In this document: positions 1 to 52,902 of the stretch, in pieces
Numbering within the stretch: position 1 is the stretch's first letter
Layout of the letters: each line of letters opens with the position of its first letter
From: Thermosulfurimonas dismutans
GTDB lineage: Bacteria; Desulfobacterota; Thermodesulfobacteria; Thermodesulfobacteriales; Thermodesulfobacteriaceae
Direction of reading: 5' to 3'
Assembly (NCBI GenBank): GCA_011322625.1
Contig: DRMH01000113.1
Span: 1-52,902, forward strand
DNA length: 52,902 bases
Notes under the pieces: model-generated
What the model saw: only the letters and a program-made list of their open reading frames with translations
Told to the model about the DNA's origin: nothing
Databases searched by the model: none
Translations under genes and position numbers: made by a program

Positions 1-77
1 CCAGTAAGAAAATAAATAAAAGCATTGCTATCCACTAAAATCTTACGACCATAAAATGGTTTAATATTAAATCTCAT
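1..77 (-). CDS. PIN-domain protein (VapC-like toxin), N-terminal fragment cut by window edge
   Basis: Only the first 25 codons are inside the window. They start at an ATG at 77-75 and include the segment ILVDSNAFIYFL. This matches the first beta strand and first acidic metal ligand (Asp16) of PIN-domain ribonucleases, the usual toxin of VapBC systems. The start lies inside the end of the upstream gene, an 11-nt overlap, as is typical for an antitoxin-toxin pair. The DNA is AT-rich compared with everything after about position 560. The remaining PIN acidic residues are outside the window, so activity cannot be judged. The PIN call rests on a short but characteristic stretch plus the genetic arrangement. 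Confidence 0.6.
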   Translation of the reverse strand, partial: MRFNIKPFYGRKILVDSNAFIYFLT

Positions 78-429
78 AATAAATTTCTTCGTCCAAAGCA
101 ATCTTATCTACTAAATTTTTATCCTCTATTTTCCATAAACCATAATATTTATCTACAATCGATTCTTGTTGTTGTCTCTTTGCTTTATATATTTCAAGTG
201 CTTTCTGTTTAATTTTTTTATAAGTAGGTACCTCTTTCTCTTTTAGGAGTTCTAGAATGGCCTCGCGTAGTATAACTTTGATGTGCTTCGGAGTCCTGAG
301 TTTCCTTGATTTTTTGCCCGGGACGGGTTTCCTTACTTTGAAAACTTGTATTCCTTCTTTCGCGAGTTCTTCTTTGACCTCGGCAATATAACTATCTTTG
401 AAGGTTGCTGGAGAGGAAATTTGTCGCAT
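67..429 (-). CDS. Putative antitoxin of a PIN-type toxin-antitoxin pair (unrecognised family)
   Basis: This 120-residue, lysine- and glutamate-rich protein is not a family I recognise. It shows none of the usual VapB, AbrB, RHH or Phd N-terminal patterns. Residues about 45-90 look like a run of charged helices (a 'RTPKHIKVILREAILELLK' segment, then a Lys-rich helix). The tail after 95 is acidic and could wrap a toxin. The ATG at 429 is preceded by a good ribosome site (GGAGAAAGGGAT), and a sigma70-like promoter lies 65-93 nt upstream. Its 3' end overlaps the PIN gene start by 11 nt, so the two are probably translated together. The antitoxin role is inferred only from position. The AT-rich composition suggests acquisition by transfer. 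Confidence 0.55.
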   Translation of the reverse strand: MRQISSPATFKDSYIAEVKEELAKEGIQVFKVRKPVPGKKSRKLRTPKHIKVILREAILELLKEKEVPTYKKIKQKALEIYKAKRQQQESIVDKYYGLWKIEDKNLVDKIALDEEIYYEI

Positions 430-493
430 ATCCCTTTCTCCTTTTCCGGAAAACTTTTAATAAATTCTCGGTCTTTCATTCTCAGTCTGTTAT

Positions 494-522
494 ACGATAG
501 ACCATTTCAGAAAGACTGTCAA
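494..522 (-). promoter_or_regulatory. Promoter of the putative TA operon
   Basis: On the minus strand there is a perfect TTGACA (522-517), a 17-nt spacer and TATCGT (499-494), giving a start near 487 and a leader of about 58 nt. The arms CAGTCT (483-488) and AGACTG (513-518) flank the spacer as an inverted repeat that could be an autoregulatory operator. Confidence 0.5.
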
Positions 523-667
523 ATTAAAGACGGATTATTCCGACACTACACACATGCCTTTCCTGAGAAGCCTTTCCGGTTCTTCTCGGAAACGGGGATG
601 GGCCCATTCCAGGTTTCGGAGGACTTCTACTCCCGGGAAAATAATCTCTTTGGGGCAGGTCCCGCGG

Positions 668-696
668 TTGACCGGGGAAGCCACCGGGGCTAAGCT
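668..696 (+). promoter_or_regulatory. Candidate promoter of the gatB operon
   Basis: TTGACC (668-673), a 17-nt spacer and TAAGCT (691-696) place the start near 703, 21 nt before gatB. The -35 matches well and the -10 is weak. The region between the TA promoter and this site (523-667) holds no gene that I can support. Confidence 0.4.
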
Positions 697-723
697 TTGT
701 GAAAAGTTTCCGGAGGCCGAGCC

Positions 724-2154
724 ATGGAATTTGAGGCCGTAATCGGGCTTGAGGTCCACACCCAGCTCCTTACCGAAAGCAAGATCTTCTGCGGGTGTTC
801 GGCCAGGTTCGGGGCCGAACCCAATCATCACGCCTGCCCGGTCTGCACCGGGATGCCCGGAAGCCTTCCGGTGCTGAATCGCCGGGTGGTGGATTTTGCG
901 CTGAGGCTGGCGCTGGCCGTGGGGGCCCGGATCAATCCGGTCTGCGTCTTCGCCCGGAAACATTACTTCTATCCCGATCTCCCCAAGAACTACCAGATCT
1001 CACAGTACGAGGCCCCTCTGGCCGAGGGCGGGGCCATCGAGATCGAGGTGGACGGAAAGAGGAAGAAGATCGGGCTGGTGCGCATTCACATGGAGGAAGA
1101 CGCCGGAAAGCTGGTCCACGATGAGGCCCGGCCGGTCTCCTATGTGGATTTCAACCGCACCGGGGTCCCGCTCCTTGAGATCGTAAGCCAGCCCGATATC
1201 CGAAGCCCCGAGGAGGCCGTGGCCTATCTTAAGAAGCTCCGCACCATCGTGCGTTATCTCGGAATCTGCGACGGAAACATGGAGGAGGGGAGTCTGCGCT
1301 GCGACGCCAATGTCTCGGTAAGGCCCAAAGGCTCGGAGGAGTTCGGGGTCAAGGTGGAGTTAAAGAACATGAATTCCTTTCGCCATGTGGAGCGGGCCCT
1401 GCGTTATGAGATCAAGCGCCAGATCGGGCTTCTTCTTGAGGGAAAGCCGGTGGTCCAGGAGACCCGGCTCTTTGACGAGGCCACCGGCACCACGCACTCC
1501 ATGCGCGGAAAGGAAGAGGCCCACGACTACCGCTACTTTCCGGACCCGGATCTCGTCCCCGTAAGGATCGATGAGGCCTGGATCGAGCGGGTGCGGGCCG
1601 AACTTCCCGAGCTTCCCGATGTAAAGAGGGAACGTTTCATGCGGGAATACGGTCTTCCGGCCTACGACGCCGAGATCCTCACCGCCTCAAGACCCCTTGC
1701 CGAATTCTTCGAGGAGTGTGTGAAGCTCTTCCCCCAGCCCAAGAAGGTCTCTAACTGGCTCATGACCGAGGTCTTAAGGGAGCTTAACCGCGAGGGGAAA
1801 GAGATAGACGAAACCGGTTTGAAGCCCGAGCACGTGGCGGAACTTCTCAAGCTGGTGGATGAGGGAGTGATCTCCATCACCGCGGCGAAGAAGATCTTTC
1901 CGGAGGTCTATGCCACCGGGGCCGATCCGCGAAAACTGGTGGAGGAGAGGGGACTTCGCCAGGAGAGCGACGAGGCGGCCCTTGAGGCCGTGTGCCGGGA
2001 GGTGCTCTCCGAAAATCCCGCGGAGGTGGAAAAATACAAGGCCGGAAAGAAAGGGGTGATCGGCTTTTTCGTGGGCCAGGTCATGAGAAAGACCCGGGGC
2101 AAGGCCAACCCCAAGCTGGTAAACCAGATCCTTACAAGGCTCCTTGAGGAATGA
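724..2154 (+). CDS. gatB: Aspartyl/glutamyl-tRNA(Asn/Gln) amidotransferase subunit B
   Basis: GatB is the tRNA-binding kinase subunit of the GatCAB amidotransferase, which converts misacylated Glu-tRNA(Gln) and/or Asp-tRNA(Asn) to Gln-tRNA and Asn-tRNA. The 476-residue length is normal. The N-terminus carries the family signature [16 protein letters not shown] and a zinc site formed by Cys23, Cys25, Cys38 and Cys41. The C-terminal YqeY-like tail ends in the usual '[12 protein letters not shown]' type sequence. The ATG at 724 follows CCGGAGG. The stop overlaps the next start as ATGA, so expression of the nucleotidyltransferase is probably coupled. gatA and gatC are not in the window. Its presence implies that at least one of Gln or Asn is charged by the indirect route. 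Confidence 0.97.
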
Positions 2155-2606
2155 GGCGGGAAGAGATCATCCGGAGACTTAAAGCCTATTTTGAGCCGCG
2201 GGAGCGCTTTCGGATCGTGATCCTTTTCGGTTCCGTGGCCCGTGGGGACATCAAGCGGGAAAGCGATGTGGATCTTGCGGTGCTTGCGGAACCCGCCCTT
2301 TCCTTAAGGGAGCTTTTGCGTCTCATGGGCGAACTCGAAGACCTCTGCGGAAGAAGGGCGGATGTGGTTCAGCTTCAGGATCTCTGCGAGGATAAACCTG
2401 CGGTGGCCTTTGAGGTCACCCGTGAAGGGATCCCCCTCAAGATCGTTGACCGGGAGGAATGGCTTCGCCTGCGGGAGAGGATCTGGCATCATTACCTGGA
2501 TACGGAATATTTGCGGAGATTAAACTGGCGTTATTTTAAGGAAGCCCTGCGGAGGCGTCGTGCTGGAGCATCTTCTGCGCTTACACAACAACCTCAGGCG
2601 GCTTGA
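2151..2606 (+). CDS. MNT-type minimal nucleotidyltransferase (MntA-like antitoxin)
   Basis: The protein has 151 residues with the nucleotidyltransferase signature [18 protein letters not shown] at about residues 26-43. This provides the GS motif and the paired aspartates that bind metal-NTP. Family knowledge: MntA proteins of HEPN-MNT toxin-antitoxin systems AMPylate and silence a HepT RNase encoded next to them. Here the downstream partner is only a 37-codon remnant, so the antitoxin looks orphaned. The start overlaps the gatB stop (ATGA). The last 20 residues (Ala/Ser/Gln-rich) overlap the remnant in another frame and may be an altered C-terminus. It could now serve some other nucleotidyl transfer. 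Confidence 0.75.
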
Positions 2607-2673
2607 AAAGTTAAGGGCCGGCCCCATCGGAGAGGTGGAAAGTTTGGAGATAATGGAGGAATATTTTTCGTGA
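2560..2673 (+). pseudogene. Truncated HepT/HEPN toxin remnant (37 codons)
   Basis: A GTG at 2560, 4 nt after GGAGG, opens a 37-codon frame whose product has [17 protein letters not shown]. This resembles the first helix of DUF86/HepT proteins, which are normally 110-140 residues. Everything that would hold the HEPN RX4-6H catalytic motif is missing. The frame overlaps the end of the MNT gene, as intact hepT genes often do, and its TGA overlaps the mtnA GTG (GTGA at 2670-2673). I infer a deletion that joined the 5' end of hepT to the mtnA start. The remnant may still be translated and couple mtnA translation to the upstream genes. Identification from so short a piece is tentative. Confidence 0.5.
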
Positions 2674-3732
2674 AGGTTTTTCAGCCGGAAAATCCGGATA
2701 TCATCTGTGCCTGGCGGTGGACGGAGCGGGGGCTTTATCTTCTGGATCAGAGGCTTCTTCCGCAGAAGGAAAGATACATCCCCTGTCGCACCTGGCAGGA
2801 GGTGCGCCGGGCCATTCGGGAGATGGTGGTCCGCGGGGCTCCGGCCATCGGGATCACCGCGGCCATCGGGCTGGTGCTGGGGGCCGAAAGGCTTAAGGTT
2901 CACACCCGGCGGGCCTTCCTTTCCGGGTTAAAACGCATCGCGCAGGGACTTTCCCGGGCCCGGCCCACGGCGGTAAACCTCTTCTGGGCCCTTCGCCGCA
3001 TGGTGCACCGGGCCGAGACCGAAGCCGACGCCGGGCCGAGGGAACTTATTGAGATCCTCCGGGCCGAGGCCCTTTCCATCTGGGAGGAGGACCTTTCGGC
3101 CTGCAGGCGCATGGGGCGTCTCGGGGCGGAACTTTTGCCGGAGGAAGGCACGGTGCTTACCCACTGTAACGCCGGGGCGCTGGCCACCGGGGGCTACGGC
3201 ACGGCCCTGGGGGTGATCCGTGCGGCGGTTGAGGCCGGAAAGAGGCTCTCGGTCCTTGCCGACGAGACCCGGCCCTATCTTCAGGGGGCAAGGCTTACGG
3301 CCTGGGAACTCAAGAAGGCCGGGGTCCCGGTTTCGGTGATCCTTGATTCCGCGGCGGGTTTTCTCATGGCCCGGGGGAGGGTCCAGGCCGTGATCGTGGG
3401 GGCGGATCGCATCGCGGCAAACGGCGATACCGCAAACAAGATCGGGACCTACAGCCTTGCGGTGCTCGCCCGGGAGAATGGTGTTCCCTTTTACGTGGCC
3501 GCCCCGACCTCCACCTTTGACCTCGCCTGTCCTTCCGGGGAGCATATCCCTATCGAGGAAAGATCTTCCGAAGAGGTTCATTTTTGCGCCGGAAAGCGCA
3601 TTACCCCCCGGGGCGTTTCGGCGGTGAATCCGGCCTTTGATGTGACGCCGGCCTCGTTCATCACCGCCATCGTTACCGAAAAGGGGGTCATCCGTCCCCC
3701 TTATTCCGAAAATATTCCGGCGGTACTCTCCG

Positions 3733-3752
<20 letters not shown>
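2670..3752 (+). CDS. mtnA: Methylthioribose-1-phosphate isomerase
   Basis: MtnA converts 5-methylthioribose-1-phosphate to 5-methylthioribulose-1-phosphate in methionine salvage. It belongs to the eIF2B-alpha-like fold. Visible signatures are VRGAPAIG (54-61), THCNAGALATGGYG with catalytic Cys166, ETRPYLQGARLTAWEL (199-214) and GADRIAANGDTANKIGTY with catalytic Asp246. The 360-residue length is typical. The GTG start overlaps the TGA of the hepT remnant, and the 3' end overlaps rex by 20 nt. Polyamine synthesis (speE at 9954) releases methylthioadenosine, the source of this pathway, so the enzyme fits the organism's metabolism. No other mtn gene is in the window. Confidence 0.93.
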
Positions 3753-6494
<2,742 letters not shown>

Positions 6495-6499
6495 GGGCC

Positions 6500-6528
6500 T
6501 TTACTTTTCGGAAACGGGGTGTTAGGCT
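6500..6528 (+). promoter_or_regulatory. Weak candidate promoter of the cold-shock gene
   Basis: TTTACT (6500-6505), a 17-nt spacer and TAGGCT (6523-6528) would start transcription near 6535, about 30 nt before the ATG. Both boxes are imperfect. It is listed because a separate transcript is likely for this gene. Confidence 0.25.
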
Positions 6529-6564
6529 GCCCTGAGAATCAAATTTTAAGGAGGTTTGAGTAAC

Positions 6565-6768
6565 ATGGTTACAGGAACGGTGAAGTGGTTCGACGAGAAG
6601 AAGGGTTACGGGTTCATCTCGCGGGACGATGGTGGAGACGTGTTTGTGCACTACTCCGCCATCCAGATGGAAGGTTTCAAAACCCTTCGGGAGGGCCAGA
6701 AGGTGGAATTCGAGGTCACGCAGAGCCCGAAGGGCGAACAGGCGAGTAACGTTCGGGTGATTGACTAA
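6565..6768 (+). CDS. Cold-shock domain protein (CspA family)
   Basis: This 67-residue single-OB-fold nucleic-acid chaperone contains RNP1 (KGYGFI) and RNP2 (DVFVHY), plus the start sequence [14 protein letters not shown] typical of CspA proteins. I chose the ATG at 6565 because AAGGAGG (6548-6554) is 10 nt away. An in-frame TTG at 6556 is only 1 nt from that ribosome site. The gene is followed by a strong intrinsic terminator, so it is the end of the plus-strand transcript and probably monocistronic. Such proteins melt RNA structures; in thermophiles they are general RNA chaperones as much as cold responders. Confidence 0.95.
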
Positions 6769-6793
6769 TCACGCTCCGGCCCTGAAAACTCGA

Positions 6794-6818
6794 GGCCCGC
6801 TTCGGCGGGCCTTTTTTA
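6794..6818 (+). terminator. Rho-independent terminator after csp
   Basis: The stem GGCCCGC/GCGGGCC with loop TTCG is followed by TTTTTTATTTT. It is the clearest terminator in the window and separates the csp transcript from the convergent membrane-protein gene. Confidence 0.9.
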
Positions 6819-6820
6819 TT

Positions 6821-7228
6821 TTAGGAGGAAAGTCCCTTCAGGAAAAAACGGCTGGAAAAGAAGAGGGAAAGCCCCATCCAGAGATAAAGACCCCCCAGAT
6901 AGTCCCTGGGAAGGGGTAATCTCCTGAGGAGGACCCCCAGGGCGATCATGACCAGGGCCAGAAGATACTGTTTACCGGGTTGGAAGGAAAAAAGGGAACT
7001 CCTTTCCGGGAGACAGCGGATATGATTGAGGGTCCTCTGCACGGTGCGGGTCAGGATACGGGAGGAGAAGACCAGGGCCAGCGGAAGACTCAGGATCAGG
7101 AGGCCCAGCAGTTCCTGGGGGCCGCCCCGGTACCAGATCCAGAGGAGCCCTCGCAGACTGAGCCCCAGCCCCACCGCCAGCCACAGCCCCCCGGCCACTA
7201 ACGGAAGATAGCGTTTAGACACCCGCAT
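6821..7228 (-). CDS. Small integral membrane protein, unknown function
   Basis: The protein has 135 residues with about four hydrophobic helices (roughly 8-30, 40-60, 88-104 and 112-130), short loops and a basic first residue pattern (MRVSKRY). I do not recognise the family and see no catalytic motif. The start overlaps the end of the ttuA-like gene by 14 nt, so it is probably co-transcribed with that gene. A structural or transport role in the inner membrane is all that can be said. Confidence 0.6.
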   Translation of the reverse strand: MRVSKRYLPLVAGGLWLAVGLGLSLRGLLWIWYRGGPQELLGLLILSLPLALVFSSRILTRTVQRTLNHIRCLPERSSLFSFQPGKQYLLALVMIALGVLLRRLPLPRDYLGGLYLWMGLSLFFSSRFFLKGLSS

Positions 7229-8153
7229 GACTGGCGAATTCCTCCTTTAAACGACACAGAAGACAGGGACTGGAAACCGCCGGTTCCCCGCAGCGTTCAC
7301 AGGTGAGGAGTTCCCGATCCAGAAACTCCTCCCGGTGTTCGGCGAAAAGGGGAAAGGCCCGGCGCAGATAATCCAGATAAAACCGCAGCTTGGTGCCCGG
7401 GGAACGTTCCTCCAGCTCATCCATGATCTGGGCGTAAAAGGGGCGGGTGGCCTCCTCGGAAAGGGGGCAGCTCTCGGCCAGATAGGGAAGTTTCTGGATC
7501 TCCGCATAAAGACGGATCTCCCGAACCGAATGGCGGCAAAGGGGTTTGGCCTTGCGTACGAATCCGTGTTCCGCCGGCAGCACCGGATATTTACGGGCCA
7601 GGTATTTCAGGTTCCAGTGCAGGAGGTTTCCCAGGAGGGAGGAGGCCTCATCGTCCAGGTTGTGTCCGGTAACGATTACCGAATATCCCAGGCGCTTGGC
7701 CAGATGATTGAGATACTGGCGTTTCACCGTGCCGCAGAGGGAACAGTATTTTCGGGTCTTCCGGCGCAGATCCGGTACGGAAAAACCCAGCTCCGCCGGC
7801 ATATCGACGATGTGTAAGGGACGGTTCAGGCGTCGGGCCATGGCCTCCACCGCCCGCCGTGAAAGAAGGGAAAAGGAGTTCTCCTCGATCCCCAGATAAA
7901 CAAAGATTCCGTCGGCCTCGTATCCCAGGGAAACCAGGGCATTCCAGAGACTCAAACTGTCCTTCCCGCCGGAGACCGCCACCAGGATCCTATCCTTGCG
8001 GGTGAACATCCGGAAGGACCGGATGGTACGTTCCAGATAACGTTCGAACCAGGACACGAAGTGTTCCTGACACAGGGGAAGGCGATGAGCCGGGAGATAG
8101 ACCCGGGCCGGCGTATTCTTTTTTTCGTTGCGGCAGAGACGACACCGAGCCAT
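7215..8153 (-). CDS. ttuA: TtuA/TtcA-family tRNA 2-thiolation enzyme
   Basis: The protein has 312 residues and belongs to the PP-loop ATPases that activate and thiolate tRNA uridine. The N-terminal zinc knuckle uses Cys4, Cys7, Cys28 and His31. The PP-loop is SGGKDS (61-66). Cys137, Cys140 and Cys229 are in place for the [4Fe-4S] cluster known in TtuA. A second zinc knuckle has Cys285, Cys288, Cys297 and Cys300. This two-knuckle plan is TtuA rather than TtcA. In thermophiles TtuA makes 5-methyl-2-thiouridine at position 54, which stiffens tRNA at high temperature. GGAGGAAC precedes the ATG. The sulfur carrier TtuB and activator TtuC are not nearby. Confidence 0.82.
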   Translation of the reverse strand: MARCRLCRNEKKNTPARVYLPAHRLPLCQEHFVSWFERYLERTIRSFRMFTRKDRILVAVSGGKDSLSLWNALVSLGYEADGIFVYLGIEENSFSLLSRRAVEAMARRLNRPLHIVDMPAELGFSVPDLRRKTRKYCSLCGTVKRQYLNHLAKRLGYSVIVTGHNLDDEASSLLGNLLHWNLKYLARKYPVLPAEHGFVRKAKPLCRHSVREIRLYAEIQKLPYLAESCPLSEEATRPFYAQIMDELEERSPGTKLRFYLDYLRRAFPLFAEHREEFLDRELLTCERCGEPAVSSPCLLCRLKEEFASHAGV

Positions 8154-8154
8154 T

Positions 8155-9303
8155 CTATAGTTCCTCCAGGGTTCGATCCAGACGCGTTTCCCAGTCTTTA
8201 AACAAAAAATAGGCCTTTTTCAAGCTGGGGGGTTCCGGAGGCGAGGAGGGAAGGGCCCCCTGGAAGGGACTCACCACCTCTCCGATCCGCACCGCCCTTC
8301 TTCCCCGGGTGGGCAGTATCCCCTCCTCGGTAACCACCACCAGTCCGCGGACCTCCAGTTCCTCGAGCACGGTTTCCACCTCCCGGGGGGAGACCTGCAG
8401 ATGGCGGGAAAGATCGGAGAGAGCAACCGGAGCCGATCCGTCCTCCACGGCCTGGGTAAGCTCGAGCATCACCGCTACCGCCAGCAGGGGCAGAGGGACC
8501 CGATAGCCGTTCCCCAGCCAGTCTTTTTCCTCGTACACCGCCGCGGCTTCGGCCCCGAAAAGGGTCACCGCCCAGGAGAGAAAAAGCCACAGCAGAAAAA
8601 GCGGGAGGGCGGACAGCGAACCGTAAAGCTTGGAATAGGTTACGGCCTTGCTGGTATAAAAGGTATAGAGATAACCCGAGATCAACCAGAGGATTCCGGC
8701 CACCCCGCCGCCGAAAAGGGCCGCCCGGACCTGGATTCGCCGATGGGGGAGATAGAAATAGAGCCCGGCGAAGAAGATGATCACCGTGAGCACATAAATG
8801 AGCTTCAGAAGGAGGGTGGCCAGGAACTTCTGGGTATAGTGGGAGAGATAAAAGGCCCCGGCCGGGGGGAGCAACAGAAGGATGGGGCCCATGGTAAGGA
8901 TCATCCAGTAGGCGGTAACCTTCTGGAGGATGCTGCGGCCCTTACGAACCCGAAAGATCCGATTGAGCACCCCCTCGGTCTGCATCAGAAGCCCCACGAT
9001 CATGGTCAGAAAAATGAGCATGCTGGCCTTACCCAGAGGGGCCTGCTGGGCCTTGGAGAGAAGACGAAAGAGGGTCTCCTGCACCGTATCTATGGCCGCG
9101 GGGTTGAGGAACCGGGAGAGCAGTTCCTCGGATTTGTCCAGGACATCCTCGGCCTGAATGAAGAGCCGGGCGATGGCGAAGGCCAGGGTCAGGAGGGGCA
9201 CCAGGGAAAAGATGGTGGTATAGGTAAGGGCCTGGGCCTCGGTGGAACAATGATCTTCCCAGTATCTGTGCCAGACCCTTTTCCAGAAAACGATACCTAA
9301 CAT
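8155..9303 (-). CDS. YihY/BrkB-family inner-membrane protein with C-terminal winged helix
   Basis: The protein has 382 residues. The first 280 contain about six membrane helices and the YihY/BrkB patterns (LTYTTIFSLVPLLTLAFAI near 27-45, 'YGSLSALPLFLLWLFLSW' around 230). The last 100 residues (SDLSRHLQVSPREVETVLEELEVRGLVV) look like a cytoplasmic winged helix. The family was once called RNase BN but is a membrane protein of uncertain, possibly transport, function. A strong minus-strand promoter (TTGTCA-17-TATGAT) puts the RNA start 2 nt before the ATG, with no ribosome site, so the mRNA is probably leaderless. It is the first gene of yihY-ttuA-membrane protein; only one base separates it from ttuA. 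Confidence 0.88.
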   Translation of the reverse strand: MLGIVFWKRVWHRYWEDHCSTEAQALTYTTIFSLVPLLTLAFAIARLFIQAEDVLDKSEELLSRFLNPAAIDTVQETLFRLLSKAQQAPLGKASMLIFLTMIVGLLMQTEGVLNRIFRVRKGRSILQKVTAYWMILTMGPILLLLPPAGAFYLSHYTQKFLATLLLKLIYVLTVIIFFAGLYFYLPHRRIQVRAALFGGGVAGILWLISGYLYTFYTSKAVTYSKLYGSLSALPLFLLWLFLSWAVTLFGAEAAAVYEEKDWLGNGYRVPLPLLAVAVMLELTQAVEDGSAPVALSDLSRHLQVSPREVETVLEELEVRGLVVVTEEGILPTRGRRAVRIGEVVSPFQGALPSSPPEPPSLKKAYFLFKDWETRLDRTLEEL

Positions 9304-9311
9304 AACGGGTT

Positions 9312-9340
9312 ATCATAAAATTGGCCCTTTATCTTGACAA
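9312..9340 (-). promoter_or_regulatory. Promoter of yihY, sharing its -35 with the tRNA-Pro promoter
   Basis: On the minus strand, TTGTCA (9340-9335), a 17-nt spacer and TATGAT (9317-9312) predict a start at about 9305, with the ATG at 9303. Each box differs from consensus at one base. The -35 overlaps the plus-strand TTGACA at 9334-9339. Confidence 0.7.
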
Positions 9341-9362
9341 GATACCGGTTAATGGATATAGG
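9334..9362 (+). promoter_or_regulatory. Promoter of tRNA-Pro
   Basis: A perfect TTGACA (9334-9339), a 17-nt spacer and TATAGG (9357-9362) put the start near 9369, 7 nt before the mature tRNA 5' end. Confidence 0.7.
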
Positions 9363-9375
9363 TTTGCCGTAGGTT

Positions 9376-9452
9376 CGGGACGTAGCGCAGCCTGGCAGCG
9401 CACCCGCTTGGGGTGTGGGGGGTCGGCGGTTCAAATCCGCCCGTCCCGACCA
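9376..9452 (+). tRNA. tRNA-Pro (anticodon GGG)
   Basis: The 77-nt cloverleaf has acceptor stem CGGGACG/CGTCCCG, D stem GCGC/GCGC, anticodon stem CCCGC/GTGGG with loop TTGGGGT (anticodon GGG at 9410-9412), and T arm GGCGG-TTCAAAT-CCGCC. The discriminator A and the terminal CCA are encoded. C1-G72 is the bacterial proline-tRNA identity pair. A T-run follows (9453-9458) and probably ends transcription. Confidence 0.97.
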
Positions 9453-9496
9453 TTTTTTATGGATAGGGATTTAAAGGAACCCAAATATTTAAAAAA

Positions 9497-9512
9497 CCAG
9501 GCCCTGGCCTGG
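9497..9512 (+). promoter_or_regulatory. Hairpin abutting the ribosome site of the SpeD-like gene
   Basis: The inverted repeat CCAGGC-CCTG-GCCTGG ends at the first bases of the GGGGGGAGG ribosome site (9511-9519). It could limit translation or protect the 5' end after tRNA processing. No function is demonstrated. Confidence 0.3.
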
Positions 9513-9525
9513 GGGGAGGTGTGTA

Positions 9526-9957
9526 ATGAGGACCACCCCGGTATGCCAGATCGACCGGCTGGACATGATTCCCGCCCAGGGGGGCAGGAAGGAGAGTCGT
9601 TTCCCGGTCACCACGCATTTGCTGGTGGAGATGTGGCAGGCTCCTTTCGGAGTCCTGGCCCGGGCCGAAGAGGTGGAGCAGGCCCTTCGCTTCTCGGGTA
9701 ACGGTTCCGGAGCCCGGGGCGAGGTCATCGTATATCAGTTTCAGCCCTACGGAGTCTCGGCCAAGGCCACCTTCGGCGACGCCCACATCTTTATCCATAC
9801 CTGGCCGGAGAACGGTTACGCGGCGGTGGATATCTTCGCCGCCGACGAGGAAGGGGCCTATTCCATTCTGGAACGCATGCAGCAGGCCTTTCGGCCTTCC
9901 TATATCCACGTGGTGGAAGTAAAACGGGGCAACCTCATCTCCGAGGGGGAGACTTGA
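9526..9957 (+). CDS. SpeD-like protein (S-adenosylmethionine decarboxylase homologue) lacking the cleavage serine and catalytic cysteine
   Basis: The 143 residues align with the small bacterial/archaeal SpeD fold: HLLVEMW (31-37), FQPYGVSAKA (72-81), HTWPENGYAAVDIF (91-104) and a VVEVKRG end. Classical SpeD cuts itself at a Glu-Ser bond in 'SESH' to form the pyruvoyl cofactor. Here the site reads GDAH with Ala86, and the catalytic Cys of 'FTCG' is Ala106 (FAAD). No other serine sits at the site, so autoprocessing is not expected. An extra 30 N-terminal residues precede the fold. The start follows GGGGGGAGG, and the stop overlaps speE as ATGA. It may be an inactive partner (compare the trypanosome prozyme), a regulator, or an enzyme of different chemistry. 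Confidence 0.8.
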   Translation: MRTTPVCQIDRLDMIPAQGGRKESRFPVTTHLLVEMWQAPFGVLARAEEVEQALRFSGNGSGARGEVIVYQFQPYGVSAKATFGDAHIFIHTWPENGYAAVDIFAADEEGAYSILERMQQAFRPSYIHVVEVKRGNLISEGET

Positions 9958-10784
9958 CTCGCTACTGGTGGCGGGAACGGCTGGGCCGGGATTTTGCCCA
10001 CGCCTTTCGGGTGGCACTGATCCACGAGGAACATACCCCGGCCGGCCAGCATCTCCAGGTGTTCCACAACCCCTTCTGGGGGCGCTTTGTGGTCCTGGAC
10101 GGGGTGGTCCAATTCACCGAGCGCGACGAGTTTATCTATCACGAAACCATCGTCCTCACCCCCCTGGCCCTCTTTGCGGAGCCTCCCCGGGAGGTGCTCA
10201 TCATCGGCGGCGGAGACGGAGGGGTCCTGCGGGAACTGCAGAAATTCTCCGACCCCCGACGCATCCTCCAGGTGGAACTGGATCTTTCGGTCTTCAGGGC
10301 CTGTCAGAAATATCTGCGAGAGATCTCCGGGGACTATCGGGACCCCCGGGTGGAACTGAGGGTGGAAGACGGCCTTAGCGCCACCCAGGGACTCCCCCCG
10401 GAATCCTTTGATCTGGTGATAGTGGATTGCACCGATCCGGTAGGGCCGGCCAAGAGCCTCTATACCCGGGAGTTCTATCAGGCGGTGCTTCGGGTCCTCC
10501 GGCCCGGAGGGGTCTTCATCCAGCAGGCCAGCCTGCCGGGGTTCTTCCCGGAGATCCTGCGCGAGGCCTACGGCCGGGCCAAGGAGATATTCCCGCGTCT
10601 TACGGTGCTGCGGGCCATGGTCCCCTGTTACGGGGACGAAATCGCCTTCCTCCTGGGAGGGAAAGACCCGGAGGCGGATTTTCTGCCCCGGCGGGAGTTC
10701 CAGGGGCGTTATTATAGCCCGGAGATGCACCGGGCCTCCCTGGTTATCCCTCCCTACTGGCAGGAGATCCTGCGCCGAAGCTAA
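9954..10784 (+). CDS. speE: Spermidine synthase-type aminopropyltransferase
   Basis: SpeE moves the aminopropyl group of decarboxylated SAM onto a diamine such as putrescine, or onto agmatine in some thermophiles. The 276 residues show the small N-terminal beta domain (TERDEFIYHE), the Rossmann motif GGGDGG (about 83-88), the acidic VELD that holds the substrate, and DCTDPVGPAKSLYTREFYQ with the catalytic aspartate. These residues are intact, in contrast to the upstream SpeD-like protein. It overlaps that gene by 4 nt (ATGA), so both are made from one message. The diamine preference cannot be read reliably. Only 12 nt separate it from the convergent sbcC. Confidence 0.93.
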   Translation: MTRYWWRERLGRDFAHAFRVALIHEEHTPAGQHLQVFHNPFWGRFVVLDGVVQFTERDEFIYHETIVLTPLALFAEPPREVLIIGGGDGGVLRELQKFSDPRRILQVELDLSVFRACQKYLREISGDYRDPRVELRVEDGLSATQGLPPESFDLVIVDCTDPVGPAKSLYTREFYQAVLRVLRPGGVFIQQASLPGFFPEILREAYGRAKEIFPRLTVLRAMVPCYGDEIAFLLGGKDPEADFLPRREFQGRYYSPEMHRASLVIPPYWQEILRRS

Positions 10785-10796
10785 ATCCAGAGCCGC

Positions 10797-13700
10797 CTAG
10801 ATCCTGGTCCGGAGAAGGCTTCCCTCCCGGCGGGGAATCACCTCCAGCACCGCCGGAATTCGCTCCCGCAGTTCCCTTACGTGGGAGATCACCCCGATGA
10901 GACGCCCCCCGGCCCGTAACTCCGCCAGCAAAGACAGGGCCTGATCCAGGGAATCCGGGTCCAGGTTCCCGAAGCCCTCGTCGATGAACAGACACTCCAG
11001 GGGACGCCCCCCGGAGAGTTCCTGGACCACCTCGGAGAGGGACAGGGCCAGGGACAGGGCCGCCAGGAAGGATTCCCCCCCGGAAAGGGTGGCCGCAGGA
11101 CGCACCCCTCCGCTCCAGCTATCCAGGATCAGGATCTCCAGCCCCGCGGCCCGACGCCGATCCCGGATCTCGGTCTGCCGCAGAAGACGGAAACGCCCTC
11201 CGGTAAGGGCGTGAAGTTTTCTGGAGGCTCGCAGGAGTATCTCCTCGAAAAAGGCCGTAAGCACAAACCGGTGGAAGGAAAGGCGTTTCTCGTTGAGCCC
11301 GGCGATACGATCCGCAAGGCCCTTCACCGTGCGATAGCGTTTTTCGATCTCCTCCAGACGCGACCGAAGCTCCCGGATCTCTCCCAGGAGGCGATCCAGG
11401 GTCTGGATGCGTCCGGAAAGTTCCCCCAGCTCCCGGTGTCGGCGGTCCAGTTCCCGGCGCATTTCCTCCTCCCGGGCCCGAAGACCCTCCACATCCGGAG
11501 GGGTTTTCCCGGACAGATACTCCTCGAGTTCCCTGCGCCGCAAAAGCAGGGTCTCCTCCTCGCGGAAGAACCCCTGGACCTCCCTTTCCAGTTCCTCGCG
11601 TTTTTCCAGCGCGGGGATAAGGGCCTCGAAACGGGATCTATCCGGAAGGGAAAGCTCCCGCAGGACCTGTAAGAAGCGCTCCGAGGCCTCCGTCTTCCTG
11701 CGGTTAAGCCTTTCCAACCTTTTACGGAGTTCCTGACCCAGGGCCTGCCGGGCGGAACGCCGGGCCTCGAGATCCGTCAGGGTCCGCTCCAGGGCCTGAA
11801 GCTCCTCCTCCCATCTCCGGTATCGTTCCTCACCTTCCCTGAGGGTCCTTCGCAGGCTTTCCTCCCGGGGTTTCTCACCCAGCCGGGCAACCAGGGTCTC
11901 CATCCGGGTGGAAAGACGCCCCTCCTCCAGACGGATCTGCTGGTATTCGGCCTCCAGGGTCTCCCGGACCCGCTGGAGACGCGCGATCTCCTCCCGGAGG
12001 GTCTCTCTGCGCTCTCGCAACCGGGCCAGTTCCTTCCGGGTCTTTTCCCCTCTGGCCAGATCCGCCTCGATCCGGGCCAGCTCGGACCGGGCCTCCTCCG
12101 GAGAAAAACGGGCCGGGATCTCCTCCTCCAGGGAAAGGATTTCCCGCTTGAGCCTTTCCTCCTCGCCGGCGAGCAGGGCTTCCTGCCGGCGGAGATTCTC
12201 CAGGGTCTCCCGCACCTTACGGATCTCCTCTTCCAGTTCCCGGCACCGGTCCTCGGAAGGCAGCTTCTCCGGAGGGGAGGCCGGAGAAGGGTGCTCCCGG
12301 GAACCGCAAACCGGGCAGGGTTTTCCGGGAGAAAGGGTGCGGGCCATCTCCCAGGCCCGATGCCGGGAAAGAAGATCCCGCAAAACCGCCTCCCGGCTCT
12401 CGAGCTCCGCCAGACGCTTTTCGGTCTCCTCCAGGTCGCGGCGGAGCCCGGCCCGACGCCGGGAAAGGGCCTCCTTTTCCCGGAGAAGGCTCTCCCTTCG
12501 GTTCGCTTTCTCCAGCCATTCCCGGATCTGGTGTCGCCTCTCGGCCCGGCCAAGGAGATCCGTTACCAGGGACATCTTCCGGGCTTCCTCGGCCTCCAGT
12601 TCGGTCAGTTCCTGTTCCTTCTGACGAAGAGCCGAGCGGGTCTCCTCCATCTTTCGCTCGTAGCCGGCCAGGCTCCTCCGGAGCTCATCCCTCTTTCGGG
12701 CGAGGTCCCGCCATTCCTCAAGCCGGGCAAGGGTCTCCCGCAGCTCCCGCAATTTCTCCCGCAGCTCCTCCATCTCGCGGGCCTGCGAACGGAGGGCCCG
12801 CAGCCTTTCTGCGGTCTTCCGGGAGGTCTTCTCAAGCTCCTTAAGTTCGGCCTCCACCCCGTGCAGACGCCGGGTCTCCCGGGAAACCTCCTCCTCCAGA
12901 TCCCTCAACCCCTGATAGAGGGGCAGGAATTCCCTCACCCTATCCAGCAGGGCCAGTTCCTCGCGGCGTTTTTCCATTTCCGGACGCCTAGCCGCCAGTT
13001 CCCGCAGCCGGTCCTCCACCCGCTGTTTCTCCGCAAATTTTGCCGCCAGATCCCGGGCCTCTTCCAGTTCCCGGAGCCATCGCCGATGCATGGTGAGAAG
13101 CTGGCTGACCCTCTCTTCCAGGGTATTCTTTTTCTCCCGCAGGCTGCGGAGGTGTTCCTCCAGCGAGGACTCCTCCTCAAAACCGGAGGATCGGAGCAGG
13201 GCCTCCCGCCTCTGATACAGGCTCTGCCAGGTATCCCGGGCCTCGGTCTCCATCTCCTTGAATACCTCCTCCAGCCGGGACAGGGATTCGGTCTGAAAGA
13301 CCGTGCGCAGGAGCTGTTCTCGCTCCTCGGAACGGGCCAGAAGGAGATCCCGGAAACGCCCCTGGGGAATGAGCAGGACCCGCCGGAACTCCCGGGCCGA
13401 AAACCCCAGGAGATCCCGCACCTTCGAGGTAACCTCGCTGAGTTTCTGGGTGAGGAGCCGGCCCTCGGCCCAGAGGGCGGCTTCCTTGTGCACGTTTTTC
13501 CCGCTCCATCGCAGACTCCGGACCACCCGGAAACGTCTTCCGCGCAGACTGAATTCGTATTCCACCAGAGTGGGCACGGTGCGGGGGGCCTGGAGATTGC
13601 GCAGATCCCGGTCCTTTTTTTCCTCCAGGCTGGCCTCTCCGTAAAGGGCGAAGGTCAGGGCATCGAAGAGGGTGGTCTTTCCGGCTCCGGTGGGACCGGC

Positions 13701-13799
13701 GATGAGGAAGAGCCCGAAGCCCTCAAAGACCCTGAAATCCACCTCCACCGTCCGGAGATAGGGGCCGAAGGCCTGAAGACGCAGCCGCAGGGGACGCAC
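10797..13799 (-). CDS. sbcC: SbcC/Rad50-type exonuclease ATPase subunit
   Basis: SbcC with SbcD forms a nuclease that opens DNA hairpins and protein-blocked ends. The 1000-residue protein has Walker A GPTGAGKT (35-42), long Glu/Arg-rich coiled coils, a zinc hook CPVC at 495-498, and at the C-terminus the ABC signature LSGGES and Walker B LFIDEGFGNLD. The architecture and length are typical. The partner sbcD is not adjacent but lies 13 kb away (26993-28111). The GTG start at 13799 has no clear ribosome site. A weak TATGTT box (13811-13806) would put the RNA start exactly at the GTG. It lies 64 nt downstream of the peroxidase gene. Confidence 0.95.
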   Translation of the reverse strand: MRPLRLRLQAFGPYLRTVEVDFRVFEGFGLFLIAGPTGAGKTTLFDALTFALYGEASLEEKKDRDLRNLQAPRTVPTLVEYEFSLRGRRFRVVRSLRWSGKNVHKEAALWAEGRLLTQKLSEVTSKVRDLLGFSAREFRRVLLIPQGRFRDLLLARSEEREQLLRTVFQTESLSRLEEVFKEMETEARDTWQSLYQRREALLRSSGFEEESSLEEHLRSLREKKNTLEERVSQLLTMHRRWLRELEEARDLAAKFAEKQRVEDRLRELAARRPEMEKRREELALLDRVREFLPLYQGLRDLEEEVSRETRRLHGVEAELKELEKTSRKTAERLRALRSQAREMEELREKLRELRETLARLEEWRDLARKRDELRRSLAGYERKMEETRSALRQKEQELTELEAEEARKMSLVTDLLGRAERRHQIREWLEKANRRESLLREKEALSRRRAGLRRDLEETEKRLAELESREAVLRDLLSRHRAWEMARTLSPGKPCPVCGSREHPSPASPPEKLPSEDRCRELEEEIRKVRETLENLRRQEALLAGEEERLKREILSLEEEIPARFSPEEARSELARIEADLARGEKTRKELARLRERRETLREEIARLQRVRETLEAEYQQIRLEEGRLSTRMETLVARLGEKPREESLRRTLREGEERYRRWEEELQALERTLTDLEARRSARQALGQELRKRLERLNRRKTEASERFLQVLRELSLPDRSRFEALIPALEKREELEREVQGFFREEETLLLRRRELEEYLSGKTPPDVEGLRAREEEMRRELDRRHRELGELSGRIQTLDRLLGEIRELRSRLEEIEKRYRTVKGLADRIAGLNEKRLSFHRFVLTAFFEEILLRASRKLHALTGGRFRLLRQTEIRDRRRAAGLEILILDSWSGGVRPAATLSGGESFLAALSLALSLSEVVQELSGGRPLECLFIDEGFGNLDPDSLDQALSLLAELRAGGRLIGVISHVRELRERIPAVLEVIPRREGSLLRTRI

Positions 13800-13835
13800 G
13801 GTCTAAACATACCCCCGGCGGCAGGGAGAAGGAAG

Positions 13836-13854
13836 GGGGCGGACGGGCCGCCCC
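13836..13854 (-). terminator. GC-rich hairpin after the peroxidase gene, weak terminator candidate
   Basis: The stem GGGGCGG/CCGCCCC has a 5-nt loop. On the minus strand it is followed by CTTCCTTCTCC rather than a U-run, so termination would be partial at best. Confidence 0.3.
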
Positions 13855-13863
13855 TTTGAAAGT

Positions 13864-14925
13864 TTATTTAAGTTTTCCCAGGACCGGTTTGGGGGTGCGA
13901 TCGGTGCTGGGCGGGAGGATGGGCAGGACGATCCGGGGCTGTTTTCCGGTCAGGGAGTGCAGGAAGGCGGTGATCTTTTTCACCTCCTCCGGGGTGAGGT
14001 TGGCCCCCAGCTGGGCCGTACCCATGATGGCCACGGCATCCTCCAGACGCCATACCTTACCGGAATGGAAATAGGGATAGGTAAGGGCCACGTTTCGCAG
14101 GGAGGGCACCTTAAACACGTATTCATCGGAGGCGGTGTGGGTCACCGCAAAACGGCCCTTGTCTCCGGGAGGCAGGACCTCCGCACCGGGACGTTCCACC
14201 ACCCCGAAGGGGGCGTACATCCGGCCTCCAATATTGACACCGTTATGGCAATTGGCGCACCCCTTCTCCATGAAAAGACGCAGGCCTTCTTTCTGTTCGC
14301 GGGTAAGGGCGGAGGTATCGCCCTTTAAGAACCGATCGAAGGGGGAATCCGGGGTGAGGAGGGTGGCCTCAAAGGCCTCGATGGCCTTGGCCATATTGTC
14401 GAAGGTTACCGGATCTTTCTCACCGGGGAAGGCCTTACGGAACATCTCCACGTATTCGGGGATGGACTTGAGGGTGGCCACCACCCGCTCCGGGGTGTTG
14501 CTCATCTCCACCGAGGCCTGAACCGGGCCCTTGGCCTGTTCCTCGAGATCCTTGGCCCGTCCGTCCCAGAACTGGGCGGTGTTAAAGACGGAGTTGAGCA
14601 CCGTGGGAGCATTACGCGGCCCCCTCTGCCACATATGACCGGTGGAGGTTTCCTGGAGATCCACCCCGGCCAGGGAGAGGTTGTGGCAGGTATTGCAGCT
14701 TATTAGCTGGGAGGCCGAGAGACGGGGATCGAAATAGAGCATCTTGCCCAGCTTGATCTTGGCCGGAGTGAGAGGATTGTCCTTGAGGGCCGGGGGCTTT
14801 TCCGGCAAAGGCTCGAAGTATCTACGGGCCTTTTTCAGGAGATCCTGATCCCCGGCCAGGGCCGGCAGAACCGTAAGGGCCCACAAAGCCACCACCATCC
14901 ATAACCATACACCCATCCTACGCAT
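13864..14925 (-). CDS. Secreted diheme cytochrome c peroxidase (CcpA/MauG family)
   Basis: This periplasmic enzyme reduces H2O2 with electrons from a small cytochrome. The 353 residues have a signal peptide (MRRMGVWLWMVVALWAL, likely cut after PALA, residue 24) and two heme c sites, CNTCH (77-81) and CANCH (223-227). Between and after them are LGKMLYFDPRLS, RNAPTVLNSVFNTAQFWDG and a late FHSG. I chose the ATG at 14925 because it follows AAGGAGG and begins the signal peptide. The open frame continues upstream only as an out-of-frame read through the peroxiredoxin gene. It follows that gene by 37 nt, giving a two-gene peroxide-defence operon with one cytoplasmic and one periplasmic enzyme. Confidence 0.92.
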   Translation of the reverse strand: MRRMGVWLWMVVALWALTVLPALAGDQDLLKKARRYFEPLPEKPPALKDNPLTPAKIKLGKMLYFDPRLSASQLISCNTCHNLSLAGVDLQETSTGHMWQRGPRNAPTVLNSVFNTAQFWDGRAKDLEEQAKGPVQASVEMSNTPERVVATLKSIPEYVEMFRKAFPGEKDPVTFDNMAKAIEAFEATLLTPDSPFDRFLKGDTSALTREQKEGLRLFMEKGCANCHNGVNIGGRMYAPFGVVERPGAEVLPPGDKGRFAVTHTASDEYVFKVPSLRNVALTYPYFHSGKVWRLEDAVAIMGTAQLGANLTPEEVKKITAFLHSLTGKQPRIVLPILPPSTDRTPKPVLGKLK

Positions 14926-14962
14926 GATTTCCCTCCTTGGATCCAGATTTTTGATAAAATCA

Positions 14963-15571
14963 TCAATCCACCAGTTCGGCCTTCCAGGTCTCATAGACCT
15001 TTCCGGCCAGTTCCGCCCCGGGTTTAAGGGTGGGTTTGCCCGGTTCCCAGTGGGCCGGGCAGACCTCCGCACCTCCGGTGCGTCGTACATGCTGGAAGGC
15101 CTTAATCCTGCGCAAAAGTTCATCGGCATTGCGACCCACCGGAGCATTGAGGACATCCATGAACTGGATCACCCCATCCGGATCGATGAGAAAGGTCCCC
15201 CGCAGATTGAGGCCCTGTTTCTCATCATATACCCCGTAGAGCTGGCCGATCTTTCCGGCCGGATCGGAAAGCAGGGGGAAGGGGACCCCGCCCTCGATCA
15301 TCTTGGAGAGTTCGGTCTCCTGCCAGACCTTGTGCACGAAGGGCGTATCTATGCTGATCCCCAGGACCTCCACCCCCATCTCCTGAAGATCCTGGTATTT
15401 CTTGGCTATGGCCACCAGCTCCGTGGGACAGACGAAGGTAAAATCAGCGGGATAAAAGACCAGAAGCACCCATTTGCCCCGATAATCGGAAAGCCTTACC
15501 GTCTTGATCTCGCCATCCGCATAAGCCTGAGCCTCAAAGTCAGGAGCCATCAACCCGGGTCTAATACACAT
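14963..15571 (-). CDS. 2-Cys peroxiredoxin (AhpC/Prx1 family)
   Basis: This thiol peroxidase removes H2O2, organic peroxides and peroxynitrite. The 202 residues include FYPADFTFVCPTE with peroxidatic Cys48 and a C-terminal VCPAHW with resolving Cys171. The spacing is that of typical 2-Cys enzymes, followed by a C-terminal arm. The ATG follows AGGAGG, and an AT-rich upstream region has a candidate promoter. An alkyl hydroperoxide reductase AhpF is not nearby, so the reductant is probably thioredoxin or a similar system elsewhere. Confidence 0.95.
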   Translation of the reverse strand: MCIRPGLMAPDFEAQAYADGEIKTVRLSDYRGKWVLLVFYPADFTFVCPTELVAIAKKYQDLQEMGVEVLGISIDTPFVHKVWQETELSKMIEGGVPFPLLSDPAGKIGQLYGVYDEKQGLNLRGTFLIDPDGVIQFMDVLNAPVGRNADELLRRIKAFQHVRRTGGAEVCPAHWEPGKPTLKPGAELAGKVYETWKAELVD

Positions 15572-15604
15572 AACTCAACCTCCTTTTATATTTTTCTTGG
15601 AATC

Positions 15605-15633
15605 TATTTAAAACGTTTTTTAGGGAAAGTCAA
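15605..15633 (-). promoter_or_regulatory. Candidate promoter of the peroxiredoxin-peroxidase operon
   Basis: TTGACT (15633-15628), a 17-nt spacer and TAAATA (15610-15605) lie on the minus strand in an AT-rich gap. The start would be near 15598, 27 nt before the gene. Confidence 0.4.
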
Positions 15634-15748
15634 GTCTAAAATGCCCTCTGAATTTCGCCCCCTGCCCCCGCATGACCCCGGCCTGGAGTGTCGGTCCTTT
15701 CTTCCAAAGTTAAACACCCTTTAGCCGGAGGGAAGGGGGCTTTTCCGA

Positions 15749-15777
15749 TTGACCTTCTCTGGTTTCCGGGGTTTAAT
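15749..15777 (+). promoter_or_regulatory. Promoter of the FKBP-Dpp-RNA repair run
   Basis: TTGACC (15749-15754), a 17-nt spacer and TTTAAT (15772-15777) predict a start near 15784 and a 22-nt leader carrying GGGAGG. Confidence 0.6.
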
Positions 15778-15805
15778 TAGAATCAAAGTCTCCCGGGAGG
15801 TAGCT

Positions 15806-16294
15806 ATGGAACCTTTAAGGGTTGGTCCGGACAGGGTGGTGGTACTCACCTATTCCCTGGACATCGAGGGTGAGGAAGCTCCGGAGTGGTTCAGGAAGCC
15901 CATGGAGGCCTCCTTCATCTTCGGGCGGGAGCCGGTGCTCCCTCTGCTGGAGAAGGCCATCGAGGGGGCCAAGGAGAACGACGAGGTGGTGATCACCATA
16001 CCTCCGGAACAGGCCTACGGTCCTCACCGGGCCCACCTGATAAAGGAAATCCCCCTTTCCCGGCTCAAACACCCCGAAAAGGTTCGCCCCGGCGCCTATT
16101 ATGAGGAGACCGGGCCTTTCGGGCAGAAGACCTTCTTCAAGGTCCTGGAGGTGAAAGGCAACCGCATCAAGGTGGACTTCAATCACCCCGCAGCCGGCAA
16201 AAACGTCCTCATGCGGGTCCGCATCCGGGCCGTGCGCGAGGCCACCCCGCGCGAAATCCTGGCCGCGGAACTCCGGCGCTGCGGCGGAGGCTGA
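15806..16294 (+). CDS. SlyD-like FKBP peptidyl-prolyl isomerase
   Basis: The protein is a folding helper that isomerises X-Pro bonds. The 162 residues show the SlyD-type arrangement: the FKBP half GREPVLPLLEKAIEGAKENDE, then IPPEQAYGPH leading into the inserted-flap chaperone domain, and 'VDFNHPAAGKNV' closing the FKBP fold. The His-rich nickel tail of E. coli SlyD is absent. I chose the ATG at 15806 because GGGAGG sits at 15795-15800. The longer open frame to 15749 begins inside the predicted promoter. It heads a plus-strand run; the next gene starts 9 nt after its stop. Confidence 0.9.
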   Translation: MEPLRVGPDRVVVLTYSLDIEGEEAPEWFRKPMEASFIFGREPVLPLLEKAIEGAKENDEVVITIPPEQAYGPHRAHLIKEIPLSRLKHPEKVRPGAYYEETGPFGQKTFFKVLEVKGNRIKVDFNHPAAGKNVLMRVRIRAVREATPREILAAELRRCGGG

Positions 16295-16303
16295 GCCTAA
16301 TCG

Positions 16304-17257
16304 GTGGAGGGTGGAACCCTCCTCCAAGTCCAAGACCTGGTCCTGGGATGCCGGGGGCGATCCTACCCCCTGGTGGGAACGGTCTCTTTCGGTTTGCGGG
16401 CCGGGGAGATCTTTGGTCTGGTGGGGGAAAGCGGCTGCGGTAAATCCCTTACCGGTCTCGCCTGCCTGGCCCTCTTTCCCTCCGGGGTAAAACCCCTTTC
16501 CGGAAGGGTGATCTTCCGGGATACGGATCTCCTCTCCCTCCCGGAGGAAAAACGCCGTAAGTTCAGGGGCCGACACATCGGGCTTATCTTTCAGGAACCC
16601 CTGAATGCCCTCAATCCGGTCTTCACCGTGGGCCATCAGGTGGAGGAGGTCTTAGAGCTCCACCGGGGGCTTTCCGGAGAGAAGGCCCGGCGGGAAACCG
16701 TGAGACTCTTCTCGGAAGTGGGGCTCCCCGACCCCGAACTCCGGCTGCGCAACTATCCTCATGAACTCTCCGGAGGAATGCGTCAGCGGGTCATGATCGC
16801 CATGGCCCTGGCCGGAGATCCGGATCTTCTGGTGGCGGACGAGCCCACCACCGCCCTGGACGTCACCGTGCAGGCCCAGATCCTGGAACTCTTCCTGGAA
16901 CTACGGGCCCGACGGGGGCTTTCCATCCTCTTCATCTCGCACGATCTCGCGGTGATCCGGGAGGTGGCGGATCGGGTGGCGGTCATGTACGCCGGTGAAA
17001 TCGTGGAGGAAGCCCCGCGGGAAGAACTCTTTTCCTCCCCGCTTCATCCCTACACCCGGGCCCTGCTGGCGGCCTTTCCCCGCCTGGGGACCAGAAAACT
17101 GGAGGTCCTGCCCGGCCAGGTCCCCCCGCCAGGCACCTGGCCCCGGGGGTGCCGCTTTGCACCCCGCTGCCCGGAAAAAATCCCCCTCTGCGCCGAAAAA
17201 CACCCGGAACTAAAGGAAATCCGCCCCCACCATCGGGTGAGGTGCCTCCGGGTATGA
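16304..17257 (+). CDS. Dipeptide/oligopeptide ABC transporter ATPase (DppD/OppD type)
   Basis: This cytoplasmic ATPase belongs to peptide/nickel importers. The 317 residues contain Walker A GESGCGKS (40-47), Q-loop FQEP, signature LSGGMRQRV, Walker B LLVADEPTTALDV and a His switch SHD. The C-terminal oligopeptide-type extension has the Cys-rich pattern RGCRFAPRCPE, which in this family binds an Fe-S cluster. The GTG start is 9 nt after the FKBP stop. The stop overlaps the partner ATPase as ATGA. The matching permeases and binding protein are not here. Confidence 0.9.
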   Translation: MEGGTLLQVQDLVLGCRGRSYPLVGTVSFGLRAGEIFGLVGESGCGKSLTGLACLALFPSGVKPLSGRVIFRDTDLLSLPEEKRRKFRGRHIGLIFQEPLNALNPVFTVGHQVEEVLELHRGLSGEKARRETVRLFSEVGLPDPELRLRNYPHELSGGMRQRVMIAMALAGDPDLLVADEPTTALDVTVQAQILELFLELRARRGLSILFISHDLAVIREVADRVAVMYAGEIVEEAPREELFSSPLHPYTRALLAAFPRLGTRKLEVLPGQVPPPGTWPRGCRFAPRCPEKIPLCAEKHPELKEIRPHHRVRCLRV

Positions 17258-18189
17258 CCGTGCTCGAACTCCGGGAGGTCTCCAAGAGCTATCGTCTGCG
17301 CGGGTTTCTGCGCCAGGGCCCGGAACTGCAGGTCCTCGCAGGGGTCTCCCTTTCCCTGAGGCGCCACGAAATCCTGGGCCTGGTAGGGGAAAGCGGCTGC
17401 GGCAAATCCACCCTGGCCCGCCTGGCCCTGGCCCTGGAAAAACCCGATCAGGGCGAATTCCTCTTCCTGGGTCAACCCTACTGGCGACTTCCCCGCCGGG
17501 AGCGCCGGAACCTCCGACCCCGCTTACAGGCCGTGTTCCAGGACCCCGCGGCCTCGCTCAACCCCCGCATGAGGATCGGCGACCTCATCTCCGAACCCCT
17601 GCGTCTGCAGGGCGTCTCCCGTGAGGAGACCCGGGACCGAACCCTCAAAATGATGGAGATGGTCGGGCTACCCGAGGAGGCCCTGTCCCGGTTCCCCCAT
17701 CAACTCTCCGGAGGCCAGCGGCAACGGGTGGCCCTGGCCCGGGCCCTGATCACCCATCCCGAGGTGGTGGTCCTGGACGAACCCACCTCGGCCCTGGATG
17801 TCTCCGTGCAGGCCCAGATCCTCAACCTCCTCCTGGATCTCCAGCATCGCTTCGGCGTAAGTTATATCTTCATCTCCCACGACCTGCCGGTGGTGCTCTA
17901 CCTGGCCCATCGGGTGGCGGTGATGTACCTGGGGGAGATCGTGGAAATGGCCCCGGCCGCGGATCTGGAAAAACCAGGCCTCCATCCCTATACCGAACTC
18001 CTTCTGGCCTCCATACCCGGTGAGCGCAAGAAACGACCCGTAGCCGGAGAACCCCCCAGTCTCCTGCGACGTCCTTACGGCTGTGTGTTTCATCCCCGTT
18101 GTCCCGAGGCTCGACCCCTCTGTCAGCGGGAAAAACCCCCTCTGCGAAGGGTTTCCCGAGAACATTTCATAGCCTGCCATCGGCGGTAG
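17254..18189 (+). CDS. Dipeptide/oligopeptide ABC transporter ATPase (DppF/OppF type)
   Basis: This is the second ATPase of the peptide importer pair, 311 residues from the ATG overlapping the previous stop. It shows Walker A GESGCGKST, FQDPAASLNPRM, LSGGQRQRVALARAL, Walker B VVLDEPTSALDVSVQAQ and the SHD switch. The C-terminal extension contains YGCVFHPRCPEA. The open frame continues 105 nt further upstream only as an overlap with dppD and lacks family sequence there. rtcA follows after 3 nt. Confidence 0.92.
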   Translation: MTVLELREVSKSYRLRGFLRQGPELQVLAGVSLSLRRHEILGLVGESGCGKSTLARLALALEKPDQGEFLFLGQPYWRLPRRERRNLRPRLQAVFQDPAASLNPRMRIGDLISEPLRLQGVSREETRDRTLKMMEMVGLPEEALSRFPHQLSGGQRQRVALARALITHPEVVVLDEPTSALDVSVQAQILNLLLDLQHRFGVSYIFISHDLPVVLYLAHRVAVMYLGEIVEMAPAADLEKPGLHPYTELLLASIPGERKKRPVAGEPPSLLRRPYGCVFHPRCPEARPLCQREKPPLRRVSREHFIACHRR

Positions 18190-18192
18190 GGT

Positions 18193-19233
18193 ATGCTGAT
18201 CCTCGACGGTTCCTACGGAGAAGGCGGAGGGCAGATCCTGCGCACCGCCCTGACCCTGTCCCTTCTCACCGGAAAGGCCTTCCATCTGGTGAACATCCGC
18301 GCCGGGCGCCCCCGTCCGGGCCTGCGACCCCAGCACCTGGCCTGCGTAAAAGGCGCGGCTCGACTGGGACAGGCCGAGGTGCAGGGGGCCGAGAAAGGGT
18401 CCCGGGAACTGGTCTTCCGTCCGGGAAGACTCCGGGGCGGGGCCTATACCCTGGACATAGGCACCGCCGGGGCCACCGGACTCCTCTTTCAGACCCTTTA
18501 TCTTCCCCTGGCCCGGGCCGGGGGAGGAAGGCTCATCCTCCGGGGCGGCACCCATGTGCCGGCCAGTCCCTGTTTCCACTATCTGGAACGGGTCTTCTGG
18601 CCGGTGGTCTGCGCCATGGGGCTCTCCGGGGAACTCCATCTTCGAAGGTACGGGTTCTATCCCGCCGGAGGCGGGGAGATACGGGCCGATATCGCCCCGG
18701 TTCGAGGTCTGTCCGGACTCGACCTGCGCGCCCCTCTCACGGACCCCTCTCCGGTGGTCCTTTCGGTAATCACCGCTGATCTCCCCGGCCACATCCGGGA
18801 ACGACAGGCCCGAAGGGCCGAAAGCCTCCTGCAGGCCCGAGGGCTCTCACCGGTGCTGGAGACCGCCACCGTAAAGGCCTCCTCACCCGGAACCTTCGTG
18901 GGAGTGGTGGGGAGAGGGGAAACGGCCCGCGCCGGAGGTTTCGCCCTGGGAGCCCGGGGCAAACCCGCGGAAAGGGTGGCCGAGGAAGCCCTCCGGCCTT
19001 ATCTTGAAGTCATGGACGCGGAGGCCGCGGTGGACGAATACCTGGCCGACCAGCTTCTCCTGCCCGCGGCTCTGGCCTCCGGAAAAACCGTCCTCCGCAC
19101 CCCGCGTCTCACCCGTCATCTCCTGACCAATGCCTGGGTAATAGAACGGTTCCTCCCCGAGGTGCGGATAGAGATCCGGGGTGAGGAGGGAAAAAGCGGA
19201 GAGGTGGAGATCCGGGGTGTGGCCCTATTCTGA
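18193..19233 (+). CDS. rtcA: RNA 3'-terminal phosphate cyclase
   Basis: RtcA uses ATP to turn an RNA 3'-phosphate into a 2',3'-cyclic phosphate through a histidyl-AMP intermediate. The 346 residues start with DGSYGEGGGQILRTAL and contain RPGLRPQHL. The active-site histidine is His309 in LTRHLLTNAW, the same number as in E. coli RtcA. It belongs to the cyclase subgroup, not the Rcl1 rRNA subgroup, because this histidine is kept. The RNA ligase gene follows with a short overlap, so the pair forms an RNA-end-processing cassette. RtcB and the RtcR regulator are not nearby. Confidence 0.95.
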   Translation: MLILDGSYGEGGGQILRTALTLSLLTGKAFHLVNIRAGRPRPGLRPQHLACVKGAARLGQAEVQGAEKGSRELVFRPGRLRGGAYTLDIGTAGATGLLFQTLYLPLARAGGGRLILRGGTHVPASPCFHYLERVFWPVVCAMGLSGELHLRRYGFYPAGGGEIRADIAPVRGLSGLDLRAPLTDPSPVVLSVITADLPGHIRERQARRAESLLQARGLSPVLETATVKASSPGTFVGVVGRGETARAGGFALGARGKPAERVAEEALRPYLEVMDAEAAVDEYLADQLLLPAALASGKTVLRTPRLTRHLLTNAWVIERFLPEVRIEIRGEEGKSGEVEIRGVALF

Positions 19234-20380
19234 AGAGGACCGAAAAAGACTGGCGGAGATCTATCCCCATAACCCCCTTCTCCGCCGTTTTCCGCTCAAG
19301 GTGTGGGAGGAGGCCCTTGCCGAGGGCCGGCTGCGGGTGGTGCTGGGGACGCGGACCCCGCTTTTCCGCCTGCGGCGCGACTTCAAGGGCTTACCCAGCG
19401 GGACTATCTTCGGGCCGGAAACAGTCATCCCTTCCTTTCCCCATATCCCGCGCATCTTTCGCCTGCACACCGGAGTCCCCCGCTACCTTCAGGGGCCCTT
19501 CTGGGCGGAGGAAAAGATCGAGGGCTACAACGTGCGTCTTTTCCGGGTGGGGGACGAGATCCTGGCCGCAACCCGCAGGGGGTTTATCTGTCCCTTTGCC
19601 ACCGACCGCTATCCGGATTTCTTACCCCGGCTGGAGGAGTTCCTCCGGGACCATCCCCATCTCTGTGTCTGTTGCGAGGTGGCCGGCCCGGGAAACCCTT
19701 TCGTGGGGGAATGGCCTCCTTATATCCAGGAGGACGTGCACTTTTTTGTCTTCGATCTGATGCGTCTTCCGGAGGGGGAACTGCTTCCGCCCCCGGAAAA
19801 ATATCGGCTCCTTGCGGCCTACGAGTTCCCCACCCCCGAGATCCACGGCCCCTACACCCCGGACCGGCTGGACCCCCTCTCTCAACTCCTGCGACGGTAT
19901 GATCGGGAAGGACGCGAGGGGGTGGTGCTCAAGTCCGCCGACGGTAAGATCTATCTCAAATACGCCACCCCGGGTTCCCATCTGGAGGACCTCCGGGTGG
20001 TCTTTCCCTACCTGGGAGATGTCCCGCCGGAGTATCTCACCCATCGGCTGGTGCGTTACCTCCTCAGCCAATGGGAACTTTACGGGAAGCTCAAGGGAGA
20101 GATCTGGGAGAGGGTGGGGACCAGGATCCTCTCCGGTCTCGAGGACCTCTTTTCCCGGCTGGACCGGGGGGAGGTGGTGAGCGAGGCCTTTCGTTTGCGC
20201 TTCCGCACCCGACGGGCCTTTGAGGCCCTTCTGGCCCACTTTCGCCATGCTCAGGTCAAGGTGGAGGTAAGGGAGGTGCGGGAGGAGGCCGGCTACCTGG
20301 TGGTGGAGATAGTCAAGATCTATCCCCGGGCCACCTCCTTCTGGCGACAGAAACTGGAGGGGTTCTCGGTGGTGGATTAG
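19217..20380 (+). CDS. ATP-dependent RNA ligase, Pab1020/Rnl3 family
   Basis: This archaeal-type ligase joins RNA 5'-phosphate and 3'-hydroxyl ends and can circularise RNA. With the GTG at 19217 the protein has 387 residues. Nucleotidyltransferase motif I is EEKIEGYNVRLF with the adenylated Lys100. 'RRGFICPFATDRYPDFLP', 'CCEVAGPGNPFVGEWPPYIQ' (motif III region) and EGVVLKSADGKIYLKYAT (motifs IV and V) match the family closely. A helical dimerisation tail follows. A second GTG at 19181 would add 12 residues with a poorer ribosome site. It overlaps rtcA by 17 nt and its stop overlaps the convergent permease stop. The family is mainly archaeal, so transfer is likely. Confidence 0.88.
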   Translation: MWPYSEEDRKRLAEIYPHNPLLRRFPLKVWEEALAEGRLRVVLGTRTPLFRLRRDFKGLPSGTIFGPETVIPSFPHIPRIFRLHTGVPRYLQGPFWAEEKIEGYNVRLFRVGDEILAATRRGFICPFATDRYPDFLPRLEEFLRDHPHLCVCCEVAGPGNPFVGEWPPYIQEDVHFFVFDLMRLPEGELLPPPEKYRLLAAYEFPTPEIHGPYTPDRLDPLSQLLRRYDREGREGVVLKSADGKIYLKYATPGSHLEDLRVVFPYLGDVPPEYLTHRLVRYLLSQWELYGKLKGEIWERVGTRILSGLEDLFSRLDRGEVVSEAFRLRFRTRRAFEALLAHFRHAQVKVEVREVREEAGYLVVEIVKIYPRATSFWRQKLEGFSVVD

Positions 20381-21417
20381 GGCTGACAACCGCAGCCCGA
20401 GGTCGGCCCCGGGGAAAACCTCTTCCAGATCAGCTCGCGCACGAAGAGCCATCCCAGGAGCAGAGCCGCCAGGACGGAGATCAGACCCGGCCCCTCGGCG
20501 GAAACGGACCTAGGGCGCAGAAGGGTGGAGGGCACCAGCTGATCAAAGATCCATCCCGAGGCCAGGGCGGCGGCCATGAGGGTCCCCAGATAAAGAAGGG
20601 TAACCCTGCGGCCGAAGAATTTGGCCAGTACGGTAAGGGAGGTGAGATTGGTGGCCGGACCGGCCATAAGAAAGACCAGCACGCTCCCCGGGCTGAACCC
20701 CTTGAGGAGCAGGGCGTAACCCAGAGGGATGGAGGCCGTGGCACAGAGATAGATGGGGATGCCCAGAAGCAGCATGGCCGGGTAGGTAAGTCCGTGTGCC
20801 GCCAGGACCCGGGCCAGATCCGGAGGCAGGAGCAGGGCCGCCAGAGCCGCCAGGAAAAACCCCAGGAGCAGCGGACGCGCCATCTCCGCAAAGAGTTCCT
20901 CCACCGCATGACGCAGGGAGGCCCGCATCTTCTCCCGGAAGGTATGGGTGTGCGGCCCCTCCTGGTCGCAACAGAGACAGGAAAGCGAGGAGGAGGGCGA
21001 AAGGTCCCGGGGGCGGGTGGTCAGGGTGAGGACCAGGGCCACCAGGACAGAAGCGGCCAGGGCCGAAAGAGGATAGGCCAGGGCGAAGAACCCTCCCAGA
21101 AGACCGTAGGCCAGGAGAATGGCGTCGGCGCTGGTCTGGGGCGTGGCCACCAGAAAGGCAAAGGTGGCCGGAAGACCGGCCCCGGAACGGTAGAGCCCCA
21201 CCGCCGCCGGAAGCACCCCGCAACTACAAAGGGGAAGCGGCAACCCGAAAAGGGCCGCCTTGAAGGCCCCGGTCAGCGAGTGTCCCCCCAAATGTCGCAC
21301 CAGAAAATCCTCCGGAATAAAGACCCGGAGAAGACCGGCGATAAAAAGCCCCACCAGGATATACGGGGCGCTCTCCACGAACAGATGCCCCAAAATCTTC
21401 AAGTACGTCTCCACCAT
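20377..21417 (-). CDS. DUF318/YraQ-type permease (SO_0444-like Cu/Zn efflux)
   Basis: The protein has 346 residues and about eight membrane helices in two halves. The first half carries PLPLCSCGVLP (Cys64, Cys66) and ATPQTSADAI, both typical of the family. The second half has the matching 'MAGPATNLTSL'. A cytoplasmic loop after helix 4 is rich in metal-type residues (Cys147, Cys149, Cys150, His156, His158), and the tail ends in SGCGCQP. This fits a soft-metal exporter. The ATG follows GGGAGGAGCAG. The substrate is inferred from the family, not shown. Confidence 0.82.
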   Translation of the reverse strand: MVETYLKILGHLFVESAPYILVGLFIAGLLRVFIPEDFLVRHLGGHSLTGAFKAALFGLPLPLCSCGVLPAAVGLYRSGAGLPATFAFLVATPQTSADAILLAYGLLGGFFALAYPLSALAASVLVALVLTLTTRPRDLSPSSSLSCLCCDQEGPHTHTFREKMRASLRHAVEELFAEMARPLLLGFFLAALAALLLPPDLARVLAAHGLTYPAMLLLGIPIYLCATASIPLGYALLLKGFSPGSVLVFLMAGPATNLTSLTVLAKFFGRRVTLLYLGTLMAAALASGWIFDQLVPSTLLRPRSVSAEGPGLISVLAALLLGWLFVRELIWKRFSPGPTSGCGCQP

Positions 21418-21442
21418 CTGCTCCTCCCGTGGAAATCCCAGT

Positions 21443-21472
21443 TTAACATCCCGGAGAAATTGCGGCTATAAT
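21443..21472 (+). promoter_or_regulatory. Promoter of the SDR-pfk pair, giving a leaderless start
   Basis: TTAACA (21443-21448), an 18-nt spacer and a perfect TATAAT (21467-21472) predict a start at about 21479, one base before the ATG at 21480. Confidence 0.65.
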
Positions 21473-21479
21473 GGAAGGG

Positions 21480-22391
21480 ATGAAACGGGTCTTTGTTCTC
21501 GGGGGCACGGGGTTTATCGGGCGGCATCTCCTGCGGGCCCTTAAGGAACGGGGGTACGAGGTCTATGCCCTGGTCCGGAGTCGAAGCCGGATAGCCCTCC
21601 TTCCCCCGGGGGTGCGCCCGGTTCCCGGGGATCCCCTGCGCCCCGGGGACTGGCAGAGGGAAGCCGCCTCCTGTGAGGCCGGGATCAATCTGGCCGGAGC
21701 CAACATCTTCCGGCGCTGGAACGAGGAATACAAACGTCTGCTGCGGGAATCCCGGATCCTTTCCACCCGGTTTCTGGGTGAGGCCCTTCCCGAGGGGGCC
21801 ACCCTGATCAACGCCTCGGCGGTGGGATATTACGGAGATTGCGGCGAGGAGGAGGTGGCCGAGGATCATCCCCCGGGCCAGGACTTCCTGGCCCGCCTGT
21901 GTACGGACTGGGAAAGGGAGGCCCTGGCCCTGGAAAATAAGGGGTGCCGGGTGGCTATTTCGCGCTTCGGCATCGTCCTGGGGAACGACGGAGGGGCTCT
22001 CCTCAAGATGCTTCCGGCCTTCCGGCTGGGCCTGGGCGGCCCTATCGGAAACGGGCAACAGTGGTTCCCCTGGATCCATATCGCCGATGTGGTCTCGGGC
22101 CTGATCTTTCTTCTGGATAATCCCGAGGCCCGGGGGCCTTTCAACTTCGTGGCCCCGGAGGCGGTGCGGCAAAGGGATTTCGCCCGGATGCTGGGAAAGG
22201 TCCTGCACCGCCCGGCCCTGATCCCGGCCCCGGTACGGCTGTTGCGGCTCGTCTTCGGGGAGGTGGCCTCGGTGCTCACCGCGGGATGCCGGGCCCGCCC
22301 CCGAAGGCTCCTGGACCTGGGCTATACCTTCCTTTTCCCCGGGCTAAAAGAAGCCCTGGAAAATCTTCTCCAAAAAGGAGGTAAGGCATGA
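21480..22391 (+). CDS. TIGR01777-type SDR epimerase (YfcH-like)
   Basis: The 303 residues form an extended short-chain dehydrogenase with NAD(P)-binding VLGGTGFIGRHL at the N-terminus, INLAGANI, the active-site YYGD region (SAVGYYGDCGEEE) and the C-terminal DUF1731-like 'RPRRLLDLGYTFLFPGLKEAL'. The family is linked to nucleotide-sugar epimerases, but the substrate is unknown. An ATG 9 nt upstream (21471) overlaps the TATAAT box, so translation from 21480 on a leaderless mRNA is more likely. The stop overlaps the phosphofructokinase start (ATGA). Confidence 0.85.
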   Translation: MKRVFVLGGTGFIGRHLLRALKERGYEVYALVRSRSRIALLPPGVRPVPGDPLRPGDWQREAASCEAGINLAGANIFRRWNEEYKRLLRESRILSTRFLGEALPEGATLINASAVGYYGDCGEEEVAEDHPPGQDFLARLCTDWEREALALENKGCRVAISRFGIVLGNDGGALLKMLPAFRLGLGGPIGNGQQWFPWIHIADVVSGLIFLLDNPEARGPFNFVAPEAVRQRDFARMLGKVLHRPALIPAPVRLLRLVFGEVASVLTAGCRARPRRLLDLGYTFLFPGLKEALENLLQKGGKA

Positions 22392-23734
22392 AACCCACCT
22401 GTTCGCTCTTTGATTTTCTGGAGGAAATCCCCGAGGATATCTCCACGGAGATAGAAAACCTGGGACCGGCCAGGATAGAAAACCCTCTGAACCTGCCGGA
22501 GGGGTGTTTCGTCACCGACGATATGCGGGTCACCCTTCGGGTCTCGGAGAGTTTCCTGCGCGAGGCCCTTAAGGAGGGGCGCCCTCTGCCCGCGGCGGAA
22601 CTGGCCGGCCCCAGACCTTACATCTACTTTGATCCCTCCAAGACCCGGGCCGCGGTGGTGACCTGCGGGGGCCTTTGCCCGGGCATCAACGACGTGATAC
22701 GTTCCCTGGTCCTCACCCTCTATTATTCCTACGGAGTGCGCCACATCTACGGGATACGCTACGGTCTTCAGGGCTTCATCCCCGCCTACGGACACGACGT
22801 GGTGGAACTATCCCCGCAGGTGGTGGAGGGGATCCACGAACTGGGCGGCACCTTCCTGGGCACCTCCCGGGGGCATCAACCCATCGACCAGATCGTGGAT
22901 GCCCTGGAACGGATGAACGTGAACATCCTCTTTATGATCGGCGGGGACGGCACCTTCCGGGCCGCGGCCAAGATCAAGGAGGAAATCTCGCGCCGCGGGC
23001 TCAAGATCGCCGTGGTGGCCATCCCCAAAACCATCGACAACGACATCTGGCTGGTCTCCCGGACCTTCGGTTTCGTGACCGCGGTGGAGGAGGCCTGCAA
23101 GGCCATCCGCTGTGCCCATACCGAGGCCGTGGGGGCCCCCAACGGGATCGGTCTGGTCAAGGTCATGGGACGGTATTCCGGATTCATCGCCGCCGCCGCC
23201 ACTCTGGCCACCCGGGAGGTCAATTTCTGTCTCATCCCGGAGGAAGACTTTGATCTGGAGGGGCCCCGCGGGTTACTCGCCGCCCTGGAAAGGAGACTTG
23301 CGGCCCGGAAACACGCGGTCATCGTGGTGGCCGAGGGAGCCGGCCAGAAATACGTCCAGGGCGAAAAACCCGAATATGACCCCTCCGGAAACCTCAAACT
23401 GGGCGACATCGGAACCTTCCTGCGCGATCGGATCAAGGAATACTTCCGGGAGAAGGGCATCGAGGTTTACGTGCGTTACATCGACCCCAGCTACATCATC
23501 CGGAGCGTTCCGGCCTGTGTGGATGATCGAATCTACTGCGGGTTCCTGGGACAGTACGCGGTCCACGCCGCCATGGCCGGAAAGACCGGACTCATGATCG
23601 GCTACCTCAACCACCATTACGTGCACCTGCCCCTGAGCGAGGCCGTAAAACGCCGCAAGCGGGTGAATACCCAGAGCCGTTTCTGGCTCTCGGTCCTGGA
23701 ATCCACCGGCCAGGGCAGGCTCAAGAACGAATAA
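22388..23734 (+). CDS. ATP-dependent 6-phosphofructokinase (TP0108/plant-like clade)
   Basis: The enzyme phosphorylates fructose-6-phosphate in glycolysis. The 448 residues have a non-catalytic N-terminal extension (about 80) and then CGGLCPGINDVIRS, GGDGTFRAA (185-193), PKTIDNDI (213-220) and MGRYSGFIA. Gly188 rather than Asp in GGDGT marks ATP rather than pyrophosphate use; the Lys in PKTIDND places it with the Treponema TP0108, plant and trypanosome type. This is family-based reasoning. AAGGAGG precedes the ATG. It runs convergently into an aldolase gene with a 14-nt overlap. Confidence 0.88.
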   Translation: MKPTCSLFDFLEEIPEDISTEIENLGPARIENPLNLPEGCFVTDDMRVTLRVSESFLREALKEGRPLPAAELAGPRPYIYFDPSKTRAAVVTCGGLCPGINDVIRSLVLTLYYSYGVRHIYGIRYGLQGFIPAYGHDVVELSPQVVEGIHELGGTFLGTSRGHQPIDQIVDALERMNVNILFMIGGDGTFRAAAKIKEEISRRGLKIAVVAIPKTIDNDIWLVSRTFGFVTAVEEACKAIRCAHTEAVGAPNGIGLVKVMGRYSGFIAAAATLATREVNFCLIPEEDFDLEGPRGLLAALERRLAARKHAVIVVAEGAGQKYVQGEKPEYDPSGNLKLGDIGTFLRDRIKEYFREKGIEVYVRYIDPSYIIRSVPACVDDRIYCGFLGQYAVHAAMAGKTGLMIGYLNHHYVHLPLSEAVKRRKRVNTQSRFWLSVLESTGQGRLKNE

Positions 23735-24965
23735 CCCCGGAGACCAGCTCCAGGGTCCCGGTGACCTTGAGCGCCCGGAAGATGCGCTCGAAGGTCTCCT
23801 CCAGGGTCTGGATTATCGGAGCCTTCACCTCCTGGGGGAGATCCCACCATTCCTTCTTGAAGATCCCGAACCCTTTCTTGCGCACCTTGTAAATGAACTG
23901 GGCTTCGGTCCAGCCCTCCTTCCATTCGTGCCGCAGGTGCTCCTTGAGATAGGCGTAAATCTTCTGACGGAACTCCTCGGGAAGGGCGGGATGGTCGTAA
24001 AGGAGGTTCTGGAAACCGGTGGCCAGATGGATCTCCACACAACCCACCTCCGGGAAGAGGTGGAAGAGTTCCTCCGGCAGGGTGGAGGCCCCGTGTTGCA
24101 CCGCCCCGGCCATGCCGTATTCCCGGCGGGCGATTTCGGAAAGGGTGCGCAGGGTATCGAAGTCTATCTGCACCCGGGCCACGGAACCGTCCGGAAGCAC
24201 CACCCCGCCATGACTGGAACCGGTCTGGACGCTGATCTTGGAAAGCCCGGCCTCCCCTCGAAAGCACCGATTGAACCCCTCCATGAAGGCCCGAAGCTCC
24301 TCCGGGGTGCTGTTGTGCCCCCCGATCTCCCCGATCTCCCCACCCAGGTTGACCGTGATGCCCTCGGGTTCCAGGGAACGCACATAGGTGGCCAGTTCCG
24401 CGGTGAGTTCATAGTTGGGACGTTGCTGTTCGGAAAGGGTCTCCCTGGAGAGATCCACCAGGGTGGAGGCATCGATATCCAGGTTATAGAACCCCGCCTC
24501 CAGGGCCTCCCGGATGAGCTGGCGCAGGGCTTCCTTTTCGGTCTGGGGGCTGGCCTGATAGGCCTTGCGGTTGGCCTGAAAATGGTCCCCCTGCAGGAAG
24601 ACCGGCCCGGGGAATTCCTCGCGCACCGCCGCAGCCAGCACCACCGCCGCATACTCCAGAGGACGCTGCCGGGTATAGCCCATCTCGGAGCGGGCGATCT
24701 CCACCAGCACCGCCCCCACCGAAAGCCTCCGGGCCACCCGAAAGAGGGCCCGGGCCACATCGTAGGTCATCCCCCGAATATTGATGGCCGGGACGGTAAA
24801 CCCCCGAAACTCCCGGGCGATCTCCCGATAGAGGGGATAGATGGAAGCCAGTCGCCCTCCCAGGGCCTGCGCCTTCTCCCGCACCTCCCGAAGACGGGCT
24901 TCCTTTTCCTCCCCTTCAGAAAACACGGCCTCATAAACCATGGCGTCCAGCTGGCTCCTTTCCAT
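23721..24965 (-). CDS. Class II fructose-bisphosphate aldolase-like protein, long form
   Basis: The 414 residues exceed the usual 285-360. The metal-dependent aldolase residues can be followed: GDHFQ (Asp127, His128), YNLDIDASTLVD, GGEIGEIGGHNST (Glu210), SSHGG (His252) and VQHGAST (His291). The extra length is an N-terminal 50-residue helical region and a C-terminal tail after about 330. The motifs differ in detail from classical FbaA (HGAST rather than HGGSG), so another ketose-bisphosphate substrate is possible. Its place beside phosphofructokinase supports fructose-1,6-bisphosphate. The ATG follows GGAAGGAGG. Confidence 0.75.
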   Translation of the reverse strand: MERSQLDAMVYEAVFSEGEEKEARLREVREKAQALGGRLASIYPLYREIAREFRGFTVPAINIRGMTYDVARALFRVARRLSVGAVLVEIARSEMGYTRQRPLEYAAVVLAAAVREEFPGPVFLQGDHFQANRKAYQASPQTEKEALRQLIREALEAGFYNLDIDASTLVDLSRETLSEQQRPNYELTAELATYVRSLEPEGITVNLGGEIGEIGGHNSTPEELRAFMEGFNRCFRGEAGLSKISVQTGSSHGGVVLPDGSVARVQIDFDTLRTLSEIARREYGMAGAVQHGASTLPEELFHLFPEVGCVEIHLATGFQNLLYDHPALPEEFRQKIYAYLKEHLRHEWKEGWTEAQFIYKVRKKGFGIFKKEWWDLPQEVKAPIIQTLEETFERIFRALKVTGTLELVSGVIRS

Positions 24966-24990
24966 GAAAACCTCCTTCCCCCTTTCACCC

Positions 24991-25005
24991 GGAGCCCATG
25001 GCTCC
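24991..25005. repeat. Palindrome GGAGCC-CAT-GGCTCC in the aldolase leader
   Basis: A perfect 6-bp inverted repeat with a 3-nt loop lies between the divergent aldolase and chemoreceptor genes. It falls about 20-34 nt into the predicted aldolase transcript, so it could be an RNA hairpin or an operator. Confidence 0.4.
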
Positions 25006-25031
25006 TGTAAAAGAGTCTATTTTTAGGTATT

Positions 25032-25060
25032 ATTAAACCATACTCGTCTCCGAAAACCAA
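25032..25060 (-). promoter_or_regulatory. Candidate promoter of the aldolase gene
   Basis: TTGGTT (25060-25055), a 17-nt spacer and TTTAAT (25037-25032) give a start near 25025 and a leader of about 60 nt. Confidence 0.4.
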
Positions 25061-25074
25061 ATCGGGAGGTCAAG

Positions 25075-27000
25075 ATGAAAGATCGGTGGAACGTTCTTCT
25101 GCTGGGGCTCATGGTCCTGGGCGCCCTGATCCCCGCCCTGGGAGTGGTAGGAAGACCCTGGGTCTTCCTCTTTCCGGCCCTGGTACTCTTCCTGGCCGGG
25201 GTCCTTCTCCTCCGAATCAGAAAAAGCCATCGGGCCTCCGGCGAGATCCTGGCCGTGCTGGATGACTTCCTGCATCTTCAATTCCAGAAAGGGGTCTGCG
25301 AAAGGGAAACCGGGATCACTGACCCCACCCTCAAGAAGGCCATGAACTTTGCGGCCCTGGTGGCCGGATATTTCTCCACCGTCCAGCAGCAGGCCCGGGT
25401 CCTCAATGAAATCAAAGATTTCCTGGAGGAATCGACGCAAAAAATGGTTAATTTCTACGAGAAATCCGATTACCTGGCCCTGGACCTCTATAATTCCTCC
25501 GAGCAGGCCGCCAGAGACGTGGAGGTCCTCTCCCGGGCCCTCACCGATCTGAACACCGCCGCCGGGGAGATCGCCTCCAACATCACCCACACCGCTCAGA
25601 AGACCTCCGAGGCCCGGGAACTGGCCATGCAGGCCAAGGAAACCATAGAAACCCTTCTGGCCAGCACCGATCGCATCGGATCCGTGGCCCAGGTAATCAA
25701 CGAGATCGCCGACCAGACCAATCTCCTGGCCTTAAACGCCACCATCGAGGCAGCCCGGGCCGGGGAGGCCGGGAAGGGGTTCGCCGTAGTGGCCAACGAA
25801 GTCAAGGAACTGGCCCGCCAGACCGCCGAGGCCACCAAGGAAATCGGCAAAATCATCCAGGAGATCCAGCAGGAAACCCATAAGGCCGTCTCCGCGGTGG
25901 AAAACATCACCCAGGGCGTCCTGGAGATCGACAACATGACCTCCACCATCGCCGCGGCCAGCGAGGAACAGACCGCCACCATCGGGGACATCACCCAGAA
26001 CATCGAAAACGTGCAGGAGGTGGTGCGGAAGACCTACGAGGGCTCCCAGGCCCTGATGCGGCATACCAAGGAGTTCGCCGAGATGCGCTCCCTGATGGAG
26101 GCCTTCCAGCTATCCATGGAAAGCGTGGCCCTGGAAAACAATATGCTCTTCCACGGTTTCTCGGTGGATCATCGTTTCTTCGCCCAGCTCAAGGATTGCA
26201 TGGAACCCTTCTGCCGGGTGGAACTGGTGCTCCTGCGCCACTACCAGTGGATGAACGAGGTCCTGAACGGGCTGGTGCTGGGGAAACCCCCGGAGGTGGA
26301 GATCGATCCCGAACGCTGTGCCCTGGGGACCTTCCTCCGGGAATACCGCCGATTCTCGCCGCAGGAGGAGGGCCTGATCCAGGAAATCCGGCCGGTACAC
26401 GAGGAATTCCATCGCAGTGCCGAAGAGATCCAGCGTTACCTGACCCAGGGGAACCGCAGCGGGGCCCTGGAGGTCTTTCGCAGGAAGACCCTGCCCCGTT
26501 TCATCAGGTTGAGCGAACTCTTCGGACGCTGGCTCTCCCTCCTCAGTAATCGCCAGATGGCGGTCCTGGAACTCGAGAGCCGGGAAGAGGAGGAGGTCTT
26601 CATGGCCTTCGGACCGGAACTGGAGACCGGCATTCAGGAGATAGACCAGCAACACCGCAAACTGGTGAACCTGGTTAACCGTCTCTATCGCGCGGTCAAG
26701 GCCGGAGAGGGGCAGCAGGTCCTGGGAGAGATCCTCCAGGAACTGGTAGCCTACACCGACTATCACTTCAAAACCGAGGAATACTATTTCGACCGTTATC
26801 AGTATCCCGAGGGAGAGATCCACAAGGAGATCCATCGCAAACTCACGGCCAAGGTGCTGGATTTCAAGGAAAAGTTCGAAAAGGGCGAGGCCACCCTCTC
26901 CTACGATCTCCTGAACTTCCTCAAGGACTGGCTGGTCAACCACATCGGAAAGACGGATCGGAAATACGGCCCCTTCCTCCGCGAAAAGGGGGTCAAGTAG
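25075..27000 (+). CDS. Chemoreceptor with MCP signalling, CZB and C-terminal hemerythrin domains
   Basis: The protein has 641 residues. Two membrane helices (about 6-25 and 28-47) with almost no periplasmic loop are followed by a coiled region and an MCP hairpin, tip about 210-247 ([20 protein letters not shown]). Then comes a CZB-type zinc domain with His389, Cys415 (CALGTF), His442 and/or His446, and a bacteriohemerythrin with all expected di-iron ligands: His527, His564, Glu568, His583, His587, His623, Asp628. Sensing is therefore cytoplasmic. Hemerythrin binds O2; CZB domains sense zinc or hypochlorous acid in known receptors. An O2/oxidant chemotaxis role is inferred. There is no HAMP domain. 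GGGAGG precedes the ATG. It overlaps convergent sbcD by 8 nt. Confidence 0.92.
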
Positions 27001-28111
27001 AATCGAGCCGGTTCAGGGCTTCCCGCAGAAGGCCCTCCTCCTCGGCGGTGGGGGGCCTTCCCTCTATCTCCTGAAGGAAAAGCCGGAAGAGGCGCAGGGG
27101 ATCGTGGAGATCCCCTTTTTCGATCCGGCGGATCTCTCCGGCAAGGCCCCGGAGGGCCGGGGTTTCCAGGGCCAGAAGCCCGGGAAAGACCCTCTTCAAT
27201 CGCTCAAAGGCCTGGGGAACCGGGGTTTCGTCTTCCAGGATTACCTTTACGTATCCGGAGTATCCGGGCCCCTGCAGGAGCTCGGCAAAGGTGCCGCGCA
27301 GGACCTTTAGCTCCCAGGAGGAAAGGGGGATGAATTCCCGGGAGGGCCCACCCTCTCCGGAAAACTCAAACATCCATACCCCGCGGGGAATCACCTTCTC
27401 GCTGAAGGACAGAGGATAGGGGGAACCGGCATAGAAGATATTCGGGGCCGGCTGCTGGGGCCGATGGAGATGCCCCAGGAGCACCAGATCCAGGGAGGCG
27501 AAGATCTCCGCCGCAAGGGCCTCCTCGCCTCCTACCCAGAGTTCCTCCCCGGTCTCTTCTTTTTCTCCACCCTCCACCAGGATATGGGCCACCAGGATCC
27601 GGCGTTCCTTACCGGAGGGGATTCCCTGAAGCAAAACCCGCCAGAGATCCCCGAAACCCCCGGAGAACTCCGCGGGCAGAAGCCCGCGGGACTCCAGCAC
27701 CTCCCGCAGCACCAGGGGAGGAAGATGGGGGACCCCGTAAACCCGGATACCCCCCAGGTCCAGAGGAGAGAAGAGGAGGTCCTCACCGGTAACCAGGTGG
27801 ATGCCCAGGCGGGAGAGGAGCTCGCGTCCGAAGGCCAGACGTTCGCGACTGTCGTGGTTTCCGGGAAGGAGCAAGACCCGGATGCCCTCGGCATGAAGCC
27901 GGGTCAGGATCTCGCTCAGGAGCTGCACCGCCTCGGCCGGGGGGACGGAACGATCGAAGACATCCCCGGCCACCACCAGGAGATCCGGCCGCAGGTCCCG
28001 GAGAAGCGGGCAGAATTCCGTCTCAAAGAACCGGGCCTGATCCGCGGTGAGATGCACCCCGTAGAGGAGTTTCCCCAGATGCCAGTCCGCGGTGTGGACT
28101 ATCCGCACCAT
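26993..28111 (-). CDS. sbcD: SbcD/Mre11-type exonuclease subunit
   Basis: This is the nuclease subunit partnering SbcC. The 372 residues include the calcineurin-like phosphoesterase motifs HTADWHLGK (6-14), [16 protein letters not shown] and GHLHRPQ, which supply the two-metal site. The C-terminal half is the SbcD capping region. The start overlaps argH by 13 nt; it is the last gene of pyrB-pyrC-argH-sbcD. sbcC lies apart at 10797-13799, so the two halves of the complex must be balanced from separate transcripts. Confidence 0.94.
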
Positions 28112-29496
28112 TCCTCTTCCAGCTCCCGGCGGGCGGTCTCCAGGGCCTCCCTGACCCGTTCCGGAGAGGTACCGCCCGGGGTGCGTCTCCGGGCCACGGA
28201 CCCCTCCACGGTAAGCCAGGCATAGACGTCCTGGTCTATCCTCTCGCAGAGGCCCTGCAATTCGGAGAGGGGAAGTTCCCAGAGTTTGACCCCTTTTTCC
28301 TCGGCCCGGGCCACAATCCTTCCGGCCAGGTGATGGGCCTCGCGAAAGGGGACCCCCTTTAACACCAGATAATCGGCCAGATCCGTGGCCGTGGTGTATC
28401 CCTCCTCGGCCATGGCCCGCATACGTTCGGCCCGGGGACGAAGGCCCTCCACCATGAGGGCCGCCAGGGTCAGCGAGGCCCTCAGGGTGTCCACGGTGTC
28501 GAAAACCGGTTCCTTGTCCTCCTGCAAATCGCGATTATAGGTGAGGGGAAGACCTTTCATCACCGTGAGAAGGGCCATAAGGTGGCCGTAAACCCTGCCG
28601 GTCTTGCCCCGGATGAGTTCAGCCACATCCGGATTTTTCTTCTGGGGCATGATGGAGGAACCGGTGCACAGGGCATCGGGCAGATCGATGAACCCGAATT
28701 CGGGACTCATCCAGAGGATGATCTCTTCGCTGAGACGGGAAAGATGCATCATGGTAAGGGCCGAGGCGAAGAGGAACTCCAGGGCGAAGTCCCGATCCGA
28801 AACCGCATCCATGGAGTTGCGCGCGGGTTCGCGGAACCCCAGGAGCCGGGCCGCCAGATCGCGGTCCAGGGGATACGGGGTTCCGGCCAGGGCCGCCGCC
28901 CCCAGCGGACACACCTCCAGCCGGCGCCGGAGATCCCGAAAACGTTCCGTATCCCGCCGGAACATTTCGTAATAGGCCAGAAGATGGTGGGAAAGGAGTA
29001 CCGGCTGGGCATGTTGAAGATGGGTAAACCCCGGGAGGATAACCCCGAAGACCTCCTCGGCCTTCTCTACCAGGGCCTGCCGCAGGGCCAGCAATTCCTG
29101 CAGGATCTCCCCGGTCTCGGCCAGGAGGTAAAGCCTGAAATCCGTGGCCACCTGGTCGTTACGGCTGCGTCCGGTATGGAGTTTACCGGCCAGCGGCCCC
29201 ACCTTCTCCCGCAGGGCCATTTCCAGGTTCATGTGCACGTCTTCCAGCTCCCTCCGGAAGACGAACTTCCCGCTCCGGATCTCCTCTTCGATCTCGCGCA
29301 GCCCCTGCGAGAGAACCCGGGCCTCCTCCGGGCTGAGGAGTCCGGCCTTGCGGAGGACCTCCACGTGGGCCAGGTTGACCCGGATATCGTAGAGGGCCAG
29401 TCGTTGATCGAAGGAAACCGATTCCGTGAATTCTTCCACCAGTGCGTGGGTGGCCTCCCGGAAACGGCCTCCCCAGGGTTTCTTCACTCCGGCCAT
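28099..29496 (-). CDS. argH: Argininosuccinate lyase
   Basis: ArgH splits argininosuccinate into arginine and fumarate in the last step of arginine synthesis. The 465 residues begin with KPWGGRFREATHALVEEFTES and carry TGRSRNDQVATDFRLY, the catalytic-serine loop GSSIMPQKKNPD of the fumarase/aspartase superfamily, and a YTTATDLADYLV end. GGGAGG precedes the ATG. It overlaps pyrC by 13 nt and sbcD by 13 nt. The shared operon links arginine and pyrimidine synthesis, which both draw on carbamoyl phosphate. Confidence 0.97.
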   Translation of the reverse strand: MAGVKKPWGGRFREATHALVEEFTESVSFDQRLALYDIRVNLAHVEVLRKAGLLSPEEARVLSQGLREIEEEIRSGKFVFRRELEDVHMNLEMALREKVGPLAGKLHTGRSRNDQVATDFRLYLLAETGEILQELLALRQALVEKAEEVFGVILPGFTHLQHAQPVLLSHHLLAYYEMFRRDTERFRDLRRRLEVCPLGAAALAGTPYPLDRDLAARLLGFREPARNSMDAVSDRDFALEFLFASALTMMHLSRLSEEIILWMSPEFGFIDLPDALCTGSSIMPQKKNPDVAELIRGKTGRVYGHLMALLTVMKGLPLTYNRDLQEDKEPVFDTVDTLRASLTLAALMVEGLRPRAERMRAMAEEGYTTATDLADYLVLKGVPFREAHHLAGRIVARAEEKGVKLWELPLSELQGLCERIDQDVYAWLTVEGSVARRRTPGGTSPERVREALETARRELEEEWCG

Positions 29497-30794
29497 ACGA
29501 TTCGTCCTCCCACCACGGTAAGCACCGCCCGTCCGCGCATCTCCCGGCCCAGAAAAGGAGTGTTCTTGTTCTTGGAGTGCAGCTCCTCCTCGGTGACCAC
29601 CCAGACCCGATCCGGATCGATGAGGGTGAGGTCGGCCGGAGAACCGGGCTTGAGGGTGCCTCCGGGGACCCCCAGGATGCGGGCCGGATTGGTGGAGAGG
29701 AGTTCGGCCATGCGCAGAGGGGTAATGACCCCCTCCCGCACCAGATTCAGGGTAAGGGGCACCGCGGTTTCCAGGCCGATCATCCCGAAGGCCGCAGCCG
29801 GGAACTCCACTTCTTTCTCCAGGGGGCTGTGCGGGGCGTGGTCGGTGGCGATGACCTGGATAAGCCCCTCGGACAGGGCCTCGCGGATGGCCAGACGGTC
29901 GTCCTCGCTTCGGAGCGGCGGATTCACCTTGGCCAGGGTATTGTAGTCCAGGACCGCCTCTTCGGTAAGGGTAAAGTAATGGGGAGCGGTTTCCGCGGTA
30001 ACCGGAAGCCCGCTTTCCCGGGCCCGGCGCAGGATCTCCACCGCGGCCGCGGTGGAGACATGGGCGATGTGTACGGGATAACCCACCAGGGCCGCCAGGG
30101 CTACCTCCCGAAAGACCGCCACCGCCTCGGCTTCGGCCGGGATACCCTTCACCCCGAGCCGGGCCGAGACCGGACCCTCGTTTACCTGGCCTCCGGCGGA
30201 AAGCCCCGGATCCTCGGCATGGGAAATCACGGTGAGATCGAAGCTTCGGGCGTACTCCAGGGCCAGACGCATGAGCCCGGAATCAGCCACCGGACGACCA
30301 TCGTCGGAGACCGCCACCGCCCCGGCCTCGCGAAGCTCCCCGAAGGGAGCAAGCTCCCGCCCCTCCTGTCCCCTGGAAATACAGGCTACCGGATAGACCC
30401 TGGCCCGCCCCACCTCCCGGGCCCGGTCCAGGATATAACGGGTTACCTCCGGGGAATCGTTCGGGGGGCGGGTATTGGGCATACAGGCCACCGCGGTAAA
30501 CCCTCCGGCCACCGCGGCCCGTAAACCGCTCTCCAGATCCTCCTTCCATTCCTCACCGGGTTCCCGCAGATGGACATGCATATCCACCAGCCCGGGAAGG
30601 AGCCAGCATCCCCGGGCCTCAATCACCTGCACCCCCTCCTCCACCGGGATCTCCCGGTCCAGGGCGGCAATGCGCCCCCCCTCCACCAGGAGATCCCCCT
30701 CCTGGTCCAGCCCCTGGGAGGGATCCAGGATCCGGGCTCCGCGAATAAGGAACCGCTCCGTGTTCAGAGATTCTTCCTCCATGGTTTTTCCCAT
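29484..30794 (-). CDS. pyrC: Dihydroorotase
   Basis: PyrC closes carbamoyl aspartate to dihydroorotate. The 436 residues match the type I (class I) dihydroorotases: DMHVHLREPG supplies the first metal histidines, SDDGRPVADSG and SHAEDP follow, and TDHAPH holds the catalytic Asp. 'IAHVSTAAAVE' is also conserved. The metal-binding residues are all present, so this is the active form rather than the inactive PyrC' partner of aspartate carbamoyltransferase. It starts 3 nt after pyrB ends. Confidence 0.95.
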   Translation of the reverse strand: MGKTMEEESLNTERFLIRGARILDPSQGLDQEGDLLVEGGRIAALDREIPVEEGVQVIEARGCWLLPGLVDMHVHLREPGEEWKEDLESGLRAAVAGGFTAVACMPNTRPPNDSPEVTRYILDRAREVGRARVYPVACISRGQEGRELAPFGELREAGAVAVSDDGRPVADSGLMRLALEYARSFDLTVISHAEDPGLSAGGQVNEGPVSARLGVKGIPAEAEAVAVFREVALAALVGYPVHIAHVSTAAAVEILRRARESGLPVTAETAPHYFTLTEEAVLDYNTLAKVNPPLRSEDDRLAIREALSEGLIQVIATDHAPHSPLEKEVEFPAAAFGMIGLETAVPLTLNLVREGVITPLRMAELLSTNPARILGVPGGTLKPGSPADLTLIDPDRVWVVTEEELHSKNKNTPFLGREMRGRAVLTVVGGRIVWPE

Positions 30795-30797
30795 CGT

Positions 30798-31733
30798 TCA
30801 GGCCTCACCGGCCTTGAGGAGAAGCAACAGCAGGGCCATCCTTACCGCCACCCCGTTTTCCACCTGTTCCAGGATAACCTGCCCGGGGAAATCCTCCAGT
30901 TCCGGGGCCAGTTCGATCCCCCAGTTGATGGGCCCGGGGTGCATGAGCAGGGCGCCTTCCGCGGCCTGGGCCAGGACCCTTCGATTCAGACCGAAAAAGC
31001 GGGCATATTCGTGCCAGCTCGGAAAAAGCGGTCGTCCGTGGCGTTCCTTCTGCACCCGCAGGGCCATTACCACCCCGGCCCCCTCCACGGCCTCCTCCAC
31101 CCGCAGACACACCCTGGCCCCCAGGGCCTCCCGCTCCGGGGGAAGAAGCGTCCCCGGGCCGGAAACATATACCTCGGCCCCCATCTTCCGGAAGATGAGG
31201 ATATCGGAATGGGCCACCCGGCTGTGTCGAATGTCTCCGATAATGGCCACCTTGAGCCCCCTGAGATCCGGCCCCTTCCTCTCCCAGACCGTAAGAAGAT
31301 CCAGCAGGGCCTGGGTGGGATGCTCGTGAAAGCCGTCCCCGGCGTTGATCACCGGGATCCTTACGTGTCGGGCCACGAAATGCGGCGCCCCGGAGGCCGG
31401 ATGACGAATCACGAAAAGATCCGGCCCCATGGCCATGAGGTTGCGCACCGTGTCCAGCAGGTTCTCCCCCTTCTCCAGGCTACTGCCGCGGGCCGAAAAA
31501 TTCAGCACCTCCGCCGAAAGCACCTTGGCCGCCCGCTCGAAGGAAAGACGGGTGCGGGTGCTGGGTTCAAAAAAAAGATTGGCCACCACCTTGCCCCGTA
31601 AGGTGGGCACCTTGGGTATGGGACGCCGGAGAATCTCCTTGAGATTGGCCGCGGTACGAAGAATAACTTCGATGTCCTCCCGTGAAAGAGGCCCTATCTC
31701 CAGGAGGTGTCGATGGGGAAACTCTATACCCAT
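30798..31733 (-). CDS. pyrB: Aspartate carbamoyltransferase catalytic subunit
   Basis: PyrB condenses carbamoyl phosphate and aspartate. The 311 residues contain the carbamoyl phosphate site FEPSTRTR (about 55-62), the swinging-loop region SSLEKGENLLDT, and HPTQALLDLLT with the catalytic His. It ends with PGPINWGIELAPEL. No pyrI regulatory subunit is present; with pyrC directly after it, a PyrB-PyrC complex like those of Aquifex or Thermus is possible. There is no ribosome site before the ATG, and a good promoter gives only a 7-nt leader. Confidence 0.96.
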   Translation of the reverse strand: MGIEFPHRHLLEIGPLSREDIEVILRTAANLKEILRRPIPKVPTLRGKVVANLFFEPSTRTRLSFERAAKVLSAEVLNFSARGSSLEKGENLLDTVRNLMAMGPDLFVIRHPASGAPHFVARHVRIPVINAGDGFHEHPTQALLDLLTVWERKGPDLRGLKVAIIGDIRHSRVAHSDILIFRKMGAEVYVSGPGTLLPPEREALGARVCLRVEEAVEGAGVVMALRVQKERHGRPLFPSWHEYARFFGLNRRVLAQAAEGALLMHPGPINWGIELAPELEDFPGQVILEQVENGVAVRMALLLLLLKAGEA

Positions 31734-31746
31734 GAGCTTATATCCC

Positions 31747-31775
31747 TATTTAGCCGAAACCTCCGCACCGATCAA
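31747..31775 (-). promoter_or_regulatory. Promoter of pyrB-pyrC-argH-sbcD
   Basis: TTGATC (31775-31770), a 17-nt spacer and TAAATA (31752-31747) place the start near 31740, 7 nt before the pyrB ATG. This leaves no room for a Shine-Dalgarno site. Confidence 0.5.
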
Positions 31776-31852
31776 CCCGAATTTTTCGGCTCGGACAAGG
31801 GACAGACGGGATATTAAAGACAATTAAGCGAAAACTCTCGCCTTTTGCAGCC

Positions 31853-31903
31853 CCAAAACCCCGCTTTTGGCCCTCAAAAAGGACAATTTCATCAGGGCCA
31901 AAA
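31853..31903. repeat. Overlapping inverted repeats in the pyrB-dnaE gap
   Basis: TTTTGGCCCT (31865-31874) is a perfect 10-bp inverted match to AGGGCCAAAA (31894-31903, 19-nt loop). Its first six bases also pair with CCAAAA at 31853-31858 (6-nt loop). The two hairpins exclude each other. The rest of the 255-nt gap (31734-31988) holds the pyrB promoter; I see no convincing dnaE promoter. Confidence 0.55.
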
Positions 31904-31988
31904 AATTTCGGGAAATGCCGGGGTTGGGTTTCGGGGCCGGACGATGAAGTCGGCAGGGGAAAGGGTAAAATTACACCCTGAGGTAGCC

Positions 31989-34900
31989 GTGGCTGAATTC
32001 GTACACCTCCATCTGCATACCGAGTGGAGTCTTCTGGACGGGGCCCTGCGGGTGGAGGACGTGGCCCGTAAGGCCCTGGAATACCGGATGCCGGCCGTGG
32101 CCATAACCGACCACGGGAACCTCTTCGGGGTCATCCATTTCTACGAAAAGATGCGGGAGGCCGGGGTCAAGCCCCTTATCGGCTGCGAGTTTTATGTGGC
32201 CCCGGGTTCCCGGTTCGAGAAGAAGGCCAAGAGCGCCCACGAGGCCGGCTATCACCTGGTGCTCCTGGCGGAAAACGAAACCGGCTATCGGCATCTATGT
32301 CGGCTGGCCACCCTGGCCCATTTCGAGGGATTTTACTGGAAACCCCGTATCGACAAGGAACTGCTCCAGAAATACAACGAGGGGCTCATCGCCCTTTCGG
32401 CCTGTCTGCACGGGGAAATACCCGCGGCCATCCTCTCCGGCGACCGGGATCGGGCCCTGCAGCTCATCCGAACCTACAGTCAGCTCTTCCCCGGGCGGTT
32501 CTATCTGGAGATCCAGGAAAACGGGCTTCCCGAGCAGAGGAAGGTCAATGAGGTGCTGATGGAGATGGCCGAACACCTGGGGCTCCCGGTGGTGGCCACC
32601 AACGACTGCCATTTCCTGTCCCCGGAGGACGCCTTCGTCCATGAGGTCCTGCTGTGTATCCAGACCGGGAAAACCTTGGACGACCCCAATCGGTTCCGGT
32701 TCGAGACCGATCAGGTCTATCTGGCCTCCCCGGAGGAGATGGCCCGCCGGTTCCGGGACTATCCTCCGGAGGTCCTTACCAATACGCTGGCCATTGCCGA
32801 AAGAATCAACCTGGAACTCCGCCTGGGGGAACCCCGGTTCCCGGTCTATCCCCTTCCGCCGGGCAAAAGCTACGAGGAAGTCTTTGAGGAGAAGGCCCGG
32901 CAGGGTTTCGAGAGGCGTCTGGCCGAACTGAAGAGCGGGGCGGGGCTCGCGGCTCCGGAGAGCGAGTACCGGGAACGTCTGGACTATGAGATCGAGGTCA
33001 TCAAGAAGAAGGGGTTTGCCAGTTATTTCCTTATCGTGGCTGACTTCATCGAATGGGCCCGCAGCCGGGGCATTCCGGTGGGGCCGGGACGGGGCTCGGC
33101 CGCCGGAAGCCTGGTGGCCTACGCCATGGGGATCACCAACCTGGATCCCATCCGGTACGGACTCCTCTTCGAAAGGTTCCTCAATGTGGAACGTACCAGT
33201 CTCCCGGATATCGATGTGGATTTCTGCATGGAGCGCCGGGACGAGGTGATCGAATACGTGCGTAACCGGTACGGAGGAGCGGATTACGTGGCCCAGATCG
33301 CCACCTTCGGGCAGCTCAAGGCCCGGGCCGTGGTGCGGGACGTGGGGCGGGCCCTGGGATTCAAACCCAAGGAGATCGATCCCCTGGCCAAACTCATCCC
33401 CGAGGGCCCCAACGTGAGCCTGGAAAAGGCCCTGGCCACCGAACCCCGTCTCCGGGAACTGGCCGAAAAGAACGAACGGGTGGGGAAGCTCTTCGCCATC
33501 GCCCGGGCCCTGGAAGGGCTCCCCCGACATTCCTCCACCCACGCCGCCGGGGTGGTCATCGCCGACCGGCCCCTCACCGAATATCTGCCCCTGATGAAGG
33601 GGGACAAGGGGGAAATCATCACCCAGTTCGACATGAAGGCCGTGGAAAAGATCGGCCTCATCAAGTTCGATTTCCTGGGGCTCAAGACCCTCACCATCCT
33701 GGATCGGGCGGTAAAGCTGGTGCGGGAGTATCACGGGGAGGAGGTGGATCTGAACCGCATCCCTCTCGACGACCCCCGGACCTTCGAGCTCCTGCGGCGG
33801 GGAGAAACCGACGCCGTGTTCCAACTGGAATCCCCGGGCATGAAGGACCTCCTGCGGCGGCTTCAGCCCACCAATTTCAACGACCTCATCGCGGTGCTGG
33901 CCCTCTATCGGCCCGGTCCCATCGAGTCCGGCATGGTGGATCAGTACGTGGAGGTCAAGCACGGACGCCGCAAACCCGACTATCTCCACCCCAAACTGGA
34001 ACCCATCCTGCGCGAAACCTACGGAGTGATCCTCTATCAGGAACAGGTGATGAAGATCGCCCAGGAACTGGCCGGCTACACCCTGGGCGAGGCCGATATT
34101 CTACGCAAGGCCATGGGCAAGAAGATCCCTGAGGTCATGGCCGAACAGCGGCAACGTTTCGTCTCCGGAGCGGTGGAACGGGGCATCGACCGCAGGCTGG
34201 CCGAACACATCTTCGACCTCATGGAAAAGTTTGCGGGTTACGGTTTCAACAAGAGTCATTCCGCGGCCTACGCCCTGGTGGCCTATCAAACCGCCTATCT
34301 CAAGGCCCATTATCCTCTGTGTTACATGGCTGCGGTGCTTTCCTACGAGGCCGGCCGGGCCGAGGAGGTGATGAAATACGTAGCGGTGTGCCGGCGCATG
34401 GGGATTGAGGTCTATCCCCCGGACATCAACGCCAGCCGGGTGGAATTCGCCCTGGAGGGGGAGGGCATCCGCTACGGTCTGGCGGCGGTAAAGAACGTGG
34501 GGCAGGCCGCGGTGGAGGAGATCGTAAGCGAACGCGAACGGGGCGGGCCCTTCCGCTCCTTCGAGGATTTCTGTCTGCGGATGGACCCGGGCAAGATCAA
34601 CCGCCGGGTGCTGGAGGCCCTGATCAAGGCCGGGGCCTTCGATAGTCTGGAACCCAACCGGGCCTTCCTCTTTCACAATCTGGAGGCGGTGATGGATTGG
34701 GCCCACCGGGAACGCGAAGCCCGTAGCCGGGGACAGATCTCCATCTTTGAGACCGCCGCTCCGGAAACCCGCCCGGTCTCCGGCCCCTCCCTGCGCGAAA
34801 TGCCGGACTGGCGTCCGGAGGAAAAACTCTTCCACGAACGGGAAGCCCTGGGCTTCTACCTCACTGGGCACCCTCTCTCGGTGTGGCGGGAATGGCTCTC

Positions 34901-35450
34901 CGCGGTGACCCCTTACACGGTCTCCAATCTCGCCCAGGCGCCGGAGGGGCGAAAGATCTATCTGGGAGCGGCCCTGGGAACGATAAAGCTTCGTACCACC
35001 CGCCGGGGCGAACGGATGGCCCTGATCCAGCTGGAGGACGGGGAATCCGTGGTGGAAGCGGTGGTCTTTCCCGAGGCCTATCGCCGGGCCGCGGAGATAC
35101 TGGAGGAGGGACGCCTGGTCCTGGTGCGGGGCACGGTGGAAAAGGAGGAGGGAGGGGTGCGCATCCTGGCCGAGGACATCCGTCCCCTGGACGAGGCCCC
35201 CAAGCTCCTCAAGGGGCGGGTCCTCCTGCGGCTGCGGGCCGAGGGGCTTCCGGCCCGCGATTTTCAGGCCCTGCGCGATCTTCTATCCTCCAGCCCGGGA
35301 AGCTGTGAGGTCAACCTGGAGCTGATCTTTCCGGAAGGTGAGGTCCGGGTGGATCTCAACGGCAGCCTGCGCATCGCCCTCCAGCCGGAATTGATTCGCG
35401 AAACCCGTCGTTTCCTGGGAGACCGCCTCCTGGGCTTCCGGCTGGAATAG
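31989..35450 (+). CDS. dnaE: DNA polymerase III alpha subunit
   Basis: This is the replicative polymerase. With the GTG at 31989 (after TGAGGT) the protein has 1153 residues and begins [18 protein letters not shown], like other DnaE proteins; the open frame runs 144 nt further upstream without family sequence. Domains: PHP (1-280) with HLHLH, TDHGN, CEFY and NDCHF; the Pol beta-like palm with [10 protein letters not shown] and PDIDVDF (Asp407, Asp409, Asp411); fingers, the tandem HhH region ('[27 protein letters not shown]'), and a C-terminal OB fold (about 960-1050). The PHP metal residues look intact, so it may have its own proofreading activity. No PolC is seen. Confidence 0.96.
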   Translation: [1153 protein letters not shown]

Positions 35451-35464
35451 AATCGGCCCCTGAT

Positions 35465-37555
35465 TTAGCCGGTGTACTCCGAAAGATCGAGCTCCGAAAG
35501 ATCGGCCACGCGCAGGAAAAGCCGGGCCAGGGATTGAAGCAGGGCCAGACGGTTCTCCCTCAGGGCCTGATCCTCCACCATGACAAAGACCCGATCGAAG
35601 AAGCGATCGATGGGTTCCTTAAGGGTGGTGAAGGCCCGCAGGGCCGCCTCATAACGCCGCTCGGAAAGCAGCGGCTCGACCTCCTCTTTCACCCGGAGAT
35701 AGGCCTCCCAGAGGATCTTTTCCTCGGGCTCTCCGAAAAGATCCTCCCGCACCTGATAATTCTGCTCCAGCTTCTTTACCATATTCATGACCCGCTTGAA
35801 GGCCACGGCCAGGGCCGCAAAATCCGGGCTTTCCCGCACCGCATGGAGGGCCGAGAGCCGGGCCAGGGCCTCGGTGGGGTCATCGGCCCCCACCCTGAGC
35901 ACCGCACGAACCTCATCCTGGGGGAACCCCATGGCCACAAGCTCCCCCTCCAGTCGGCGCCGAACGAACCCCAGGATCTCCTCGAGCACCTCCTCCTTGT
36001 CCTCCCGGAAGAAACCCTGCCTTTCCAGAAGCCAGAGCACAAAGGTGAAAAGATCCCGCAGGGAGAGTTCCAGACCATGGCGTAACACCGTGCGCAGGAG
36101 ACCGTAGGCCGCCCTCCGCAGACCGTAGGGATCCGAGGCCCCGGTGGGCCTTTCCCCCACGGCGAAAAACGCCCCCACGGTATCGGCCTTATCCGCCACG
36201 GAGAGCACGATCCCCACCGGGGTCTCGGCCACCCGCTCCTCGGCCCCCCGGGGAAGATATTGTTCCAGAAGGGCTTCCGCCACCTCCGGGGGTTCCCCGT
36301 CCTTCAGGGCGTAAATACGTCCCATCTCCCCCTGAAGGGTGGGGAACTCCCCCACCACCTCGGTAACCAGATCGGCCTTGGATAGTTCCGCGGCGCGCTG
36401 GGCCAGCTCCTTCTTCTCCGGGAACCAGAGCCCGGCCAGATACCCGCAAAGGGAGCGCAATCTCTCGGTCTTGTCCGCCAGGGTCCCCAGGCGGGTATGA
36501 TAGACCACCCCCGAGAGTTCCTGCACCCTTTCGGCCAGAGGAACCTCCAGATCCCGCTGCCAGTAAAACCGGGCATCCTCCAGCCGGGCCTTCAGTACCC
36601 GTTCGTGCCCTTCGCGAAGGATCTCCGGATGACGCGGCCGATTATTGTTCACCGCCACGAACACCGGAAGCAAACGCCCCTCGGCATCCCGCACCGCGAA
36701 ATAACGCTGATGTTCCCGCATGGCGGTAACAATGAGGGCCTCGGGGAGTTCCAGATACTCCCGAGGGAATCTACCGGCCAGAGCAAAGGGATACTCCACC
36801 AGATGCGCGTTTTCGCGCAGCAGATCCTCGTCCTCCTCGGGGAACCCTCCGGCCTCCCGGGCGGCCTTAAGGACCTCCTCCCGGGTGCGGGAGACCCTCT
36901 CCTCGGGATCCACCAGCACATAAGCCCGGTGAAGGATATCCCGGTATGCGCGGGGATGCCCTATCTCCAGGGGCTGCGGGGCCAGGAAACGATGCCCCCG
37001 GGTGAGACGACCGGCCTTTACCCCGGCCACCTCCAGGGGAATAGTCTCCTCGCCGTAGAGGACCACCAGCCAACGGATGGGCCGGGCGAAGGCAAAATCC
37101 TGATCCCCCCAGCGCATACGCTTGGGAAAGGACAATCGTTTGAGGAGTTCGGTGAGGATTTCCGGAAGGATCTCCCGGGTGGCCCGCCCGGGTATCTTTC
37201 TTTCCACAAAGAGATACTCCCCCCGCGGGGTCTTTTTGATCCGGATCTCGGAAAGATCCACCCCCTGTTTACGGGCGAACCCCAGGGCCGCGGGGGTGGG
37301 TTTGCCCTCCGGATCGAAGGCTATCCGCCGGGGAGGCCCCTGGATCTCCTCCACCCGGTCGGGCTGGCGTTCGGAAAGCCCGGCCACCAAGAGCGTGAGC
37401 CGGCGCGGGGTGCCCAGGGTCCGGATCTCCTCGAAGGTGAGGTCGGCCTCCCGAAAAGCCCTCTCCGCCTCCTCGGCCAGGGACCTGAGCGCCGGTTCGA
37501 TAAAACGCGCCGGAAGTTCCTCGCAACCCACCTCAAAAAGAAGATCCCTCGCCAT
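35465..37555 (-). CDS. glyS: Glycyl-tRNA synthetase beta subunit
   Basis: This is the tRNA-binding subunit of the bacterial-type two-subunit GlyRS. The 696 residues start MARDLLFEVGCEELPARFIEPAL, the canonical GlyS opening, after GGGAGGAGGGA. The frame extends 33 nt upstream, but that stretch contains the ribosome site. An HD-like domain is marked by 'MREHQRYFAV' and 'EFPTLQGEMGRIYA', and the C-terminal DALR anticodon-binding region is present. It lies 82 nt after glyQ, in the same transcript. Confidence 0.97.
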   Translation of the reverse strand: MARDLLFEVGCEELPARFIEPALRSLAEEAERAFREADLTFEEIRTLGTPRRLTLLVAGLSERQPDRVEEIQGPPRRIAFDPEGKPTPAALGFARKQGVDLSEIRIKKTPRGEYLFVERKIPGRATREILPEILTELLKRLSFPKRMRWGDQDFAFARPIRWLVVLYGEETIPLEVAGVKAGRLTRGHRFLAPQPLEIGHPRAYRDILHRAYVLVDPEERVSRTREEVLKAAREAGGFPEEDEDLLRENAHLVEYPFALAGRFPREYLELPEALIVTAMREHQRYFAVRDAEGRLLPVFVAVNNNRPRHPEILREGHERVLKARLEDARFYWQRDLEVPLAERVQELSGVVYHTRLGTLADKTERLRSLCGYLAGLWFPEKKELAQRAAELSKADLVTEVVGEFPTLQGEMGRIYALKDGEPPEVAEALLEQYLPRGAEERVAETPVGIVLSVADKADTVGAFFAVGERPTGASDPYGLRRAAYGLLRTVLRHGLELSLRDLFTFVLWLLERQGFFREDKEEVLEEILGFVRRRLEGELVAMGFPQDEVRAVLRVGADDPTEALARLSALHAVRESPDFAALAVAFKRVMNMVKKLEQNYQVREDLFGEPEEKILWEAYLRVKEEVEPLLSERRYEAALRAFTTLKEPIDRFFDRVFVMVEDQALRENRLALLQSLARLFLRVADLSELDLSEYTG

Positions 37556-37637
37556 TCCCTCCTCCCCTAGGCCTCTCTCTTCAACCATCGGTCTTCCCTT
37601 TTCCTCCCCGCGGCACGCTCCTTATCCGGAATAGAGT

Positions 37638-38480
37638 TCACCTCTGTTGCCTGAGCCAGGCCTCGGCGCTGCGCTTGGCCAGCGCCCGGACCCGGGCGAT
37701 GTAGGTGGTGCGCTCGGCCACGGAAATGGCCCCCCGGGCATCGAGCAGATTAAAGATATGGGAACACTTGATGGTACAGTCGTAGCCCGGAAGGGCCAGC
37801 CCCAGTTCCAGGAGACGCAACCCCTCCCTCTCGTAACGGTCGAAGAGTTCCCGCAACATGGCGGTATCGGCTTCCTCAAAGTTATAGATGGAATATTCCA
37901 CCTCGGACCGATGGTAGAGGTCCCCGTAGGTGAAACGTTCGTTCCAGCGCAGATCAAAGACATTGTCCACCTTCTGGAGAAACATGGCCAGGCGCTCCAG
38001 ACCGTAGGTGATCTCCACCGTCACCGGGCGACACTCGAACCCTCCCACCTGCTGAAAATAGGTAAACTGGGTGATCTCCATCCCGTCGAGCCAGACCTCC
38101 CAGCCGAGCCCCCAGGCCCCCAGGGTGGGACTCTCCCAGTCGTCCTCCACGAAACGGATGTCGTGGTCCGCGGGATCTATGCCCAGGGCGGAGAGGCTCT
38201 CCAGATAGATCTCCTGGATATCCTCCGGGGAGGGCTTGATCACCACCTGATACTGGAAGTAATGCTGAAGGCGATTGGGATTTTCCCCGTAGCGGCCGTC
38301 GGTGGGCCTGCGACAGGGTTCGGGATAGGCCGCGGCCCAGGGTTCCGGCCCCAGGGCCCGGAGAAAGGTGGCCCAGTGAAAGGTGCCGGCTCCTACCTCC
38401 ATGTCGTAGGGTTGAAGGACCAGACAACCCTTCTCCGCCCAGAAGGCATTGAGCCTGGCGATCAGATCCTGAAAGTACAT
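37638..38480 (-). CDS. glyQ: Glycyl-tRNA synthetase alpha subunit
   Basis: This is the catalytic subunit of GlyRS, a class II synthetase core that makes glycyl-AMP. The 280 residues start [19 protein letters not shown] and carry [53 protein letters not shown] and '[14 protein letters not shown]'. I chose the ATG at 38480 because GCGGAGGAAGAGG precedes it. The frame continues 171 nt upstream through the divergent promoter region without family sequence. A synthetase of this type, rather than the single-chain form, is common in Gram-negative and deep-branching bacteria. Confidence 0.97.
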
Positions 38481-38620
38481 CCTCTTCCTCCGCGTTTTAA
38501 CCGAGAACCATACTATTTTCCATGTTTTTGAAAATTTCTCAAGCTCTCCTTCGGCCCTTACGCTCCGAAAATGGATCCCTCCGGGGAAGACCCGCCCCTC
38601 GGAAATCCCGTCGGAGCTAT

Positions 38621-38626
38621 TATAAT
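38621..38626 (+). promoter_or_regulatory. -10 box of the trmJ-like gene
   Basis: A perfect TATAAT would start transcription at about 38633, 2 nt before the ATG at 38635. The -35 region is poor. Confidence 0.4.
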
Positions 38627-38634
38627 CCTCGGTG

Positions 38635-39417
38635 ATGCAGGTCCGAATCAAGACCCGAAGGCTTCGAACCCGGCTGGAAAACCTGGCCGTGGTGCTGGTG
38701 GAGACCCTCTATCCGGAGAACATCGGTTCCGCAGCCCGGGCCTGTGCCAATTTCGGGGTGTCGCAGCTCATCCTGGTGCGTCCCCGGGATCTTAATCCCG
38801 AAAAGATGCGGGCCATGGCCACCAGAAGCGGACTCCCCGTCCTGGAGGGGATGAAGATCTATGATGATCTGGTCTCCGCGCTCTCGGATTTCAACTATGT
38901 GGTGGGGACCACCGCCCGGCTGGGAAAACAGCGCAAGGTCCACGAGACCATCCGCGAGATCGTGCCTCGCCTGGTGGATCTCTCCCAGGAAAACCGCATC
39001 GCTTTCCTTTTCGGAAACGAGAAATGGGGGCTCACCAACGAGGACCTCTATCACTGCCACACCGTGGTCACCATCCCCACCACCGAGGCGGCCAGCCTCA
39101 ATGTGGCCCAGGCGGTGGTCATCGTACTCTATGAAATGTTCTGCGCCTCCGCGGAGGTGGAACTCCCCAAGCCCCGTCTGGCCACGGTAAAGGAGCTGGA
39201 GATCATGTACGAGATCCTCCGCGAGACCCTGAAGCGTATCGACTATATCCCCCACCAAAACGAGACCCTGTGGATGACCACCGTAAGACGCTTCCTCTCC
39301 CGTCTGGACCTCACCGCCCAGGAGGTAAGGGTCATCCAGGGTTTCTGCAAACAGCTCCTCTGGGCCCTGGAGAACCGGGGAAAAGCCCGGCCTCCGGCCG
39401 AGAAAACCCCTTCTTGA
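38635..39417 (+). CDS. SPOUT RNA 2'-O-methyltransferase, TrmJ-like
   Basis: TrmJ methylates the ribose of nucleotide 32 in tRNAs. The 260 residues contain the SPOUT knot with [22 protein letters not shown] at the N-terminus, [14 protein letters not shown] and the SAM-binding [19 protein letters not shown]-terminal helical region ending in '[11 protein letters not shown]' is typical of TrmJ rather than the shorter TrmL. A GTG one codon earlier is possible. No ribosome site precedes the start, which is consistent with a leaderless message from the TATAAT box. Other 2'-O-methyltransferase targets cannot be excluded. Confidence 0.85.
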
Positions 39418-39442
39418 CAGAAAGGGCCGCATTCTTTAGCCT
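39414..39442 (+). promoter_or_regulatory. Candidate promoter of the 145-residue membrane protein
   Basis: A perfect TTGACA (39414-39419, overlapping the trmJ stop), a 17-nt spacer and TAGCCT (39437-39442) give a start near 39449, just before the AGGGGG ribosome site. Confidence 0.35.
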
Positions 39443-39458
39443 CCCATAGGGGGCAAAA

Positions 39459-39896
39459 ATGCGAAAAAAGGATCCCTGGCTCCGTCTCCATCTAAAAGTC
39501 TGGGGGCTCTCCGGGGTCGTGGCGTTAGTCCTTTATGCCGCCATATTTCTCATCCCGTGGGGTACGCCCCTTTTCCGGGTGGGATGCGGGGCCTGGATGG
39601 TATTTGTGATCGCCCTGGCCTTTTTTCATCTCTATTCCGGAGAACATCGCGAATACAGCCCCCACACCACCTTTGAAAAGGCCCAGGTCCGGAGGGCCAT
39701 TCTGGTCAGTTTCCTCTTTATCTTCTTTGCCCTTCTCGGAATCGGAGACGAGATCCGTCTCACGCCCGATACCCTCCTCGCCCGCCTCCTTTCCCATTTT
39801 GACCTCTATTTACTGGTAATTCTGGGCTTCTATTTCGGGGGCAAGGCCCTGCGGGAGGGTATCCGGGCCTGGAGGGAGTCCTCCCGCACGCCCTGA
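39459..39896 (+). CDS. Small integral membrane protein, unknown function
   Basis: The protein has 145 residues with four predicted helices (about 15-34, 41-60, 80-96 and 113-128) and a basic N-terminus (MRKKDPWLRLHLK). The loop 'YSGEHREYSPHTTFEKAQVRR' between helices 2 and 3 is probably cytoplasmic. The family is not recognised and there is no catalytic motif. AGGGGG lies 5-10 nt upstream of the ATG. It sits between the trmJ-like gene and a hydrolase with no obvious functional link. Confidence 0.6.
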   Translation: MRKKDPWLRLHLKVWGLSGVVALVLYAAIFLIPWGTPLFRVGCGAWMVFVIALAFFHLYSGEHREYSPHTTFEKAQVRRAILVSFLFIFFALLGIGDEIRLTPDTLLARLLSHFDLYLLVILGFYFGGKALREGIRAWRESSRTP

Positions 39897-39908
39897 AGCC
39901 GGATGATC

Positions 39909-39937
39909 CTGGAAAAACACCGAATCGGACCTAAATT
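39909..39937 (+). promoter_or_regulatory. Candidate promoter of the MBL-fold gene, leaderless
   Basis: CTGGAA (39909-39914), a 17-nt spacer and TAAATT (39932-39937) predict transcription starting exactly at the A of the ATG at 39944. There is no ribosome site. Confidence 0.4.
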
Positions 39938-39943
39938 CTAGGT

Positions 39944-40705
39944 ATGGCCCGGATAAAGTTTCTGGGCACCGCCGGGGCCCGCTACGTGGTGGCCCGACAG
40001 CTCCGGGCCTCGGGAGGGGTGTATGTAGAGGACGCCGGGACCCGTCTCCTTCTGGATCCCGGCCCCGGAACCCTGGTCTATATGGCCCGCGAGAAACTCC
40101 GTCCGGAAAAACTTCACGGCCTCATCGTCACCCATGTCCACCTGGACCACTCCGCGGACCTCAATATCCTGGTGGATGCCATGACTGAGGGCGGCCTCAA
40201 ACGGCGGGGAAAGGTTTTTCTGCCCCGGGAGGGCCTTTACGGAGAAAACGCCATCCTGCTCCCCTATCTGCGCCCCTATACCGAAGAGATCCAGATCCTG
40301 GTACCTCAACAGGAATATCGTCTGGGGGATCTGGTCTTCCGCACCTCGGTGCGACACCATCACCCTGCCGAAACCTACGGAATCATCCTGGAACTTTCCG
40401 GAAAGAGGGTGGGGTTCGTGGTGGACACCCTCTATTTTCCGGGGCTGCTTGAAAGTTATAGGGGCTGTCAGATTCTGATCCTTAATGTGGTGCGCTATAA
40501 ACCCCATCCCTCGCCCCAGGTCCAGCACCTCTGTGTGGCCAACGTGAAGGAGATCCTGGAAAAACTGCGGCCGGAAAAGGCGGTGCTTACCCATTTCGGA
40601 ATGACCATGATCCGGGCCAATCCCAAACAGGTGGCCCAGAAACTCTCCCGGGAGACCGGCGTGCCGGTTACCGCCGCCTGGGACGGTATGGAACTCGAGA
40701 TCTAG
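39944..40705 (+). CDS. Metallo-beta-lactamase-fold hydrolase (RNase Z-like group)
   Basis: The protein has 253 residues. It opens with [12 protein letters not shown], a strand-turn common in RNase Z/ElaC-like proteins, and has the metal motif [10 protein letters not shown] (His64, His66, Asp68, His69). Further ligands are likely in SVRHHHP, VVDT and LTHFGM. The long exosite arm of true tRNase Z is not visible, so a nuclease or phosphodiesterase role is uncertain. The stop overlaps the convergent hslU stop by 4 nt. Confidence 0.75.
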
Positions 40706-42021
40706 AGGATAAAACGGGAAAGATCCAGATCGGTGGCGATATCCGCCAGCTTTTCCCGCACATAGGCCCCGTTAATTACCACCCGGGTGGGAGCGATATC
40801 CGGGGCGCTAAAGGAGATCTCCTCCAGGAGTTTTTCCATAACCGTGTAAAGCCTGCGGGCCCCGATGTTCTCGGTGCGTTCATTGACCTCGTAGGCGATG
40901 CGGGCGATCTCCCGAAGACCATCCTCGGTAAACTCCAGCTCCACCCCCTCGGTGGAAAGAAGGGCCTGATACTGCTTAACCAGCGCGTTCTCCGGCTCGG
41001 TGAGGATGCGTACAAAGTCCTCCTGGGTAAGGGGTTTGAGTTCCACCCGGATGGGGAAACGCCCCTGCAGTTCGGGGATGAGGTCCGAGGGTTTGGCCAC
41101 GTGGAAGGCCCCGCTGGCAATAAAGAGGATATGATCCGTGCGCACCATCCCGTAGCGGGTATTCACCGTGGTGCCCTCCACGATGGGGAGAAGATCCCGC
41201 TGGACCCCCTCCCGCGACACATCCGGACCGTGGCCCTCGCCCCGACTGGCGATCTTATCGATCTCATCGATGAAGATGATCCCGCTGGTTTCGGTCCGGT
41301 GGATGGCCTCCCGGGTGACCTTTTCCATATCGATGAGTTTTTCCGCCTCGGTCTTGGTAAGGATCTCCAGCGCCTCCCGGACCTTTACCCGGCGGCGTTT
41401 TTGCTTGCGGGGAAAGAGGCTGGTCATCATCTCCCGCAACTGCTGTTCGATCTCTTCCAGGCCGGTGGCGGCAAATACCTCCACCATGGGGGCCGGGGGA
41501 CGGGTCTCCACATCCAGTTCCACGTAGCGTTCGTCCAGGACCCCGTCTCTCAGCATCCGCCGGAATTTCTCCCGGGTTTCGCTGTCTCCCTCCGGACGCT
41601 GAGGGGTTACCGGGATCAGAAGATCCAGGAGCCTTTCCTCGGCCAGTTTCCGGGCCCGTTCCCGGACCCGTTCCTCTTCCTCGGCCCGGACCATCTGCAC
41701 GGCGATATGAGTGAGATCCCGGACCATGGACTCCACGTCCCGCCCCACATAACCTACCTCGGTAAACTTGGTGGCCTCCACCTTCAGGAAAGGGGAACCG
41801 GAAAGCCGGGCCAGACGCCGGGCGATCTCGGTCTTCCCCACCCCGGTGGGACCGATCATGATGATGTTCTTGGGATAGATCTCGTCCCGCAGAGGAGGGG
41901 GCACCTGCTGCCGACGCCAGCGATTACGCAGGGCTATGGCCACGGCCTTCTTGGCCTCCTCCTGGCCTACGATATATTTGTCCAGTTCGGTGACAATCTC
42001 CCGGGGAGTAAGGTTCTTCAT
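40702..42021 (-). CDS. hslU: HslU (ClpY) unfoldase ATPase of the HslVU protease
   Basis: HslU is a AAA+ ring that unfolds proteins and feeds them to HslV. The 439 residues begin [26 protein letters not shown]. They contain Walker [10 protein letters not shown], the pore loop GYVGRD, an I domain (about 110-240), Walker [12 protein letters not shown], and the C-terminal tail DLSRFIL that inserts into HslV. GAGGAGCT precedes the ATG, which overlaps the hslV stop by 4 nt. All functional elements are present. Confidence 0.97.
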
Positions 42022-42545
42022 AGCTCCTCAACCGTGATGTTTTGATTGGTATAGACGCAGATCTCGCCGGCGATACGCAGGGCCTCCTCGGCGATCTCCC
42101 GGGCGGAAAGGTCGGTATTCCGCAGAAGGGCCCGGGCCGCCGCCAGAGCCATGGGCCCTCCGGAACCTATGGCCAGGACCTCCTCGTCCGGCTCGATCAC
42201 ATCTCCGGCCCCGGAGATAAGGAGCATGCTCTGCCGGTCGCAGGCGATGAGCAGGGCCTCCAGTCGCCGGAGAAGCTTGTCCGTGCGCCAGTCCTTGGCC
42301 AGCTCCACCGCCGAACGCACCAGATGCCCGCTGTACAACTCCAGCTTCTTTTCCAGGCGCTCAAAAAGGGTCAGGGCATCGGCCGTGGAACCGGCGAAAC
42401 CCACCAGCACCTGCCCTTTGTAGAGCCGCCGCACCTTGCGGGCCCCGTGTTTGATGACCGTTTCACCTACGGTGACCTGCCCGTCCGCCGCAAGGACTAC
42501 CTTCCCCCTGCGTCGAACCGCCACTACCGTGGTTCCCTTAAACAT
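42018..42545 (-). CDS. hslV: HslV (ClpQ) peptidase subunit
   Basis: This is the proteasome-like threonine peptidase of HslVU. The 175 residues start [23 protein letters not shown]. The mature protein should begin at Thr5 after removal of a four-residue propeptide, as in some other bacteria with short propeptides. The later [15 protein letters not shown] and the metal-site region are typical. The frame extends 201 nt upstream into xerC without family sequence. It starts 4 nt after xerC ends. Confidence 0.96.
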
Positions 42546-42549
42546 ACTG

Positions 42550-43461
42550 CTAATCCTTATCACACTGGGCCCTTTTAGCAAGGGCCCGGGGGTGGGCCTG
42601 ATCATAAACCCGGGCCAGACGGGAAAAATCCAGATGGGTGTAACGCTCGGTGGTGGTGAGACGGCTGTGCCCCAGCAATTCCTGAATACTTCGCAGATCC
42701 GCCCCGGACTCCAGAAGGTGCGTGGCAAAGGAGTGTCGCAGGGCATGGGGATGGACCTGGGAAAGCCCCACCCTGCGGGCCTGAGCTTTTACCAGACGCT
42801 GAAGACTCCGGGGGGAAAGAGGGCCGCCGCGGTGGTTGATCAGGAGATAATCGTGTTCCTGCCCCCGGGCCAGGAGCCAGGCCTCGCGCAGGGGAAGATA
42901 AGCGGCCAGGGCCTCCACCGCCTTGCGGGTCAGGGGCACCAGACGTTCCTTCCTCCCCTTGCCCCGAACCCTGAGTAGCCGTATCTCCAGATGGATCTGG
43001 GAAAGCCTTAAACCGCACAGCTCCGAGGCCCGAAGCCCCGAACCGTAAAGAAGCTCCAGGGCCACCCGATCCCGCAGGGACCAGAGATCCCGCCCCTGCT
43101 CCGCGCTCCGGAGCATGGCCAGGGCCTCGTCCACGGTGAGCACCCGGGGAAGATCCCGGGGCTGTTTAGGGCTCGCCAGCGCCAGGAGACGGGTCCGGCG
43201 CAGATACCCCCGCCGGAGGAGAAAACGATAAAAACTCTTCACCGCCGAAAGCTTGCGGGCCTGGGTGCGGGAGGAATTCCCCTTCCGCCGGAGATGAACC
43301 AGAAAACCCCGCAGGTCCAGAAGATCCACCTCCTCGAGAGGCTTCTGCACGAAGTCCAGAAAATCCCGTAAATCCCGCCGATAGGCCCGCAGGGTGTGCG
43401 GCGAATAGTCCCGTTCGGTGGCCAGATAATTCAGAAAACGCGCAAGATATTCCTCAGACAT
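42550..43461 (-). CDS. xerC: Tyrosine recombinase XerC-like
   Basis: XerC resolves chromosome dimers at dif. The 303 residues have an N-terminal SAM-like core-binding domain (1-95) and a catalytic domain with Arg144 ([10 protein letters not shown]), Lys168 ([11 protein letters not shown]), His239, Arg242 ([13 protein letters not shown]), His265 (LLGHSRLTT) and Tyr274. It is a housekeeping recombinase, not a phage integrase, since it lies in the conserved xerC-hslV-hslU order (codV-clpQ-clpY in Bacillus). It overlaps the histidine kinase end by 8 nt. Confidence 0.92.
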
Positions 43462-45295
43462 CTGCTGCTGCCGCCTGTTTCAGGACCTTTTCCAGATCCC
43501 GCAGCCGAAAGGGTTTGGGAAGATAATAAAACTCCCCCAGCCCGGACAGGGCCTGACGAACCACCTCCTCGCTATATCCCGAAACGATCACCAGTCTGAG
43601 ATCCGGAAGACGTTCCTTTATCTCCCGGATAAAGCTCAGGATCTCCCCGCTGCGGGTTCGAATGTCGGAGATGAGCACCGCGGGCCTGAGCCCACCCTCC
43701 AGCCCCTGGCGGGCCTCAAAGATCCCCCGGGCGAGATGCGGCCGGTATCCCAGAAACTCCAGCATTTCGCGCAGGGTCTCCAGGAGATGGGGTTCCTCCT
43801 CCACCACCAGGATCTCCGGCCCCGGAACCGGGGCCGGCTTTTTCTCTTCCGCCTCTACCAGGGGAAAATAGATCTTGAACACCGTTCCCCGCCCCGGGGC
43901 GCTGGAGACAGCGATGTGGCCTCCGTACTGTCTTACCAGGGCATAGACCGTGGCCAGCCCCAGCCCGCTTCCTCCCTCTTTGGTGGTGAAATAGGGCTCA
44001 AAGATGTGCGGGAGGATCTCCGGCGGTATGCCCGGACCGGTATCTGCAAAGGTGAGAAGGGCATGCTCCCCGGAGGGAATGCCCAGCAGGGCCACCGTCT
44101 CCTCGGACAGAGCCACCCTCTCCAGCCCCACCCGCACCTCGCCCCCCCGGGGCATGGCCTCCCGGGCATTGGAGGCCAGATTGAAGAGGATCTGCTGCAA
44201 ATGAACCTCGTTGATCTTCACCGGCAAATGTTCCTCGATCTTCTCCACCTTCACCCGGATCTTGGAACCCAGGAGGTGTTGCAGGACCTCCACCTGGCGG
44301 ACCAAAAATTCGGAAAGATCCAGAATGCGGGCCTGAGGGGTGTTCTGACGGGAGAAGGTCAGAAGCTCCCGGCTCATGTTGCGCCAGCGCTCGATGAGGT
44401 TCTCCATCTTTTCGAAATACTCCCGCAGCTTCTCCGGCTCCTTCAAACGGAGCTGGGCTACCCCCAGATACCCCTGAAGGGCCATGAAGAGATTGTTGAG
44501 CTCGTGTAATAGAATACCGGTAAACCGGCCCAGACTTTCCATCTTCTGGGCCTGGAGATACTGTTCAAACAGGGCCTTCTGCTCGGTTATGTCCGTGGCC
44601 ATGCCGATGATGATCAATTCCCCCTGCGGGTCCTCGATCCGCATGCAGTTCCAGATGAGATCCCTCTTCTCCCCGGAGACCGTACGCACCGGCAACTCCA
44701 CCCCCAGTTTGAAGACCCCGCAGCGCACCTCCTGGCAATGTTTTTCCCATTCGGCGCGATCCTCCTCCGGAACCATGAGTTCAAAGACACTCCTGCCCAG
44801 GGCCCTTTCCCGGGGAATACCGGTGATCTTTTCGAAGGAACGGTTCACAAAGGATAAACGGTTATCCTTGTTGAAGAGGATGAGGACCGGGGTCTCCTCC
44901 AGGATTCGGGTATAGAACTCCACCTCCCGACGCAATCTCCTCTCCAGGCGTTTCTTCTCGGTGATGTCGATGAGGACCGAGAGATACACCAGCTCGTTGC
45001 GCCAGGACAGAGCCGTGCTCCGCACCTCGTACCATCGCTGATCCCGCGGGCTGAAGACCTCCCAGACTATGGACTTCCTCTCCCGGAGGACCTCCTCCTT
45101 GCGACACCAGGGACAGGGCTCCTCCTGGGCATAAAAGGCCTCGAAACAGAGCCTGCCCACCGGATCCTCCCGATAGCGGCTTCTTAAGGCCCGGTTAACA
45201 TAAAGGACCCGGAAGTCCTGCGAGACTACAGAAATCATACCCGGGAAGAGATCCAGAATGCTCTGGTAAAATTCCAGATCAAGTTCCATGGGCAT
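43454..45295 (-). CDS. Hybrid sensor histidine kinase (PAS-PAS-HisKA-HATPase-REC)
   Basis: The 613 residues have no membrane helix, so the protein is cytoplasmic. Domains: PAS 1 (about 8-112) with Cys50 and a CPWC pair (61-64) that could hold a cofactor or sense redox; PAS 2 (about 125-240); HisKA with His264 in LLHELNNL; an ATPase with N box Asn376, DTGPGIP (418-424) and GSGLGLATV; and a receiver (about 494-608) with Asp544 and Lys594. The receiver's usual acidic pair reads EEE. The output is not encoded nearby. There is no clear ribosome site before either ATG (45295 or 45289). It is followed by xerC with an 8-nt overlap. Confidence 0.93.
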   Translation of the reverse strand: MPMELDLEFYQSILDLFPGMISVVSQDFRVLYVNRALRSRYREDPVGRLCFEAFYAQEEPCPWCRKEEVLRERKSIVWEVFSPRDQRWYEVRSTALSWRNELVYLSVLIDITEKKRLERRLRREVEFYTRILEETPVLILFNKDNRLSFVNRSFEKITGIPRERALGRSVFELMVPEEDRAEWEKHCQEVRCGVFKLGVELPVRTVSGEKRDLIWNCMRIEDPQGELIIIGMATDITEQKALFEQYLQAQKMESLGRFTGILLHELNNLFMALQGYLGVAQLRLKEPEKLREYFEKMENLIERWRNMSRELLTFSRQNTPQARILDLSEFLVRQVEVLQHLLGSKIRVKVEKIEEHLPVKINEVHLQQILFNLASNAREAMPRGGEVRVGLERVALSEETVALLGIPSGEHALLTFADTGPGIPPEILPHIFEPYFTTKEGGSGLGLATVYALVRQYGGHIAVSSAPGRGTVFKIYFPLVEAEEKKPAPVPGPEILVVEEEPHLLETLREMLEFLGYRPHLARGIFEARQGLEGGLRPAVLISDIRTRSGEILSFIREIKERLPDLRLVIVSGYSEEVVRQALSGLGEFYYLPKPFRLRDLEKVLKQAAAADV

Positions 45296-45347
45296 CGGGA
45301 AATTTTTGTTCTATTTTTAGTAAAACAAATTTTTATCCGGAGGGCAA

Positions 45348-47033
45348 ATGGACCGACTGCGGAGGACCCTTTTCCGTCTGGACGGACGCGGCTACGGAGC
45401 CTACAAGGAACTACGCGGGGCCTATCGGTTCCCGGAATTCACCCTTTATCTGGATCGCATTCAGTCCGACCCCTTTGCTCCTCCCAGCCGGGTCAGGGTA
45501 CGGGTTCCGGCGGAGGTGGCCCGTCTGCCCTCCTCGGCCTACGCCTCGGAACCCCGGAGGATCGGCCTGGAAAACTTTCTGGCCGACACCCTGGCCCGCA
45601 GGGCCAGAGAATACTCCGGAGTCAAGGGCTCGGGGAAGAGCGGGCTCATCGTGGTCCACGGACCGGGCCAGGAACTCCTGCCCCGCTCCACCGTGTCCGT
45701 ATTCCCCGACGGACAGGTGGAGGCCCGTTTTTTCGTGGGGCTTCCGGCGGCCGGCCGCCGCATCCTGGCCCGGGAGGCCTGGAAACTCCTGGGAGAAATC
45801 CTTCCCCGTCTGGTACGGGAAAGCCTCCTTTATCCCCACCTCCCCTCGGCCTCGCTCTGGGAATTCGTAACTACTTACGAGGACGCCCACTACCTGCGGG
45901 AAAAGCTCGCCGAAATGGGACTGGTGGCCTTTGTGGCCGAAGGGGCCGTTCTTCCCCGGGCCTCCGGGGTGGACCCCCGTCCGGCTCCGGAGGCCATCCC
46001 TTTTGAGCCCCCTCCGGAATTGCTCGTGAAAATAGAGCTTCCCCATCGGGGCCCGGTCCGGGGAATGGGAATCCCGGAGGGAATCACCCTCATCGTGGGA
46101 GGCGGTTTCCACGGCAAATCCACCCTGCTTCGAGCCCTGGAACTCGGAATCTATAACCATCGTCCCGGCGACGGTCGCGAGCTGGTGGTCTCCCGTTACG
46201 AAACGGTCAAGATCCGGGCCGAGGACGGCCGTTCGGTCTGCGGGGTGGATATCTCCCCCTTTATTACCCATCTTCCCCTGGGCAAACCCACCGAGAACTT
46301 CGAAACCCCCTGCGCCTCGGGGTCCACCAGTCAGGCCGCGGCCATCATGGAAGCCCTGGAGGCCGGGGCCCGGGTGTTGCTCCTGGACGAGGACACCTCC
46401 GCCACCAACTTCATGATCCGGGACGCCCGGATGCAGGCCCTCATCGCCAAGGAAAAGGAACCCATCACCCCTTTTATCGATCGGGTACGCGAACTTTACG
46501 AGCGTTTCGGGGTCTCCACCGTACTGGTCATGGGGGGGTCCGGGGACTATCTGGAGGTGGCGGATACGGTTATAGCCATGGATCACTTTCGTCCCCGGGT
46601 GGTCACCGCCGAGGCCCGGCGGATCGTTCAGGCCTATCCTTCGGGCCGTAAACGGGAGTGTCCCCGGCCTCTGGAGAGGATCCCCCGGCGAAGGGTCCTT
46701 TCCTCCGGACTGCCCCGCGGGGAATGGAAGATCAAGGTCCAGGGCACCCGGGGACTGATCCTGGCCCGCCAGGAAATAGATCTCTCCGCCGTGGAGCAAC
46801 TGGTCTCCGCAGATCAGGTGCGAACCATCGGGATCCTCTTCGCCCCCCTGCTGGAAAAACTCCGTTCCGGCCGAACCATCGATCAGGCCGTAGCCGAACT
46901 GGAGGAGCGTCTGCGGAAGGAAGGGTTTTCGGCCCTGACCCGGGAGGCCCGGGGAGACCTGGCCTTTGTGCGGCGTTTCGAACTGGCCGCCGCCCTGAAC
47001 CGTCTGCGGACCCTTAAGGCTCAGCCCCTATGA
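45348..47033 (+). CDS. Predicted ATPase of the ABC class (PF09818 type)
   Basis: The 561 residues match a conserved but poorly known group of soluble ABC-like ATPases. Visible are GGGFHGKSTLL (Walker A, 251-261), a signature-like ASGSTSQAAAIMEAL (323-337), Walker B VLLLDEDTSATNFMIRD (343-359) and the N-terminal 'DGRGYGAYKELRGAYRF'. The trypanosome RNA-editing factor MRB1590 belongs to the same group and binds RNA, so an RNA role is possible. It is not a transporter: there are no permeases. CCGGAGGG precedes the ATG. It overlaps the PBP gene by 4 nt. Confidence 0.85.
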   Translation: MDRLRRTLFRLDGRGYGAYKELRGAYRFPEFTLYLDRIQSDPFAPPSRVRVRVPAEVARLPSSAYASEPRRIGLENFLADTLARRAREYSGVKGSGKSGLIVVHGPGQELLPRSTVSVFPDGQVEARFFVGLPAAGRRILAREAWKLLGEILPRLVRESLLYPHLPSASLWEFVTTYEDAHYLREKLAEMGLVAFVAEGAVLPRASGVDPRPAPEAIPFEPPPELLVKIELPHRGPVRGMGIPEGITLIVGGGFHGKSTLLRALELGIYNHRPGDGRELVVSRYETVKIRAEDGRSVCGVDISPFITHLPLGKPTENFETPCASGSTSQAAAIMEALEAGARVLLLDEDTSATNFMIRDARMQALIAKEKEPITPFIDRVRELYERFGVSTVLVMGGSGDYLEVADTVIAMDHFRPRVVTAEARRIVQAYPSGRKRECPRPLERIPRRRVLSSGLPRGEWKIKVQGTRGLILARQEIDLSAVEQLVSADQVRTIGILFAPLLEKLRSGRTIDQAVAELEERLRKEGFSALTREARGDLAFVRRFELAAALNRLRTLKAQPL

Positions 47034-49021
47034 GAAGGCTCTCCTATTATCACCTTTCGGTCCTGCTGGTGGCGGCAGCCGCGGCCAGTCTCTTCATCAT
47101 CCTGGGAGGGGTCTATTTCTATCTGACCCTCAACCTTCCGGATATCTCCACCCTCAAACATTACCGTCCCCCGGCCACCACCATCGTCTATGACCGGAAC
47201 GGAACCCCCATCGCCTACTGGTACAGGGAGCGACGTTTCCCGGTGCCTCTCCGCAAGATGCCCCCTTATCTCATTCAGGCCTTCGTGGCCGCGGAGGACG
47301 CCCGATTTTACGAACACAAGGGCGTGGATTTCATCAGCATCCTGCGGGCCCTCATCGCGGACATCAAGGCCCGCAGGGTGGTTCAGGGGGGGAGCACCAT
47401 CACCCAGCAGGTGGCCCGCTCCCTTCTCCTCTCCCGGGAGCGGACCCTTTCCCGCAAGATCCGGGAGGCCATTTTAGCCTGGCAGATCGACCGGGCCCTC
47501 TCCAAGGACGAAATCCTGAACATCTATCTCAATCATATCTATCTCGGAGCCGGGGCCTACGGGGTGGAGTCCGCGGCCCTGACCTATTTCGGCAAACATG
47601 TCTGGCAGCTCACCCTTCCCGAGGCGGCCCTTATCGCCGGTCTTCCTCCGGCCCCCAGTCGCCTCAACCCCCTGGCCGACCCCAAGGCAGCCCTGAAGCG
47701 CCGGGCCTACGTGTTAAAACGCATGGCCGAGGAGGGTTATATTACCTGGGAAACCGCCCGTAAGGCGGAAAAGGCCCCTCTAAACCTCCATCCCATGGAC
47801 TTCTCTCCGGATCCCCGCGCCGGGTACTTCCTGCAGATCGTACGGCGGCGTCTGGAACGTATGCTGGGGAAGGATCGGCTCCTTACCGGGGGGTACCGTA
47901 TCTACACCACCCTGGATCTGGCCTGGCAGGATAGGGTCTGGCCCGCGGTGCTCAGGCGTCTCTCCCTGATCCCGCGTCGTCACCATCGCAAGGATATCCC
48001 CCAGGTGGCGGCGGTGTGTCTGGAGAATCCCACCGGTGAGGTGCGCCTGCTCATGGGGGGAAGGGACTTCCGGGAAAGCCGCTTCAACCGCGCGGTCTTC
48101 GCCCGGCGTCCTCCGGGTTCGGCCTTAAAACCCTTTCTCTGGGCCCGGGCCCTGGAGGACGATCTCCTGCGCCCGGATTCCCTGGTGGTGGATGAACCCG
48201 TGGTCTTGCCCGGAGGAAAATCCGGCCAGCTGTGGCGTCCCCGGAACTTCGATCACCGTTACCTGGGCATCATCTCCCTGCGTACCGCCCTGGTGGATTC
48301 CCGCAATACCGTGGCGGTCAAGATCGCCCGGGCCCTGGGCATAGGCGAGGTCCAGGAAACCCTCCGGGCGGTGGAGATCTCGGGGCCCCTTCCCCGCAAC
48401 CTCTCCCTGGCCCTGGGAAGCGCCGGGGTATCCCCCTGGGAACTCACCCGGGCCTATACCGTCTTTCCCCTGAACGGAGAGCTGGTGGAACCCCATCTGG
48501 TGGCCCTGATCCAGGATCGGCAGGGCAAAATCATTTACCGGGCTCACCCCCGCCGGAAACGCGTCTTTTCCCCGGAAACGGCCTACGTGGTGAATTTCTA
48601 TCTCCGGGAGGTGGTCCGGGAGGGCACCGGAAGATGCGCCCGGGTTTTGGGGGTCCCGGCCGGAGGGAAGACCGGCACCACCGATCTCTATCAGGATGCC
48701 TGGTTTATCGGGTTTACCCCGGATTATACCTGCGGGGTGTGGGTGGGCTACGATAAGCCCAAAACCCTGGGACGGCTCGAGACCGGAGGACGGGCCGCCT
48801 GTCCGCTGTGGGTGGAGCTCCTGCGCGGCCTGTCTCTTACCCCGGAAAAGTTCCAGGTCCCGGAGGGAATAACCTTCGTTCCCTTCCGCGATCGTTCCCC
48901 CTCCGGACAGACGGAGGAAATCTGGCTGCCTTACCCGGAAGACAAGGTGCCGGAGATCCGGGAGGTGCCCAGGATCAGGCCTCGACCCGGTCTTCTAAGA
49001 TGGCTGTTCTGGTGGCGCTGA
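47030..49021 (+). CDS. Class A penicillin-binding protein (PBP1A-like)
   Basis: This bifunctional peptidoglycan synthase has 663 residues, one N-terminal membrane anchor (about 8-34), a GT51 glycosyltransferase domain (FVAAEDARFYEHKGVDF, GGSTITQQVAR) and a transpeptidase domain. The latter has the serine motif GSALKP, the SRN motif in VDSRNTVAV, and KTGTT. The C-terminus is Pro/Arg-rich. It acts outside the inner membrane. It is coupled to the upstream ATPase by a 4-nt overlap. Its last 47 nt overlap the convergent CBS gene. Confidence 0.95.
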   Translation: MRRLSYYHLSVLLVAAAAASLFIILGGVYFYLTLNLPDISTLKHYRPPATTIVYDRNGTPIAYWYRERRFPVPLRKMPPYLIQAFVAAEDARFYEHKGVDFISILRALIADIKARRVVQGGSTITQQVARSLLLSRERTLSRKIREAILAWQIDRALSKDEILNIYLNHIYLGAGAYGVESAALTYFGKHVWQLTLPEAALIAGLPPAPSRLNPLADPKAALKRRAYVLKRMAEEGYITWETARKAEKAPLNLHPMDFSPDPRAGYFLQIVRRRLERMLGKDRLLTGGYRIYTTLDLAWQDRVWPAVLRRLSLIPRRHHRKDIPQVAAVCLENPTGEVRLLMGGRDFRESRFNRAVFARRPPGSALKPFLWARALEDDLLRPDSLVVDEPVVLPGGKSGQLWRPRNFDHRYLGIISLRTALVDSRNTVAVKIARALGIGEVQETLRAVEISGPLPRNLSLALGSAGVSPWELTRAYTVFPLNGELVEPHLVALIQDRQGKIIYRAHPRRKRVFSPETAYVVNFYLREVVREGTGRCARVLGVPAGGKTGTTDLYQDAWFIGFTPDYTCGVWVGYDKPKTLGRLETGGRAACPLWVELLRGLSLTPEKFQVPEGITFVPFRDRSPSGQTEEIWLPYPEDKVPEIREVPRIRPRPGLLRWLFWWR

Positions 49022-49697
49022 CCCGGGGAGACTTCACCCGGCTTACATCGTCCCGGGCCCAGTAGCGCACCCTGTAATTCCGGCTCAGGGCCTCCAGAAG
49101 GGCCTGAAGCTTATCCTCCGGGAGATCTTTTATCCGCACAAAGACCTGTCTTCCCGGGGAATCGATCCCTTCCCGATAGGTCAGAATGCTGATGATCCTG
49201 GCTCCGTGGCTGATGATCAGATGGGTCAGTTCGTCCAGCTTGTCCGAATCCTCGATCTCCAGACCGATCTGGATGGGACCGTAATAGATACCGGTAATGT
49301 TCACAAAGACCTTGAACACATCGGTCTGGGTGATAATCCCCACCACGTGGCCCGCCTCGTCCACCACCGGCAGACCGGAAATGCGGTTCTCCAGCATCAG
49401 GACCGCCGCATACTCCACGGTGTCCTCGGGACGAACGGTGATGGGATCCGGGGTCATGATGTCCTTTACCCGCACCTCGGAAAGGAGATAATAGAGTTCA
49501 TGCACATCCAGGGCCGTAGCCTTGGAGGGGGTGGCCTCTTTGATGTCCCGATCGCTCACGATCCCCACCAGCTTCCCCCCCCGCACCACGGGAATACGCC
49601 GGATGTTGTGTTCCTTCATGATCTGGGAGGCCTTCATGATGGAAGCATTCTCATCCAGTACGATTACCTCTTCGGTCATCCAGTCCTTTACCAGCAT
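48975..49697 (-). CDS. CBS-pair plus ACT-domain protein (AcuB-like)
   Basis: The 240 residues have two CBS domains (about 1-60 and 75-130; 'DWMTEEVIVLDENASIMKA', 'DIMTPDPITVRPEDTVEYA') that usually bind adenine nucleotides, then an ACT-like region (about 140-215). The layout is that of AcuB-type regulators, but the partner is unknown. GGAGGAGC precedes the ATG, and a promoter sharing its -35 with yjbQ lies upstream. The 3' end overlaps the PBP gene antisense by 47 nt. Confidence 0.88.
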   Translation of the reverse strand: MLVKDWMTEEVIVLDENASIMKASQIMKEHNIRRIPVVRGGKLVGIVSDRDIKEATPSKATALDVHELYYLLSEVRVKDIMTPDPITVRPEDTVEYAAVLMLENRISGLPVVDEAGHVVGIITQTDVFKVFVNITGIYYGPIQIGLEIEDSDKLDELTHLIISHGARIISILTYREGIDSPGRQVFVRIKDLPEDKLQALLEALSRNYRVRYWARDDVSRVKSPRVSATRTAILEDRVEA

Positions 49698-49732
49698 TCT
49701 TGCTCCTCCGAAAAAGGAATCTTTCTCGGCCC

Positions 49733-49761
49733 ATTATGCCTCCGAAAGATCCTTTTGACAA
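49733..49761 (-). promoter_or_regulatory. Promoter of the CBS/ACT gene, sharing its -35 with yjbQ
   Basis: On the minus strand, TTGTCA (49761-49756), a 17-nt spacer and CATAAT (49738-49733) give a start near 49726. Each box is one base off consensus. Confidence 0.65.
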
Positions 49762-49782
49762 CCGAGCCGGAAGGGATATAGT
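49755..49782 (+). promoter_or_regulatory. Promoter of yjbQ-ssb
   Basis: A perfect TTGACA (49755-49760), a 16-nt spacer and TATAGT (49777-49782) give a start near 49789 and a short leader with GGGAGG. Confidence 0.65.
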
Positions 49783-49804
49783 TTTAAGATCACGGGAGGT
49801 GTGT

Positions 49805-50194
49805 ATGGAGGTCATCACCGTCAAGAGCACGGCCAGGACCCAGTTCATCGATATTACCGAGGAGGTTTCCCGGCGGGTGAAAGGGGTCAAGAGCGGGGTA
49901 TGCTTCCTTTACGTCCCCCACACCACGGCCGGGCTGGTGATAAACGAAGGGGCCGATCCGGCGGTAGCCGAGGACATCCTGAGGGTCTATGAACGTCTGG
50001 CCCCCTATGAATTCGCCTATCGGCATCTGGAGGGCAATTCCCCGGCCCATGTCAAGGCCAGTCTCACCGGGCCCTGTCTTTCCGTGCTGGTGGAGGAGGG
50101 GAGACCGGTTCTGGGAACCTGGCAGCGCATCTTCTTCGCCGAATACGACGGCCCCCGCACCCGCAAGGTCTATCTCAAGGTCCTGGAGGGCTGA
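49805..50194 (+). CDS. YjbQ/UPF0047 family protein
   Basis: The 129 residues match the widespread UPF0047 trimers: TEEVSRRV, the metal/phosphate-binding VPHTTAGLVINEGADP with its conserved His and Glu, HLEGNSPAHVKASLTGP and 'GTWQRIFFAEYDGPRTR'. A weak thiamine-phosphate synthase activity has been reported for the family, but the main role is unclear. The ATG at 49805 follows GGGAGGTGTGT; the upstream frame runs through the promoter. ssb starts 3 nt after its stop. Confidence 0.92.
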   Translation: MEVITVKSTARTQFIDITEEVSRRVKGVKSGVCFLYVPHTTAGLVINEGADPAVAEDILRVYERLAPYEFAYRHLEGNSPAHVKASLTGPCLSVLVEEGRPVLGTWQRIFFAEYDGPRTRKVYLKVLEG

Positions 50195-50197
50195 AAC

Positions 50198-50611
50198 ATG
50201 AGTGTGAACAAGGTCATCCTTATCGGCAGACTGGGGGCGGATCCGGAGATCCGCTACACCGCCGACGGACAGCCTGTGGCCACCTTCCGCATCGCCACCA
50301 ATGAAATCCGGGTCAAAAACGGAGAAAGACAGGAACACACCGAATGGCATCGCATCGTGGCCTTCGGTCGTCTGGCCGAGATCTGCGGCGAGTACCTCAC
50401 CAAGGGGCGCCAGGTGTATATTGAAGGGCGCCTGCGGACCCGTTCCTTCGAGGATCGGGAGGGGCAAAAACGCTGGGTCACCGAGATCGTGGCCAGCGAT
50501 ATGCGCATGCTGGGGAGCCGTCGCGAGGAGGGCCCGGTCTCCGAACCCGGACCGAGCCGGGGGGAAGAGGGCCTTCCGGAACCTCCCCCTGACGAGGATT
50601 TACCCTTTTAA
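50198..50611 (+). CDS. ssb: Single-stranded DNA-binding protein
   Basis: SSB coats single-stranded DNA in replication and repair. The 137 residues begin [20 protein letters not shown], with '[20 protein letters not shown]' and [14 protein letters not shown] completing the OB fold (about 1-105). A Pro/Glu-rich linker leads to the acidic tail DEDLPF, which recruits partner proteins. The short linker is usual for thermophiles. A GGAGGG site lies inside the yjbQ end. The stop overlaps the convergent hemA stop by 4 nt. Confidence 0.97.
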
Positions 50612-51951
50612 TCCTTCTCGGAAGCGCCGGCCGAAAGGATCTCTCTCCACTCCGGGGAAAGGTTCTCCAGATCGCCATCCAGATCGAAGACCCTTCTTAC
50701 CGTGGTAATGGCCTCCCGCCCCATGCGGTGATACCCCATCTTCAGGTAGAGGATCGGGGCGTGGAGGAGCTTGTTCACGATGGCCTCGGTCATCACCTCC
50801 AGGGCCTCCTGATCCTCCGGGGAAAGGTTGCGCAAGCGGGGAAGGGTGCGGGCCATTTCCCTCCGTCTTATTTCCTCGGCCTTTTCCCTCAGGGCCTTGA
50901 TGGTGGGATAGACCTCAAGCTCCCGCAGCCAGCGCTCGAACTTGAGGACCTCCTCCTCGATGATCCGGTCGGCCCGGCGGGCCTCCTTGCGCCGGCGGCC
51001 CAGGTTCTCTTCCACCACCTGTTTGAGGTCGTCTATATCAAAGACATAGACGTTTTCGAGTTCGTTCACCGCCGGCTCTATGTCCCGGGGAACGGCGATA
51101 TCAATAAGAAAAAGGGGCCTCAAACGTCTTTTCCGCAGGAGGGGTTTTACCGTTTCGCGGGTGATCACATAACCCGGGGCCCCGGTGGAGGAGATCACGA
51201 TATCGGCCTCCAGCAGACACTCGGGAAGCTCCTCCAGGCTGTAGGCCTCGCCCCGGAACCTTTCCGCCAGCTCCACGGCCCGGGAGAAGGTCCGGTTCGC
51301 CACGAGCATCTTCTCCACCCCGGCGGAAAGAAGATGCTGCGCCGCCAGTTCGGCCATCTCCCCGGCTCCCACCAGGAGGGCCTTCTTGCCCCGCAGCGAA
51401 CCGAAGATCTTTTTGGCCAGCTCCACCGCGGCGTAGCTCACCGAAACCGCATACGAACCGATCCCGGTTTCGGTGCGCACCCGCTTGGCCACGGAAAAGG
51501 TGCGGTGCAGCAGACGGTTGAGGATCGGACCGGTGGTCCGGCGCCGGGCCGCCTCCCGATAGGCCTCCTTGACCTGCCCCAGGATCTGGGGTTCCCCCAG
51601 GACCATGGAATCCAGCCCCGCCGCCACCCGAAAAAGATGCCGCACCGCCTCCATGTCGCGCAGGACGTAAAGATGGGGCTCGAACTGGGCTCTCGAAAGC
51701 CCGGTCTCCCGCGCCAGGAGGTCCTTGAGCCCGGCAAGGGTCTCCTCCACCTCCTCGGTAACCAGAAGGAACTCCACCCGATTACAGGTGGAGAGAAAAT
51801 AGGCCTCGCTCGCCTGCGGAAGTTCCTGGCGCAGGATGTCCAGGGGATGGGTTCCCTTCTTCTCCAGGGCAAACCTCTCCCGCACCTCTACCGGCGCGGT
51901 CCGGTGATTGAGCCCCACCAGAAGGAGTCGTTCCCTAAGTCCACCTTCCAT
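50608..51951 (-). CDS. hemA: Glutamyl-tRNA reductase
   Basis: HemA reduces Glu-tRNA(Glu) to glutamate semialdehyde, the committed step of the C5 route to heme. The 447 residues carry [16 protein letters not shown] (14-29), [10 protein letters not shown] with catalytic Cys56, an NADPH-binding [15 protein letters not shown], and a C-terminal dimerising helical region. The start overlaps ccsB by 17 nt, linking heme supply to cytochrome c maturation. Confidence 0.97.
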
Positions 51952-52765
51952 AGTTGTGTAACCCCGGGAGTAAAAGATTTACCACGAAAAAACTGATTAT
52001 CCAGACCACAAACCCCAGCAGGGCCATAATCGCTGCCCTTCTTCCCCTCCAGCCCACGATGAGCCTTTCATGCAAAAGGGCCGCATAAATAAACCATAGA
52101 ATAAGGGACCAGGTTTCCTTGGGGTCCCAGCTCCAGTAACTTCCCCAGGCCTTTTCCGCCCACAGGGCCCCGGTGATGATCCCCACGGTGAGGAGGGGGA
52201 ACCCGTACTTGAGGCTCATTTCGTTCAAGCGATCCAGGGACTCCAGCGGCGGAAGACGCCGAAAGATCCCCCCGAGCATCTTGCGTTTGACCTGTCTTTC
52301 CTGAAGAAGGTACATGAAACCGGCCACCGCGGCCACTAGGAAAAAGGCATAGGAAAGCAGGGAGATGGTGGCATGAAAGGGCAACCATATACTGCGCAGG
52401 GCCGGCGGCAGAGGAGTGGGACCATAGGGGGAAAGGAGGGCCACCCCCACCAGGAGCAGCACCACCGGGGCCAGAAAGGTCCCCAGGGTATAGACCTTGG
52501 GGCCCTTAAGGGTAAAGAAAAAATAGACCCCCACCACCGCCCAGGCTAGAAAGGAGGTGGCTCCGTGAAAGGAGATCACCGGCGGGGCCTTCAGGGCCAG
52601 GGTCCGCAGGGCCAGACTCAGGGTATGGAGCCCGAACCCGGCCAGAAATACCCACCGGGCCCCCCGCAGGGCCTCGGGTTTTAAGGTGTAAAAATAGATT
52701 AAAAAACCTACCGTAGCGATCCCGTAAAGGATCAGGGCCAGTTTAAGAAAAAAGATCTCCGGCAT
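51935..52765 (-). CDS. CcsA/ResC-type cytochrome c assembly protein (HemX-like)
   Basis: The 276 residues have eight predicted membrane helices. The heme-handling signature WGSYWSWDPKETW (about 208-220) is intact, with conserved His at SFHGATSF and LPFHATISLLSY. It is similar to CcsA and to the HemX proteins found beside hemA. It fits the diheme peroxidase elsewhere in the window, which needs covalent heme attachment. No ResB/Ccs1 partner is visible. The ATG at 52765 has no ribosome site, and a weak promoter puts the RNA start 2 nt upstream. Confidence 0.88.
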   Translation of the reverse strand: MPEIFFLKLALILYGIATVGFLIYFYTLKPEALRGARWVFLAGFGLHTLSLALRTLALKAPPVISFHGATSFLAWAVVGVYFFFTLKGPKVYTLGTFLAPVVLLLVGVALLSPYGPTPLPPALRSIWLPFHATISLLSYAFFLVAAVAGFMYLLQERQVKRKMLGGIFRRLPPLESLDRLNEMSLKYGFPLLTVGIITGALWAEKAWGSYWSWDPKETWSLILWFIYAALLHERLIVGWRGRRAAIMALLGFVVWIISFFVVNLLLPGLHNYGRWT

Positions 52766-52773
52766 CGGATCTT

Positions 52774-52802
52774 AGGTTAGCCTTAGGCCCCGGGAAATTC
52801 AA
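52774..52802 (-). promoter_or_regulatory. Candidate promoter of ccsB-hemA
   Basis: TTGAAT (52802-52797), a 17-nt spacer and TAACCT (52779-52774) predict a start at about 52767. The -10 is weak. Confidence 0.3.
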
Positions 52803-52805
52803 CCT

Positions 52806-52902
52806 TTAAAGCACCAGACGACGCTCCTTCTTGATCCGATGATCCAGATAGTAGAGGATGGGAACCACCATCCTGGAAAAGAGGGTGGAGGCCATCTCTC
52901 CG
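52806..52902 (-). CDS. C-terminal fragment of a probable RND-family transporter
   Basis: Only the last 31 codons are in the window. They end in MVVPILYYLDHRIKKERR and a TAA stop. A final hydrophobic helix with VVPxLYY followed by a basic cytoplasmic tail is typical of AcrB/CusA-like RND transporter ends. The stop is 40 nt before the ccsB start. The identification is tentative because so little is visible. Confidence 0.4.
   Translation of the reverse strand, partial: GEMASTLFSRMVVPILYYLDHRIKKERRLVL

Follow-up and report, generated by a model that had tools for sequence, protein, structure and literature searches.

We found that a SpeD-like protein encoded immediately upstream of the spermidine synthase gene speE in the thermophilic sulfur bacterium Thermosulfurimonas dismutans has lost both the pyruvoyl-forming serine and the catalytic cysteine of SAM decarboxylase (AdoMetDC) and keeps the substrate side of the active site under strict conservation. 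Our preferred reading, to which we give a probability of about one in two, is that this protein and its relatives (type P) contribute the half without a pyruvoyl group to a SAM decarboxylase encoded by two genes, the other half being a second SpeD (type O) that lies beside agmatinase and would on its own probably be an arginine decarboxylase. Residue loss and retention, conservation, co-occurrence, gene order, and the origin among classical SpeDs were computed here. The formation of an O:P heterodimer, its decarboxylation of SAM, and the activity of O we infer from these sequence comparisons.

The window, a stretch of 52,902 nucleotides, carries the P gene at positions 9526–9957 (+). The gene encodes a protein of 143 aa with a core at about residues 26–137 and an N-terminal extension (residues 1–25) predicted to be disordered; a ribosome-binding-site-like GGAGG, read from the sequence, is located 6 nt upstream of the ATG (9515–9519, +). 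The upstream neighbor, a tRNA-Pro (GGG) gene (9376–9452, +), is outside the system. Downstream, speE (9954–10784, +) begins with a TTG that shares a 4-nt overlap (TTGA) with the stop of P, and its aminopropyltransferase motifs GGGDGG, DCTDP, and DEFIYHE are all retained. The P protein matches PF02675 (Pfam AdoMet_dc) over its full length with 84.4 bits and scores 72.3 bits against TIGR03330, the AdoMetDC equivalog, slightly below the cut-off of 75.65. We confirmed the fold motifs listed in the initial annotation (HLLVEMW, FQPYGVS, and HTWPENGYAAVDIF), and alignment with the Thermotoga maritima SpeD (1tmi/1tlu) places S63 and C83 at the two substitutions that it had singled out: Ala86 (GCC, 9781–9783, +) at the pyruvoyl-forming serine and Ala106 (GCC, 9841–9843, +) at the catalytic cysteine. 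In the same alignment, F72, S78, H91, W93, and E95 of the window's protein correspond to T. maritima F49, S55, H68, W70, and E72, and T. maritima numbers are used below. By position, the Phe72 codon (9739–9741, +) corresponds to human F223 and the Ser78 codon (9757–9759, +) to human S229, and the stretch His91-Thr92-Trp93-Pro94-Glu95 (9796–9810, +) contains the equivalents of human H243 and E247.

In the AlphaFold model of the protein, the core has pLDDT values mostly between 80 and 91 and the N-terminal 25 residues are disordered. Foldseek searches with the model returned the SpeD structures 2iii, 1vr7, 1tlu, and 1tmi, the last being an S63A mutant, at E < 1e-8, followed by human spermine synthase (3c6k; E 2.6e-5, TMq 0.53) and the potato and trypanosome AdoMetDCs.

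A contig search with the window's protein recovered relatives in Thermodesulfobacteriaceae, Thermodesulfatator, and Deltaproteobacteria, and searches of related genomes with PF02675 and profiles gave a family of 54 distinct sequences from 53 genomes and at least 11 families. The family is cleanly set apart from all other SpeDs, with scores of at least 128 bits for its members vs. at most 97.5 bits for the others in a profile built from alignment A1. C83 is absent from all 54 sequences and S63 from 47 of them; because a serine survives at its position in seven sequences and the cysteine in none, the loss of the cysteine is the defining trait of P. The two substitutions pointed out in the initial annotation are shared unevenly among relatives: the cysteine loss marks the whole clade, while the serine loss does not. 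Neither chance nor an error accounts for them: a second genome record has a copy that is 99% identical, and the cysteine is missing from all 54 distinct relatives. As these homologues are conserved, a sequencing error or a pseudogene is ruled out. Among the P proteins with a serine, one (L042, 2716–3138, –) retains the full ESH motif and might self-cleave yet be unable to turn over; the other six have the serine at the processing site without the preceding glutamate.

Measured against the positions conserved in 36 classical SpeDs, all 54 P proteins keep H7, E11, F49, P51, G53, H68, T69, W70, P71, E72, Y75, D79, and G113, and S55 is likewise retained in every one. Further losses affect, in most P proteins, T82, G84, C15, T40, and G56. 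What has been lost is the pyruvoyl-and-cysteine part of the site; the substrate-side part is strictly conserved. In terms of the class 1b AdoMetDCs (SpeD), the window's protein has the fold and the family membership and, as do all 54, S55, H68, and the SAM-site residues F49, W70, and E72; it falls short of the TIGR03330 cut-off and lacks S63 and C83. We rejected P alone as a SAM decarboxylase working without a pyruvoyl group: it offers no candidate catalytic group, and the S63 and C83 positions vary freely. In a tree built on 132 columns, in which many forks are unresolved, the P sequences group as one clade (SH-aLRT 99). This clade is separate from O and sits among the classical SpeDs, most of which adjoin speE, and P descends from speE-linked members of that classical group. 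The link to speE is largely kept, speE lying directly downstream of P in 49 of the 53 genomes and usually overlapping it. As the initial annotation had suggested, the protein is a bacterial SpeD pseudoenzyme co-translated with an intact SpeE, and it is conserved. The P gene is not beside speE in four genomes (G138, G191, G260, and G355); SpeE is encoded elsewhere in G138, G260, and G355 and is absent from G191. The lone P gene of G191 (L148, 2963–3388, +), in a genome that is 97% complete and has no detectable SpeE, is an exception to every explanation linking P with SpeE.

A second SpeD somewhere in the genome had been considered at the outset, and exactly one was found in the genome of the window (1.91 Mb, 97% complete). 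It is of type O, is encoded on contig C76 directly upstream of agmatinase, has both the processing serine and the cysteine in intact ESH and FSC motifs, and scores 86.8 bits against TIGR03330, above the cut-off. Across 82 O sequences, S63, H64, A61, and C83 are kept without exception. The changes lie elsewhere: E11 is replaced by Asp and W70 by Phe or Tyr in all 82, and E72 is present in only 60. In the F49–S55 stretch, O has a loop longer by four residues, aligned such that F49 becomes Tyr and P51 becomes Asp; these two changes hinge on the alignment of the insertion, whereas the assignments of E11, W70, S63, and C83 do not. S55 and H68 are retained. O lacks P51 but keeps P71; all true AdoMetDCs are described as sharing one proline, whose position the text does not specify (PMC10407285). 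The O core is the same across genomes that also have P, that also have a classical SpeD, or that have neither, and there is thus no sign of O alone having become a SAM decarboxylase in the P genomes. Two positions of O, Y13 and L91 (the latter in 35/37), fixed in P genomes and different in the closely related f20 genomes, which lack P and a standalone SpeE, were considered as adaptations to the partner and are not relied on, the tree being undecided on whether f20 falls inside or outside the P-bearing group (AU p 0.58).

The agmatinase gene, speB, follows O at all 37 of the P-genome O loci examined and at 21 of the 45 other O loci. A recognized arginine or ornithine decarboxylase was not found in the window's genome, where PF01862 had no match, PF01276 matched a sub-threshold fragment only, and the sole PF02784 gene was closest to lysA. 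The last (L102, 1309–2649, +), the genome's single decarboxylase of the PF02784 type, does not reach the lysA cut-off and is located behind a gene that by reading is ATP-grasp-like. In its genome pattern, O resembles the published SpeDA proteins, SpeD-derived pyruvoyl arginine decarboxylases (PMC10407285): there are two SpeDs, one SpeE, and an agmatinase linked to O and, in the window's genome, no recognized arginine or ornithine decarboxylase. Unlike SpeDA, O is not among the proteins identifiable as assayed in that study. The simplest reading of the gene order and the absence patterns is that O alone would not be a SAM decarboxylase and is more likely a SpeDA-type arginine decarboxylase.

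All 33 P genomes in a sample of 395 genomes of the phylum have O. Overall, O was found in 50 of the 53 P genomes, the three without it (G001, G029, and G040) having a completeness of 90, 70, and 76%. P arose once, and the genomes counted here are therefore not independent observations. In the closed P genomes (G005, G009, G010, G012, G014, G030, G032, and G138), the SpeD genes number exactly two, one O and one P, and as a rule P genomes have O, P, and SpeE and lack a classical SpeD. A standalone SpeE, counted as a frame of up to ~420 aa, was present in 34 of the 35 P genomes tested.

Of the 395 genomes, 45 have O without P. Where O is accompanied by another SpeD (23 genomes), a standalone SpeE is present in 22; where O is the sole SpeD (22 genomes), it is present in one (G306), a difference with a Fisher p of 1.3e-10, in which kinship is not corrected for. 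At least eight changes of state occur on the O tree. Of the 4 well-supported independent pairs, an average of 3.6 agree with the association and the rest are tied, none pointing the other way, which is not significant alone. Five genomes (f20) have the O proteins closest to those of the P genomes and keep them beside speB but have neither P nor a standalone SpeE. In G306, where O is the genome's only SpeD, the protein in question is a divergent SpeE-like one (L307, 3112–4125, –) with GGATGA instead of GGGDGG, and a neighboring gene (442–1704, –) looks, by reading only, like a carboxyspermidine dehydrogenase. Thermodesulfobacterium thermophilum, a member of the same order as T. dismutans, was chosen from species accumulating spermine or thermospermine, and two of its aminopropyltransferases are active in Escherichia coli (PMC11107197); decarboxylated SAM is therefore made in this order. 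The window's genome encodes a second aminopropyltransferase, unlinked to P (C76:7965–8507; L101, 1258–2202), probably the counterpart of one of the two.

Neither P nor O has the whole classical set of S63, C83, F49, W70, and E72; only the two together provide it. Such a division has a known counterpart. In eukaryotic AdoMetDC, both halves of the sandwich contribute active-site residues: one half provides the pyruvoyl serine and the proton-donating cysteine, and strand 12 of the C-terminal half carries the histidine and the glutamate that binds the ribose. Prokaryotic SpeD is the union of both residue sets and builds the sandwich from two identical molecules (PMC1282579; PMC5201418). In our own alignment, the C-terminal half of the human enzyme reads FNPCGYS...WTIHITPE and has Thr and Asn at the places of S63 and C83. 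The profile of the eukaryotic class 2 enzyme, PF01536, matched 2 of the 10 P members tested, only at profile positions 215–304 of 343, which is the C-terminal half; none of eight SpeDs of the O and classical types matched it with an E of 1 or less. With E values of 0.003 and 0.011, the two P matches are weak, and the support is minor.

We propose that P lends its half-site of the SpeD dimer, with the SAM-binding and processing-helper residues F49, S55, H68, W70, and E72, to an O:P pair for which O would supply the pyruvoyl serine and the cysteine. The dimer would have one complete site, made of the Ser and Cys of O and the Phe, Ser, His, Trp, and Glu of P, and one dead site, as is the case in a single eukaryotic chain. 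Translated together with SpeE, P would bind O and complete the SAM decarboxylase, and the decarboxylated SAM would feed SpeE. The O:O dimers would in turn produce agmatine, which agmatinase converts to putrescine, the other substrate of SpeE. O would be shared between the two kinds of dimers, so that the level of P could determine what portion of O goes to each reaction. The further step, that one pyruvoyl subunit makes up two enzymes, O:O acting on arginine for agmatinase and O:P on SAM for SpeE, with the substrate chosen by the lending partner, is more tentative than the two-gene decarboxylase itself, and we consider it possible rather than probable. Because O has retained S55 and H68, its homodimers could be competent, and the division of labor would not be reciprocal. 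Several observations speak against the O:P model: position 72 is Glu in most O proteins, the gene order ties P to SpeE and not to O, G191 has P without SpeE, and G306 has a divergent SpeE-like gene with O only.

Other explanations assign the retained residues of P a different role. We consider it rather unlikely that P binds SpeE and serves it in a regulatory or structural role, sensing SAM, decarboxylated SAM, or methylthioadenosine or passing it on, while O alone makes decarboxylated SAM. The position directly upstream of speE, usually with an overlap, fits such a partner, as does the invariance of the nucleoside-binding residues, and human spermine synthase, which is among the best non-SpeD structural matches of the P model, has an N-terminal domain that mediates dimerization and carries disease mutations (PMC11203672). 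S55 and H68, however, are processing and catalytic residues and superfluous for a SpeE partner, and the presence of SpeE in only 1 of the 22 O-only genomes is against O alone making decarboxylated SAM. The two T. thermophilum aminopropyltransferases, whichever of them adjoins P, work in E. coli when each is expressed as a single gene (PMC11107197). The coupling of P and SpeE, noted from the start, holds as a matter of gene order in 49 of 53 genomes, but a pure partner role is weakened by the four genomes with P unlinked, three of them with speE elsewhere. Similarly, P is a dead SpeD homologue, as a regulator or binding protein might be, but what it retains points to a decarboxylase subunit and not to an unspecified regulator.

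That P acts as a prozyme-like allosteric regulator, switching or stabilizing an O that is a complete decarboxylase of SAM and possibly also of arginine and giving no residues to its active site, appears unlikely to us. O has all the residues known to be essential for self-processing (S63, S55, H68, and C83), a SpeD beside agmatinase could also serve the aminopropylagmatine route, and in trypanosomes a dead AdoMetDC paralogue does activate its partner (PMC5201418). An allosteric scaffold would nevertheless not need the SAM-site residues that are invariant in all 54 P proteins, the O core is no different between genomes with and without P, and 21 of the 22 O-only genomes lack SpeE. The near-absence of SpeE from genomes with O as the sole SpeD argues against O alone making decarboxylated SAM, which a SpeE partner and a prozyme-like regulator both require. 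For the same reason, the suggestion of the initial annotation that decarboxylated SAM comes from another SpeD was too simple: the other SpeD has substrate-side changes and adjoins agmatinase. Far less probable still is that P is a decaying leftover of an old speE-linked SpeD, kept mainly for the translational coupling of speE after O took over SAM decarboxylation. Its descent from classical speE-linked SpeDs and the overlap of its stop with the speE start agree with decay, but the frame is open and conserved in at least 11 families and more than a dozen invariant residues cluster on the active-site face; in the four genomes where P is free-standing, translational coupling cannot explain it. 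Conservation largely refutes this explanation.

The O:P model places P beside several known systems. As the C-terminal half of the eukaryotic class 2 AdoMetDC (PF01536), P is without the serine and the cysteine and keeps the Phe, Ser, His, and Glu of the shared site; the eukaryotic halves are fused, however, and the N-terminal half has lost the complementary residues, whereas here there are two genes and O still has S55 and H68. The trypanosomatid prozyme (PMC5201418) is, as P is proposed to be, a catalytically dead paralogue acting with an active AdoMetDC, and P does have a second AdoMetDC homologue in the same genome, with S63 and C83 intact and a predicted activity. The comparison, made already in the initial annotation, was a useful lead that does not carry over in full. 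The prozyme is a eukaryotic class 2 protein that acts through a dimerization domain lacking in bacterial SpeD, and it has lost active-site elements (residues 202–247 of the partner are absent; PMC5201418), whereas P has class 1b length, forms one clade among bacterial SpeDs, and keeps the SAM half-site. The N-terminal domain of human spermine synthase (3c6k) is likewise a non-catalytic SpeD-like fold attached to an aminopropyltransferase; there the SpeD-like domain is fused, whereas P has a gene of its own, which overlaps speE in the window and lies apart from it in 4 of 53 genomes.

In the literature, P comes closest to the SpeD-SpeDC fusion of Victivallis vadensis and Desulfobacter latus, whose C-terminal domain is degraded (Li et al. 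2023, PMC10407285). There, a C-terminal bacterial SpeD domain without critical active-site residues works beside an active SpeD domain and upstream of speE, as is reminiscent of P. Unlike P, the fusion domain is derived from an ornithine decarboxylase; P is separate, falls among the classical SpeDs, and does not show the SpeDC marks (Gln/Thr/Phe/Tyr) as placed here. In the columns that we matched to these marks (T. maritima 58, 62, 69, and 77; our own placement), Q/T/F/Y occur in a subset of other SpeDs and in neither P nor O, and on this placement an identity as SpeDC-type ornithine decarboxylases is not favored for either. Other arrangements also occur. One locus (L083, G072:C165, ~2851–4534) has the order speD, speE, and a second SpeD with the Gln/Thr/Phe/Tyr marks matched here to SpeDC (ornithine decarboxylase), and genes similar to the last occur in L082, L086, L088, and L173. 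Within the same phylum, a 430-aa frame (L016, 1465–2754, +) fuses an intact SpeD with a SpeE domain. A genome with normal P and O also encodes a divergent extra SpeD-like protein with ESH kept and a long frame (L080, G003:C4), with a divergent SpeE-like gene ~0.9 kb away on the same strand.

Our literature search, with most subscription journals outside its reach, found no account of a bacterial SpeD pseudoenzyme that is a protein by itself, nor of a bacterial SpeD assembled in this way from unlike subunits. For annotation, the results mean that in P genomes neither SpeD should be named a SAM decarboxylase from sequence alone and that the SpeD adjoining speE is the one unable to perform the reaction by itself. 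If O:P is a SAM decarboxylase, it would show in unfused form the step by which the eukaryotic enzyme is proposed to have arisen, with one SpeD half keeping the cofactor and the other the substrate side only. The O:O and O:P system would then be a two-gene bacterial counterpart of the fused eukaryotic AdoMetDC, in which the substrate of an enzyme is set by exchanging a catalytically dead subunit.
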